The position numbers and the translations under genes are program-made. Of a DNA stretch of 42,908 nt, positions 1-42,908 are shown piece by piece (position 1 is the stretch's first letter; every line of letters starts with the position of its first letter). The DNA comes from Chromatiales bacterium (GTDB lineage Bacteria; Pseudomonadota; Gammaproteobacteria; RBG-16-57-12): assembly GCA_026989455.1 (NCBI GenBank), contig JALSJH010000081.1, positions 1 through 42,908 on the forward strand, read 5' to 3'. Below the pieces are notes generated by a model. That model made no database searches. It saw nothing but the letters and a program-made list of their open reading frames with translations, and was not told where the DNA came from.

Positions 1-10
1 GTATGGGGAG

Positions 11-890
11 GCATACGGCGCTATTATTTTGTACAGTATGGATTCCCACGAGATCGTGGGAACCAGAAAACAACACAGCCACCCATCAGCTACGCCGTCT
101 TCTAACACCGGCAATACCCACCAAGCCTGCGGCCAACAACAATAAAACAGCAGGTGCAGGTACTGGAGCAGCGCCTACATCGCCAGTGCGTACAGCCCAG
201 GCATATATCTCACTGACCTTATGACCGTCAAACTGGGCACCGCCAGCAAGAAGAAAATGCCACGCGTAATCGGTGGTATTGAACGAAGATTCGGTACCTG
301 ACCAATAGAAAAAACCTTGAATGTTATCAAAAAGTGTAAGCTGGGGTGCTGTGCTACTGAAGATCGTATCCCCTACAGAAAGGCCTAACTCCTCATAAAA
401 GAGATACCCCAACTCTGTACCAGTACAGTTTGCTCCTTCACAATTATCATCTGCACTAAACAGACGCCAATCATCATAACCGCCGTAGTTCAGGCCTGCA
501 GCCCAGTTCATGGCAGCATCCCAGCCCATACGACCATCCGCAAAAATATTATCTGTAGAGTTACCATTATCTACCGCATTAGCCGCTGCATAGCCCGAGG
601 TAACAGCATAATTAGCATCTGCCAGCCATGTGATGTTTTGATCTGTGTCATAGATCATGCCATTACCACGATCAATAAGTAGGGCGTTGGCGCTGGTGGA
701 AACCCCCAAGCCTAAAACCACAGCGGTGAAAAATCCGGCTACTTTTGTTTTCATTTTTTATCCCTAATTGGCGTTTAATTGATTATTACTCATCCCCACG
801 CTCCCGCGTAGGGTCGCATACGGCGCTATTATTTTGTGCAGCATCGATTCCCACGAGATCGTGGGAACCAGAAAACAACACAGCCACCCA
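11..890. repeat. Duplicated unit: segment at 11-90 reappears at 816-895 with hairpin TTCCCACGA-GA-TCGTGGGAA (43..62 and 848..867)
   Basis: 'gcatacggcgctattattttgt.cag.at.gattcccacgagatcgtgggaaccagaaaacaacacagccacccatcagctacgcc' present twice, about 805 bp apart. Confidence 0.8.
86..754 (-). CDS. DUF1566/Lcl C-terminal-like secreted protein with VPxP/PEP-CTERM-like sorting tail (paralog 1)
   Basis: ORF with signal peptide; 'ITWLADANYA...GGYDDWRLF...FYWSGTE...WAVRTGD' DUF1566-like motifs; C-terminal 'VPAPAVLLLLAAGLVGIAGVRRRRS' (Pro motif, TM, Arg cluster). Confidence 0.8.
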   Translation of the reverse strand: MKTKVAGFFTAVVLGLGVSTSANALLIDRGNGMIYDTDQNITWLADANYAVTSGYAAANAVDNGNSTDNIFADGRMGWDAAMNWAAGLNYGGYDDWRLFSADDNCEGANCTGTELGYLFYEELGLSVGDTIFSSTAPQLTLFDNIQGFFYWSGTESSFNTTDYAWHFLLAGGAQFDGHKVSEIYAWAVRTGDVGAAPVPAPAVLLLLAAGLVGIAGVRRRRS

Positions 891-1559
891 TCAGCTACGC
901 CGTCTTCTAACACCTGCAATACCCACTAAGCCTGCCGCAAGCAACAGTAGTACTGCTGGCGCAGGCACTGGAGCAGCGCCGACATCGCCGGTGCGGACGG
1001 CCCAAGCAAAAAATTCAGCACTTTTCCCACCGGTGAACTGAGCACCAAAGCCTGCGAGGAAGTGCCACGAAAAGTCAGTATCGAGCGTATATTCAGTACC
1101 AGACCAATAGAAGCGGGATTGAATATTATCAAAAAACGCAAGCTCAGGGGCTGTGCTGTTGGACATCGACTCTCCTACAGAGAGACCGAGTTCCTCATAA
1201 AATAGATGCCCCAGTTCAGTACCAATACAGTTTCCCCCTACACAATTATCATCCGCACTAAACAGACGCCAATCATCATAACCACCGTAGTTCAGGCCTG
1301 CAGCCCAACTCATCGCCGCGTCCCAGCCCATACGACCATCCGCAAAGATATTATCTGTTGCTGTGTCACCGTTATCCACTGCATTTACCGCTGCATATCC
1401 TGAAGTAACAGCATAATTAGCATCTGCCAGCCATGTGATGTTTTGATCTGTGTCATAGATCATGCCATTACCACGATCAATAAGTAAGGCGTTGGCGCTG
1501 GTGGAAGCCCCCAAGCCTAGAACCATAGTGATAAATAATCCGGCTACTTTTGTTTTCAT
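891..1559 (-). CDS. DUF1566/Lcl C-terminal-like secreted protein with VPxP/PEP-CTERM-like sorting tail (paralog 2)
   Basis: Tandem paralog of 86..754, near-identical N-terminal half and identical C-terminal tail. Confidence 0.8.
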   Translation of the reverse strand: MKTKVAGLFITMVLGLGASTSANALLIDRGNGMIYDTDQNITWLADANYAVTSGYAAVNAVDNGDTATDNIFADGRMGWDAAMSWAAGLNYGGYDDWRLFSADDNCVGGNCIGTELGHLFYEELGLSVGESMSNSTAPELAFFDNIQSRFYWSGTEYTLDTDFSWHFLAGFGAQFTGGKSAEFFAWAVRTGDVGAAPVPAPAVLLLLAAGLVGIAGVRRRRS

Positions 1560-1640
1560 TTTTTATCCCTAATTGGCGTTTAATTGATTTTTTCTCTCAT
1601 TGTTTCCACGCGACTCATATTTGTGAGGCAACAACCACAG

Positions 1641-1667
1641 CAAAAAACCCCGAAAATCCGAGGTTTT
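1641..1667 (-). terminator. Possible Rho-independent terminator downstream of cytochrome gene 1692..2735
   Basis: Minus strand AAAACCTCGGATTTTCGGGGTTTTTT: stem-loop followed by T-run. Confidence 0.5.
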
Positions 1668-1691
1668 AATCGAACAAAAAATATTCTCAGC

Positions 1692-2735
1692 CTACTTTAT
1701 ATGACAAGTCAGGCAGAGCGCGCTGCCCGCATTGCTTACTCGCAGAAAACTCGGAATAAATTCGACATTAGCGGCATCCGGCACGCCGTGGGGGTCATGA
1801 CAGGAGGCACACTCCACCTCGAAACCATCTCCTGAGTCATAAACGCGGATCTCATATATATCTGCCCGGCCATTGCCATCATCAAAAAAGGCCAGCTGCC
1901 CCGGCACTTCAATGTCCATCGGACTAAAATCAGCCCACGAAGAGAATGCGGTAGGGTACAATATACCAACCGGGTGGTCATCTCGCAGATCAACAACCGA
2001 AGAGTCTAGATAAAATTTCAAACGAATATCAGTAGCCTCGCTATTGAGCACACCACCAATAACAAAATTATTAAAATCTCCTGGTGAAGCATCAGTGGGA
2101 GAGTTGTGGCACAATGTACAGTCAGCTAGACTCCCGTGTTCGTAGGTTCGTATTGACCACGTCGCTAAGAAATCCGTATTTACCGATTCTTCCTGAGCCT
2201 GCATGTACATTCCTGAACCCGGCATATTGATAATAGAGTCAATTGCAGTCACACCATCATGGCAGGAGAGACAGGTCAGCGAAGCAGGGCCAGGGTGTGT
2301 TACATTCTGCTCACCCGCAAGCCCCAGTGTGGTCGGTGTATTATATAATTCGTAGTTCAAGCCCATGTTAACTGTTCTATTCCACAGTGGCATACCCAAC
2401 CCCCCCGTAGAGTTGTTGGCTCCATGCGGAGTATGGCAATACACACACACCTGATTATAATCATTACGGCGTATTTCCATCGTCAAACGATTTGCAGCAT
2501 CAAGGTAACTCACACTTATGTTGTGTCGTGTACCCGTAATACCATCAACAACAAGATTGCTAGCCTTTGTACTAGAACTCCAGCCATCGGCCAGTGCGAC
2601 AGAAACAATGCCTTGTATGGAAATTAATATAGCCAGCCAACTCACTCTCTTCATTACTACTCCCTCATGACAAAGCCACCTTATACAGAATCTCCAGCTA
2701 AACCTGAGCATCTCACGATACAACAACAGAAGCAC
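1692..2735 (-). CDS. Multiheme (five CXXCH) c-type cytochrome, paralog 1; likely start is an internal Met (MKRVSWLAIL...)
   Basis: CVYCH, CLSCH, CTLCH, CASCH, CLTCH motifs plus signal peptide. Confidence 0.88.
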   Translation of the reverse strand: MLLLLYREMLRFSWRFCIRWLCHEGVVMKRVSWLAILISIQGIVSVALADGWSSSTKASNLVVDGITGTRHNISVSYLDAANRLTMEIRRNDYNQVCVYCHTPHGANNSTGGLGMPLWNRTVNMGLNYELYNTPTTLGLAGEQNVTHPGPASLTCLSCHDGVTAIDSIINMPGSGMYMQAQEESVNTDFLATWSIRTYEHGSLADCTLCHNSPTDASPGDFNNFVIGGVLNSEATDIRLKFYLDSSVVDLRDDHPVGILYPTAFSSWADFSPMDIEVPGQLAFFDDGNGRADIYEIRVYDSGDGFEVECASCHDPHGVPDAANVEFIPSFLRVSNAGSALCLTCHIK

Positions 2736-2912
2736 AAAGGCGCTTTGAATAGCTCAAAGTCACCTCCTAAATCGCCTGAAACCCAGTAAGTACATCAGAG
2801 ACTTGAAACAGCCTTACTGCCCCAAATAGCAAGGCACTCTACTTGCAACCTTACTCGCTCTCCTCCACTTACAGCCCTTAATCACCCATCCATTAAAGAA
2901 AATAAACAACTC

Positions 2913-2938
2913 AAAAAAAACCCCGACAAATCGGGGCT
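2913..2938 (-). terminator. Rho-independent terminator of cytochrome gene 2966..3952
   Basis: Minus strand GCCCCGATTTGTCGGGGTTTTTTTT. Confidence 0.85.
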
Positions 2939-2965
2939 CCAATCAAAAAGATGGTTATTCAAGAC

Positions 2966-3952
2966 CTACTTAATATGACAGGCCAGACAAAGCGCACTAC
3001 TCTCATTACTTACGCGCAAGAAGCTTGGAATAAATTCATCATTAGCCGCATTTGGAACGCCATGAGGATCATGGCAGGAGGCACATTCCACCTCAAAACC
3101 ACCATCCCCTGAATCATAAACACGGATTTCGTGCTTATCTGCCCGACCATTGCCATCGTCAAAAAACGCATAACGCCCAGGAATTTCAACATTCATCTGC
3201 TCGAAGTCAACCCATGCTTGACTAGTAAGGGCCGTAGGGTAGCGTACACCCACCGGGTGATCATCCCTCAAGTCAACAACCGAAGAGTCCAGGTCAAACT
3301 TAAAAGAAATATCAGTAGCCTCACTATTGAGAACACCACCTATAACAAAGTTCGTAAAATCTCCTGGCGAAGCGCCAGAAGGCGCATTGTGGCACAGCGT
3401 ACAACCTGCCAGACTCATATGCTCTAAGGTATCTGTTGACCATGTCGCCAAGAAACCCATGTCTACCGATTCTTCCTGAGACTGCATGTACATTCCTGAA
3501 CCCGGCATATTGATAATTGAGTCGATTGCAGTAACGCCATCGTGACAAGAGAGGCAAGTCAACGAAGCAGGGCCAGGGTGTGTCACGGCCTGTTCCCCTG
3601 CCAGCCCCAGCGTGGTCGGTATATTGTATAGTTCGTAGTCTAAGGTCATATTAACCGTCCTGTTCCACAGCGGCATACCCAAGCCTCCCGCAGAGTTATT
3701 AGCTCCATGTGGAGTATGGCAATACACACACACCTCACCATAATCATTACGGCGTATCCTCATCGTAGCCCGGTTTGCAGGCGTAAGATAACTCATACTC
3801 ATGTTGTGGCGCGTCCCCGCAATACCGTCAGCAGGATTATTACTAGCCGCTGTCGGCCCCCAACCATCCGCATGAGCCATTGAGACAGCCCCCTGCGCAA
3901 CAATAACCGCTAAAGCTAACCAACTCGCTCTCTTCATCACTTTATCCCTCAA
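2966..3952 (-). CDS. Multiheme (five CXXCH) c-type cytochrome, paralog 2
   Basis: CVYCH, CLSCH, CTLCH, CASCH, CLACH; strong similarity to 1692..2735. Confidence 0.88.
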   Translation of the reverse strand: MRDKVMKRASWLALAVIVAQGAVSMAHADGWGPTAASNNPADGIAGTRHNMSMSYLTPANRATMRIRRNDYGEVCVYCHTPHGANNSAGGLGMPLWNRTVNMTLDYELYNIPTTLGLAGEQAVTHPGPASLTCLSCHDGVTAIDSIINMPGSGMYMQSQEESVDMGFLATWSTDTLEHMSLAGCTLCHNAPSGASPGDFTNFVIGGVLNSEATDISFKFDLDSSVVDLRDDHPVGVRYPTALTSQAWVDFEQMNVEIPGRYAFFDDGNGRADKHEIRVYDSGDGGFEVECASCHDPHGVPNAANDEFIPSFLRVSNESSALCLACHIK

Positions 3953-4063
3953 GACTCAAGATTATCGTACAGGCTATCCCGCCAAGCCCCAATACTTTGC
4001 GTTACAATAACAAAAGCTTAGCCAAAAATCACCAACAATTTTTATACCAAATTAGATCTTACG

Positions 4064-4555
4064 CTACTCAGCTACCGCTTGATTGGCACTGTAGCTCGCT
4101 TCGATATAAATTCCGCCCAAATCGCTGTCAAAGGGGACGAGCCATACATTGCTGCCGGTTTTATGTTCAATGTGATAATCATGACCCACTACCACTACGG
4201 GAAGTGAGAGTGACAGCTCACTACCCCCTTCATCCAGGCTGTTTTTAGCGGCACCCACTACCATGTTGGCGATCTCACCGGCCAAATCGGCGATAATCGG
4301 GTTTTCTGCGTCAATCTCCATGCCCTGCAACATCCGCTGGGCAATGACGACAATGACCGCCTTTGGGAAGATAAGGGCGACTGAAAAATGTATCTCTTCA
4401 CTATTTAGGGAGACGACTGCGGTAATCGCATCATTGATCAACACCTGGTTACCCTGTTTTTCACGGGCATCCCCCGCGACTGCCTGAATACTGCCCATGG
4501 AGGCTAATATATCGGGAAGCGCCTGTGTAACAGCCTGCAGATACTCATGATTCAT
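4064..4555 (-). CDS. CheX/CheC-family chemotaxis phosphatase-like protein
   Basis: CheX-like sequence with 'DLAGEIANMVVGAAKN' (E-x2-N phosphatase-type motif). Confidence 0.7.
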   Translation of the reverse strand: MNHEYLQAVTQALPDILASMGSIQAVAGDAREKQGNQVLINDAITAVVSLNSEEIHFSVALIFPKAVIVVIAQRMLQGMEIDAENPIIADLAGEIANMVVGAAKNSLDEGGSELSLSLPVVVVGHDYHIEHKTGSNVWLVPFDSDLGGIYIEASYSANQAVAE

Positions 4556-4584
4556 ATCGGCTCTCGTAGATAAAAATTTAGTTT

Positions 4585-4742
4585 ACTTGAAGGATGTCAT
4601 GAATGTTTTATGCTGTCTGAAATCGTCCTCATTTATCCCGAAAATAACACCAATAGAACAACTATTACTGCGCATTTCGGAACAAATGAGAACAATTTCT
4701 TCTCAGCCTAAACTCATCCAGACTTAACCTAGAGCTTCTTAA
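4585..4742 (+). repeat. Foldback repeat family B, copy 1
   Basis: gtcatgaatgttttatgctgtctgaaatcg...cctcatttatcccg...caatagaac...ctattactgcgcatttcgg...tctcagcctaaactcatccagacttaacctagagcttctt; matches the other family B copies. Confidence 0.85.
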
Positions 4743-4830
4743 ACAAGACTAACATACAATCGCAGCCCAAAGTGTGACTACCGAGATAAAATATACCCTG
4801 TGTCTAGCGCTACTTCTTGCTCTCATTTGC

Positions 4831-4973
4831 GGTAACTACTCAGCGTATTCATCTTTTTCCTCAACGCTTCGTTATTTTCGCACTTAAATCGGTTACATAT
4901 TCCCTATATACTCCCTCTTTGCGTGCGAAAACGCCTCGATTTGAAGCAAAATATAAACACGCTGAATAACTAC
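4831..4973 (+). repeat. Foldback/MITE-like repeat family A, copy 1
   Basis: ggtaactactcagcgtattcatcttt...aaaatataaacacgctgaataactac; matches 7501..7644 and inverted 25921..26062. Confidence 0.88.
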
Positions 4974-4977
4974 ACTT

Positions 4978-4993
4978 TGTGAAACACTTCACA
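4978..4993. promoter_or_regulatory. CRP-like palindromic site TGTGA-AACACT-TCACA upstream of rsd
   Basis: Exact TGTGA-N6-TCACA, about 72 bp before the ATG at 5065. Confidence 0.6.
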
Positions 4994-5064
4994 CATTGCC
5001 GTTTAGCCCGTAGAATGGCACGATATTTTCCTGCTGAGCACCGTAGAAGGTAACCAAATAGACT

Positions 5065-5520
5065 ATGACAATTCAAACTGATAACGCAGAGCGCCGTGGA
5101 CAATCTTACCATCTCATTGATGAACTCATGACGCTGCGCACCGAGATGCTAGCGCAGTACAGCATGCTGGGCGCTGCACGCCCTTTTGAGAAAGATGCTG
5201 AGACCATTACCGCCATTCAGGATTTTTGCCAGGCACTGGTAGATTATACTGCCGATGCTCACTTTAGCCTCTATCGCTTTATCTCTGAAGGGAAAGAGCG
5301 CCGCTCTGGCGTGCTGAGTGTTGCTAATGAGATATACCCAAAAATCTCCGAAACCACCGGCATTATCATTGCGTTTAATGACAAATATGATAATCAAAAG
5401 CATTGTGAAGAGTCGCTCGGCATGTTGGAGCAAGATCTCTCTTATATTGGCGAAATTCTGGCCGATCGTATCGAAAATGAAGATAGCCTGATTGCAGCGC
5501 TGCGCTCTGATCGCAAATAA
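5065..5520 (+). CDS. rsd: Rsd/AlgQ family sigma70-binding regulator
   Basis: Rsd/AlgQ-like length and sequence ('LIDELMTLRTEMLAQYSMLG...FCQALVDYTADAHFSLYRFI'). Confidence 0.8.
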   Translation: MTIQTDNAERRGQSYHLIDELMTLRTEMLAQYSMLGAARPFEKDAETITAIQDFCQALVDYTADAHFSLYRFISEGKERRSGVLSVANEIYPKISETTGIIIAFNDKYDNQKHCEESLGMLEQDLSYIGEILADRIENEDSLIAALRSDRK

Positions 5521-5553
5521 CAGACCCTCGACAACCGGGCCATCTATCTAGCT

Positions 5554-7500
5554 ATGCTATTGTCCGCACAGATAGTAATAGCCCTTCTGCTGTTTTGCGC
5601 AACTTATGCGGGGGCCAGCCTCCCCGCTAGCCAGCAGAGTGACTACAGCCACCAACGGCTGCTCTTCTTGGAAGCTGAAAGATTACTACAAAACAGTAAG
5701 CGCTCGCAGTTCCAAAATCATTTAAAACAGCTTGAAAACTACCCACTACTCCCCTACCTGATTTACGCCGACTACAAAAAACGACTGGACTATATTTCGC
5801 ACCAGCAAATCGACTCATTCAATCAGCGTTTTAGTGATACGCCACTCGCTAAGCGGCTAAGCCGCCAGTGGTTAATCAACTTGGCCGAAAAGCGACGCTG
5901 GCAGGATTTTCTCGAACACTACCCGGGTCGTGGTGATGCTGCATTAGAGTGTTACTATTTACGCGCCCTTTATCACTCCGATAAAAAAGAGCAAGCGTTA
6001 TCCTACGTTGCACCACTCTGGATGGTGGGAAAATCTCAACCCAAAGCGTGTGATTCACTGTTTCTCACCTGGTTGGACTCCCGCCACTTCAAGCCGGAAA
6101 TGGCCTGGCAGCGCTTTCAACTGGCCATGGAGAACGGCAAATATCGTCTTGCACGCTATCTGATTCGTCTAACCGAAGGTGAGCAGCAACAGCTCGCAAA
6201 ACAGTGGTATCAACTGCGCAGCCAGCCGGAAAAGATCAACACCTTTAAACTGACGCAGCAACCACCGGCACTGGCCCGCACTATTGTACGCTTTGGCATC
6301 AAACGGCTGGCTCGCTACGATGCCACTCTCGCCTGGAAAAGCTGGAAAAGTTTATCTCCAAAATATGATTTCAACGCCAAAGAGATAACCCATATCGAAC
6401 GCAATCTAGCGCTGGCCAGTCTGCTACAGAAAGAGGCTATCGATCGCCCTAAATTGGTACAGGTAATTAGTGCCAGCGGAAATAGTGACCTTCAAGCGCG
6501 GCGTATTCGTGCCGCGTTGACTGTGGGTGACTGGCAGGCTGTGCAAAACTGGTTACCGCGCCTTAGCCCACAACAGCAAGCAGAGCCGCGCTGGGAGTAT
6601 TGGTCAATACGTGCCGCAGAGGCATTGGCAACCGAGCGAAAAGAGATCACACTCACTCGCTATGCCAAACTGGCACAACAGCGACACTACTACGCTTTCC
6701 TTGCGGCTGACAAAATAGCCGCCCCGTATCAGCTCAGCGATCAAAAAATAGTCTCGGATGAGACTGAGGTGGCCGCCCTGCACGCTATTCCTGCTTTTAT
6801 ACGCGCCAGAGAGCTATTTTTATTGAACCGCGTGGTCGATGCGCGCCGTGAATGGCGCTTCGCCACACAACAGATGAATACCCAGCAACTGGCTCAAGCC
6901 GCTAAATTAGCTGACGAGTGGGGCTGGCACGACCGCGCCATACACACCGTGGCACAAACACCTTATCGTGATGATCTTGAGTTACGCTTTCCACTGCCCC
7001 ATCGACAACAGGTTATCAGTGAAGCGGAACGACATGAAATTGACCCGGCCTGGGTAATGGCGGTGATCCGACAAGAGAGCGCCTTTATGAAAGATGCTCG
7101 CTCCAGTCGTGGTGCATTAGGTCTAATGCAGATCATGCCGCGCACCGGACGTGAAATTGGCCGACTACTCAACAACCCGCTGCGCAACACCGCCAACCTG
7201 CTACAGAGCGACCTTAATATTAAATTTGGCGCAGCTTATTTAAGGCGCAACCTCAATCGGCTGCAAAATAATCTGGTATCGGCCACCGCCGCTTACAATG
7301 CGGGCTATGGCAATGTGCGAAAATGGCTACCTGAGGAGAGTGAAATCGAGGCAGACCGCTGGGTAGAGACCATTCGCTTTAATGAAACCCGACACTATGT
7401 GCAAAATATCATGGCTTATGCGGCCATCTACGATCAACGCCTCAACCGCCCCACCATCCGCCTCAGCGAACGTATGCCTGCCATCCAGCCAAAACCCTGA
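5554..7500 (+). CDS. slt: Soluble lytic murein transglycosylase
   Basis: C-terminal SLT motif 'VMAVIRQESAFMKDARSSRGALGLMQIMP...ATAAYNAGYGNVRKWL', long alpha-superhelical N-terminus. Confidence 0.92.
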   Translation: MLLSAQIVIALLLFCATYAGASLPASQQSDYSHQRLLFLEAERLLQNSKRSQFQNHLKQLENYPLLPYLIYADYKKRLDYISHQQIDSFNQRFSDTPLAKRLSRQWLINLAEKRRWQDFLEHYPGRGDAALECYYLRALYHSDKKEQALSYVAPLWMVGKSQPKACDSLFLTWLDSRHFKPEMAWQRFQLAMENGKYRLARYLIRLTEGEQQQLAKQWYQLRSQPEKINTFKLTQQPPALARTIVRFGIKRLARYDATLAWKSWKSLSPKYDFNAKEITHIERNLALASLLQKEAIDRPKLVQVISASGNSDLQARRIRAALTVGDWQAVQNWLPRLSPQQQAEPRWEYWSIRAAEALATERKEITLTRYAKLAQQRHYYAFLAADKIAAPYQLSDQKIVSDETEVAALHAIPAFIRARELFLLNRVVDARREWRFATQQMNTQQLAQAAKLADEWGWHDRAIHTVAQTPYRDDLELRFPLPHRQQVISEAERHEIDPAWVMAVIRQESAFMKDARSSRGALGLMQIMPRTGREIGRLLNNPLRNTANLLQSDLNIKFGAAYLRRNLNRLQNNLVSATAAYNAGYGNVRKWLPEESEIEADRWVETIRFNETRHYVQNIMAYAAIYDQRLNRPTIRLSERMPAIQPKP

Positions 7501-7644
7501 GGTAACTACTCGGCGTATTCATCTTTTGCCCCAACTCTTCGTTATTTTCGTACTCAATTCGGCCACATACTCCCTATATGCTCCCTCTTTCCGTGCGGAA
7601 ATGCCTCGATTTGAGGCAAAATATAAACACGCTGAGCGGTTACC
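7501..7644 (+). repeat. Foldback/MITE-like repeat family A, copy 2
   Basis: ggtaactactcggcgtattcatcttttg...atataaacacgctgagcggttacc; begins right after the slt stop; flanked by CTGA (7497-7500 and 7645-7648). Confidence 0.88.
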
Positions 7645-7731
7645 CTGAATAACAAAAAACGCCAACGCCTCAAGCTTATTTTTTTTTGTCCGACACGACA
7701 CTCATACGAGAAAACAAGCCAGGGCCAAAGA

Positions 7732-9207
7732 ATGATGAGCAATGAAACGAGTGATCGCGTGAACACAAATGATGCAGAGCGAGAGCGGTTGGAGCGGGAG
7801 GCGCTGCACATTGATTACAAAGGGCAAATTGAAGCCATCTCAAAGTCTCAGGCGGTTATTGAGTTCAACATGGATGGCACGATTATAAATGCCAATGAAA
7901 ACTTTTTAAGCACCGTAGGCTACTCACTGAATGAGATAAAAGGCAAGCACCACAGCATGTTTGCTGAAGCTGATTATGCATCAAGCAGTGAGTACACACT
8001 GTTCTGGGAAAAGCTCAATCGGGGTGAATACGATTCGGGTGAGTATCGGCGCATCGGTAAGGGCGGTAAAGAGGTGTGGATCCAGGCCTCATACAACCCC
8101 ATTATGGATCTCAACGGAAAGCCCTTTAAAGTGGTGAAATATGCCACCGATATCACCTCCCAAAAAGATGCACTCAACCAGATAGCCAAGCTTATCGAAG
8201 CGGCCAAACACGGTGATTTAGGGCAATGCATTGATGCCGATAAATACAGCGGTTTTGTAAAACATCTGGTGACTGATATTAACTCGCTGATGGATGCGAT
8301 TGCGGTGCCACTGCGTGAGACCTCGCGGGTGATTCAAAAACTGGCCGAAGGGGATTTGAGGGATAACGTCAACGGTGAGTTTGAGGGTGAGTTTGCAGAT
8401 TTAAGTGGTGCGGTTAATACCTGCTTGGGCAATCTTTCACGAATGGTCAAACAGATTCAGGATAGCTCCAACGCCACCAGTCTCTCCTCCGCAGAGATCT
8501 CCAAAGGCAACGAGGACTTGAGCCAGCGCACAGAGCAACAAGCCGCATCACTAGAAGAGACCGCTTCCGCCATGGAAGAGATCACCAGCACCGTCAAACA
8601 GAATGCAGATAATGCCAATGAAGCGAACCAGCTGGGTGCCAACGCCCGCTCTGAAGCGGAAAAAGGCGGCGCTATTGTTGACGATGCGATAACGGCCATG
8701 AGCGAAATCAATGACTCTAGCAGAAAAATTATCGACATCATCAGCGTTATTGATGAGATCGCCTTTCAAACCAACCTATTAGCCTTAAATGCGGCGGTGG
8801 AAGCCGCTCGCGCCGGTGAACAGGGGCGTGGCTTTGCGGTGGTCGCCAGTGAGGTGCGTAACCTGGCTCAACGCAGTGCCGCCGCTGCGAAAGAGATAAA
8901 GAGCCTGATCCATGACAGCGTAGAGAAGGTCGAAGAGGGGTCACGCTTAGTCGATAATTCAGGTGAAACACTCACCGGCATCGTCACCGCTGTGCAGAAG
9001 GTCAGTGACATTATCGGTGACATTTCAGCCGCCTCCCGGGAGCAGGCGGCCGGTATCGAGCAGATTAACAAGGCCATTGCACAAATGGATCACGCCACCC
9101 AACAGAACGCGGCCTTGGTAGAAGAGGTCTCAGCCGCCAGTGAATCGATGAATGAAGAGTCCCGCTCGCTGACTCAATTGATCACATTTTTTAAGGTGAA
9201 CGACTAG
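7732..9207 (+). CDS. PAS-domain methyl-accepting chemotaxis protein, apparently cytoplasmic
   Basis: PAS '[18 protein letters not shown]', HAMP-like region, MCP hairpin '[44 protein letters not shown]'; no obvious TM segment. Confidence 0.92.
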
Positions 9208-11738
9208 CCGGTTGATGGTTGATACCAAAGTATCAGGTCAACCTCCAGCGGAATATTCGCCTGGGGGTGTGCCGCAATTATGCGCGGAGTGTAGTCTGAT
9301 ACCGGGCGATCCGCAGCCACCACTCCGGTAAATAGATAAGCATTAAGGGGAACACCTGCAAGTGCTACGCCTCGTGTCATGGAGTGGCACAAAGGTTTAC
9401 CGCCCGCCACCCCATCAGCATAGAGCTGCACACTAACCCCCTCCATTGGCAGTTCGCCAAAATAGACCTGCACTTCGAAGTGATAGAAATTCTCTTCCCG
9501 CCTCGCTTCAACATTACCAAAATGAAGCCCGTGCCAGTGCTGCTTAAGCTGCTGGTGCCACTGCTCCAGCTCCACGGCAAGCTCATGATCAGCGCTACGC
9601 TGTCGGTAGGCTTTTGCCAATGGCAGGTAATACTCTTCGGTATACTCCCTCATCATACGGTTGGAGGAGAATTGCGAGGTCAGGCTACCCATGCTTTCCC
9701 GCATCCGCCTCACCCACTCCACCGGCAGCCCCCGCTCATTACGGCGATAGAAACAGGGTATCACCTCATCTTCCAGCAGATGGTAGAGCTGCTGCGCCTC
9801 TTCTGCATCCCACGCCGCAATATCTGCATGCTCCTCCCCATCCCCCAGCGCCCACCCCAGCTCGGGCGCATACGCTTCAGCCCACCAACCATCCAGTTCA
9901 GAGAGGTTAAGCCCCCCATTGACCAACACCTTCATACCACTGGTACCGCTGGCTTCCCAAGGGCGACGTGGGGTATTGATCCAGAGATCCACCCCCTGAA
10001 CCAGTTGTGCCGCAACCCCCAGATCGTAATCCTCAACAAACACCACCCGCTGGTGTATGCCGTTGCTCTCGATAAAGTGCTGCCATTGACACAATAGCTG
10101 TTTGCCCACCGCATCTTTTGGGTGAGCCTTTCCGGCAATAACCAGCTGTACCGGACGATCCTGGTTAGTCAATAGACGTATCAGCCGTTGAGTATCATGC
10201 AGTAACAGGTTGGGGCGTTTATATTCGGCAAAGCGCCGAGCAAAACCCAAGGTCAATGCATAGGGATCAAGGGTTTCACGACATGCAGTGACCCGCTCTC
10301 GATTATCGCCGCGCCCACGGTGTTGACGCTCCAGCCGTTGGCGCAGGAAGGTGATCAACCGCTGCCGCCCCTCACTGCGAAAGCGCCATAACTTCTCATC
10401 TGACAGCTGGCGAAGCTCTTCACCAACAGACTCGAGGGTGCCGCGCCAACGGGACTTACCACAGCTTTCAGTCCACAAGGCATCTGCGGTGGCCGAATCC
10501 CAGCTGGGCACATGGATACCATTGGTCACATAACCCACCGGCACCTCATCTTTGGGCCAGCGGGGAAATAGCGGCTGGAAAATTTGACGGCTAACTTCAC
10601 TGTGCAGATGGCTGACACCGTTAACCGCACCTGCTCCGCGCATCGCCAGATAGGCCATATTAAAAGGCTCACGACTATCCGCAGCATTCAGCCGCCCCAA
10701 CGCCAGCAACTCTTCTAGGCTCACACCACACACCCGGGCAAACTCACGAAAATAGCGAGAGAATAATTCCGGTGAGAAACGGTCAAAACCGGCGGCTACC
10801 GGTGTATGAGTGGTGAAGAGATTACCCGCCCGCGTAGCGCGCAATGCCAGATGAAAAGGGTGTTTATGCTGGCGCATAAAGTGGTGAGTTCGCTCTAAAA
10901 TAGCAAACCCGGCATGCCCCTCGTTAAGATGACAAACCGGACAATCAATCCCCAACATCTCCAGCAATCGCCAGCCACCGATGCCGAGCACCATCTCCTG
11001 TTGCAGCCGCATCTCCTCACCGCCGCCATAAAGCTCGCTGGTGATGGCGCGATCACCTGGGTCATTAAGCGGGTCATTGCTATCGAGCAGTAACAAAGTC
11101 CGCCGCCCTACCTGGCCACGCCAGGTACGCAGATGTAAACGGCGACCCGGCAACTCCAGTGTCACTCGCATCCACTCACCCTGGTCATTCCGCAGCGGCA
11201 CTACCGGCAACATGGTTGGATCGTTGTAAGGATAAAACTCGATCTGCTCACCCTGCGGAGTGATTGCCTGACGAAAATAGCCCTGTTGATAGAGCAGCCC
11301 AACACCGATCAAAGGGACATTCAGATCACACGCTGTCTTGATGTAATCCCCCGCCAACACTCCCAGACCACCTGAGTAGATCGGCAGTGATTCACAGATT
11401 CCAAACTCCATGCTGAAATAGGCAATATGCCCCGAAAATTCACCATCAATCGCCTCAGAAAACCACGATTTTTCTTCAATATGCGCCCGCCTTGCATCGA
11501 GTTGCTGCTGTAGTTTCTCAAGAAACTCAACATCCTTCGCCAGAGTCATCATGCGCTGCTCTGAGACAGTATCAAGAATCAACCAGGGGTTAGCTGTCGC
11601 TGCCCATAACTCAGGAGCCACCTGATGCCACAAAGCATCGGCTCCGTGGTTCCAGCTCCAGCGAAGGTCTAGCGCCAAGGTCGCCAAACCTTGTAGTGGC
11701 TCAGGTAGCGCACGGGGAAGATAGTGGTTTGTTTGCAT
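9204..11738 (-). CDS. glgP: Alpha-glucan (glycogen) phosphorylase family
   Basis: 844 aa; '[34 protein letters not shown]', '[12 protein letters not shown]', '[10 protein letters not shown]', '[19 protein letters not shown]'. Confidence 0.9.
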
Positions 11739-11748
11739 CTTTACCCTC

Positions 11749-13056
11749 TCAGACGGTTTTTTTATGGCGAAATAAATTCCGCTGACTAAATAGTAACTCC
11801 GCCATAATCACTACCGTGTAGATCACAGCCAACTTAATCAGGATAGCCGCATCGTTCTGCCACAAGTAGAGCAGCAGTGCCAACAGCGAAGCGATGGAGA
11901 GCAGAAAGCCGCAGAGTGTTACAGAGAGACGAATGCCGATCTGTTTTCGTAAACGCAAAGCGGAGAGGTTTATAGCGGCAAAAACCAATAAAAAGGTTGC
12001 ACTGGCAAAAGAGGAGATCAGGGTTAAATCACTGGTATTCACAAACACCAGTGTCACCATAGTAATCACCAGCAGACTGACCCAAGGAATATTATTTTGC
12101 TGACGACGAAAACCGAATACCGCAGGCAGTGCCTTATCTTTAGCCATCACACTGCCAAGGCGTGCGGAGCCAAACAGCGTGGCATTAATCGCCGAAGCGG
12201 TGGAGAAGAGTGCCGCCAGCCCAATCAGTAAAAAACCCGCCTCACCCAGAAACGGTTTGGCCGCCACCGCCAGCGCATACTCCTCATAGCGCGCCACCTC
12301 TTCGGGTAACAAGTTCCCCACCGCAACCAGCGAGACGGTGACATAAATAAACATTGCGATACCAATAGACCACATAATCGCCCGAGTCAGGTTGCGCTCT
12401 GGATCCTCCATCTCATTTACTGCGTTAGGTATTAACTCGAAACCTTCATAGGCAACAAACACCAAGGCGGCTGCCATGAGCACACCCAGCTCACCTTGAT
12501 TAAACACCGGCAACAGATGATCCGCCTCAACATAAAACAGGCCGATCACCGCAAACAGCAGTAAAATTAACACCTTGGCGGTAACAATCAGTAACTCCGC
12601 ATTACCCGCCTCGCGCACGCCATAGAGATTAATACTGAGAAAGAGTAGTAACACAAACGACTGCAGCAGGTGCTGCATAACAGGGTTGCCATCACTACCC
12701 AACATCGCCGCACCATAGACACCAAAGGTAAACGCATAAAGCGCCAGCGTTCCGATATAACCGGCTAGTAATAGCCAGCCACCAATACCCGCCACATAGC
12801 GCGCTTTAAAGGCTTTTTCCAGATAGGTAAAACTGCCACCATCCGATCGATACATCAATCCCAACCGGGCATAGGAGTAACCGGTTAACAGCGCGATCAC
12901 CCCACCCAGCGCAAAGGCGATGGGTGCCGCGTGACCCGCCTGGGCAATGGCAAGACCCAACACTGCAAAGATACCACCGCCCACCATGCCACCGACACCC
13001 ATGGCGATCATCTGTTTAAGATCAAGCTTGGCGGGTAACTTATGGGGCATGGTCAT
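11749..13056 (-). CDS. APC-family amino acid permease (start corrected from 13074)
   Basis: Multi-TM 'MGVGGMVGGGIFAVLGLAIAQAGHAAPIAFALGGVIALLTGYSYARLG'; residues MIRDSL of the longer ORF come from repeat B. Confidence 0.82.
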   Translation of the reverse strand: MTMPHKLPAKLDLKQMIAMGVGGMVGGGIFAVLGLAIAQAGHAAPIAFALGGVIALLTGYSYARLGLMYRSDGGSFTYLEKAFKARYVAGIGGWLLLAGYIGTLALYAFTFGVYGAAMLGSDGNPVMQHLLQSFVLLLFLSINLYGVREAGNAELLIVTAKVLILLLFAVIGLFYVEADHLLPVFNQGELGVLMAAALVFVAYEGFELIPNAVNEMEDPERNLTRAIMWSIGIAMFIYVTVSLVAVGNLLPEEVARYEEYALAVAAKPFLGEAGFLLIGLAALFSTASAINATLFGSARLGSVMAKDKALPAVFGFRRQQNNIPWVSLLVITMVTLVFVNTSDLTLISSFASATFLLVFAAINLSALRLRKQIGIRLSVTLCGFLLSIASLLALLLYLWQNDAAILIKLAVIYTVVIMAELLFSQRNLFRHKKTV

Positions 13057-13219
13057 TAAGGAGTCTCTGATCAAATCATGAATATTTTACGCTGGCTGGA
13101 ATCGCCCTCATTTATCCCGAAAATTGCACCAATAGAGTGACTATTACTGCGCATTTCGAAACAAATGAGAACAATTCCCTCTCAGCCTAAATTCATCCAA
13201 ACTTAATCGGAGACTCCTC
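13057..13219 (+). repeat. Foldback repeat family B, copy 2
   Basis: aaggagtctctgatcaaatcatgaatattttacgctggctgg...ctcagcctaaattcatccaaacttaatcggagactcctca. Confidence 0.88.
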
Positions 13220-13267
13220 AAGGAGTCTCTGATCAAGTCATGAATACTTTACGCTGGCTGGAATCGT
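13219..13267 (+). repeat. Solo left arm of repeat family B abutting copy 2
   Basis: aaggagtctctgatcaagtcatgaatactttacgctggctggaatcg, then the match stops. Confidence 0.8.
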
Positions 13268-13288
13268 GCTTATATGGATTCACAACCC

Positions 13289-13804
13289 TCAGCTAAGGTG
13301 AATCGCCACATCGGTCGACTCACTGGCCGACAACACCTCATAGGCCCGCTCCACCTCTTGCAGGCTACCGTGAACAACCACTAGGTACTGCTCAATATTA
13401 AGCGCGGTTTCGTAACGGATAATACTCTCCTTTGGAATGCCAATACTATAAAGTGCGGCCCCCAAGGCACTGAGACCACCCACAACCACAGCACTCTCCA
13501 GAGTCGCCACCAATACAGCAACCAGCGGCCCCGCCATCAACACCGGCCCTACACCCGGTATCCAAAACAGACCGGCACCAAATAACAGCCCCCAGACACC
13601 GCCCCAAAAAGCACCCTTTTTTGCCCACAACTTGACCCGTTTACCGGTGCTGTAGAAACCAATGGGATGCTCTTCGTGATCGTCCCCTTTACCAATAAGA
13701 GAGATTTTCTTAATATCGAATTCAGCCTGTTGCAACATCCGCACCGCCGCCTCCGCCTCTGTCTGCGAGAGGTATAACGCGACACAGCTATTTTGATCCA
13801 CCAT
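13289..13804 (-). CDS. Conserved membrane protein, DUF1269/general-stress-like glycine-rich
   Basis: 'GAFWGGVWGLLFGAGLFWIPGVGPVLMAGPLVAVLVATLE' hydrophobic Gly-rich core. Confidence 0.6.
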   Translation of the reverse strand: MVDQNSCVALYLSQTEAEAAVRMLQQAEFDIKKISLIGKGDDHEEHPIGFYSTGKRVKLWAKKGAFWGGVWGLLFGAGLFWIPGVGPVLMAGPLVAVLVATLESAVVVGGLSALGAALYSIGIPKESIIRYETALNIEQYLVVVHGSLQEVERAYEVLSASESTDVAIHLS

Positions 13805-13915
13805 TTCACCCCCCCCGCTCTTACTCTGACCCCACCTGAATGATCATGCACCGTCAAGGGAGTGAATTCTGCTACCAGGGTTACACAGGGAGGGGGGCGG
13901 CCATTAAGCGCTTTC

Positions 13916-13979
13916 ATCGCCATCTAAAGATGGCTCCCACAATAGGAGGCACCCGTAGGAGCCAGCTTCAGCTGGCGAT
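13916..13979. repeat. REP-like inverted doublet (BIME-type)
   Basis: ATCGCCATCTAAAGATGGCTCCCAC ... GTAGGAGCCAGCTTCAGCTGGCGAT; two hairpins in inverted orientation. Confidence 0.8.
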
Positions 13980-14040
13980 CAGGCCTCATAGATACAGGTG
14001 ACTCAGGTCATGGCTCGTGAAAGAGAGAGGGGTTTAGACT

Positions 14041-14784
14041 TTATTGCAACATCGATGTTTTAGCCAGAGGTGAAGCTAACTGCTGCTCTGCTCGCTGTGC
14101 CAGTGCATTAAGCTTCTCTACCGCCAGATAGCCCCGATGGGCATCGACAATGCCCTCCTGCTTCCAGTGCTGCAATTGCCGATTCACAACCACACGCACA
14201 CTGCCGATCATCTCGGCCAGCGACTCATTGGAGAGGTCGTTTATCAAGCGCGGCTCGGCATGCGCCGACTCGGCATCATCCATGTGACGCAATATCAACC
14301 GCGCCAGACGGGTCTCGGTATCGTGCAGCGCCAGATCCTCAGCCAGGTTTGCCAGCACGCACATCTGCTGTCCGATATAGGGCAACAGTGCGCGGTTAAA
14401 TGCGGGGTGGGCGGCGATCCACTCCCGGGTCTCCTCCATGGGTATACTCAACAGCGCAACATCATCTAAGGTTTCGAGCATCAAGTCATGGGGCTGGCCA
14501 TCCAACAAACTGAAAAGACAAAAGCCATCGCCGGGGCCGTGCAAAAAGAGGGTGATCATACGACCGCTGTGGGGGTTACTGCGGCTGAGCCTCACCCGGC
14601 CCGAGAGCAGTATGTGAAAACGCTGCCACGTCTCCTCCAGCGGCAGTAAGCGCCGCTGCTTCCAAGTCTCACGACGACAACGACTCAGGATATCCACCAG
14701 CGTCTCCCGGTCAAGCTCACCAAACAGTGTTGATTCCTGAAGGCACTTCAGGCTATCGGCGTAAAAAGGGGATTCAGGTGTCAT
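14041..14784 (-). CDS. Crp/Fnr family transcriptional regulator
   Basis: cNMP-binding-like N-terminus plus HTH 'LINDLSNESLAEMIGSVRVVVNRQLQHWKQEGIVDAHRGYLAV'. Confidence 0.85.
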   Translation of the reverse strand: MTPESPFYADSLKCLQESTLFGELDRETLVDILSRCRRETWKQRRLLPLEETWQRFHILLSGRVRLSRSNPHSGRMITLFLHGPGDGFCLFSLLDGQPHDLMLETLDDVALLSIPMEETREWIAAHPAFNRALLPYIGQQMCVLANLAEDLALHDTETRLARLILRHMDDAESAHAEPRLINDLSNESLAEMIGSVRVVVNRQLQHWKQEGIVDAHRGYLAVEKLNALAQRAEQQLASPLAKTSMLQ

Positions 14785-14913
14785 ATTATTTCCTCCAATG
14801 ACTCTTTTGAGTCAGACAGAAACAATAGTTCAAAAGAGGCCACAAATCGAGTGTTGGCGATATTATGCGAAATGGATGAAATATCCGGACTAACGATATA
14901 GACTACGGCGAAT

Positions 14914-15345
14914 ATGAACACTTTTCGTCAAACAGATAGATGGATATTGATCGCGTGGGCGCTGCTGCTCTCACTGGCACTGCTGTGCGTGCAGGGTAGT
15001 CAGCTTCATATTCACCATCTGGAACACGACCATGGCAGCCACCACAGCCACGCCATTGATGAGGTAGCCGATCACCTCCATTTGAGCAAAGCGCACCTTA
15101 TTCACGACACCTCCCACAACGACCATCATAATAGTCTCCTCTCCAACATTGAGATCAACCCTGATGAGTCGCTGAAAAAGACCCATCACACTACCCCGGC
15201 AATTGCCCTCTTTGTTCTCTTTTTCAGCTGGCTACTATTAGCCCCTTCGCAACGGCCCCTTCGACACCGCAACGAGATAAAGCGCGTCCTTTATAGCCGC
15301 TACACCCTCTCGCCGCCTTTGCGAGCACCTCCTCCAGTCTCCTAG
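14914..15345 (+). CDS. Small His-rich membrane-associated protein, putative metal binding
   Basis: N-terminal TM, then 'HIHHLEHDHGSHHSHAIDEVADHLHLSKAHLIHDTSHNDHHNS', second TM. Confidence 0.6.
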   Translation: MNTFRQTDRWILIAWALLLSLALLCVQGSQLHIHHLEHDHGSHHSHAIDEVADHLHLSKAHLIHDTSHNDHHNSLLSNIEINPDESLKKTHHTTPAIALFVLFFSWLLLAPSQRPLRHRNEIKRVLYSRYTLSPPLRAPPPVS

Positions 15346-15404
15346 CCCACAACCCTTTTTAAAAATTTACTGAAGCGTACCACGCCGATTTCATCTGCCA
15401 TCTC

Positions 15405-15569
15405 TTAGGGAATCTCAGATTAAGTCTGGATGAATTTAGGCTGAGAGGAAGTTGTTCTCATTTGTTCCGAAATGCGCAGTAATAGTCGCTCTATTGGTGC
15501 AATTTTCGGGATAAATGAGGGCGATTTCAGCCAGCATAAAACATTCATGACTTGATCAGAGCTTCCTTT
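15405..15569 (-). repeat. Foldback repeat family B, copy 3 (inverted)
   Basis: ttagggaatctcagattaagtctggatgaatttaggctgagagg...ccagcataaaacattcatgacttgatcagagcttcctt. Confidence 0.88.
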
Positions 15570-15625
15570 AGCTATGAAACTGCCCGGTTGAGTGCGCATT
15601 ACGTTGTGAAATCAGGAAACAGACC

Positions 15626-16747
15626 ATGTTATTAAAAGCAAAAATTACTTTTTTTCTAACCAGTATACTGGTGCTTATTCTCTTACCCCAGCTCGGCTAC
15701 AGCCACGGCATGTCAGATGCAGAAAAACAGCTCATCATCGACGGAGGCAACCTGCACTACATCTGGATAGGTGCCACCCACATGCTGTCAGGCTACGACC
15801 ATTTGCTGTTTGTTTTTGGTATTATCTTTTTTCTAACACGCTTCAAAGATATCGTTAAATACATCACTGCATTCACACTTGGCCACAGCGTCACACTGAT
15901 CTTTGCCACCTTTAACGCCATTCAGATCAACTACTTCTTGATTGATGCCATCATCGCCCTGAGCGTCTGTTACATCGCGTTTGTTAACTTGGGGGGATTC
16001 AAAAAACAGCTGAATATCAACCCGCCAAACATGTTGATGATGATCACCGGGTTTGGCCTGATTCATGGGCTAGGTTTATCGACACGACTACAACAGTTAC
16101 CACTGAGTGAAGATCACCTGTTAATGAACATCATCTCCTTCAACCTTGGCATCGAAATAGGACAAATTGCGGCACTGACAGTGATGTTAATCATTATTTC
16201 CGCCTTTCGTAAAAGTCACGCTTTTGTGACCTTTAGCCGCATAACCAATGTGTTTCTTATTTTGGCGGGAGGCTACCTGTTCCTGATGCAGATGCATGGC
16301 TATGCCCACACCAGCCACCCAGAGGAGTTCATGATCGAGCAGCCAACCCACAGCAGTGAAATTACTGACATAACAACCCAAACAGAGTGGAGAGACTCAA
16401 TCACTCTTACTCTTCCTGCCAGAGGCGACAAGGAGTACAAATTACAGCTGGAAAAGGGTGCAACACTTGAATACCGATGGGAAACCGATGGTGCGGCACT
16501 CTTTTTTGATTTTCACGGAGAGCCTGAAGATGATGACAGTGGTTTTTTCAAAAGCTATAAAAAGGGCACCGAAAGCCTATCCAGTAGCTCATTAACCACA
16601 CCGTTCACAGGCACACACGGCTGGTATTGGAAAAACAACACCCCATCCCCGGTCACCCTTACCCTAAAAACCAAGGGCGAATATCAACGCCTTGGTTTAG
16701 ATAGATCACTGGATCAATTTGAAGCGGAGATGGGTGATAATCTGTGA
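15626..16747 (+). CDS. HupE/UreJ-type membrane protein with additional C-terminal 'transmembrane anchor'-like domain
   Basis: 'HYIWIGATHMLSGYDHLLFVFGIIFFLTRFKDIVKYITAFTLGHSVTLI' HupE/UreJ core; C-terminal 'GATLEYRWETDGAALFFDFHGEPE...FTGTHGWYWKNNTPSPVTLTLKTKGEY'. Confidence 0.8.
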   Translation: MLLKAKITFFLTSILVLILLPQLGYSHGMSDAEKQLIIDGGNLHYIWIGATHMLSGYDHLLFVFGIIFFLTRFKDIVKYITAFTLGHSVTLIFATFNAIQINYFLIDAIIALSVCYIAFVNLGGFKKQLNINPPNMLMMITGFGLIHGLGLSTRLQQLPLSEDHLLMNIISFNLGIEIGQIAALTVMLIIISAFRKSHAFVTFSRITNVFLILAGGYLFLMQMHGYAHTSHPEEFMIEQPTHSSEITDITTQTEWRDSITLTLPARGDKEYKLQLEKGATLEYRWETDGAALFFDFHGEPEDDDSGFFKSYKKGTESLSSSSLTTPFTGTHGWYWKNNTPSPVTLTLKTKGEYQRLGLDRSLDQFEAEMGDNL

Positions 16748-16770
16748 CATAGATTCCAATACAATCGCTG

Positions 16771-19700
16771 TCAGGGTGAAAGCATACGCTTCACCCTCTC
16801 CAGCAGCTCTTTCGATTGCATGGGTTTGGAGATAATATTTTCATAGAGCGCAAGGTCTCCTCCTTGCATATGACGGTCATCACTAAAACCACTTACCAAC
16901 TGAATTTTAATGGCAGGGTATTTTTTCTGTACCCTCTCTGCCAGCTGGTAGCCATCCATGTTCGGCATAATGACATCTGAAAGTAATAGATCGACGTGCT
17001 CACGCTCAAGAATATCCAGTGCCTGCTGAGCACTTGCTGCAGTGATCACCCGATACCCCTCACGGCTTAATATCTCTGACTCCAGCTTGAGTAGGCTCGG
17101 TTCATCATCCACAACCAGAATCACCCCTCGCCCTTCGAGGCTCTCTTTTTCAGTGGTGCTGGTCTCTTGCTTTGACAGCTCATCTACGCTGTCACGAGGA
17201 AAATAGAGCGTGAAGCGACTCCCTTTCGCCAATTCAGAGTGCACACTGATCGCACCATCACTGCGTTCAACAAAGCCGTATACTTGACTTAAACCCAGCC
17301 CAGTACCCTTATCACCCTTGGTTGAATAAAACGGTTCAAATATCTTCTCTTTGGTCTCTTCATCCATGCCATGCCCGGTATCGATAATATCGAGTACCAC
17401 ATAATCCCCCTGCCCCAGCTCAAGCACCCGTGCCTCAACCTCAGCCAGTGACCTATTTACTGTTTTAAAGGTCAACCGCCCACCTTTGGGCATCGCGTGC
17501 ATCGCATTAATAGCGATATTCAATATGGCATCTTCAAAGTCACTTTCATCTACCTTGATTGTCCATAGCTCGTCGGCTAGGTCAAACGTTAATACAATCC
17601 GCGAGGTCAAGGTCTTTTGCAGTAGGTGTGCCTGCTCCTTTAGCAGTGAATTAATATCAACTCGCTTGGAGTTGGAGGCGCTTTGTCGTGAAAAAGCCAA
17701 TAATTTCTTGGTGAGCTTCTCACCGCGTTTGCCTGCCCGATGAATTTCACGCACATACTGAGCAAGGTCGGGCTGCTCGTCGAGCATATCTTCCAGCAGC
17801 TCCGCATAACCCAGAATAATACCCAGCATATTGTTGTAGTCGTGGGCGACTCCACCTGTCAGCTTGCCAAGCGCATCCATTTTCTGCGTTCTGCGGATTG
17901 TCTCATCCAGCTGTTTTCGAGCCGTGATATCTTGCGCAATACCCACAATGGCGGCAACATCGCCACCCTCATTTAAAACCGACTCCCCCATCAGATGTAC
18001 CCATTTCACCGGCCCATGGCGCAACAGTAGGCGACACTCGATGCTCCAGTCCAAACCATAACCAATGGCATTGGAAATATGAGTAAGAAAGTGTTCAACA
18101 TCGTCTGGGTGAAGCGCATTAACTAGATGATCCAGTACAATCTCACCACTCTCTAACTCAAATATTTTGCGTAACTCATGAGAGACCTCTACTGTATTTG
18201 TCTGCAGATCCAGCTTCCAGTTACCGATTTTTGCAATCTCTTGCCCCCTGATTAGATTGCTTTCGCTCTCATCCAGCTGCTTCTCAATACGTTTCCGTGA
18301 GGTGATATCAAGAAAGGTCACCACCGCGCCCACACATTGATCCCCAGAGAATATCGGGTGCGACCAATACTCTACATAAAATTGGCTACCATCCTTACGC
18401 CACAACACTTCATCATCAATATGTACCTTTTTTTGTTCGCGGCAAGCGCGATAGATGTGGCACTCATCCGCGGGGTACTCCGAACCGTCCGGATAGTGGT
18501 GATGAATGCAGTCGTGTATGTTGCGCCCAAGAAGCTCGGTATCTTGTTGATAACCCAGCATATCGAGGCAAGATTGATTAACAAATGTACATTCACCTTT
18601 ATGGTTAACGCCGTAGATGGCTTCTGCGGTAGAGTTAAGCAGCAGACGAACCTGAGCCTCACTTTCAGCTACTGATTTTCGTAACTTATACTGTTCGGTC
18701 ACATCGTTGAATACCAACACCATACCGAGGATCTTTTCATCTCCGTTGCGGATCGGTGCCGCTGAATCGGCAATTTGGTACTCCTGACCACACTTGGCGA
18801 TCAGGGTAGTATTGTTACTGAGGTAGACTGTTTCACCATGGGAGATCACCTTATCAACCGGGTTTTCTATCGGCTCTCGTGTAGCGGCATCCACAATCGG
18901 AAATATCTCTTTTAGCGGTCTCCCTTGTGCCTGGTCAAAACACCAGCCTGTCAACGCTTCCGCGACTGGGTTCATACGTGTGACATCGCCCAATTCATCG
19001 GTGGTGATCACCGCATCACCAATGCTGTCGAGTGTAATTGTCAGACGTGCCTCGCTCTTTTCCAATGCAATGATGGCCGACTTTTTCTCGGTAATATCAC
19101 GAATAATCTCTATAAAGGCGCTCTCTCCCTGAACCGAAGAGGTTGAAATCTCGACCCAAGATTGATCACTAATTTCCAACTCGCAAGAGGATAACTCACT
19201 CTCATTGGCGACTGCCTGGCAGATAGGGCAAACAGCCTGATCTGTATTTTTGTTGTGAAAAATAGCGTGGGATTTTTTACCGATTAGACCAACGACCGAG
19301 CTACCCGCCAGCAAACAGGCTGATTTGTTGAGGTGTCGTATGGTGCCGTCTCTCTCTACAATAACGGCAGCATCAGGAATGGCATCGTAGTAAGTTTCGG
19401 CCTTTGATAGGGTGCTAAAAGGCTCACGCAGTGTGGTGCGCACCACCGCTATAAAGATCAACCAGAATGAAAACAGTTTAAAAATATGCCCCGCAATATT
19501 GGATATCCCATAGACGCTGACATAAAAGGTGAAAGCCAGCTCGGCAGCCATGGTGAGCAGCATGGAGGCGACTATCAAAACAAATACCCGAGGATCGATC
19601 ATTTTTCTCTGTGAGAAAAGATAAAAAATGGCCACCGCGAGTATAAAAATAATCGCATATTCACTTAGAATCTTGAATTGCGTCAGCCCTTCCCCATCAA

Positions 19701-20166
19701 CAAATGCCGTCGGAAAATTACCGGAAAAAACTGAGATTACCAGTACCGTCGAAAGGGCACAAAATAGTGAAATAGCAATTGAGCGGCTCAAAGGGTGGGT
19801 CAAAAACCAGGGCGCTGTTAACAGCAAAAAAGCCTCTATGTAGCGCGTACCAATCCATAACTGTGTAGATAAATTTGCACCTGATGACGAAAATATCGGC
19901 ATCCCTTGATAGGCCAGCGCATGGATCATATCCAGCGCCGCAACAGAGAGGTAGCCACACCCTAAGTACATCAAGAAATGGTTGCGGGTAAAGGAGTAGA
20001 CCTGCCATGCAACCACCGTCATCAAAACGGCGACGGTAATGGCAAAAAATTCAACTAGAGTATGAAACAGAAGGAAATTATATTGACTTGAGATAATCAG
20101 AAACAGGCTCAACAGCAGCGGCAAAATCAAGGTATTGGCATCAATTAAACGACGTGAAGCACTCAT
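16771..20166 (-). CDS. MASE3-like multi-PAS hybrid sensor histidine kinase with C-terminal receiver
   Basis: N-terminal multi-TM MASE3-like region, several PAS domains, HisKA 'GGVAHDYNNMLGIILGYAELL', HATPase 'GDKGTGLGLSQVYG', REC 'ILVVDDEPSLLKLE...LLLSDVIMPNMDG'. Confidence 0.92.
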   Translation of the reverse strand: MSASRRLIDANTLILPLLLSLFLIISSQYNFLLFHTLVEFFAITVAVLMTVVAWQVYSFTRNHFLMYLGCGYLSVAALDMIHALAYQGMPIFSSSGANLSTQLWIGTRYIEAFLLLTAPWFLTHPLSRSIAISLFCALSTVLVISVFSGNFPTAFVDGEGLTQFKILSEYAIIFILAVAIFYLFSQRKMIDPRVFVLIVASMLLTMAAELAFTFYVSVYGISNIAGHIFKLFSFWLIFIAVVRTTLREPFSTLSKAETYYDAIPDAAVIVERDGTIRHLNKSACLLAGSSVVGLIGKKSHAIFHNKNTDQAVCPICQAVANESELSSCELEISDQSWVEISTSSVQGESAFIEIIRDITEKKSAIIALEKSEARLTITLDSIGDAVITTDELGDVTRMNPVAEALTGWCFDQAQGRPLKEIFPIVDAATREPIENPVDKVISHGETVYLSNNTTLIAKCGQEYQIADSAAPIRNGDEKILGMVLVFNDVTEQYKLRKSVAESEAQVRLLLNSTAEAIYGVNHKGECTFVNQSCLDMLGYQQDTELLGRNIHDCIHHHYPDGSEYPADECHIYRACREQKKVHIDDEVLWRKDGSQFYVEYWSHPIFSGDQCVGAVVTFLDITSRKRIEKQLDESESNLIRGQEIAKIGNWKLDLQTNTVEVSHELRKIFELESGEIVLDHLVNALHPDDVEHFLTHISNAIGYGLDWSIECRLLLRHGPVKWVHLMGESVLNEGGDVAAIVGIAQDITARKQLDETIRRTQKMDALGKLTGGVAHDYNNMLGIILGYAELLEDMLDEQPDLAQYVREIHRAGKRGEKLTKKLLAFSRQSASNSKRVDINSLLKEQAHLLQKTLTSRIVLTFDLADELWTIKVDESDFEDAILNIAINAMHAMPKGGRLTFKTVNRSLAEVEARVLELGQGDYVVLDIIDTGHGMDEETKEKIFEPFYSTKGDKGTGLGLSQVYGFVERSDGAISVHSELAKGSRFTLYFPRDSVDELSKQETSTTEKESLEGRGVILVVDDEPSLLKLESEILSREGYRVITAASAQQALDILEREHVDLLLSDVIMPNMDGYQLAERVQKKYPAIKIQLVSGFSDDRHMQGGDLALYENIISKPMQSKELLERVKRMLSP

Positions 20167-20192
20167 GACTCTAATTCCATATCAGTGACATT

Positions 20193-20353
20193 GCCCTAAT
20201 CCGCAGTTAGAACCACGTATGCTGCACAAGCTCTTGATTCCACAACGCAATAAAAAATAGCCGCCGAACCTATGGGTGCGACTCACATTTTTTATTACAC
20301 TGTGAAACCAATATCTTGCACATCATCTCGCATTTCTATCTGCGGATTAGGGC
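20193..20353. repeat. Foldback/MITE-like element, family C (single copy in window)
   Basis: Terminal inverted repeats GCCCTAATCCGCAGTTAG / CTATCTGCGGATTAGGGC; inner arms AATAAAAAAT / ATTTTTTATT; ATT on both flanks. Confidence 0.75.
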
Positions 20354-20369
20354 ATTGAATTAAACTCGC

Positions 20370-21545
20370 TCAGATTTTTTTTCGACAACGACTCCACATG
20401 ATCAACGCTTCAGCGGGCATCGGCTTGGCAATGAAATAACCTTGTGCCACATCACAACCCAGTTTTTTCAATTCGTCCCACACCTCTCGCGTCTCTACGC
20501 CTTCGGCAACTAACCTCATACCCAACATGTGTCCCAGCATGATGCAAATTTTAACAATCACCATCGCCTCTTTATCTTCGATCATTCGCATGATAAATCG
20601 TTGGTCTATTTTTAGTTCGGTAAAGGGCGCTTGGTAGAGCTGTGTCAGTGATGAATAACCGGTACCAAAGTCATCAATGGAGAGGGAAAAGCCCTTCATT
20701 CTCAGTCGATTAAGAACATCCAATGATGAGGTCAACTCACCCATAAAGGCACTCTCTGTAATCTCCAGCTCTATTTTTTCGGGTTCAATAGCGTGTTTGT
20801 CGGTCAGCTCTTTTAGCTGCTCTGGCAGGCTCAAACTCTTGATATTATCCGCTGAAACATTGACCGAAATAACCACATCGAGCCCATCAGACTGCCAGCG
20901 CCGACTCTGCTCCACGGCCAGTATGATCACCACCTCAGTCAAACGGTCAATTAACCCCTCTTTTTCAGCCAGCGGGATGAAATCCCCAGGAAAAATGAGC
21001 CCTCTTTCAGGGTGCTGCCATCTAACCAGCGCTTCCACACCCAACAGTGCCTCTGTTTCAATAGTGACTTGTGGCTGGAAGTGCAGAACCAGTTGACGAT
21101 GTTGAATAGCCTCTGTCAGCTCTTGTGCGGTGACCGGTTCATTGCGAGAGACGGGCCTGCTTTCAGTCCGTTCTCCCCCGGCAACACTCTCTAGCGCTTT
21201 AATAAACTCCTTTCTAACCACAGGTTTGGTTAGACTGGCGAGTACTTTTATATCGTGAGCTTCTGCCAGTTGCCGGGCGGAGTGCAGCACACGCGCATCA
21301 AAACCGCTAATCAAGATCAGCAGCAGCCGTTTCTTCTCTTTCGCCAACGCCCTGATCACCTCAATACCATCCATTTCTGGCATATTAAGATCCAGCACCA
21401 AAATACCACCCGCACTCAAATCGTAATCCAAAAATCGGCTGGCACTCTGCTCAGCCACAGCGGACCAACCAGAGCGTTTGGCAAGCTCAAGCAACAGATT
21501 GGCATACTGCGAATCATCATCAAGAATGTAGAGTTTAGGTTTCAC
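20370..21545 (-). CDS. Response regulator (REC) with EAL c-di-GMP phosphodiesterase domain
   Basis: REC 'GILVLDLNMPEMDGIEVI'; EAL domain as 'EALVRWQHPERG...DDFGTGYSS...LKIDQRF'. Confidence 0.92.
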   Translation of the reverse strand: MKPKLYILDDDSQYANLLLELAKRSGWSAVAEQSASRFLDYDLSAGGILVLDLNMPEMDGIEVIRALAKEKKRLLLILISGFDARVLHSARQLAEAHDIKVLASLTKPVVRKEFIKALESVAGGERTESRPVSRNEPVTAQELTEAIQHRQLVLHFQPQVTIETEALLGVEALVRWQHPERGLIFPGDFIPLAEKEGLIDRLTEVVIILAVEQSRRWQSDGLDVVISVNVSADNIKSLSLPEQLKELTDKHAIEPEKIELEITESAFMGELTSSLDVLNRLRMKGFSLSIDDFGTGYSSLTQLYQAPFTELKIDQRFIMRMIEDKEAMVIVKICIMLGHMLGMRLVAEGVETREVWDELKKLGCDVAQGYFIAKPMPAEALIMWSRCRKKI

Positions 21546-21742
21546 AACCCAACACTAACCCAATGTAGAGAATCTAACTAGAAAAATATCTTAACGCCAA
21601 GGCTGGTTGGAAAGTATCTGAGCTGTTTTATTACGGGCAGGGGAGATATAGTTATTTGATTTAAAATGAATTAATGGGATAACTCAGGTCTGTTTCAAAC
21701 GATTATTTGAAACAGATCAAAATTCAAAGAGGCTAAAAACAA

Positions 21743-21767
21743 GAAACCCCGCACGAGGCGGGGTTTC
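21743..21767. terminator. Rho-independent terminator downstream of the PEP-CTERM gene
   Basis: GAAACCCCGCACGAGGCGGGGTTTC. Confidence 0.75.
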
Positions 21768-21800
21768 AAAAGTAGATCTGAACTACTGACTATATGGTCA

Positions 21801-21846
21801 GGTCAAGCCAGCGTAAAGCATTCACAACTTGATCAGAGCCTCCTTA
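21801..21846 (-). repeat. Solo outer arm of repeat family B
   Basis: ggtcaagccagcgtaaagcattcacaacttgatcagagcctcctta; reaches into the stop codon of the PEP-CTERM gene. Confidence 0.78.
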
Positions 21847-22464
21847 GGCACGGCGACGACGCGCCATCATACCCATACCAAGCAGGCCAAACCCCATCAG
21901 GAAAACCAGTGCTGGCTCAGGCACCGCTTGAACCCGCATACCACTTAGCACAAAGTTATCATTCCACTCGCTGGCACGGATTGTAAAAGAGTCGCTGACA
22001 TAGGTACCCAGAGAGAAGCTCTCCCAGCCACCTGTGGTTTCAAGGTTATGCGCCACACTGATACCATCCACATAGAGGTCAAATTCGTCATTAAGCGTAT
22101 CGTGGTCAAAATTGAAGCCAAGCAGGCTAACGGTACGATCGAATGAGAGTGTCAGGTAATCATCACGCCAAAAACCATCAATATAAGAGCTATCAAGGAA
22201 GCCATTTTTCACCCCAAGACCATGCGGATCCCGACTGACATTGGCACTGTTACTAAAACCGTTGTAGCTTGCGGTAACGGTTACGGTCAAACCACCCACC
22301 GTAAAGTCGATTGATGGCGCATTACCACTGCCACTATCGCTAAAATCATATTGAATCGGTGCCGCAGTCGCACTTCCGACCACTCCAACAACCAGCACCG
22401 CTATCAACAACAAAAATCTATTCACTTTATGCACCTCAGCAAAAAACAATTTTGCAGACCACAA
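21844..22464 (-). CDS. PEP-CTERM sorting domain protein; true start may be internal
   Basis: Signal peptide; C-terminal 'VPEPALVFLMGFGLLGMGMMARRRRA'. Confidence 0.85.
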   Translation of the reverse strand: MWSAKLFFAEVHKVNRFLLLIAVLVVGVVGSATAAPIQYDFSDSGSGNAPSIDFTVGGLTVTVTASYNGFSNSANVSRDPHGLGVKNGFLDSSYIDGFWRDDYLTLSFDRTVSLLGFNFDHDTLNDEFDLYVDGISVAHNLETTGGWESFSLGTYVSDSFTIRASEWNDNFVLSGMRVQAVPEPALVFLMGFGLLGMGMMARRRRA

Positions 22465-22619
22465 TAACTCTGCCTTGCTTTAAGAGTAAAGCAATTAACG
22501 CGCCAAACTCACAACCAACTGATAAGCAACAAAAATAAATCCTTAAAATTTACGATGAAACTCATAGTGTAAAAAAAACCGGCACCTCGACTCTTAACGT
22601 TTGTCTGTAGAGCAGCACC

Positions 22620-23876
22620 CTAAACCACCCTCTTCTCCAGCAGCGCAACCACGCGATCCAATGCTCCTCTATTTTGCGCTACCAGCCGCTTACCGCGCTC
22701 ACCCATGACGCGGCACAGCGCTTGGTCATTAAACAGGCGTAACAGCTCTTTTGCCAGCTGGTGACTATCTCCTACTTCTATGGAGGCCTCTGCTTGTCGT
22801 AACAATCGGTGAATTTCAGTAAAATTAAACATGTGGGGGCCGGTGAGTACCGGGATTCCCAGTGAAGCGGGTTCCAGCAGATTATGCCCTCCGGTAGCCA
22901 CTAGGCTGCCACCCACAAAGGCGATATCGGATGCTGCAAAAAAGAGCATCAGCTCACCCATGCTGTCACCCAGAAAAATTGCAGTATCTGCCTGGCATCC
23001 ACGCTGCTCACTGCGCCGAACCAAGCTAAAGCCTCGCTCCTGACACAGCGCTGCAACTCCATTAAAACGCTCTGGATGGCGCGGCACCAGCACTAACATG
23101 GCCTCGGGCAGCTGATTTTGTAGCTGCTTAAAGGTATCCAGCACTTGCTCATCTTCCCCCTTATGGGTGCTGGCGGCGATCCATATTTTACGCTCAACAC
23201 CCCACTGTTCACGTAATCTCTTGGCGTGTTTTTCGATCTCATCTGGGGCTGTGAAATCAAATTTCAAACTACCCGTCACTTGAACTTTTCCAGGATCAGC
23301 CCCCAGCGCAATCAAGCGCTCTTTATCCACTTCGCCTTGCGCCGCGATAACAGTAAAGTTATTGAGCGCTGGAGTGGTTAACGCACTAACCCGGGCATAA
23401 CCTCGCGCTGATCGCTCGGACATACGGGCATTCACCAACATGCTGGGGATTTGCTGTCGGTGACAGTAGTGCAGCATATTGGGCCAGATTTCGGTCTCCA
23501 TGATAATTAACATGGATGGCTGAATGCGACTAAGAAAGCGTTTGAGGCAGCCCGGTGTGTCGTAGGGCACATATCGATGTTGTACCCGGCCTTTGATATC
23601 GGCCACCCGCTCGGCACCGGTTGGTGTCATGGTGGTGACAACGAGGGTATGTTCAGGAAATTTTTTCTGAAGGCGAGCAATCAGTAGCTTTGCCGCTTGC
23701 ACCTCTCCCACGGAGACTGCGTGCACCCAGATCACCGGTGTTTTAATACGCGCCCCAAAACCAAAGCGCTCACGCAATCGCTCTCGGTAAGCGGGTGATT
23801 TACGCGAACGCAGGTAGAGCCGCAGCAGGATCAGCGGCAGCAGCAGTGTAAAAACCAGTGAGTAGAGGTGTCGCAT
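22620..23876 (-). CDS. waaA: 3-deoxy-D-manno-octulosonic acid transferase
   Basis: 'WVHAVSVGEVQAAKLLI', 'MILIIMETEIWPN'-type motif (seen as MLIIMETEIWPNML), 'GHNLLEPASLGIPVLTGPH'. Confidence 0.93.
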   Translation of the reverse strand: MRHLYSLVFTLLLPLILLRLYLRSRKSPAYRERLRERFGFGARIKTPVIWVHAVSVGEVQAAKLLIARLQKKFPEHTLVVTTMTPTGAERVADIKGRVQHRYVPYDTPGCLKRFLSRIQPSMLIIMETEIWPNMLHYCHRQQIPSMLVNARMSERSARGYARVSALTTPALNNFTVIAAQGEVDKERLIALGADPGKVQVTGSLKFDFTAPDEIEKHAKRLREQWGVERKIWIAASTHKGEDEQVLDTFKQLQNQLPEAMLVLVPRHPERFNGVAALCQERGFSLVRRSEQRGCQADTAIFLGDSMGELMLFFAASDIAFVGGSLVATGGHNLLEPASLGIPVLTGPHMFNFTEIHRLLRQAEASIEVGDSHQLAKELLRLFNDQALCRVMGERGKRLVAQNRGALDRVVALLEKRVV

Positions 23877-23881
23877 CGGGG

Positions 23882-25339
23882 TTATTTATCTGCAGGGTGT
23901 TGTTGGCGGATCCGTTCCACAATAGCACTGGTTGAGCACCCTTCTGCAAAATGCAGCACCTGCACTTCACCGCCGTTGGCCTGGACACATTGATGCCCGG
24001 CGATCTGTTCGATCTGATAATCGCCACCCTTTATAAGGACATCAGGCACTATTTCGCAGATTAGACGCTCCGGAGTCTCCTCCGAAAATGGCACCACCCA
24101 ATCCACACTGCGCAGGGCAGCTAATACTGTCATTCGCTGCACCAGCGGCACAATAGGTCGCTGCTCGCCCTTGAGCCGTGCAACCGAGGCATCATCATTC
24201 ACCGCCACGATCAATCGATCGCCCTGCTCTCTGGCCTTCTCAAGATACCCGACATGACCTGCATGTAGCAGATCAAAACAGCCGTTCGTCATTACGATGC
24301 GCTCACCCAGCTCTTTGGCGCGCTGCACCGCCTGCTGCAGGGTAGCCTGATCCAACATACCCGTTTCAATACTGCCCTCAACCTTCTCATCCGCCTGAAT
24401 GGCCGCACTCAGCTCCTCTACCGAAACGGTAGCGGTGCCCAGTTTACCCACCACAATCCCCGCCGCTAAGTTGGCTAGCGCGGTCGCCTCAGCCATCGGT
24501 TGTCCGGCGGCCAGTGCTACGGCTAACGTAGAGATCACGGTATCTCCCGCGCCGGTGACATCATAAACTTCTCGCGCCAGGGTCGGCAGGTGAAGGGGGG
24601 GGTGCCCTTTTTGCAGTAGCGTCATCCCTTTTTCGCTGCGGGTGATGAGCAGTGCCTCCAGCTGCAACTCATCACGCAGTGCATCGCCTTTGCTCACCAC
24701 AGCGGCATCATCCTCACAGTGACCCACCACCGCTTCAAATTCGGAAAAGTTGGGGGTTAACAGGGTTGCACCGCTGTATTTCTGCATCTCTGATCCCTTC
24801 GGGTCGATCAATACCGGCTTACCCGCTACCCGTGCTGCTTGAATCATAAGTTGAACCTGATCCAACGTCCCTTTGGCATAGTCAGAAAGCACCACTGCGT
24901 TACAATCACCCAAACCCTGGGTAAAGCGAGCCAGCAATGCCTCACCGGCAAACGGCTGTAACGGCTCTTCAAAATCAAGCCGCAGCAGCTGTTGATGACG
25001 ACTGAGCACCCGCAGTTTAGTGATGGTCTGGATCTTTTTCGAGCGCTCAAAACGACAAACCACACCCGCCTGCTCAAGTTGTTGTGACATGATGCGACCC
25101 GATTCGTCATCACCCGCCAGACCATCCAGTGCAACACCGGCACCCAATGCGGCGATATTGATCGCCACATTTCCTGCACCACCCGCCCGAGCGTCTAGCT
25201 CATCACGCTTGACACTCACCACTGGCACCGGCGCTTCGGGGGAGATACGCGAAGTTGCCCCTTGCCAGTAGCGATCTAACATCAGATCGCCTGCCACCAG
25301 AATCTGTGCTTTTTTAAAATCAGGAATAGAGAGGCTCAT
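23882..25339 (-). CDS. hldE: Bifunctional heptose kinase/adenylyltransferase
   Basis: PfkB kinase '[18 protein letters not shown]' plus '[21 protein letters not shown]' nucleotidyltransferase. Confidence 0.95.
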
Positions 25340-25890
25340 ACTTCAATCGACTCGCAAAGCATGTGCAAAATAAGGATATGCATCTCTTGAATACGGGCGG
25401 TGCGCTCGATCGGCACCGTGATCGCGTAATCAACCAGCGGAGCCAGTTCGCCGCCGCTTTTACCTAGCAGGCCGATGGTTTTGATCTGGTTTGCATTGGC
25501 ATACTCCACTGCTTTAATCACATTCGCAGAGTTGCCCGAGGTGCTGATCGCCAACAGAAGATCACCTTGGTGACTCAAAGCGGCAAGCTGGCGCTCAAAA
25601 ATGGCCTCAAAACCGTAATCATTACCGATAGAGGTGAGCGCACAGCTGTCTGTCGTCAGCGCGACAGCCGGATAACCCTGGCGCTCAACCTCAAACCGCC
25701 CGGTCAACTCCGCTGCAAAGTGTTGAATGTCTGAAGCTGAACCGCCGTTACCGCAACCGTAAATGGTATGCCCGTTCGTCAACCGCTGGCGCATCAGCTG
25801 GCTCACCTCATGCAAAATCGGGTAGAGTTTTTCTACACAATCCAAGGCAGCGCGGTGCTCCTGCAGACTCGTTGCAAAATCAAAAGCCAT
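25336..25890 (-). CDS. gmhA: Sedoheptulose-7-phosphate isomerase (SIS family)
   Basis: '[23 protein letters not shown]...[17 protein letters not shown]'; overlaps hldE start. Confidence 0.88.
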
Positions 25891-25920
25891 CGATCATTCC
25901 CACTTTTTTCATCTCATTTT

Positions 25921-26062
25921 GTAACTATTCAGCGTGTTTAGATTTTGCTTCAAATTGAGGCATTTTCGCACGGTGAGAGGGAGCCTATAGGGAATAGGTG
26001 ACCGATTGAGTACGAAAATAACCAAGAGTTGAAGCAAAAGATGAATACGCTGAGTAGTTACC
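25921..26062 (-). repeat. Foldback/MITE-like repeat family A, copy 3 (inverted)
   Basis: gtaactattcagcgtgtttagattttgcttcaaattg...gaagcaaaagatgaatacgctgagtagttacc. Confidence 0.88.
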
Positions 26063-26158
26063 CCATTTTAAGTTATGTACTGATATCCGGGATGGTATAC
26101 TAGCACAGTCGCCTCCCGCTCTCTGAGCGAGTTTCCATGCTGAGTTTAAATCACCAAG

Positions 26159-27094
26159 ATGCAGAAAAACAGACCGTCAGACAGATTGCCCATTCACCCT
26201 AAACACTGGCCCATTTGGTTAGGCTTAGCCCTGTTGCGCCTGCTCAACATGCTGCCGTTCCGCATGCAACTAATGCTGGGCAAGCAGCTGGGCAATCTTC
26301 TATTTCGTGTTGCTGCTGCTCGCCGCCATGTAGCCGCCACCAATATAAAGCTCTGCTTCCCGGAACTCTCTGATGATGAAAGGGCGACCCTACTGCGCAA
26401 GCACTTTCACTCTATGGGTATTATGCTGTTTGAGTTGGGCTTGAGCTGGTGGGGGCGTAATCAACGTTTGGCCGCACTCACCGAGATTGAGGGGCTGGAG
26501 CACCTAGAAAAAGCGATAGCGGCAGGAGGTGGCGCGCTGTTGTTAGGTGCGCACTACACCACCCTCGACATCAGCGGCCACCTGCTCGCCACCCAAACCG
26601 ACCTGACGATACGCAGCATGTATCGCCCCCACGAAAACCCGGTAATCGAGTATGTAATGCGAAGGGGTCGCGAAAGTTACTTAGACAGCCTGATCCCCCG
26701 CGACGATATTCGCGGGCTAATTCGCAGCCTCAGGCAGAATAAAGTAGTCTGGTATGCACCCGATCAACACTACGAAGGGAAAGGGTCGGCACTGGTCCCC
26801 TTTTTCGGCATTCCCGCCGCCACTAACACCGCCACTTCACGCATTGCAAAGATGGGGAAAACGGTAGTTATCCCTTTCAGCTCAGTTCGCAAGGAAGATG
26901 GCAGTGGCTATACGCTCAAACTACTCCCCGCGCTGGATAACTTCCCAACGGATGATGAAGTGGCTGATGCCACGCGAATACATCACATATTTGAAGCGCA
27001 AATCCGTCACAATGCAGCGCAATATTTTTGGGTGCACAAGCGTTTCAAGCGGAAACGTATCGGGGGGGAAGATCCCTATAAGAAACCCTCCTGA
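26159..27094 (+). CDS. lpxL: Lipid A biosynthesis lauroyl-type acyltransferase
   Basis: 'GALLLGAHYTTLDISGHLLA' HX4D motif, 'VWYAPDQHYEGKGSALVPFFGIPAATNT'. Confidence 0.88.
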   Translation: MQKNRPSDRLPIHPKHWPIWLGLALLRLLNMLPFRMQLMLGKQLGNLLFRVAAARRHVAATNIKLCFPELSDDERATLLRKHFHSMGIMLFELGLSWWGRNQRLAALTEIEGLEHLEKAIAAGGGALLLGAHYTTLDISGHLLATQTDLTIRSMYRPHENPVIEYVMRRGRESYLDSLIPRDDIRGLIRSLRQNKVVWYAPDQHYEGKGSALVPFFGIPAATNTATSRIAKMGKTVVIPFSSVRKEDGSGYTLKLLPALDNFPTDDEVADATRIHHIFEAQIRHNAAQYFWVHKRFKRKRIGGEDPYKKPS

Positions 27095-27102
27095 CACTAA
27101 AC

Positions 27103-28188
27103 TCATACCAGTGATTGATAGACCTTGAAATTACCTTCCACCATCGCCTCAATTGAAAACTCTTCCTTTACAATCTGCTTACCCTGCTCTCCCCATGCGC
27201 GGGCCTGCGACTCATTGGCCAACATTTTCAGCAGTGCATCCCGTAGTTGGGCAACATTTTGCGGTGCGACCAGAATGCCATTTTCACCATCACGTACAAT
27301 TTCGGGAATCCCCCCGGCACGGGTTCCGATCAGAGGCACCCCGGCGGCAGCGGCCTGTAGCAGTGAAACGCCCAGCCCCTCCATATCTGCCGGATGAACC
27401 ACCGCATACAGGTTGGGCATTACCCGGTGCAGGTCATCACGAAAACCGATCAATCGAACATGATCGCTTAACCCCTGTTGCACTATCTGCTGTTGCAGCT
27501 CATCGGCCAGTGGCCCTTTGCCAAAAAGTAACACCTGAATATCGGGGTGTTGGGCGATCACCTCGGGCAGTGCGGCAAACAGGTGACGATGCCCCTTGCG
27601 GTAGATAAGCTGCGCAATCACCGCCAACACTCGACTGTTGTGTGGCAACCCCAGCGTCTCGATAAACCACTCGCGCTCCGCCGGTTGATCAAAGCGCTCA
27701 ACATCCACCGCGCTGTGCACACAAAGCACCTTATCGGCGGGCACCCCTTCACTAATAAGCACTTCACGAATACCATTTGAGATGGTAATCACCTGATCAT
27801 AGAGACGATATTTAAAGCGCGCTACCCACGGCGACTCTGGGTTATCAACCCGCCGAGAACAGATAGAGTTCACCCCCGCCCATTTTGCGGCAAGCCCCCC
27901 CAGCACATCAGCACCCCGGCGACTGTGCAGGTGCACCAGGTCAGCCTGCTCCTCTTTAAGTACCCACTTGAGCCGTCGGATGAAACCGATATCAAGATCA
28001 CCCTTCATGGGCATCTCATACACCTTATCCACCACATCCCGTGCCGCTTCGGCAATGGCACTTCCCTCGGGGCAGACCAGGATGCAGCGTACCGGCTTGT
28101 TAGCCAGCCCCCGCAACAGATAAAAAACCTGCAAGGCACCACCATAGAGATGCATCCCCGCCTCAACATGCACCACCGTTAGGCTCAC
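27103..28188 (-). CDS. Glycosyltransferase family 4 (LPS)
   Basis: 'VIAQLIYRKGHRHLFAALPEV', 'VVHPADMEGLGVSLLQAAAAGVPLIGTRAGGIPEIV'. Confidence 0.88.
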   Translation of the reverse strand: MSLTVVHVEAGMHLYGGALQVFYLLRGLANKPVRCILVCPEGSAIAEAARDVVDKVYEMPMKGDLDIGFIRRLKWVLKEEQADLVHLHSRRGADVLGGLAAKWAGVNSICSRRVDNPESPWVARFKYRLYDQVITISNGIREVLISEGVPADKVLCVHSAVDVERFDQPAEREWFIETLGLPHNSRVLAVIAQLIYRKGHRHLFAALPEVIAQHPDIQVLLFGKGPLADELQQQIVQQGLSDHVRLIGFRDDLHRVMPNLYAVVHPADMEGLGVSLLQAAAAGVPLIGTRAGGIPEIVRDGENGILVAPQNVAQLRDALLKMLANESQARAWGEQGKQIVKEEFSIEAMVEGNFKVYQSLV

Positions 28189-29210
28189 AGTGTTACCTCT
28201 CGGATATTTCGCATAATCTCATCAACGGTAATTTTTTTCATACAGCTAAAATCCCCCTCACAGCTCGGATTGCGGCGACAAGGAGAACACTCCATTTTAT
28301 GGTAAAGCACCCGCGCATTCTCATGGGTGGTATCGGTATAGGGGCAGGTGGAACCAAACAGTGCCAGCGTCGGAACATTAAAGGCGATACCCATGTGGGT
28401 CAGACCGGTATCGACCCCAATCAACAGCGCGCTCTGTTTAATAATCGCCGCCGTCTGTGTCAGCGATGACTTACCCACCAAATTAACTATCTTATCATTT
28501 TCTGCCTGAATATCAGCCGCAGCCGCCACATCGCCCGGCCCTCCCAACATAATCACCGGAACGCCTCGCTGCGCCATTATCTGCTGCGCCAGCTCAGACC
28601 AGCGCGAGGCCAACCAATGTTTTTGCGGGCGGGTGGTAAAGGGGCAGATCACCGCATATTCACCCTTCTCACGAAACTCCGCCGCATAGGCTTCATCCTC
28701 ATCACTGAGGGCGATATCCATCGCAAAGTCGTCCAGATCCAGCTTCATCTCCTGTGCAAGATGATAATATTCGGAACCGATGCGCGGGTCATCACCTTGG
28801 CGGGAGATCACCTGAGTCATAAAGCGGGCACTCGCCTCCTTGGAGCCGAGACCGATACGCACCGGCGCATCCGACCAGAGCGCCCAAATACCACTTTTCA
28901 GCAACCCTTGCAGATCGATTGCCAGATCAAACTGCTTCTCCTTAAGCCGCTTACGCAGCAGACCCAACGCCCTGAGCAGGGTGAGATATTTTCGCTGCTT
29001 CCACAGCTGCTTCCACTCATCCTTTGGCCAAATTATCAGCTCATCAATATCCGGATTATTTTTCAACAGCGGTGCCGCCGCTGGCTCCACCATCCAACTG
29101 ATCTTGGCAGCGGGATAACGGCGGCGCAGCGCCTTAATCAAAGGCGAGGAGAAGACCACATCGCCAATGGCGCTGAGGCGGATGATTAGGATATTTTTGG
29201 GTTGGGGCAT
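28185..29210 (-). CDS. Glycosyltransferase family 9 (heptosyltransferase-like)
   Basis: 'ILIIRLSAIGDVVFSSPLIKALRRRYP', 'LIGVDTGLTHMGIAFNVPTLALFGST'. Confidence 0.9.
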   Translation of the reverse strand: MPQPKNILIIRLSAIGDVVFSSPLIKALRRRYPAAKISWMVEPAAAPLLKNNPDIDELIIWPKDEWKQLWKQRKYLTLLRALGLLRKRLKEKQFDLAIDLQGLLKSGIWALWSDAPVRIGLGSKEASARFMTQVISRQGDDPRIGSEYYHLAQEMKLDLDDFAMDIALSDEDEAYAAEFREKGEYAVICPFTTRPQKHWLASRWSELAQQIMAQRGVPVIMLGGPGDVAAAADIQAENDKIVNLVGKSSLTQTAAIIKQSALLIGVDTGLTHMGIAFNVPTLALFGSTCPYTDTTHENARVLYHKMECSPCRRNPSCEGDFSCMKKITVDEIMRNIREVTL

Positions 29211-31039
29211 TATTGGTTTATCTCGGCTAAAAACTGCAATGGGTCAATCAACGTGGGGGGGCGTGCACCGCTGCCTTCAATGAACAGTTTGTGCCAGATA
29301 GAAAATTGCAATAGCGCATAAATATTTTTAGTCACATCGCCTTTTTGCTGCTGGCGTTTCAATAGCACCTCAATGCCACGCCGCTGCGTCCACTCAGCAA
29401 TGGCAGGGCTAGCGAGTAACGCTGCTCCCACCTTAGCTAGATACTCCCCCCTCAACCAGTCACCCACCGGCACACTAAAGCCACGTTTCTTTTGCCAAAA
29501 ATGTTCGCTTGGAAGGTGGCGGCTAGCCCAGCGCTTCAAAAACATTTTACCCTGTTTACCCTCTATTTTCAGGCCATCCGGCAGTGATAGGCCAAACTCA
29601 ATCACACGATGATCAACAAAGGGCAGTCGCCCCTCCAGGCTCCAGCTCATTAACATGCGATCGGCCTTAACCAACAGGTTATCCGGCAGAGCGGTGGTAA
29701 TATCCACATACTGGCGGCGTTGTAAGTCACTCCATTCATCCGGTGTCTCCTGCCAAGCTGCGGTGATGGACGCGCGCCACTGATCAGCCCGCTGTAACAG
29801 CTTTTCCGAGAAGAGCTGTTTTGGCAAACCACCCCGAAAATTACCTCCGGTACGAAATCCGCCCGAGCCGGGATAGAGCATGTTTTTCAACATGCTCTCC
29901 AGCTTCCCCGGCCGATAACGGCCATAACCTGCAAACGCCTCATCCCCCCCTTCACCCGAGAACACCACCTTGAGATCCTGCGCCGCCTCTTCGGCGAGCA
30001 AAGAGGTGGGGAGATTAGCAAAATCACGCATCAAATCATCTGCTGCCCAAGTGCTGTAAACCAGACGTTGCAACATCGACTCACCCGCCGGACGAATAAT
30101 AGTGTGTTGGCTGTTAAAGTGTTTAGCAATCCGCTCTGCGGTCGAGAGCTCATCGCCCACACTGGAGTTGCAAAAACCCAGCGAAAAAGTTCGAATCGGC
30201 TCATCCTTGTAACGGCTTAACAGCGCCAATAGAGTAGTAGAATCCACGCCACCTGAAAGAAACAGACCAAACGGCACATCCGCACGCATGTGCTGAATCA
30301 TCACCCTCTCCATCAGCACATCAAATTCAGCCTCTGCCTCAGCGTAACCAATATCACGGGGCTGAACACGCAGCGCAGACCAGTAGCGTTGCCGCTCGAT
30401 AATCTCCCCGCGCTCAATCACTACATACTCAGCGGGCAAAATCTGCTCAACACCTGAAAGCATCGTTTCACGCCCACAAGCATTTTGGTTTTGCAAAAAT
30501 TGAATTAATGCTGAGGGGTTTATCTCTGGTTTGACCGCAAGAGCCGGTAACAGTGCTTTCATTTCAGAAGCGAAGCAGATGCCATCAGTGGTTTTCGCCA
30601 TAAACAGTGGTTTCATACCCAGGCGATCACGCACAAGAATCAGGCGTTGTTTATTTCGATCAAAAAGCGCAAAGGCAAACATACCGCCCAAGTGCTCAAT
30701 AAAAGTATCGCCGTAGACCGCATAGGCATGCAGAATGGTTTCGCAGTCAGAATGAGTTTGAAATTGGCGACCTTGATCTTCAAGCGATTTACGCAGCTCA
30801 ATGTGATTATAAATTTCACCATTGGCCACCAGGACTAAGCCATCCTGCTCGTCAATAAAGGGTTGATCACCGCCTGCTAAATCAATAATAGAGAGGCGGG
30901 AGTGAGCCAACCCCAGCGAGCCCTCACGATATATACCCTGATGATCGGGGCCACGATGGTGGAGCGTTTTAATCATGGACTCAAGAAGCTGTACACTGAT
31001 ACCCCTCTCACACTGGAAAACGCCCGCTAAACCACACAT
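29210..31039 (-). CDS. asnB: Glutamine-hydrolysing asparagine synthase-like amidotransferase
   Basis: 'MCGLAGVFQ' Ntn N-terminus, 'VPFGLFLSGGVDSTTLLALLS', 'VVFSGEGGDEAFAGYGRYR'. Confidence 0.92.
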   Translation of the reverse strand: MCGLAGVFQCERGISVQLLESMIKTLHHRGPDHQGIYREGSLGLAHSRLSIIDLAGGDQPFIDEQDGLVLVANGEIYNHIELRKSLEDQGRQFQTHSDCETILHAYAVYGDTFIEHLGGMFAFALFDRNKQRLILVRDRLGMKPLFMAKTTDGICFASEMKALLPALAVKPEINPSALIQFLQNQNACGRETMLSGVEQILPAEYVVIERGEIIERQRYWSALRVQPRDIGYAEAEAEFDVLMERVMIQHMRADVPFGLFLSGGVDSTTLLALLSRYKDEPIRTFSLGFCNSSVGDELSTAERIAKHFNSQHTIIRPAGESMLQRLVYSTWAADDLMRDFANLPTSLLAEEAAQDLKVVFSGEGGDEAFAGYGRYRPGKLESMLKNMLYPGSGGFRTGGNFRGGLPKQLFSEKLLQRADQWRASITAAWQETPDEWSDLQRRQYVDITTALPDNLLVKADRMLMSWSLEGRLPFVDHRVIEFGLSLPDGLKIEGKQGKMFLKRWASRHLPSEHFWQKKRGFSVPVGDWLRGEYLAKVGAALLASPAIAEWTQRRGIEVLLKRQQQKGDVTKNIYALLQFSIWHKLFIEGSGARPPTLIDPLQFLAEINQ

Positions 31040-31345
31040 CTAATATTCCAACTTGATCAAAGGTAAGCACAATTCTACAACAACCCGCCCCACCTTCGTC
31101 ATATTTTATGATAAATTAGCCACAATCAAATCAACCCAACATGGACAGTCCATAAACCATGAGCAGCTTCACTTCTCTATTGACTCAACTGGAGACACTC
31201 CCTCTATCATTCGCAACCACTGACATGGGGTTTCTCTTGAATCTTCCTGCAAAAACAATGCTCTATACAGAATACCCCTCGGATATATGAAATATCCGAG
31301 TTAAATGTATCACCCACTAATTAACAGCTCTCAGGCTCAATCAAA

Positions 31346-32167
31346 ATGTTAGATTTCTTCAAGAAACGACACAAGGTGCGTAACACAGAATTAGCTCGCC
31401 AAATTAAAGAGCTAGAAATTCAAGTTGAACGAATTAAGAACAAGGTCGATGTTGAACAACACCTGTTTGATGAGTTTCAGCGCGTACGCCATACCAAGGA
31501 GTACCTAACCGCATTCAGTGAAGAGCAGCCATTGGTTACAATTTGCATTGCCACCTATAACCGGGGGAAACTGCTGCTAGAGCGTTCGGTAAAATCAGTA
31601 CTGTCACAAGATTACTCTAATATCGAACTTATCGTGGTCGGTGACCATTGCACAGACGACACCAGTGCATTAGTTGCAACCGTAGATGACCCGCGTCTAA
31701 TCTTTATAAACCTGCCACAGAGAGGGGTCTACCCAGAAAACCCCGACTGGCGCTGGATGGTAGCAGGTACCACGCCCGTCAATCATGCATTGCAACTCGC
31801 CCGAGGTCAGTTTATAACCCACTTGGATGATGATGATGAATTCCCATTAGATCGGATCGGCAAGCTGGTCGGCTTTGCCCAACAAAAGAGGGCAGACTTT
31901 ATCTGGCACCCTTTTTGGAAAGAGAGCGCAACGGGTGAGTGGGAGCTAATTAAAGCAGAGGAGTACGCTGCAGGCTTTGTAACCACCTCCTCAGTCTTCT
32001 ATCACCAATGGTTCAGAAACATTCCGTGGGATGTCAATGCCTATCGCTATCAAGAGGCTGGGGACTGGAATCGCTTCCGAAAGATTAAACATTTAGCACC
32101 CAATACTGCACGATTCCCAGAGCCTCAGCTAAGGCATTACAAGGAACGCAATCAAAAGGCTTCATAG
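31346..32167 (+). CDS. Glycosyltransferase family 2 with N-terminal coiled coil
   Basis: 'PLVTICIATYNRGKLLLERSVKSVLSQDYSNIELIVVGDHCTDDT', 'ITHLDDDDEF'. Confidence 0.88.
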   Translation: MLDFFKKRHKVRNTELARQIKELEIQVERIKNKVDVEQHLFDEFQRVRHTKEYLTAFSEEQPLVTICIATYNRGKLLLERSVKSVLSQDYSNIELIVVGDHCTDDTSALVATVDDPRLIFINLPQRGVYPENPDWRWMVAGTTPVNHALQLARGQFITHLDDDDEFPLDRIGKLVGFAQQKRADFIWHPFWKESATGEWELIKAEEYAAGFVTTSSVFYHQWFRNIPWDVNAYRYQEAGDWNRFRKIKHLAPNTARFPEPQLRHYKERNQKAS

Positions 32168-33303
32168 TGAAAATCCCTTTCTTACGTCCAAACCTTGTTA
32201 AAAAAGAGCAATATCTCGACTACCTTACTGAGATTGATCACTCTCGCATGTATAGCAACTACGGCCCACTCAATAAAAAATTTGAGACTCGTGTTATTAA
32301 TGAGTGGTTTCAGGGGGATGGATACTGTAGCACCGTCAACAATGCAACCACTGGACTTATACTCGCAATCTCAGCCCTGAAACGCACAAATGCAAAATAT
32401 GCAGTGATGCCAAGCTTCACCTTTTCAGCAACACCTTTAGCGGCTATGTGGTGCGGACTCACTCCCTACTACATAGATATTTGCAAAGATGAGTGGAGCA
32501 TGGAAAACAAATCGCTACGCAAAGCCATTGAGCTGTTGGGCGATGATCTTGCTATTGTGATCCCCTACGCAACTTTTGGCAGTGCGATCGATACCACCGG
32601 ATACGAAGAGTTGCATAGCTCAGGCATACCTGTGGTCATCGATGCAGCAGCAAGTTTTGGCACCACCACCAACGGTGCCCAGTTTGGCCAAACCTTCCCT
32701 GGTTGCGTCGTATATAGCTTCCACGCAACCAAAGCCTTTGGCATTGGTGAAGGCGGCATGGTTTATAGCGGTAATCCGCAAACCATCCAAACAATCAGAA
32801 ACAACGGCAACTTTGCATTCAGCCCACAACGAGAGTCCATTGACTTGGGCATGAATAGTAAAATTTCTGAATTTACTGCGGCCATTGCACTTGCAACGTT
32901 AGATGTTTACAAGCAAAAAATAGAGACTCGGCAAAAAATACACGCATGGTATATTCAATATTTATTTGAAAACGGACTCGCCGCACATGGCTGGCGAACC
33001 CAGAAATATGCAGGCCATATTCCATACCAATTTATGCCCCTGGCAACGCCAGCAAAAACCAATAGCCTCATCATTGCAAAAAAGCTTCGTCGGATAGGCA
33101 TTGAGGCTCGAAGTTATTTTTCACCCGCCTGCCACCAACAACAAGCATTTTGTTCACAACCTCACGGGGGTCTCGGCAACACAGAAGAACTCACTACTCA
33201 AATTTTAAGTCTGCCACTGTGGGAGGAGATGAGTGAGAGCCACGTCGAATTTATTGCCCACTCATTACATAAGCTGACAAAAGGAAAATCCTGCGATGCC
33301 TGA
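32167..33303 (+). CDS. DegT/DnrJ/EryC1/StrS aminotransferase (GTG start)
   Basis: 'VMPSFTFSATPLAAMWCGLTPYYIDI', 'VVYSFHATKAFGIGEGGMV' PLP lysine region; start overlaps the previous stop (TAGTG). Confidence 0.9.
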   Translation: MKIPFLRPNLVKKEQYLDYLTEIDHSRMYSNYGPLNKKFETRVINEWFQGDGYCSTVNNATTGLILAISALKRTNAKYAVMPSFTFSATPLAAMWCGLTPYYIDICKDEWSMENKSLRKAIELLGDDLAIVIPYATFGSAIDTTGYEELHSSGIPVVIDAAASFGTTTNGAQFGQTFPGCVVYSFHATKAFGIGEGGMVYSGNPQTIQTIRNNGNFAFSPQRESIDLGMNSKISEFTAAIALATLDVYKQKIETRQKIHAWYIQYLFENGLAAHGWRTQKYAGHIPYQFMPLATPAKTNSLIIAKKLRRIGIEARSYFSPACHQQQAFCSQPHGGLGNTEELTTQILSLPLWEEMSESHVEFIAHSLHKLTKGKSCDA

Positions 33304-33859
33304 CTATAGCTTCAAATCAATCGGAGAGAATGTTCGGATCTTCCCCGGAGCAAAGATCGTTGGTGCTGAATACCTCGAAATAGGGTCAAATGTCATTATA
33401 GATGATTTTGTTTTTATCCAAGTAACAGAGCCATCCTACATTGGAAACTACGTTCATATTGCCTCGTTCACCTCAATCACGGGCGGGGGGGAGTTTAAAA
33501 TCAATGATTTTTGTGGTCTTGCCTCCGGGACCAGAGTCATAACAGGGTCCGATGACTTTTTAGGTAGTGGACTAACCAACCCCACAGTCCCCCAAGAGTT
33601 CCGCTCTGTTACGCGCTCACACGTCACACTACACAAACACAGCATTATCGGAGCCAACGCAGTAATTTTCCCAGGTGTAACCATCGGAGAAGGCTGTGCT
33701 GTCGGCGCGGGCTCAATCGTAACAAAAAACTTGGATGCGTGGTCTGTGTATGCAGGTACTCCGGCGAGAAGAGTAAAAGAGAGGCCATCACGAGATATCC
33801 GTAAAAAAGAGGAGCAACTTTTCAATAAAATGGGGCACCCAAAAAAGTTATTTTCCTGA
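33296..33859 (+). CDS. Left-handed beta-helix (hexapeptide) acyltransferase
   Basis: Hexapeptide repeats 'IGANAVIFPGVTIGEGCAVGAGSIVTKNLDAWSVYAGTPARRVKER'. Confidence 0.9.
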   Translation: MPDYSFKSIGENVRIFPGAKIVGAEYLEIGSNVIIDDFVFIQVTEPSYIGNYVHIASFTSITGGGEFKINDFCGLASGTRVITGSDDFLGSGLTNPTVPQEFRSVTRSHVTLHKHSIIGANAVIFPGVTIGEGCAVGAGSIVTKNLDAWSVYAGTPARRVKERPSRDIRKKEEQLFNKMGHPKKLFS

Positions 33860-33898
33860 TCCCCCCAGCCCACGCATCATAATAAAAACGACAACCCA

Positions 33899-34807
33899 TC
33901 AATGTGCATCTCGAGAAGCCAAAAAAGCGACTGCACCATCACAGCGGCTACGGCTAAAAAGTGCCTGCCCATGTTGAAAAAACAGCAATGAAAGAAAAAG
34001 CCTCAAACGATTTTTACGCAGCATACGACGCGCTTTCTCCAAGCTCTCATCGCTCTTCCCGTATTTAGCCATTACATACAACTGAGAAAAGGTCTTATGG
34101 CGAAGCTTTAACGCCTCTATCTCCAAGCCGGGTGGAGACGACCTCCCCACCAGATGCATTACCTTGGCAGAGGGAATCAGTATTGTCGTGTAGCCCCTAG
34201 CTCTACTGCTCATGCAAATATCATCATCTTCAAAATACATAAAAATATTAGGGTCAAAAAAATACTCAGCATCTACGAAAGCACTCATTCGTAGCAACAT
34301 CAGCGCCCCCGAAAGAGAGAAGCTGCATGTATCACCCACCACATCACCCATCGAAAATGAACTGTTTTTGTTCATCTGCCTGCGGCGCATCAATGGTGCC
34401 GGAAGTGTGCGCTGTACAACTCCATTTTCATCAATAATACCCGGCGCAAGAATAGCCGCATCTGGATAGCAAACGGCAGCTGATAACAGCTGATTAATAG
34501 TGCCACTCTCGATAAAACAAGCATCTGGGTTCATCAACAGAGAAAAGGGGGTTTTAACCCTTTCTAAGGCAACATTGTTGGCTGGACCAAAGCCAATATT
34601 TTCTGGCATCACAATGAGTTTTACCTGAGAAAAGTGCTCTTGAATATATTCAACGGTACCATCTCGGCTGGCATTATCGACCACAATTATGGAAGCACCC
34701 TCAGGGATACTTTTTAATGCGGATCCTACAACCTCTTTACTGTTATAGGTAACGAGAACAACGGTTACTTTTTGTATTGTGGCATCACTCACTAAGGAAT
34801 TCTCCAA
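33899..34807 (-). CDS. Glycosyltransferase family 2 (rhamnosyltransferase-like)
   Basis: 'VTVVLVTYNSKEVVGSALKSIPEGASIIVVDNASRDGTVEYI', 'NIGFGPANN'. Confidence 0.88.
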   Translation of the reverse strand: MENSLVSDATIQKVTVVLVTYNSKEVVGSALKSIPEGASIIVVDNASRDGTVEYIQEHFSQVKLIVMPENIGFGPANNVALERVKTPFSLLMNPDACFIESGTINQLLSAAVCYPDAAILAPGIIDENGVVQRTLPAPLMRRRQMNKNSSFSMGDVVGDTCSFSLSGALMLLRMSAFVDAEYFFDPNIFMYFEDDDICMSSRARGYTTILIPSAKVMHLVGRSSPPGLEIEALKLRHKTFSQLYVMAKYGKSDESLEKARRMLRKNRLRLFLSLLFFQHGQALFSRSRCDGAVAFLASRDAH

Positions 34808-35934
34808 TACTCTTCTGCGTAAGGAGGCAGGTCAAATGAAGCAAGATATGCACTCGTACTGGTCTCAATTTCATACGCCTTTGCAGCCTCTTGAAGCGTC
34901 TCTTTAGACAAAGGGTTGTCGAGTGCATTGATAATTTCTTTGGCCATCTGCTGATCATCTCCCAGCCGGATCAGTGCCCCATATTTTCCTTCCTGAAGAA
35001 TTTCTCGAGGACCACTCGGGCAATCAGTGGAGACCACCGGAGTACCCACGGCCAATGCCTCTATCAAAACAAAACCCAACCCCTCCCAAAGTGATGCAAA
35101 CGCAAACACGGCAGCATGCTGCATGAAGGCATAGGGGTTGGGCTGAAAACCAGCCAGATCAACATCTTCAGACAGACCGAGTTCTTCGGCCAGTGCTAAT
35201 AGCATCTCATGCTGCTTCCCCTTACCGAGTATCACCAAACGGCAATTACGAATTTTCCTCACGCCAGCAAAGGCACGAATGAGCGTAGCGAAATCTTTTC
35301 GGTGACCTAGCTCACCCACGCCCAAAATAACAGGAGGTTCTCCCGGTTGAAACCAGGGGTGGTCTGGTCTTGGAAGTTTATCTGTAAATAGAGTAGAAGC
35401 TACTACCGGACTGGGCACTACACTGATTCTATTTCGTGCCAAGCCAGTATAATCGGCCATATCATCTGCAACACCTTTTGAGGTAACAATCACCTCATCT
35501 GCATAGGGATAGAGCTTACCCATGGAGGTTCGCTGCAACCAGCGATCAAGCCAGTCCCGACTCGCAAGGTCAATGGAAATGGTCGTACCTGAACTCAATA
35601 CTAAGCGCGTGTTAACACCTGCCAACCACTTGGAAAAGATTGCTGTACGATTAACCCGGTCTTTATCTGATAGCATCACAAATGGCTGTTCACGCTTCAG
35701 ATAACGCACCACAGCAGGCAGGCTGGGATAAACATGCTTGCTACCCAAATCAATGATATTTAACCCAGGCAACTTAGCCTCTATGTAGGGGCCATGTTTA
35801 CGCACATGAAGCAGATCAACAGGATATCCACGATCCAGTATCGCTGGGATAAGATGCTTCATCGCACGATCTACGCCACTGTGCCCCGAGGTAGCGAAAA
35901 AACAGGCGATTTTTGGGGTCTGCTTTATTGGCAT
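34792..35934 (-). CDS. Glycosyltransferase family 4
   Basis: 'GVGELGHRKDFATLIRAFA', 'FAFASLWEGLGFVLIEALAVGTPVVSTDCPSGPREIL'. Confidence 0.9.
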   Translation of the reverse strand: MPIKQTPKIACFFATSGHSGVDRAMKHLIPAILDRGYPVDLLHVRKHGPYIEAKLPGLNIIDLGSKHVYPSLPAVVRYLKREQPFVMLSDKDRVNRTAIFSKWLAGVNTRLVLSSGTTISIDLASRDWLDRWLQRTSMGKLYPYADEVIVTSKGVADDMADYTGLARNRISVVPSPVVASTLFTDKLPRPDHPWFQPGEPPVILGVGELGHRKDFATLIRAFAGVRKIRNCRLVILGKGKQHEMLLALAEELGLSEDVDLAGFQPNPYAFMQHAAVFAFASLWEGLGFVLIEALAVGTPVVSTDCPSGPREILQEGKYGALIRLGDDQQMAKEIINALDNPLSKETLQEAAKAYEIETSTSAYLASFDLPPYAEEYWRIP

Positions 35935-36338
35935 GAGAACTCCTTGACTTCACATCTACAGCCGCCCTTCATCAAGGCTATAGCGCCATTTATAGTGGCA
36001 TGATTATACCCTACGACCCCAAGATAAACTCTGATTAAGCCTAAATAAAATATTTACCATTTACTCAGCTTTCCAAGGACATCTGCGGGCTATTTTTCAC
36101 CCCCTCAGGCAGAAGCGTAAAGCAATGCATAAGGCATTGTTTTTGCGGTTAAATAAAAACAGAGGTCACCCATTGTCTCACCAAATATGGTTGTTTTATT
36201 TGAAATCAAAGATTTGTGCAGTACGTGTATTTCTAATTTTTCAATTTAGTCACGACAAAACAGCTGACTAACATCTGTACAGCGTTTATAATTTCTAGCT
36301 TTCTCTTACTGGGGCAATATAATACCCCACCCTCCAAG

Positions 36339-37472
36339 ATGTATTTTATGAATAAAACAGCCCCTCATATCGCAATACTGACCCCCTTTAAGCATCATGC
36401 CTCTGGCTATGGTGGAATCACACCTTGGCTGGTCAATCTTGCAAATGGCTTTATAAAAAAAGGAGCGCGGGTAGATATATTGGTCAATGCCAAACAAGAG
36501 ACCCCGCTCAGTTATCCCCCATTGGACAATGAAATTCGGGTTATCAACCAAGGCTATCACAAATATGAAGCATTTAGAGCACTACTCAAGTACCTGAATA
36601 ATGAGCAACCCACCGTATTACTCACCGCAGGGCACCGTTATAATGCCATGGGAGCATGGGCAAGAAACCTCAGCAAAAGCGACTCAAAGATTTTTTTAAG
36701 CATGCATGAAAACATCTCTGCAGGCTCAAAAAACATGTCCTGGCTGAAAAAACGTCTACGCTTCTCAGTAATTCGCCGACTATTTCCCGCCACTAATGGA
36801 GTTATTTCCGTTTCTCAGGGAGTGGCTGATGATTTAATTAATCATGGGCTACCCCTGGGGTGCAGCCAGGTAATTTACAACCCCATTGTCAACGAATCTT
36901 TGATCACACAGTCACGTATAGCAGTCACACACCCTTGGCTGAGCGAAAAGTCCATGCCCGTACTCGTGGGGGTAGGTAGGCTTGAAGAGCAGAAAGACTA
37001 CCCAACCCTGCTTCGCGCCCTAGCCATCGTTAATAAAAACCGCCCCTGCCGCTTGATTATTCTTGGGGAGGGACGTGAGCGCGACAGACTAGATGTGCTG
37101 GCAAATGAGCTAGGCATCCAACAACAGCTGGATATGCCAGGCCATGTCAGCAACCCTTTTAGCTACATGCGCGCCAGCGATTTATTTGTACTTTCATCGG
37201 CTTGGGAAGGCTTTGGTAATGTTATTGCGGAAGCATTAGCCGTTGGCACACCGGTCGTCTCAACCGACTGCCCTAGCGGCCCCAGTGAAATCCTGAACAG
37301 AGGCCAGTTTGGGCCACTAGTAAGCATGAGGAGCCCTGAGGCACTAGCAGACGCAATTTGTACCACACTAGACTCACCATTACCCTCAGCAACTCTTGAG
37401 GCTCACGGCCAGTCATTCAATGTGCAGACGGCGGTTGACCAATACTGGCGTTATATGCTTGGCGAGGTTTAG
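36339..37472 (+). CDS. Glycosyltransferase family 4
   Basis: 'GVGRLEEQKDYPTLLRALA', 'FVLSSAWEGFGNVIAEALAVGTPVVSTDCPSGPSEIL'. Confidence 0.9.
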   Translation: MYFMNKTAPHIAILTPFKHHASGYGGITPWLVNLANGFIKKGARVDILVNAKQETPLSYPPLDNEIRVINQGYHKYEAFRALLKYLNNEQPTVLLTAGHRYNAMGAWARNLSKSDSKIFLSMHENISAGSKNMSWLKKRLRFSVIRRLFPATNGVISVSQGVADDLINHGLPLGCSQVIYNPIVNESLITQSRIAVTHPWLSEKSMPVLVGVGRLEEQKDYPTLLRALAIVNKNRPCRLIILGEGRERDRLDVLANELGIQQQLDMPGHVSNPFSYMRASDLFVLSSAWEGFGNVIAEALAVGTPVVSTDCPSGPSEILNRGQFGPLVSMRSPEALADAICTTLDSPLPSATLEAHGQSFNVQTAVDQYWRYMLGEV

Positions 37473-37479
37473 ACCCATT

Positions 37480-38424
37480 ATGCCTGAAGCGGCCTACCCT
37501 ACATTTACCATCTTCATCCCCACCTATAACCGGGCAAAACTACTACCCCGCGCATTTACCAGTATCGAACGACAAGCCACACGCAACTTTGAAGTATTGA
37601 TTATAGACGATGGCTCCACGGACAATACGTTTGAAGTGGTCACTGAGTGGTGCAAACATGTCACGTTTCCCGTTCATTACCACCACCAGGCTAACCAGGG
37701 AAAACCGGCAGCCCATAATTTCGCGCTAGAATTCATCAATGGCTTTTTCACTGTCATACTTGATTCCGATGACATACTGGCGGATGACGCATTGGCACTA
37801 TTGCTTGAGCACTGGAATACCATTCCTGATGAAGAAAAAAAGAGCTTTGCGGGTGTGGAGGGGCACTGTGCGCTATTGAAAGACAAGAAGATAAGTGGCA
37901 ACAACTTCCCTGCCGATATATTTGACTCTAACTACCTGGAAACACGCTATACCCTGAACATTTCCGGTGATAAAAAGAACGCCATACGCACTGATGTACT
38001 CAAAGAATACCCCTTTCCGCACTTTCCCGGCGAAAAAAGCATACGCGACTCAGTGGTCTGGAATCGGATCGCAGCAAAATATAAAATGCGCTATATAAAT
38101 AAAACAATTCAATATATTGAGTATCAGGCTGAGGGTCTATCTACAGGTATTTTTCAACGCAGGGTAAATAACCCGCAAGGCTTCCGCCTCGCACATCAAG
38201 AGATGCTCAATAATTTCAGCAACTACTGCTCGACTACGGAGCTGATGCGAGAGATGGCAAAATATATTCGCTTCTCCTTCCACGGGAAAATCCCCATTAA
38301 GCAGCAACTTGCCGATATTCAATACAAAGCTCTGTGGCTGTTTATGCTGCCGAAGGGGTGGATCAACTACCGACTTGACCTACATAAAAAAAGCTCACTC
38401 CAAAAGGAAAATCGCCATGCATGA
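37480..38424 (+). CDS. Glycosyltransferase family 2 (start corrected to 37480, MPEAAYPTF...)
   Basis: 'FTIFIPTYNRAKLLPRAFTSIERQATRNFEVLIIDDGSTDNT'; the upstream part of the listed ORF overlaps the previous gene. Confidence 0.88.
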   Translation: MPEAAYPTFTIFIPTYNRAKLLPRAFTSIERQATRNFEVLIIDDGSTDNTFEVVTEWCKHVTFPVHYHHQANQGKPAAHNFALEFINGFFTVILDSDDILADDALALLLEHWNTIPDEEKKSFAGVEGHCALLKDKKISGNNFPADIFDSNYLETRYTLNISGDKKNAIRTDVLKEYPFPHFPGEKSIRDSVVWNRIAAKYKMRYINKTIQYIEYQAEGLSTGIFQRRVNNPQGFRLAHQEMLNNFSNYCSTTELMREMAKYIRFSFHGKIPIKQQLADIQYKALWLFMLPKGWINYRLDLHKKSSLQKENRHA

Positions 38425-39553
38425 AGTTGCGAAAAAGGCCAAGATCACTCTATTCATCTCCTTCTCCGGCGAAGGCGGTGTAGAGCGCATGATCAGCAAC
38501 CTAATTCACGAGTTTGTGCGTCAAGGGCACCCTGTTGACTTGCTATTAATTAAAGCGCGCGGCGAGCACCTTAAACAACTGCCTCCAGAGGTCAACATCA
38601 TAAAGCTCGGCTCTGACCATTCAGCACTGACACTCTGGCCGCTGATACGCTATATGCGCAAACACAAGCCTAAGTGTATGCTAGTGGCCAAACATCGTGC
38701 CATCGTGATTGCGGTACTTGCCCGCGCGCTCGCTGGAGTAGAAACCCGTATTATTGGTCGCTTAGGCACCAATCTATCTCGTGCGCTAGAGGGGAAAAAT
38801 GCACTGCGAAAGTGGCTATGGCATGCCCCCATGCGTAAGATTTACCCTAAAGTTGATCTTATTATCCCTGTTTCTGAAGGTGTTTTAGATGATATCGCCT
38901 CAATTACCCATCTTGATCACAGTAAGCTACGGGTCATTCGCAACCCTGTCATTACCCCTCAAATGTATCAGCTTGCAGATCAGCCCGTTGAACACCCTTG
39001 GTTTTCTGAAGGAGAACCTCCGGTCATTCTTGGCGCGGGCCGCTTCACTCGACAGAAGGATTTCATCACCTTAATCAAGGCCTTCGCAAAAGTACGCCAA
39101 CAACAAGCGTGTCGCCTTGTGCTACTAGGCTATGGCGCATTACAAACAGAGTATGAAGCACTCGCAACTGAGCTGGGTGTGGCAGAAGATATTTCGATGC
39201 CGGGCTTCACCAGCAACCCCTACGCTTATATGAAGAGGGCTGATCTTTTTGTTCTATCTTCTGCTTGGGAAGGCTCACCAAATGTACTCTCTGAGGCTTT
39301 AGCGCAAGGAACCCCAGTAGTCGCAACTGACTGCCCAAGTGGCCCCCGAGAAGTGCTGAGAGGCGGCAAAGTCGCGCCATTGACCCCCGTAGGGGATGTA
39401 GAAGCCATGGCAAAAGCCATGATTGAGACCATCAATAATCCGCCACCATCAAAGTCATTGCAAGATGCCGTCAGTGAATATACTGCACAAAAAAGTGCTC
39501 AACACTATCTCGAAGCACTGGGCATCGACGCTGTCCAATCGGTGGTAGAATAA
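38417..39553 (+). CDS. Glycosyltransferase family 4 (start corrected to 38417, MHEVAKKAK...)
   Basis: 'GAGRFTRQKDFITLIKAFA', 'FVLSSAWEGSPNVLSEALAQGTPVVATDCPSGPREVL'. Confidence 0.9.
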   Translation: MHEVAKKAKITLFISFSGEGGVERMISNLIHEFVRQGHPVDLLLIKARGEHLKQLPPEVNIIKLGSDHSALTLWPLIRYMRKHKPKCMLVAKHRAIVIAVLARALAGVETRIIGRLGTNLSRALEGKNALRKWLWHAPMRKIYPKVDLIIPVSEGVLDDIASITHLDHSKLRVIRNPVITPQMYQLADQPVEHPWFSEGEPPVILGAGRFTRQKDFITLIKAFAKVRQQQACRLVLLGYGALQTEYEALATELGVAEDISMPGFTSNPYAYMKRADLFVLSSAWEGSPNVLSEALAQGTPVVATDCPSGPREVLRGGKVAPLTPVGDVEAMAKAMIETINNPPPSKSLQDAVSEYTAQKSAQHYLEALGIDAVQSVVE

Positions 39554-39582
39554 GTGCGAAATCAATCTTAGGTAAATGTGAG

Positions 39583-40236
39583 ATGCTACTATCCCATCGC
39601 TATAACTTCCTCTTTGTACATATCGCCAAAACGGGCGGCACTAGTGCCCGCTCAGCCTTGGCATGCAAAGCTCGATGGGATCGCTACCGCCCAGCTATGT
39701 GGTTATGTAGCAAACTAAGCCATGCAACAGGTCATAAAATAGGCAGTAAATTTCCTCGGCACTCAAAAATAATTGCAGCCAAAGAGATGTTGCCCCATGA
39801 TTTTTTTGATGGATTATTCAAGTTTGCGTTTGTACGTAACCCGTGGGACTTGCAGGTCAGTTCATTTCACCATATTCGTCGTGAGCGACCGCAGTTCCTA
39901 TTTGGTCATGATGACTTCAACAGTTTTATGAAATTTAAGTTTGACCCTGATCGTCCCTACCAATATCACATTGACACCTCAATTGAGCTACAAAGTGACT
40001 ATCTCGTCGATCTACGCGGCAATATCATGACCAATTTTATTGGCCGCTATGAAAACTTACACGAGGATTTTTCCCATGCCTGCTCCCAGATAAATATTCG
40101 ATGCTCACTACCTGAAAAACGTATTTCGAAAGATCGAAAAAAAGATTTCCGCAGCTACTATGATGATGAAACAACCGAACTGGTTGCCCAGCATTTTGAG
40201 CAGGACATTAAACGACTAAACTATTCATTCGAGTAA
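39583..40236 (+). CDS. Sulfotransferase family 2-like protein
   Basis: 'FLFVHIAKTGGTSARSAL' (5'-PSB-like) and 'FKFAFVRNPWDLQVSSF' (3'-PB-like) motifs. Confidence 0.85.
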   Translation: MLLSHRYNFLFVHIAKTGGTSARSALACKARWDRYRPAMWLCSKLSHATGHKIGSKFPRHSKIIAAKEMLPHDFFDGLFKFAFVRNPWDLQVSSFHHIRRERPQFLFGHDDFNSFMKFKFDPDRPYQYHIDTSIELQSDYLVDLRGNIMTNFIGRYENLHEDFSHACSQINIRCSLPEKRISKDRKKDFRSYYDDETTELVAQHFEQDIKRLNYSFE

Positions 40237-40243
40237 CGCCAAA

Positions 40244-41299
40244 ATGCAACCTCTCTCTGCCTACAGTTCGGGGCGTGATAACAACTTCAATTTAATCCGC
40301 GTTATTGCAGCAACATTAGTTCTATACAGCCACTGTTTTCCTCTCGCATTAGGCAAAGGAAGCACAGATCCACTCGGAGCATTAATTGGGCGTTCCTTGG
40401 GTGAAATTGCGGTAGATATTTTTTTTATAACCAGTGGTTTTTTGGTCAGCCAAAGCCTCGTTCATCGCCCAGGCATTGCCAGTTTCATGTGGGCAAGAGT
40501 CGTTCGTATCTTTCCTGCCCTGATTGTCGCCATGTTATTTTGTGTATTTGTCGTCGGACTTTACTTCACCTCTTTACCGAGCAGTGAATATTTAGCTCAT
40601 CAGGAAGTGCATACTTTTCTCAAAAAAAATCTAACGCTAATCTGGGGCGATCGCTACGCATTGCCTGGAGTATTTGAGCAAAACATTTACCCTGGCGCAG
40701 TTAATGGCTCGATATGGACACTACCTTGGGAGCTTAAAATGTATATTCTACTCGCCTTGGTTGCGCTCATTTTTCGTGGCTACAAACACTGGCTGATCAT
40801 TGTAATCGCGCTGATCGGCACTCTTGGCTATCTCATTGACCATCTCGCACTGTTTGGTGGCTTGGAAACCGACCCGAACAAGCCACGTTTTCTTGCTTTC
40901 TTTTTTGTCGGCTCACTCTTTTATCTCTACCGGGACTATATCCATTTGAGTCATCGATTGATGACCGCTATCACCATTGCGCTGCTATTGAGCATTTTTC
41001 TACAGCTGAGCACGCTGTTTTTCACAGTTTACACCCTAACACTAGCCTATGCCGTGCTCTATCTTGCTTATATACCCACAGGCGCAATACGAAAATTCAA
41101 TCATCTAGGAGATTACTCCTACGGCATCTATATCTATGCTTTTCCAATTCAACAGGCCAGTGCAGCATTATTACCTGGGATCGGTGTTTATGAGATGTTT
41201 GCCATCGCCACTCCACTGACACTGTTACTTGCAATCGCCTCATGGCACCTGATTGAAAAGCCCGCACTACGTCTAAAAAACAAGACCCCGACACGCTAA
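40244..41299 (+). CDS. Acyltransferase family 3 (OafA-like) membrane protein
   Basis: 'NNFNLIRVIAATLVLYSHCFPLALG', 'VDIFFITSGFLVSQSL', multiple TM. Confidence 0.9.
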   Translation: MQPLSAYSSGRDNNFNLIRVIAATLVLYSHCFPLALGKGSTDPLGALIGRSLGEIAVDIFFITSGFLVSQSLVHRPGIASFMWARVVRIFPALIVAMLFCVFVVGLYFTSLPSSEYLAHQEVHTFLKKNLTLIWGDRYALPGVFEQNIYPGAVNGSIWTLPWELKMYILLALVALIFRGYKHWLIIVIALIGTLGYLIDHLALFGGLETDPNKPRFLAFFFVGSLFYLYRDYIHLSHRLMTAITIALLLSIFLQLSTLFFTVYTLTLAYAVLYLAYIPTGAIRKFNHLGDYSYGIYIYAFPIQQASAALLPGIGVYEMFAIATPLTLLLAIASWHLIEKPALRLKNKTPTR

Positions 41300-41316
41300 C
41301 AGCGTGACAGGGTCTT
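41282..41316 (+). terminator. Rho-independent-type hairpin overlapping the stop codon of the acyltransferase
   Basis: AAGACCCcgaCACGCTaacAGCGTGacaGGGTCTT; T-run about 12 nt further on. Confidence 0.7.
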
Positions 41317-41339
41317 CATAAACGAACTTTTTTCGAGTG

Positions 41340-41612
41340 CTACTCACTCTTCAGCTGATACTCCGCCCCACAATAAGGGCACTTACCCTGGCCATCTTTC
41401 ATTTTAATGTAGACCCGGGGGTGTGAGTTCCACAGGCTCATGCCATTCATTGGGCAGTGCAGTGGCAGTTCATCTTTACTCACCGTGTATTTGTTCTCTT
41501 TGTTTGGTAATACCTCACCCACTTCTGGGCCGGTTTGTGAAATGCCAGATGTCATGTCGCCTCCCGTTGTCTCTGTTTTTATCTGTTCTGAGCACCCCAT
41601 CACGGGGGCCAA
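41340..41612 (-). CDS. zf-CHCC domain small protein (start possibly 41555)
   Basis: 'LPLHCPMNGMSLWNSHPRVYIKMKDGQGKCPYCGAEYQL'. Confidence 0.85.
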   Translation of the reverse strand: MAPVMGCSEQIKTETTGGDMTSGISQTGPEVGEVLPNKENKYTVSKDELPLHCPMNGMSLWNSHPRVYIKMKDGQGKCPYCGAEYQLKSE

Positions 41613-41767
41613 GCCCTGATCAAGTCATGAATGTTTTTTGCTGGCTGAAATCGCCCTCATTCATCCTGAAAATTGCAGCAATAGAACAGCTATTACTACG
41701 CATTTCGGAACAAATGAGAACAATCTCCTCTCAGCCTAAACTCATCCAGCGTTAATCCGAGATTCCT
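41611..41767 (+). repeat. Foldback repeat family B, copy 4
   Basis: ccctgatcaagtcatgaatgttttttgctggctgaaatcgccctcattcatcc...ctcagcctaaactcatccagcgttaatccgagattccta; overlaps the ilvE stop codon. Confidence 0.88.
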
Positions 41768-42713
41768 AAACCAGTGTCAACCAGTCGCTTTTACTTGGAT
41801 CACGACCGTGCACAATGTCGAAATACATCGTCTGTAATTTTTCAGTAATCGGACCACGGCTGCCGGTACCGATTTTACGGCCATCCAGTTCACGGATTGG
41901 GGTCACCTCGGCGGCGGTACCGGTGAAGAAACACTCATCGGCCACATAGACTTCATCACGGGTGATGCGTTTCTCTCGCACCTCGATCCCTAGCTCTTCG
42001 CAAAGTGTCATGATGGTGCCACGGGTGATGCCATCCAGTGCCGAGGTTAACTCGGGTGTGTAGACAATGCCGTTATAAACCATAAAGAAATTTTCACCGC
42101 TGCCTTCGGCCACAAAGCCATCAACATCCAGTAGCAGTGCTTCATCGTAGCCATCTCGCATCGCTTCGCTCAGTGCCAACATTGAGTTCATGTAGTTACC
42201 ATTGGCTTTTGCCTTACACATGGTGATGTTGACATGGTGACGAGTAAAAGAGGATGTTTTAATGCGAATCCCCTGCTCTAGCGCCTCTTTCCCTAAATAG
42301 GCACCCCATGACCAGGCCGCGATCATCACATGTGTTTTCAGGTTATCTGCTCGCAAGCCCATCCCCTCTGCGCCAAAAAAGACCATTGGACGGATATAAG
42401 CTGAATCCAGATTATTCTCTTTTACCGCTGCAATGGTCGCTTTGTTGAGGGTCTCTTTGTCATAAGGCATCGGCATGTTCAAAATATGTGCCGAGCGAAA
42501 AAGACGATCAGTATGCTCTTGCAGGCGGAAAATCGCAGCCCCTTTGTCGGTGTGGTATGCACGCACCCCTTCAAAAACACCCATGCCATAATGCAACGTG
42601 TGAGTCAGTACATGTACTTTGGCATCGCGCCACGGCACCATCACACCATCCAACCAGATGACCCCATCACGATCATCCATACCCATACTCATACGGTAAC
42701 TCCTCAAATCCAA
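41766..42713 (-). CDS. ilvE: Branched-chain amino acid aminotransferase (start probably internal, MSMGMDDRDG)
   Basis: 'VIWLDGVMVPWRDAKVHVLTHTLHYGMGVFEGVRAY', 'AWSWGAYLG', 'GSGENFFMVYNGIVYTP'. Confidence 0.93.
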   Translation of the reverse strand: MDLRSYRMSMGMDDRDGVIWLDGVMVPWRDAKVHVLTHTLHYGMGVFEGVRAYHTDKGAAIFRLQEHTDRLFRSAHILNMPMPYDKETLNKATIAAVKENNLDSAYIRPMVFFGAEGMGLRADNLKTHVMIAAWSWGAYLGKEALEQGIRIKTSSFTRHHVNITMCKAKANGNYMNSMLALSEAMRDGYDEALLLDVDGFVAEGSGENFFMVYNGIVYTPELTSALDGITRGTIMTLCEELGIEVREKRITRDEVYVADECFFTGTAAEVTPIRELDGRKIGTGSRGPITEKLQTMYFDIVHGRDPSKSDWLTLV

Positions 42714-42748
42714 TAAATTCTATGAGACCTTTCTTATGGAGGGTCTCT

Positions 42749-42908
42749 CTATAACGACTGATCAGCACCTATCAACTGCTGCCAGATTCGGTAAACTTGT
42801 TGCCGATACACTAGGTGTTCATTTTCATCGGCAAGTGCTGGCTGCTCTTGCAGCGAGAGGCGGTGCCCTTCTGCACGATAGCAGCGATAAGCATCACACA
42901 ACAACGTC
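42749..42908 (-). CDS. glnE: C-terminal end of glutamate-ammonia-ligase adenylyltransferase (truncated by window edge)
   Basis: Manual translation: ...TLLCDAYRCYRAEGHRLSLQEQPALADENEHLVYRQQVYRIWQQLIGADQSL*; GlnE-like C-terminus upstream of ilvE; absent from ORF track. Confidence 0.7.
   Translation of the reverse strand, partial: TLLCDAYRCYRAEGHRLSLQEQPALADENEHLVYRQQVYRIWQQLIGADQSL

Follow-up and report, generated by a model that had tools for sequence, protein, structure and literature searches.

Locus organization and neighboring genes

The stretch of DNA analyzed here, termed the window, is 42,908 nt long and comes from a Chromatiales bacterium. Three open reading frames at 14041-16747 were studied. 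Their boundaries match exactly those given in an earlier sequence-only reading, which had proposed that the three genes form one metal-handling module.

14041-14784 (-): Crp/Fnr regulator, 247 aa, divergently oriented; a neighbor, judged not to be a member of the module
14914-15345 (+): His-rich exported small protein, 143 aa, probable nascent-chain metal-sensor leader
15626-16747 (+): HupE_UreJ_2 permease with a C-terminal GOLD-like ('transmembrane anchor protein') domain in a single gene, 373 aa

The regulator shows Pfam matches to HTH_Crp_2 (E = 3e-12) and cNMP_binding (E = 2e-8). None of 80 related loci has a homolog at a distance of up to 8 kb, and linkage to the His-rich and fusion genes was seen only in the congener G002, in which the neighborhood is conserved. 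In a second congener, G001, the Crp ortholog (82% identity) adjoins a glycogen phosphorylase gene on a different contig from the His-rich, HupE and DUF6488 genes. Glycogen phosphorylase is also a near neighbor of the Crp gene in the window. Because the G001 ortholog stays with glycogen phosphorylase and away from the other genes, the regulator is assigned to the left-hand block. A perfect palindrome (TGACTC-TTTT-GAGTCA) is located at 14799-14814 between the Crp/Fnr and His-rich genes, and the G002 copy has one mismatch. The divergent layout and the near conservation of this palindrome would suit a single module of regulator, His-rich protein and fusion, but the linkage is confined to G002, broken in G001 and absent from all 80 other loci. 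The three-gene version is very improbable and largely refuted. The palindrome is possibly an autoregulatory site of the Crp/Fnr protein.

As noted in the sequence-only reading, no hydrogenase or urease genes were seen around the locus. A [NiFe]-hydrogenase cluster is located on a different contig of the same genome (L037:4400-14353, contig C17). It encodes maturation proteins, a rubredoxin-like ORF and a classical HupE (PF04955) of its own, and hydrogenase service was rejected as the role of the fused permease on that ground. No DUF6488 partner was found in the window's genome, and no Ni/Co or cobalamin riboswitch was detected in the window by Rfam search up to E = 0.5. Elsewhere in the window, the neighboring genes 86-754 and 891-1559 apparently arose by a recent duplication: their exported products closely resemble each other, and both contain WLADANYA.

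The His-rich protein ends in a conserved RAPP motif

The features of the His-rich protein are as follows.

15007-15141 (+): His/Asp tract (residues 32-76), presumed from sequence to be metal-binding and periplasm-facing
15193-15243 (+): second hydrophobic segment, ending 29 residues ahead of the first Pro of RAPP
15322-15333 (+): RAPP codons (Arg137-Ala-Pro-Pro140), candidate ribosome-arrest site, three residues before the stop

The protein had been described as a small two-transmembrane protein with a dense His/Asp tract. This description holds: 15 His fall within 43 residues, a density reached by none of 10,000 composition shuffles, and hydrophobic segments are present at residues ~10-26 and ~94-110. 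It has one Cys and no CxxC. Pfam gave no match for this protein, and membership of DUF2946 was rejected (no PF11162 match in any of 20 leaders). The G002 ortholog is 79% identical with conserved synteny. H32, H34 and H61 are nearly invariant across 20 relatives, and the two prolines of the tail are the sole invariant residues (mean column identity over the whole leader, 26%).

The last residues of the protein are LSPPLRAPPPVS. Among the 16 relatives nearest to the window, 15 have RAPP and one has RGPP, followed by one to three residues to the end. In the 80 related loci, 23 of 1638 ORFs of 70-190 aa carry R[AG]PP within 12 residues of the end. Twenty of these 23 are His-rich with an N-terminal hydrophobic segment and are located upstream on the same strand: 12 ahead of a fusion, four ahead of CzcC in a CzcCBA-HupE operon and four ahead of Bacteroidota anchor-CzcBA genes. 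The association between R[AG]PP and His-rich proteins has a Fisher p of 1e-30 uncorrected for relatedness. The pairing was then examined in genomes not used in forming the RAPP-leader idea, which supplied nine new, non-duplicate fused loci. A leader was found 107-567 nt upstream in 7/7 testable loci; in the remaining two the contig starts inside the operon, just before CzcA. None of the held-out split loci had a His-rich RAPP leader. The His-rich gene and the fused permease thus recur together in other genomes and in metal-resistance contexts, whereas Crp/Fnr does not accompany them.

The four Bacteroidota ORFs (L106:1161-1604, L113:5109-5558, L114:6086-6565 and L115:6072-6518) are His-rich and exported, always have RGPP, and lie upstream of anchor-CzcB-CzcA in loci with no HupE. 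They suggest that the same leader logic may serve efflux operons in another phylum.

RAPP and RGPP are known to stall ribosomes and are avoided or rare in proteomes; they are concentrated at the C-terminal ends of small exported proteins, of which some precede metal genes (PMC12992588, PMC10951233). Copper is sensed by CruR via RAPP and by CutF via a proline-rich tail (PMC9426467, PMC9973294). By itself, the proline motif of CutF failed to arrest a SecM-type reporter (PMC9973294). Since the His-rich protein has a conserved tail that matches a known ribosome-stalling motif, the gene probably encodes a metal-sensing switch and not a simple buffer. The earlier idea of a trafficking protein is accordingly revised: trafficking alone is improbable, and the likely role is that of a regulatory leader bearing RAPP as an arrest motif at its C-terminus. 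An alternative is that it acts in trans with the permease as a structural periplasmic metal buffer or metallochaperone, RAPP being incidental. The dense His tract is consistent with such a role, as are the conservation of a full-length protein with an N-terminal export signal and the presence of other small periplasmic proteins with His clusters, e.g., DUF6488, in these operons. The tail, however, is the best conserved part of the leader as judged from the alignment, the His-rich gene heads the operon, and RAPP/RGPP, although avoided in proteomes, recurs in the leaders, including every testable held-out one. CutF, moreover, is degraded rapidly after export (PMC9973294). The buffer explanation is considered unlikely.

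The probable regulatory leader is further characterized by the position of its second hydrophobic segment. Of the 17 relatives in which this segment can be recognized, 16 have 23-34 residues (median about 29) between its end and the first Pro; L056 is the outlier with 15 residues. About 29 residues is close to the length of the ribosomal tunnel, and membrane insertion of the segment could therefore coincide with the stall.

Leader-permease interval

In the window the leader and permease genes are 280 nt apart. The gap is widened by a repeat.

15409-15567 (+): palindromic repeat copy between leader and permease, outside the conserved module and absent at the same site in G002

The repeat is ~160 bp long with a predicted hairpin of -80.9 kcal/mol, and about 40 copies with at least 91% identity are present in the genome. 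Further copies in the window are at 13058-13217 (-), 41611-41766 (-) and 4596-4738 (-). A search between the leader and permease genes revealed neither a terminator-like nor a promoter-like site, which makes their co-transcription plausible. In several short-gap relatives, the 3' end of the leader gene is complementary to the downstream Shine-Dalgarno sequence (combined p = 8e-4 against synonymous recoding). Such pairing is suggestive of, and would suit, a SecM-like switch in those relatives. Shine-Dalgarno occlusion by the leader 3' end is unsupported in the window itself (p = 0.83). By analogy with CruR, an alternative route of control could be Rho-dependent.

The permease is fused to a GOLD-like domain

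The features of the fusion protein are listed below.

15626-15703 (+): signal-peptide-like segment (residues 1-26), with His27 directly after it
15758-16216 (+): HupE_UreJ_2 core (residues 45-197), with invariant His52, Asp58, His59, His87 and His147
16388-16696 (+): GOLD-like beta-sandwich (residues ~255-357), with invariant Glu270, Lys272, Asp295, His297, His331 and Trp333

The HupE/UreJ-type membrane core recognized in the sequence-only reading was borne out by a match to PF13795 (HupE_UreJ_2) at residues 45-197, with E = 5e-52 and 176 bits against a curated cut-off of 24.5. PF04955 was rejected as its family, being below cut-off where PF13795 fits. About six hydrophobic helices follow the signal-like segment. 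His27 is invariant in 24 fusions, and a predicted A-x-A-H-type cleavage context is found in all 23 related fusions. The first-helix signature HPxxGxDH (PMC7689651) reads HMLSGYDH in the window, so that HxxxGxDH is kept and the Pro is absent. The spacing of His52, His59 and His87 (7 and 28) equals that of the metal site modeled in an anglerase-HupE protein (His194, His201 and His229) (PMC12537917).

Pfam gave no match for the C-terminal domain, and sequence search found no significant relative of known structure. By tblastn against plasmids the domain matched 386 records, with 32-44% identity in most of the matches listed; the best match shows 44% identity (E = 2e-26). Several matches are annotated as 'transmembrane anchor protein', e.g., WP_193689177.1 (41% identity, E = 6e-16), and alignment with anchor-type relatives gave 11 invariant columns. 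The resemblance to stand-alone anchor proteins that the earlier reading had proposed is therefore a true homology to annotated members of the family. That reading had also proposed a structure prediction for the domain. AlphaFold2 with 57 relatives predicted, with high confidence, a GOLD-type sandwich of eight beta-strands (pLDDT 97-98 over most of the core). The leading PDB matches in Foldseek are GOLD domains of p24/TMED proteins, SEC14-like proteins and ACBD3; for the TMED1 GOLD domain the TM-score is 0.64 (query) or 0.78 (target) with an rmsd of 2.4. In the full-length model the permease part has a mean pLDDT of 67.9, and that model was used only for the C-terminal domain and a rough helix count.

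In addition to the six residues listed above, Trp285, Gly329, Gly332 and Asn337 are invariant in the domain. If the usual eight-strand order holds, Glu270, His331 and Asp295/His297 would lie on neighboring strands and form a plausible candidate metal site. A cleaved signal followed by six helices would place the C-terminal domain in the periplasm. Stand-alone anchors carry an N-terminal membrane segment, which suggests the same orientation.

Origin of the fusion and its gene company

The 80 related loci are the best named loci with the C-terminal domain, and the set is biased to close relatives of the window. In 23 of them the domain and the permease are fused in one gene, and in 51 the permease is encoded by the adjacent gene. 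In 276 evenly drawn genomes of the class the domain was found in 22; 13 of the 24 domain matches are in frames of fusion size (375-454 aa) and the others in frames of no more than 284 aa.

In a tree of the permease part all 26 fusions fall in one clade (100/100). This clade also includes two permeases without the domain, from G001 and G055 (100/99), a pattern that requires no more than a single fusion and a single subsequent loss. The fusion is thus, on the evidence of this tree, old and of single origin. The clade has records in Gammaproteobacteria, Alphaproteobacteria, Mariprofundaceae, Nitrospirota and Nitrospinota, many of them metagenome bins, and this wide span suggests transfer between phyla. 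The GOLD domain is dispensable, since G001 and G055 have lost it and retain both the leader and the permease. The GOLD-less permeases (L030:7570-8370 and L032:1358-2158) end in the His-rich tails HHESLD and HHDSID, which resemble the HD[ST]ID tail of many fusions and give the appearance of an internal excision of the domain.

DUF6488 adjoins 17 of the 23 fusions. In each of five plasmid regions that were read, the gene immediately after a HupE/UreJ-type gene is of anchor type, and four of the five have nearby Cus/Czc efflux genes, copC/copD/copper oxidase genes, a metal-sensing repressor, chromate genes or ncrABC. The earlier reading had placed the anchor family near heavy-metal efflux genes, and its unfused relatives do often lie beside CzcCBA, DUF6488 and metal-resistance genes of plasmids. 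This company gives good support to a metal-handling role.

Proposed function and direction of transport

We propose, with a probability of roughly 0.65, that the His-rich gene encodes a nascent-chain metal-sensor leader of the permease and that the two genes form a periplasm-facing module for transition-metal homeostasis. The small His-rich protein would be exported, and its main role would be that of a cis-acting leader. During export its His tract would sample periplasmic metal. Metal binding, or altered insertion of the second hydrophobic segment, would change the duration of the stall at RAPP, and the stall time would set expression of the downstream permease. The permease, a HupE_UreJ_2 protein predicted to reside in the inner membrane, probably has a mature N-terminal His, and its periplasmic GOLD-like domain may capture metal or present it to the permease. 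Points against this proposal are the failure of the CutF proline motif to arrest a reporter by itself, the unsupported Shine-Dalgarno pairing in the window, the loss of the GOLD domain in G001 and G055, and the lack of an RND gene in the window.

By analogy, the likeliest substrate is Ni or Co, with Cu or Zn possible. Ni/Co is favored by the HupE precedents, the His-only sensing, the ncr neighbors and a Ni-induced HupE/UreJ-like gene in Sphingobium ba1. That gene is the most Ni-induced in the strain and is clustered with RND and NreB genes (PMC5557971).

Of the metal acquisition or trafficking module in the sequence-only reading, metal handling is upheld by the company of CzcCBA, DUF6488, CopCD and ncrABC. 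Acquisition is not, since the contexts include both CzcCBA efflux and uptake through TonB receptors. In the case of uptake, the GOLD domain would fish periplasmic metal and feed it inward, in the manner proposed for anglerases. Characterized HupE proteins import Ni or Co, the anglerase-HupE model provides a precedent (PMC12537917), and TonB receptors are near some loci. Same-strand CzcA, however, is frequently linked (25 of 80 loci: 6/23 fusions and 19/57 other loci), and the Sphingobium gene is induced, not repressed, by Ni. Both observations fit simple uptake awkwardly, and we give inward transport an even chance. In the case of tolerance, the permease would export cytosolic metal, or the module would detain periplasmic metal for hand-over to CzcCBA. 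The CzcCBA linkage (with overlapping CzcA and HupE frames in some loci), the metal-resistance plasmid contexts and the Ni induction in Sphingobium are in its favor. On the other hand, no RND gene lies in the window (its genome has three Czc/Cus-like ones elsewhere), and we know of no HupE family member shown to export. Tolerance is a serious possibility, but we lean slightly against it.

A more specific form of the sensor-leader proposal can be offered tentatively, and we hold it to be rather doubtful as a whole. His-only two-transmembrane sensors would read periplasmic Ni/Co by insertion of the segment ~29 residues before RAPP, and would control a permease whose GOLD domain is an unrecognized bacterial metal-capture domain. 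Leaders of the same kind would stand at the head of CzcCBA operons of Gammaproteobacteria and, ending in RGPP, also of Bacteroidota.

To our knowledge, almost all described bacterial metal control works through transcription or riboswitches. Sensors that act as nascent exported chains are few; they include CutF and CruR, both of which respond to copper. If the proposal is correct, a His-only RAPP leader before a Ni/Co-type permease would extend nascent-chain metal sensing beyond copper. A GOLD-like fold is now predicted for the 'transmembrane anchor protein' family, which hundreds of plasmids carry, and the family is a natural fusion partner of HupE_UreJ_2. The conserved E270, D295, H297 and H331 are candidate metal-site residues.

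Comparison with known systems

In the literature searched, mainly outside subscription journals, we found neither a fusion of HupE_UreJ_2 with a C-terminal GOLD-like domain, nor a fold for the anchor family, nor a pairing of a RAPP leader with the fusion. The name 'transmembrane anchor protein' was not linked to HupE, efflux or plasmid metals in the literature searched. The fusion, the GOLD fold and the RAPP link appear to be new. The leader is another member of the CutF/CruR kind, and earlier work anticipated it: in the CutF study, His-only CutF-like proteins were observed beside HupE/UreJ genes, and Ni or Co was suggested (PMC9973294).

Like CutF of Rhodobacter capsulatus (PMC9973294), the window leader is shorter than 150 aa and has an export signal, a C-terminal PP and a same-strand metal gene within 1000 nt downstream. 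It passes all four CutF-like filters (<150 aa, PP within the 15 C-terminal residues, an N-terminal signal and a same-strand gene within 1000 nt), with 143 aa, RAPP at 137-140, a hydrophobic segment at 10-26 and a gap of 280 nt. Unlike CutF, it lacks CxxxC and has a RAPP tail, and the downstream gene encodes a GOLD-fused permease, not a multicopper oxidase; regulation is predicted here. CruR of Bordetella pertussis (PMC9426467) is a DUF2946 protein, whereas the window leader has neither DUF2946 nor CxxC, is His-rich, and has a second hydrophobic segment ~29 residues before RAPP. ApdA and ApdP (PMC10951233) share the same four-residue arrest core and are also encoded upstream of the presumed target; they precede SecDF genes, whereas the window leader has a His tract and precedes a metal permease.

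The fusion protein resembles the anglerases Ang-1/Ang-2-HupE/UreJ-2 (PMC12537917) in combining PF13795 with an extra extracytoplasmic beta-sandwich, and His27 may correspond to their His directly after the signal peptide. It differs in the extra domain, which has a C-terminal position, a GOLD-like fold and homology to anchor proteins. Only ~18 residues separate His27 from the PF13795 core, and there is no N-terminal Ang domain before the permease. The unfused plasmid cassettes of HupE/UreJ and 'transmembrane anchor protein' genes contain the same two families, with a His-rich small ORF upstream in 4/5 plasmid examples. In those cassettes, unlike at the window locus, the two families are encoded by separate genes, the HupE proteins belong to a distinct clade, and the small ORFs end in RPP/KPP variants and not in RAPP.
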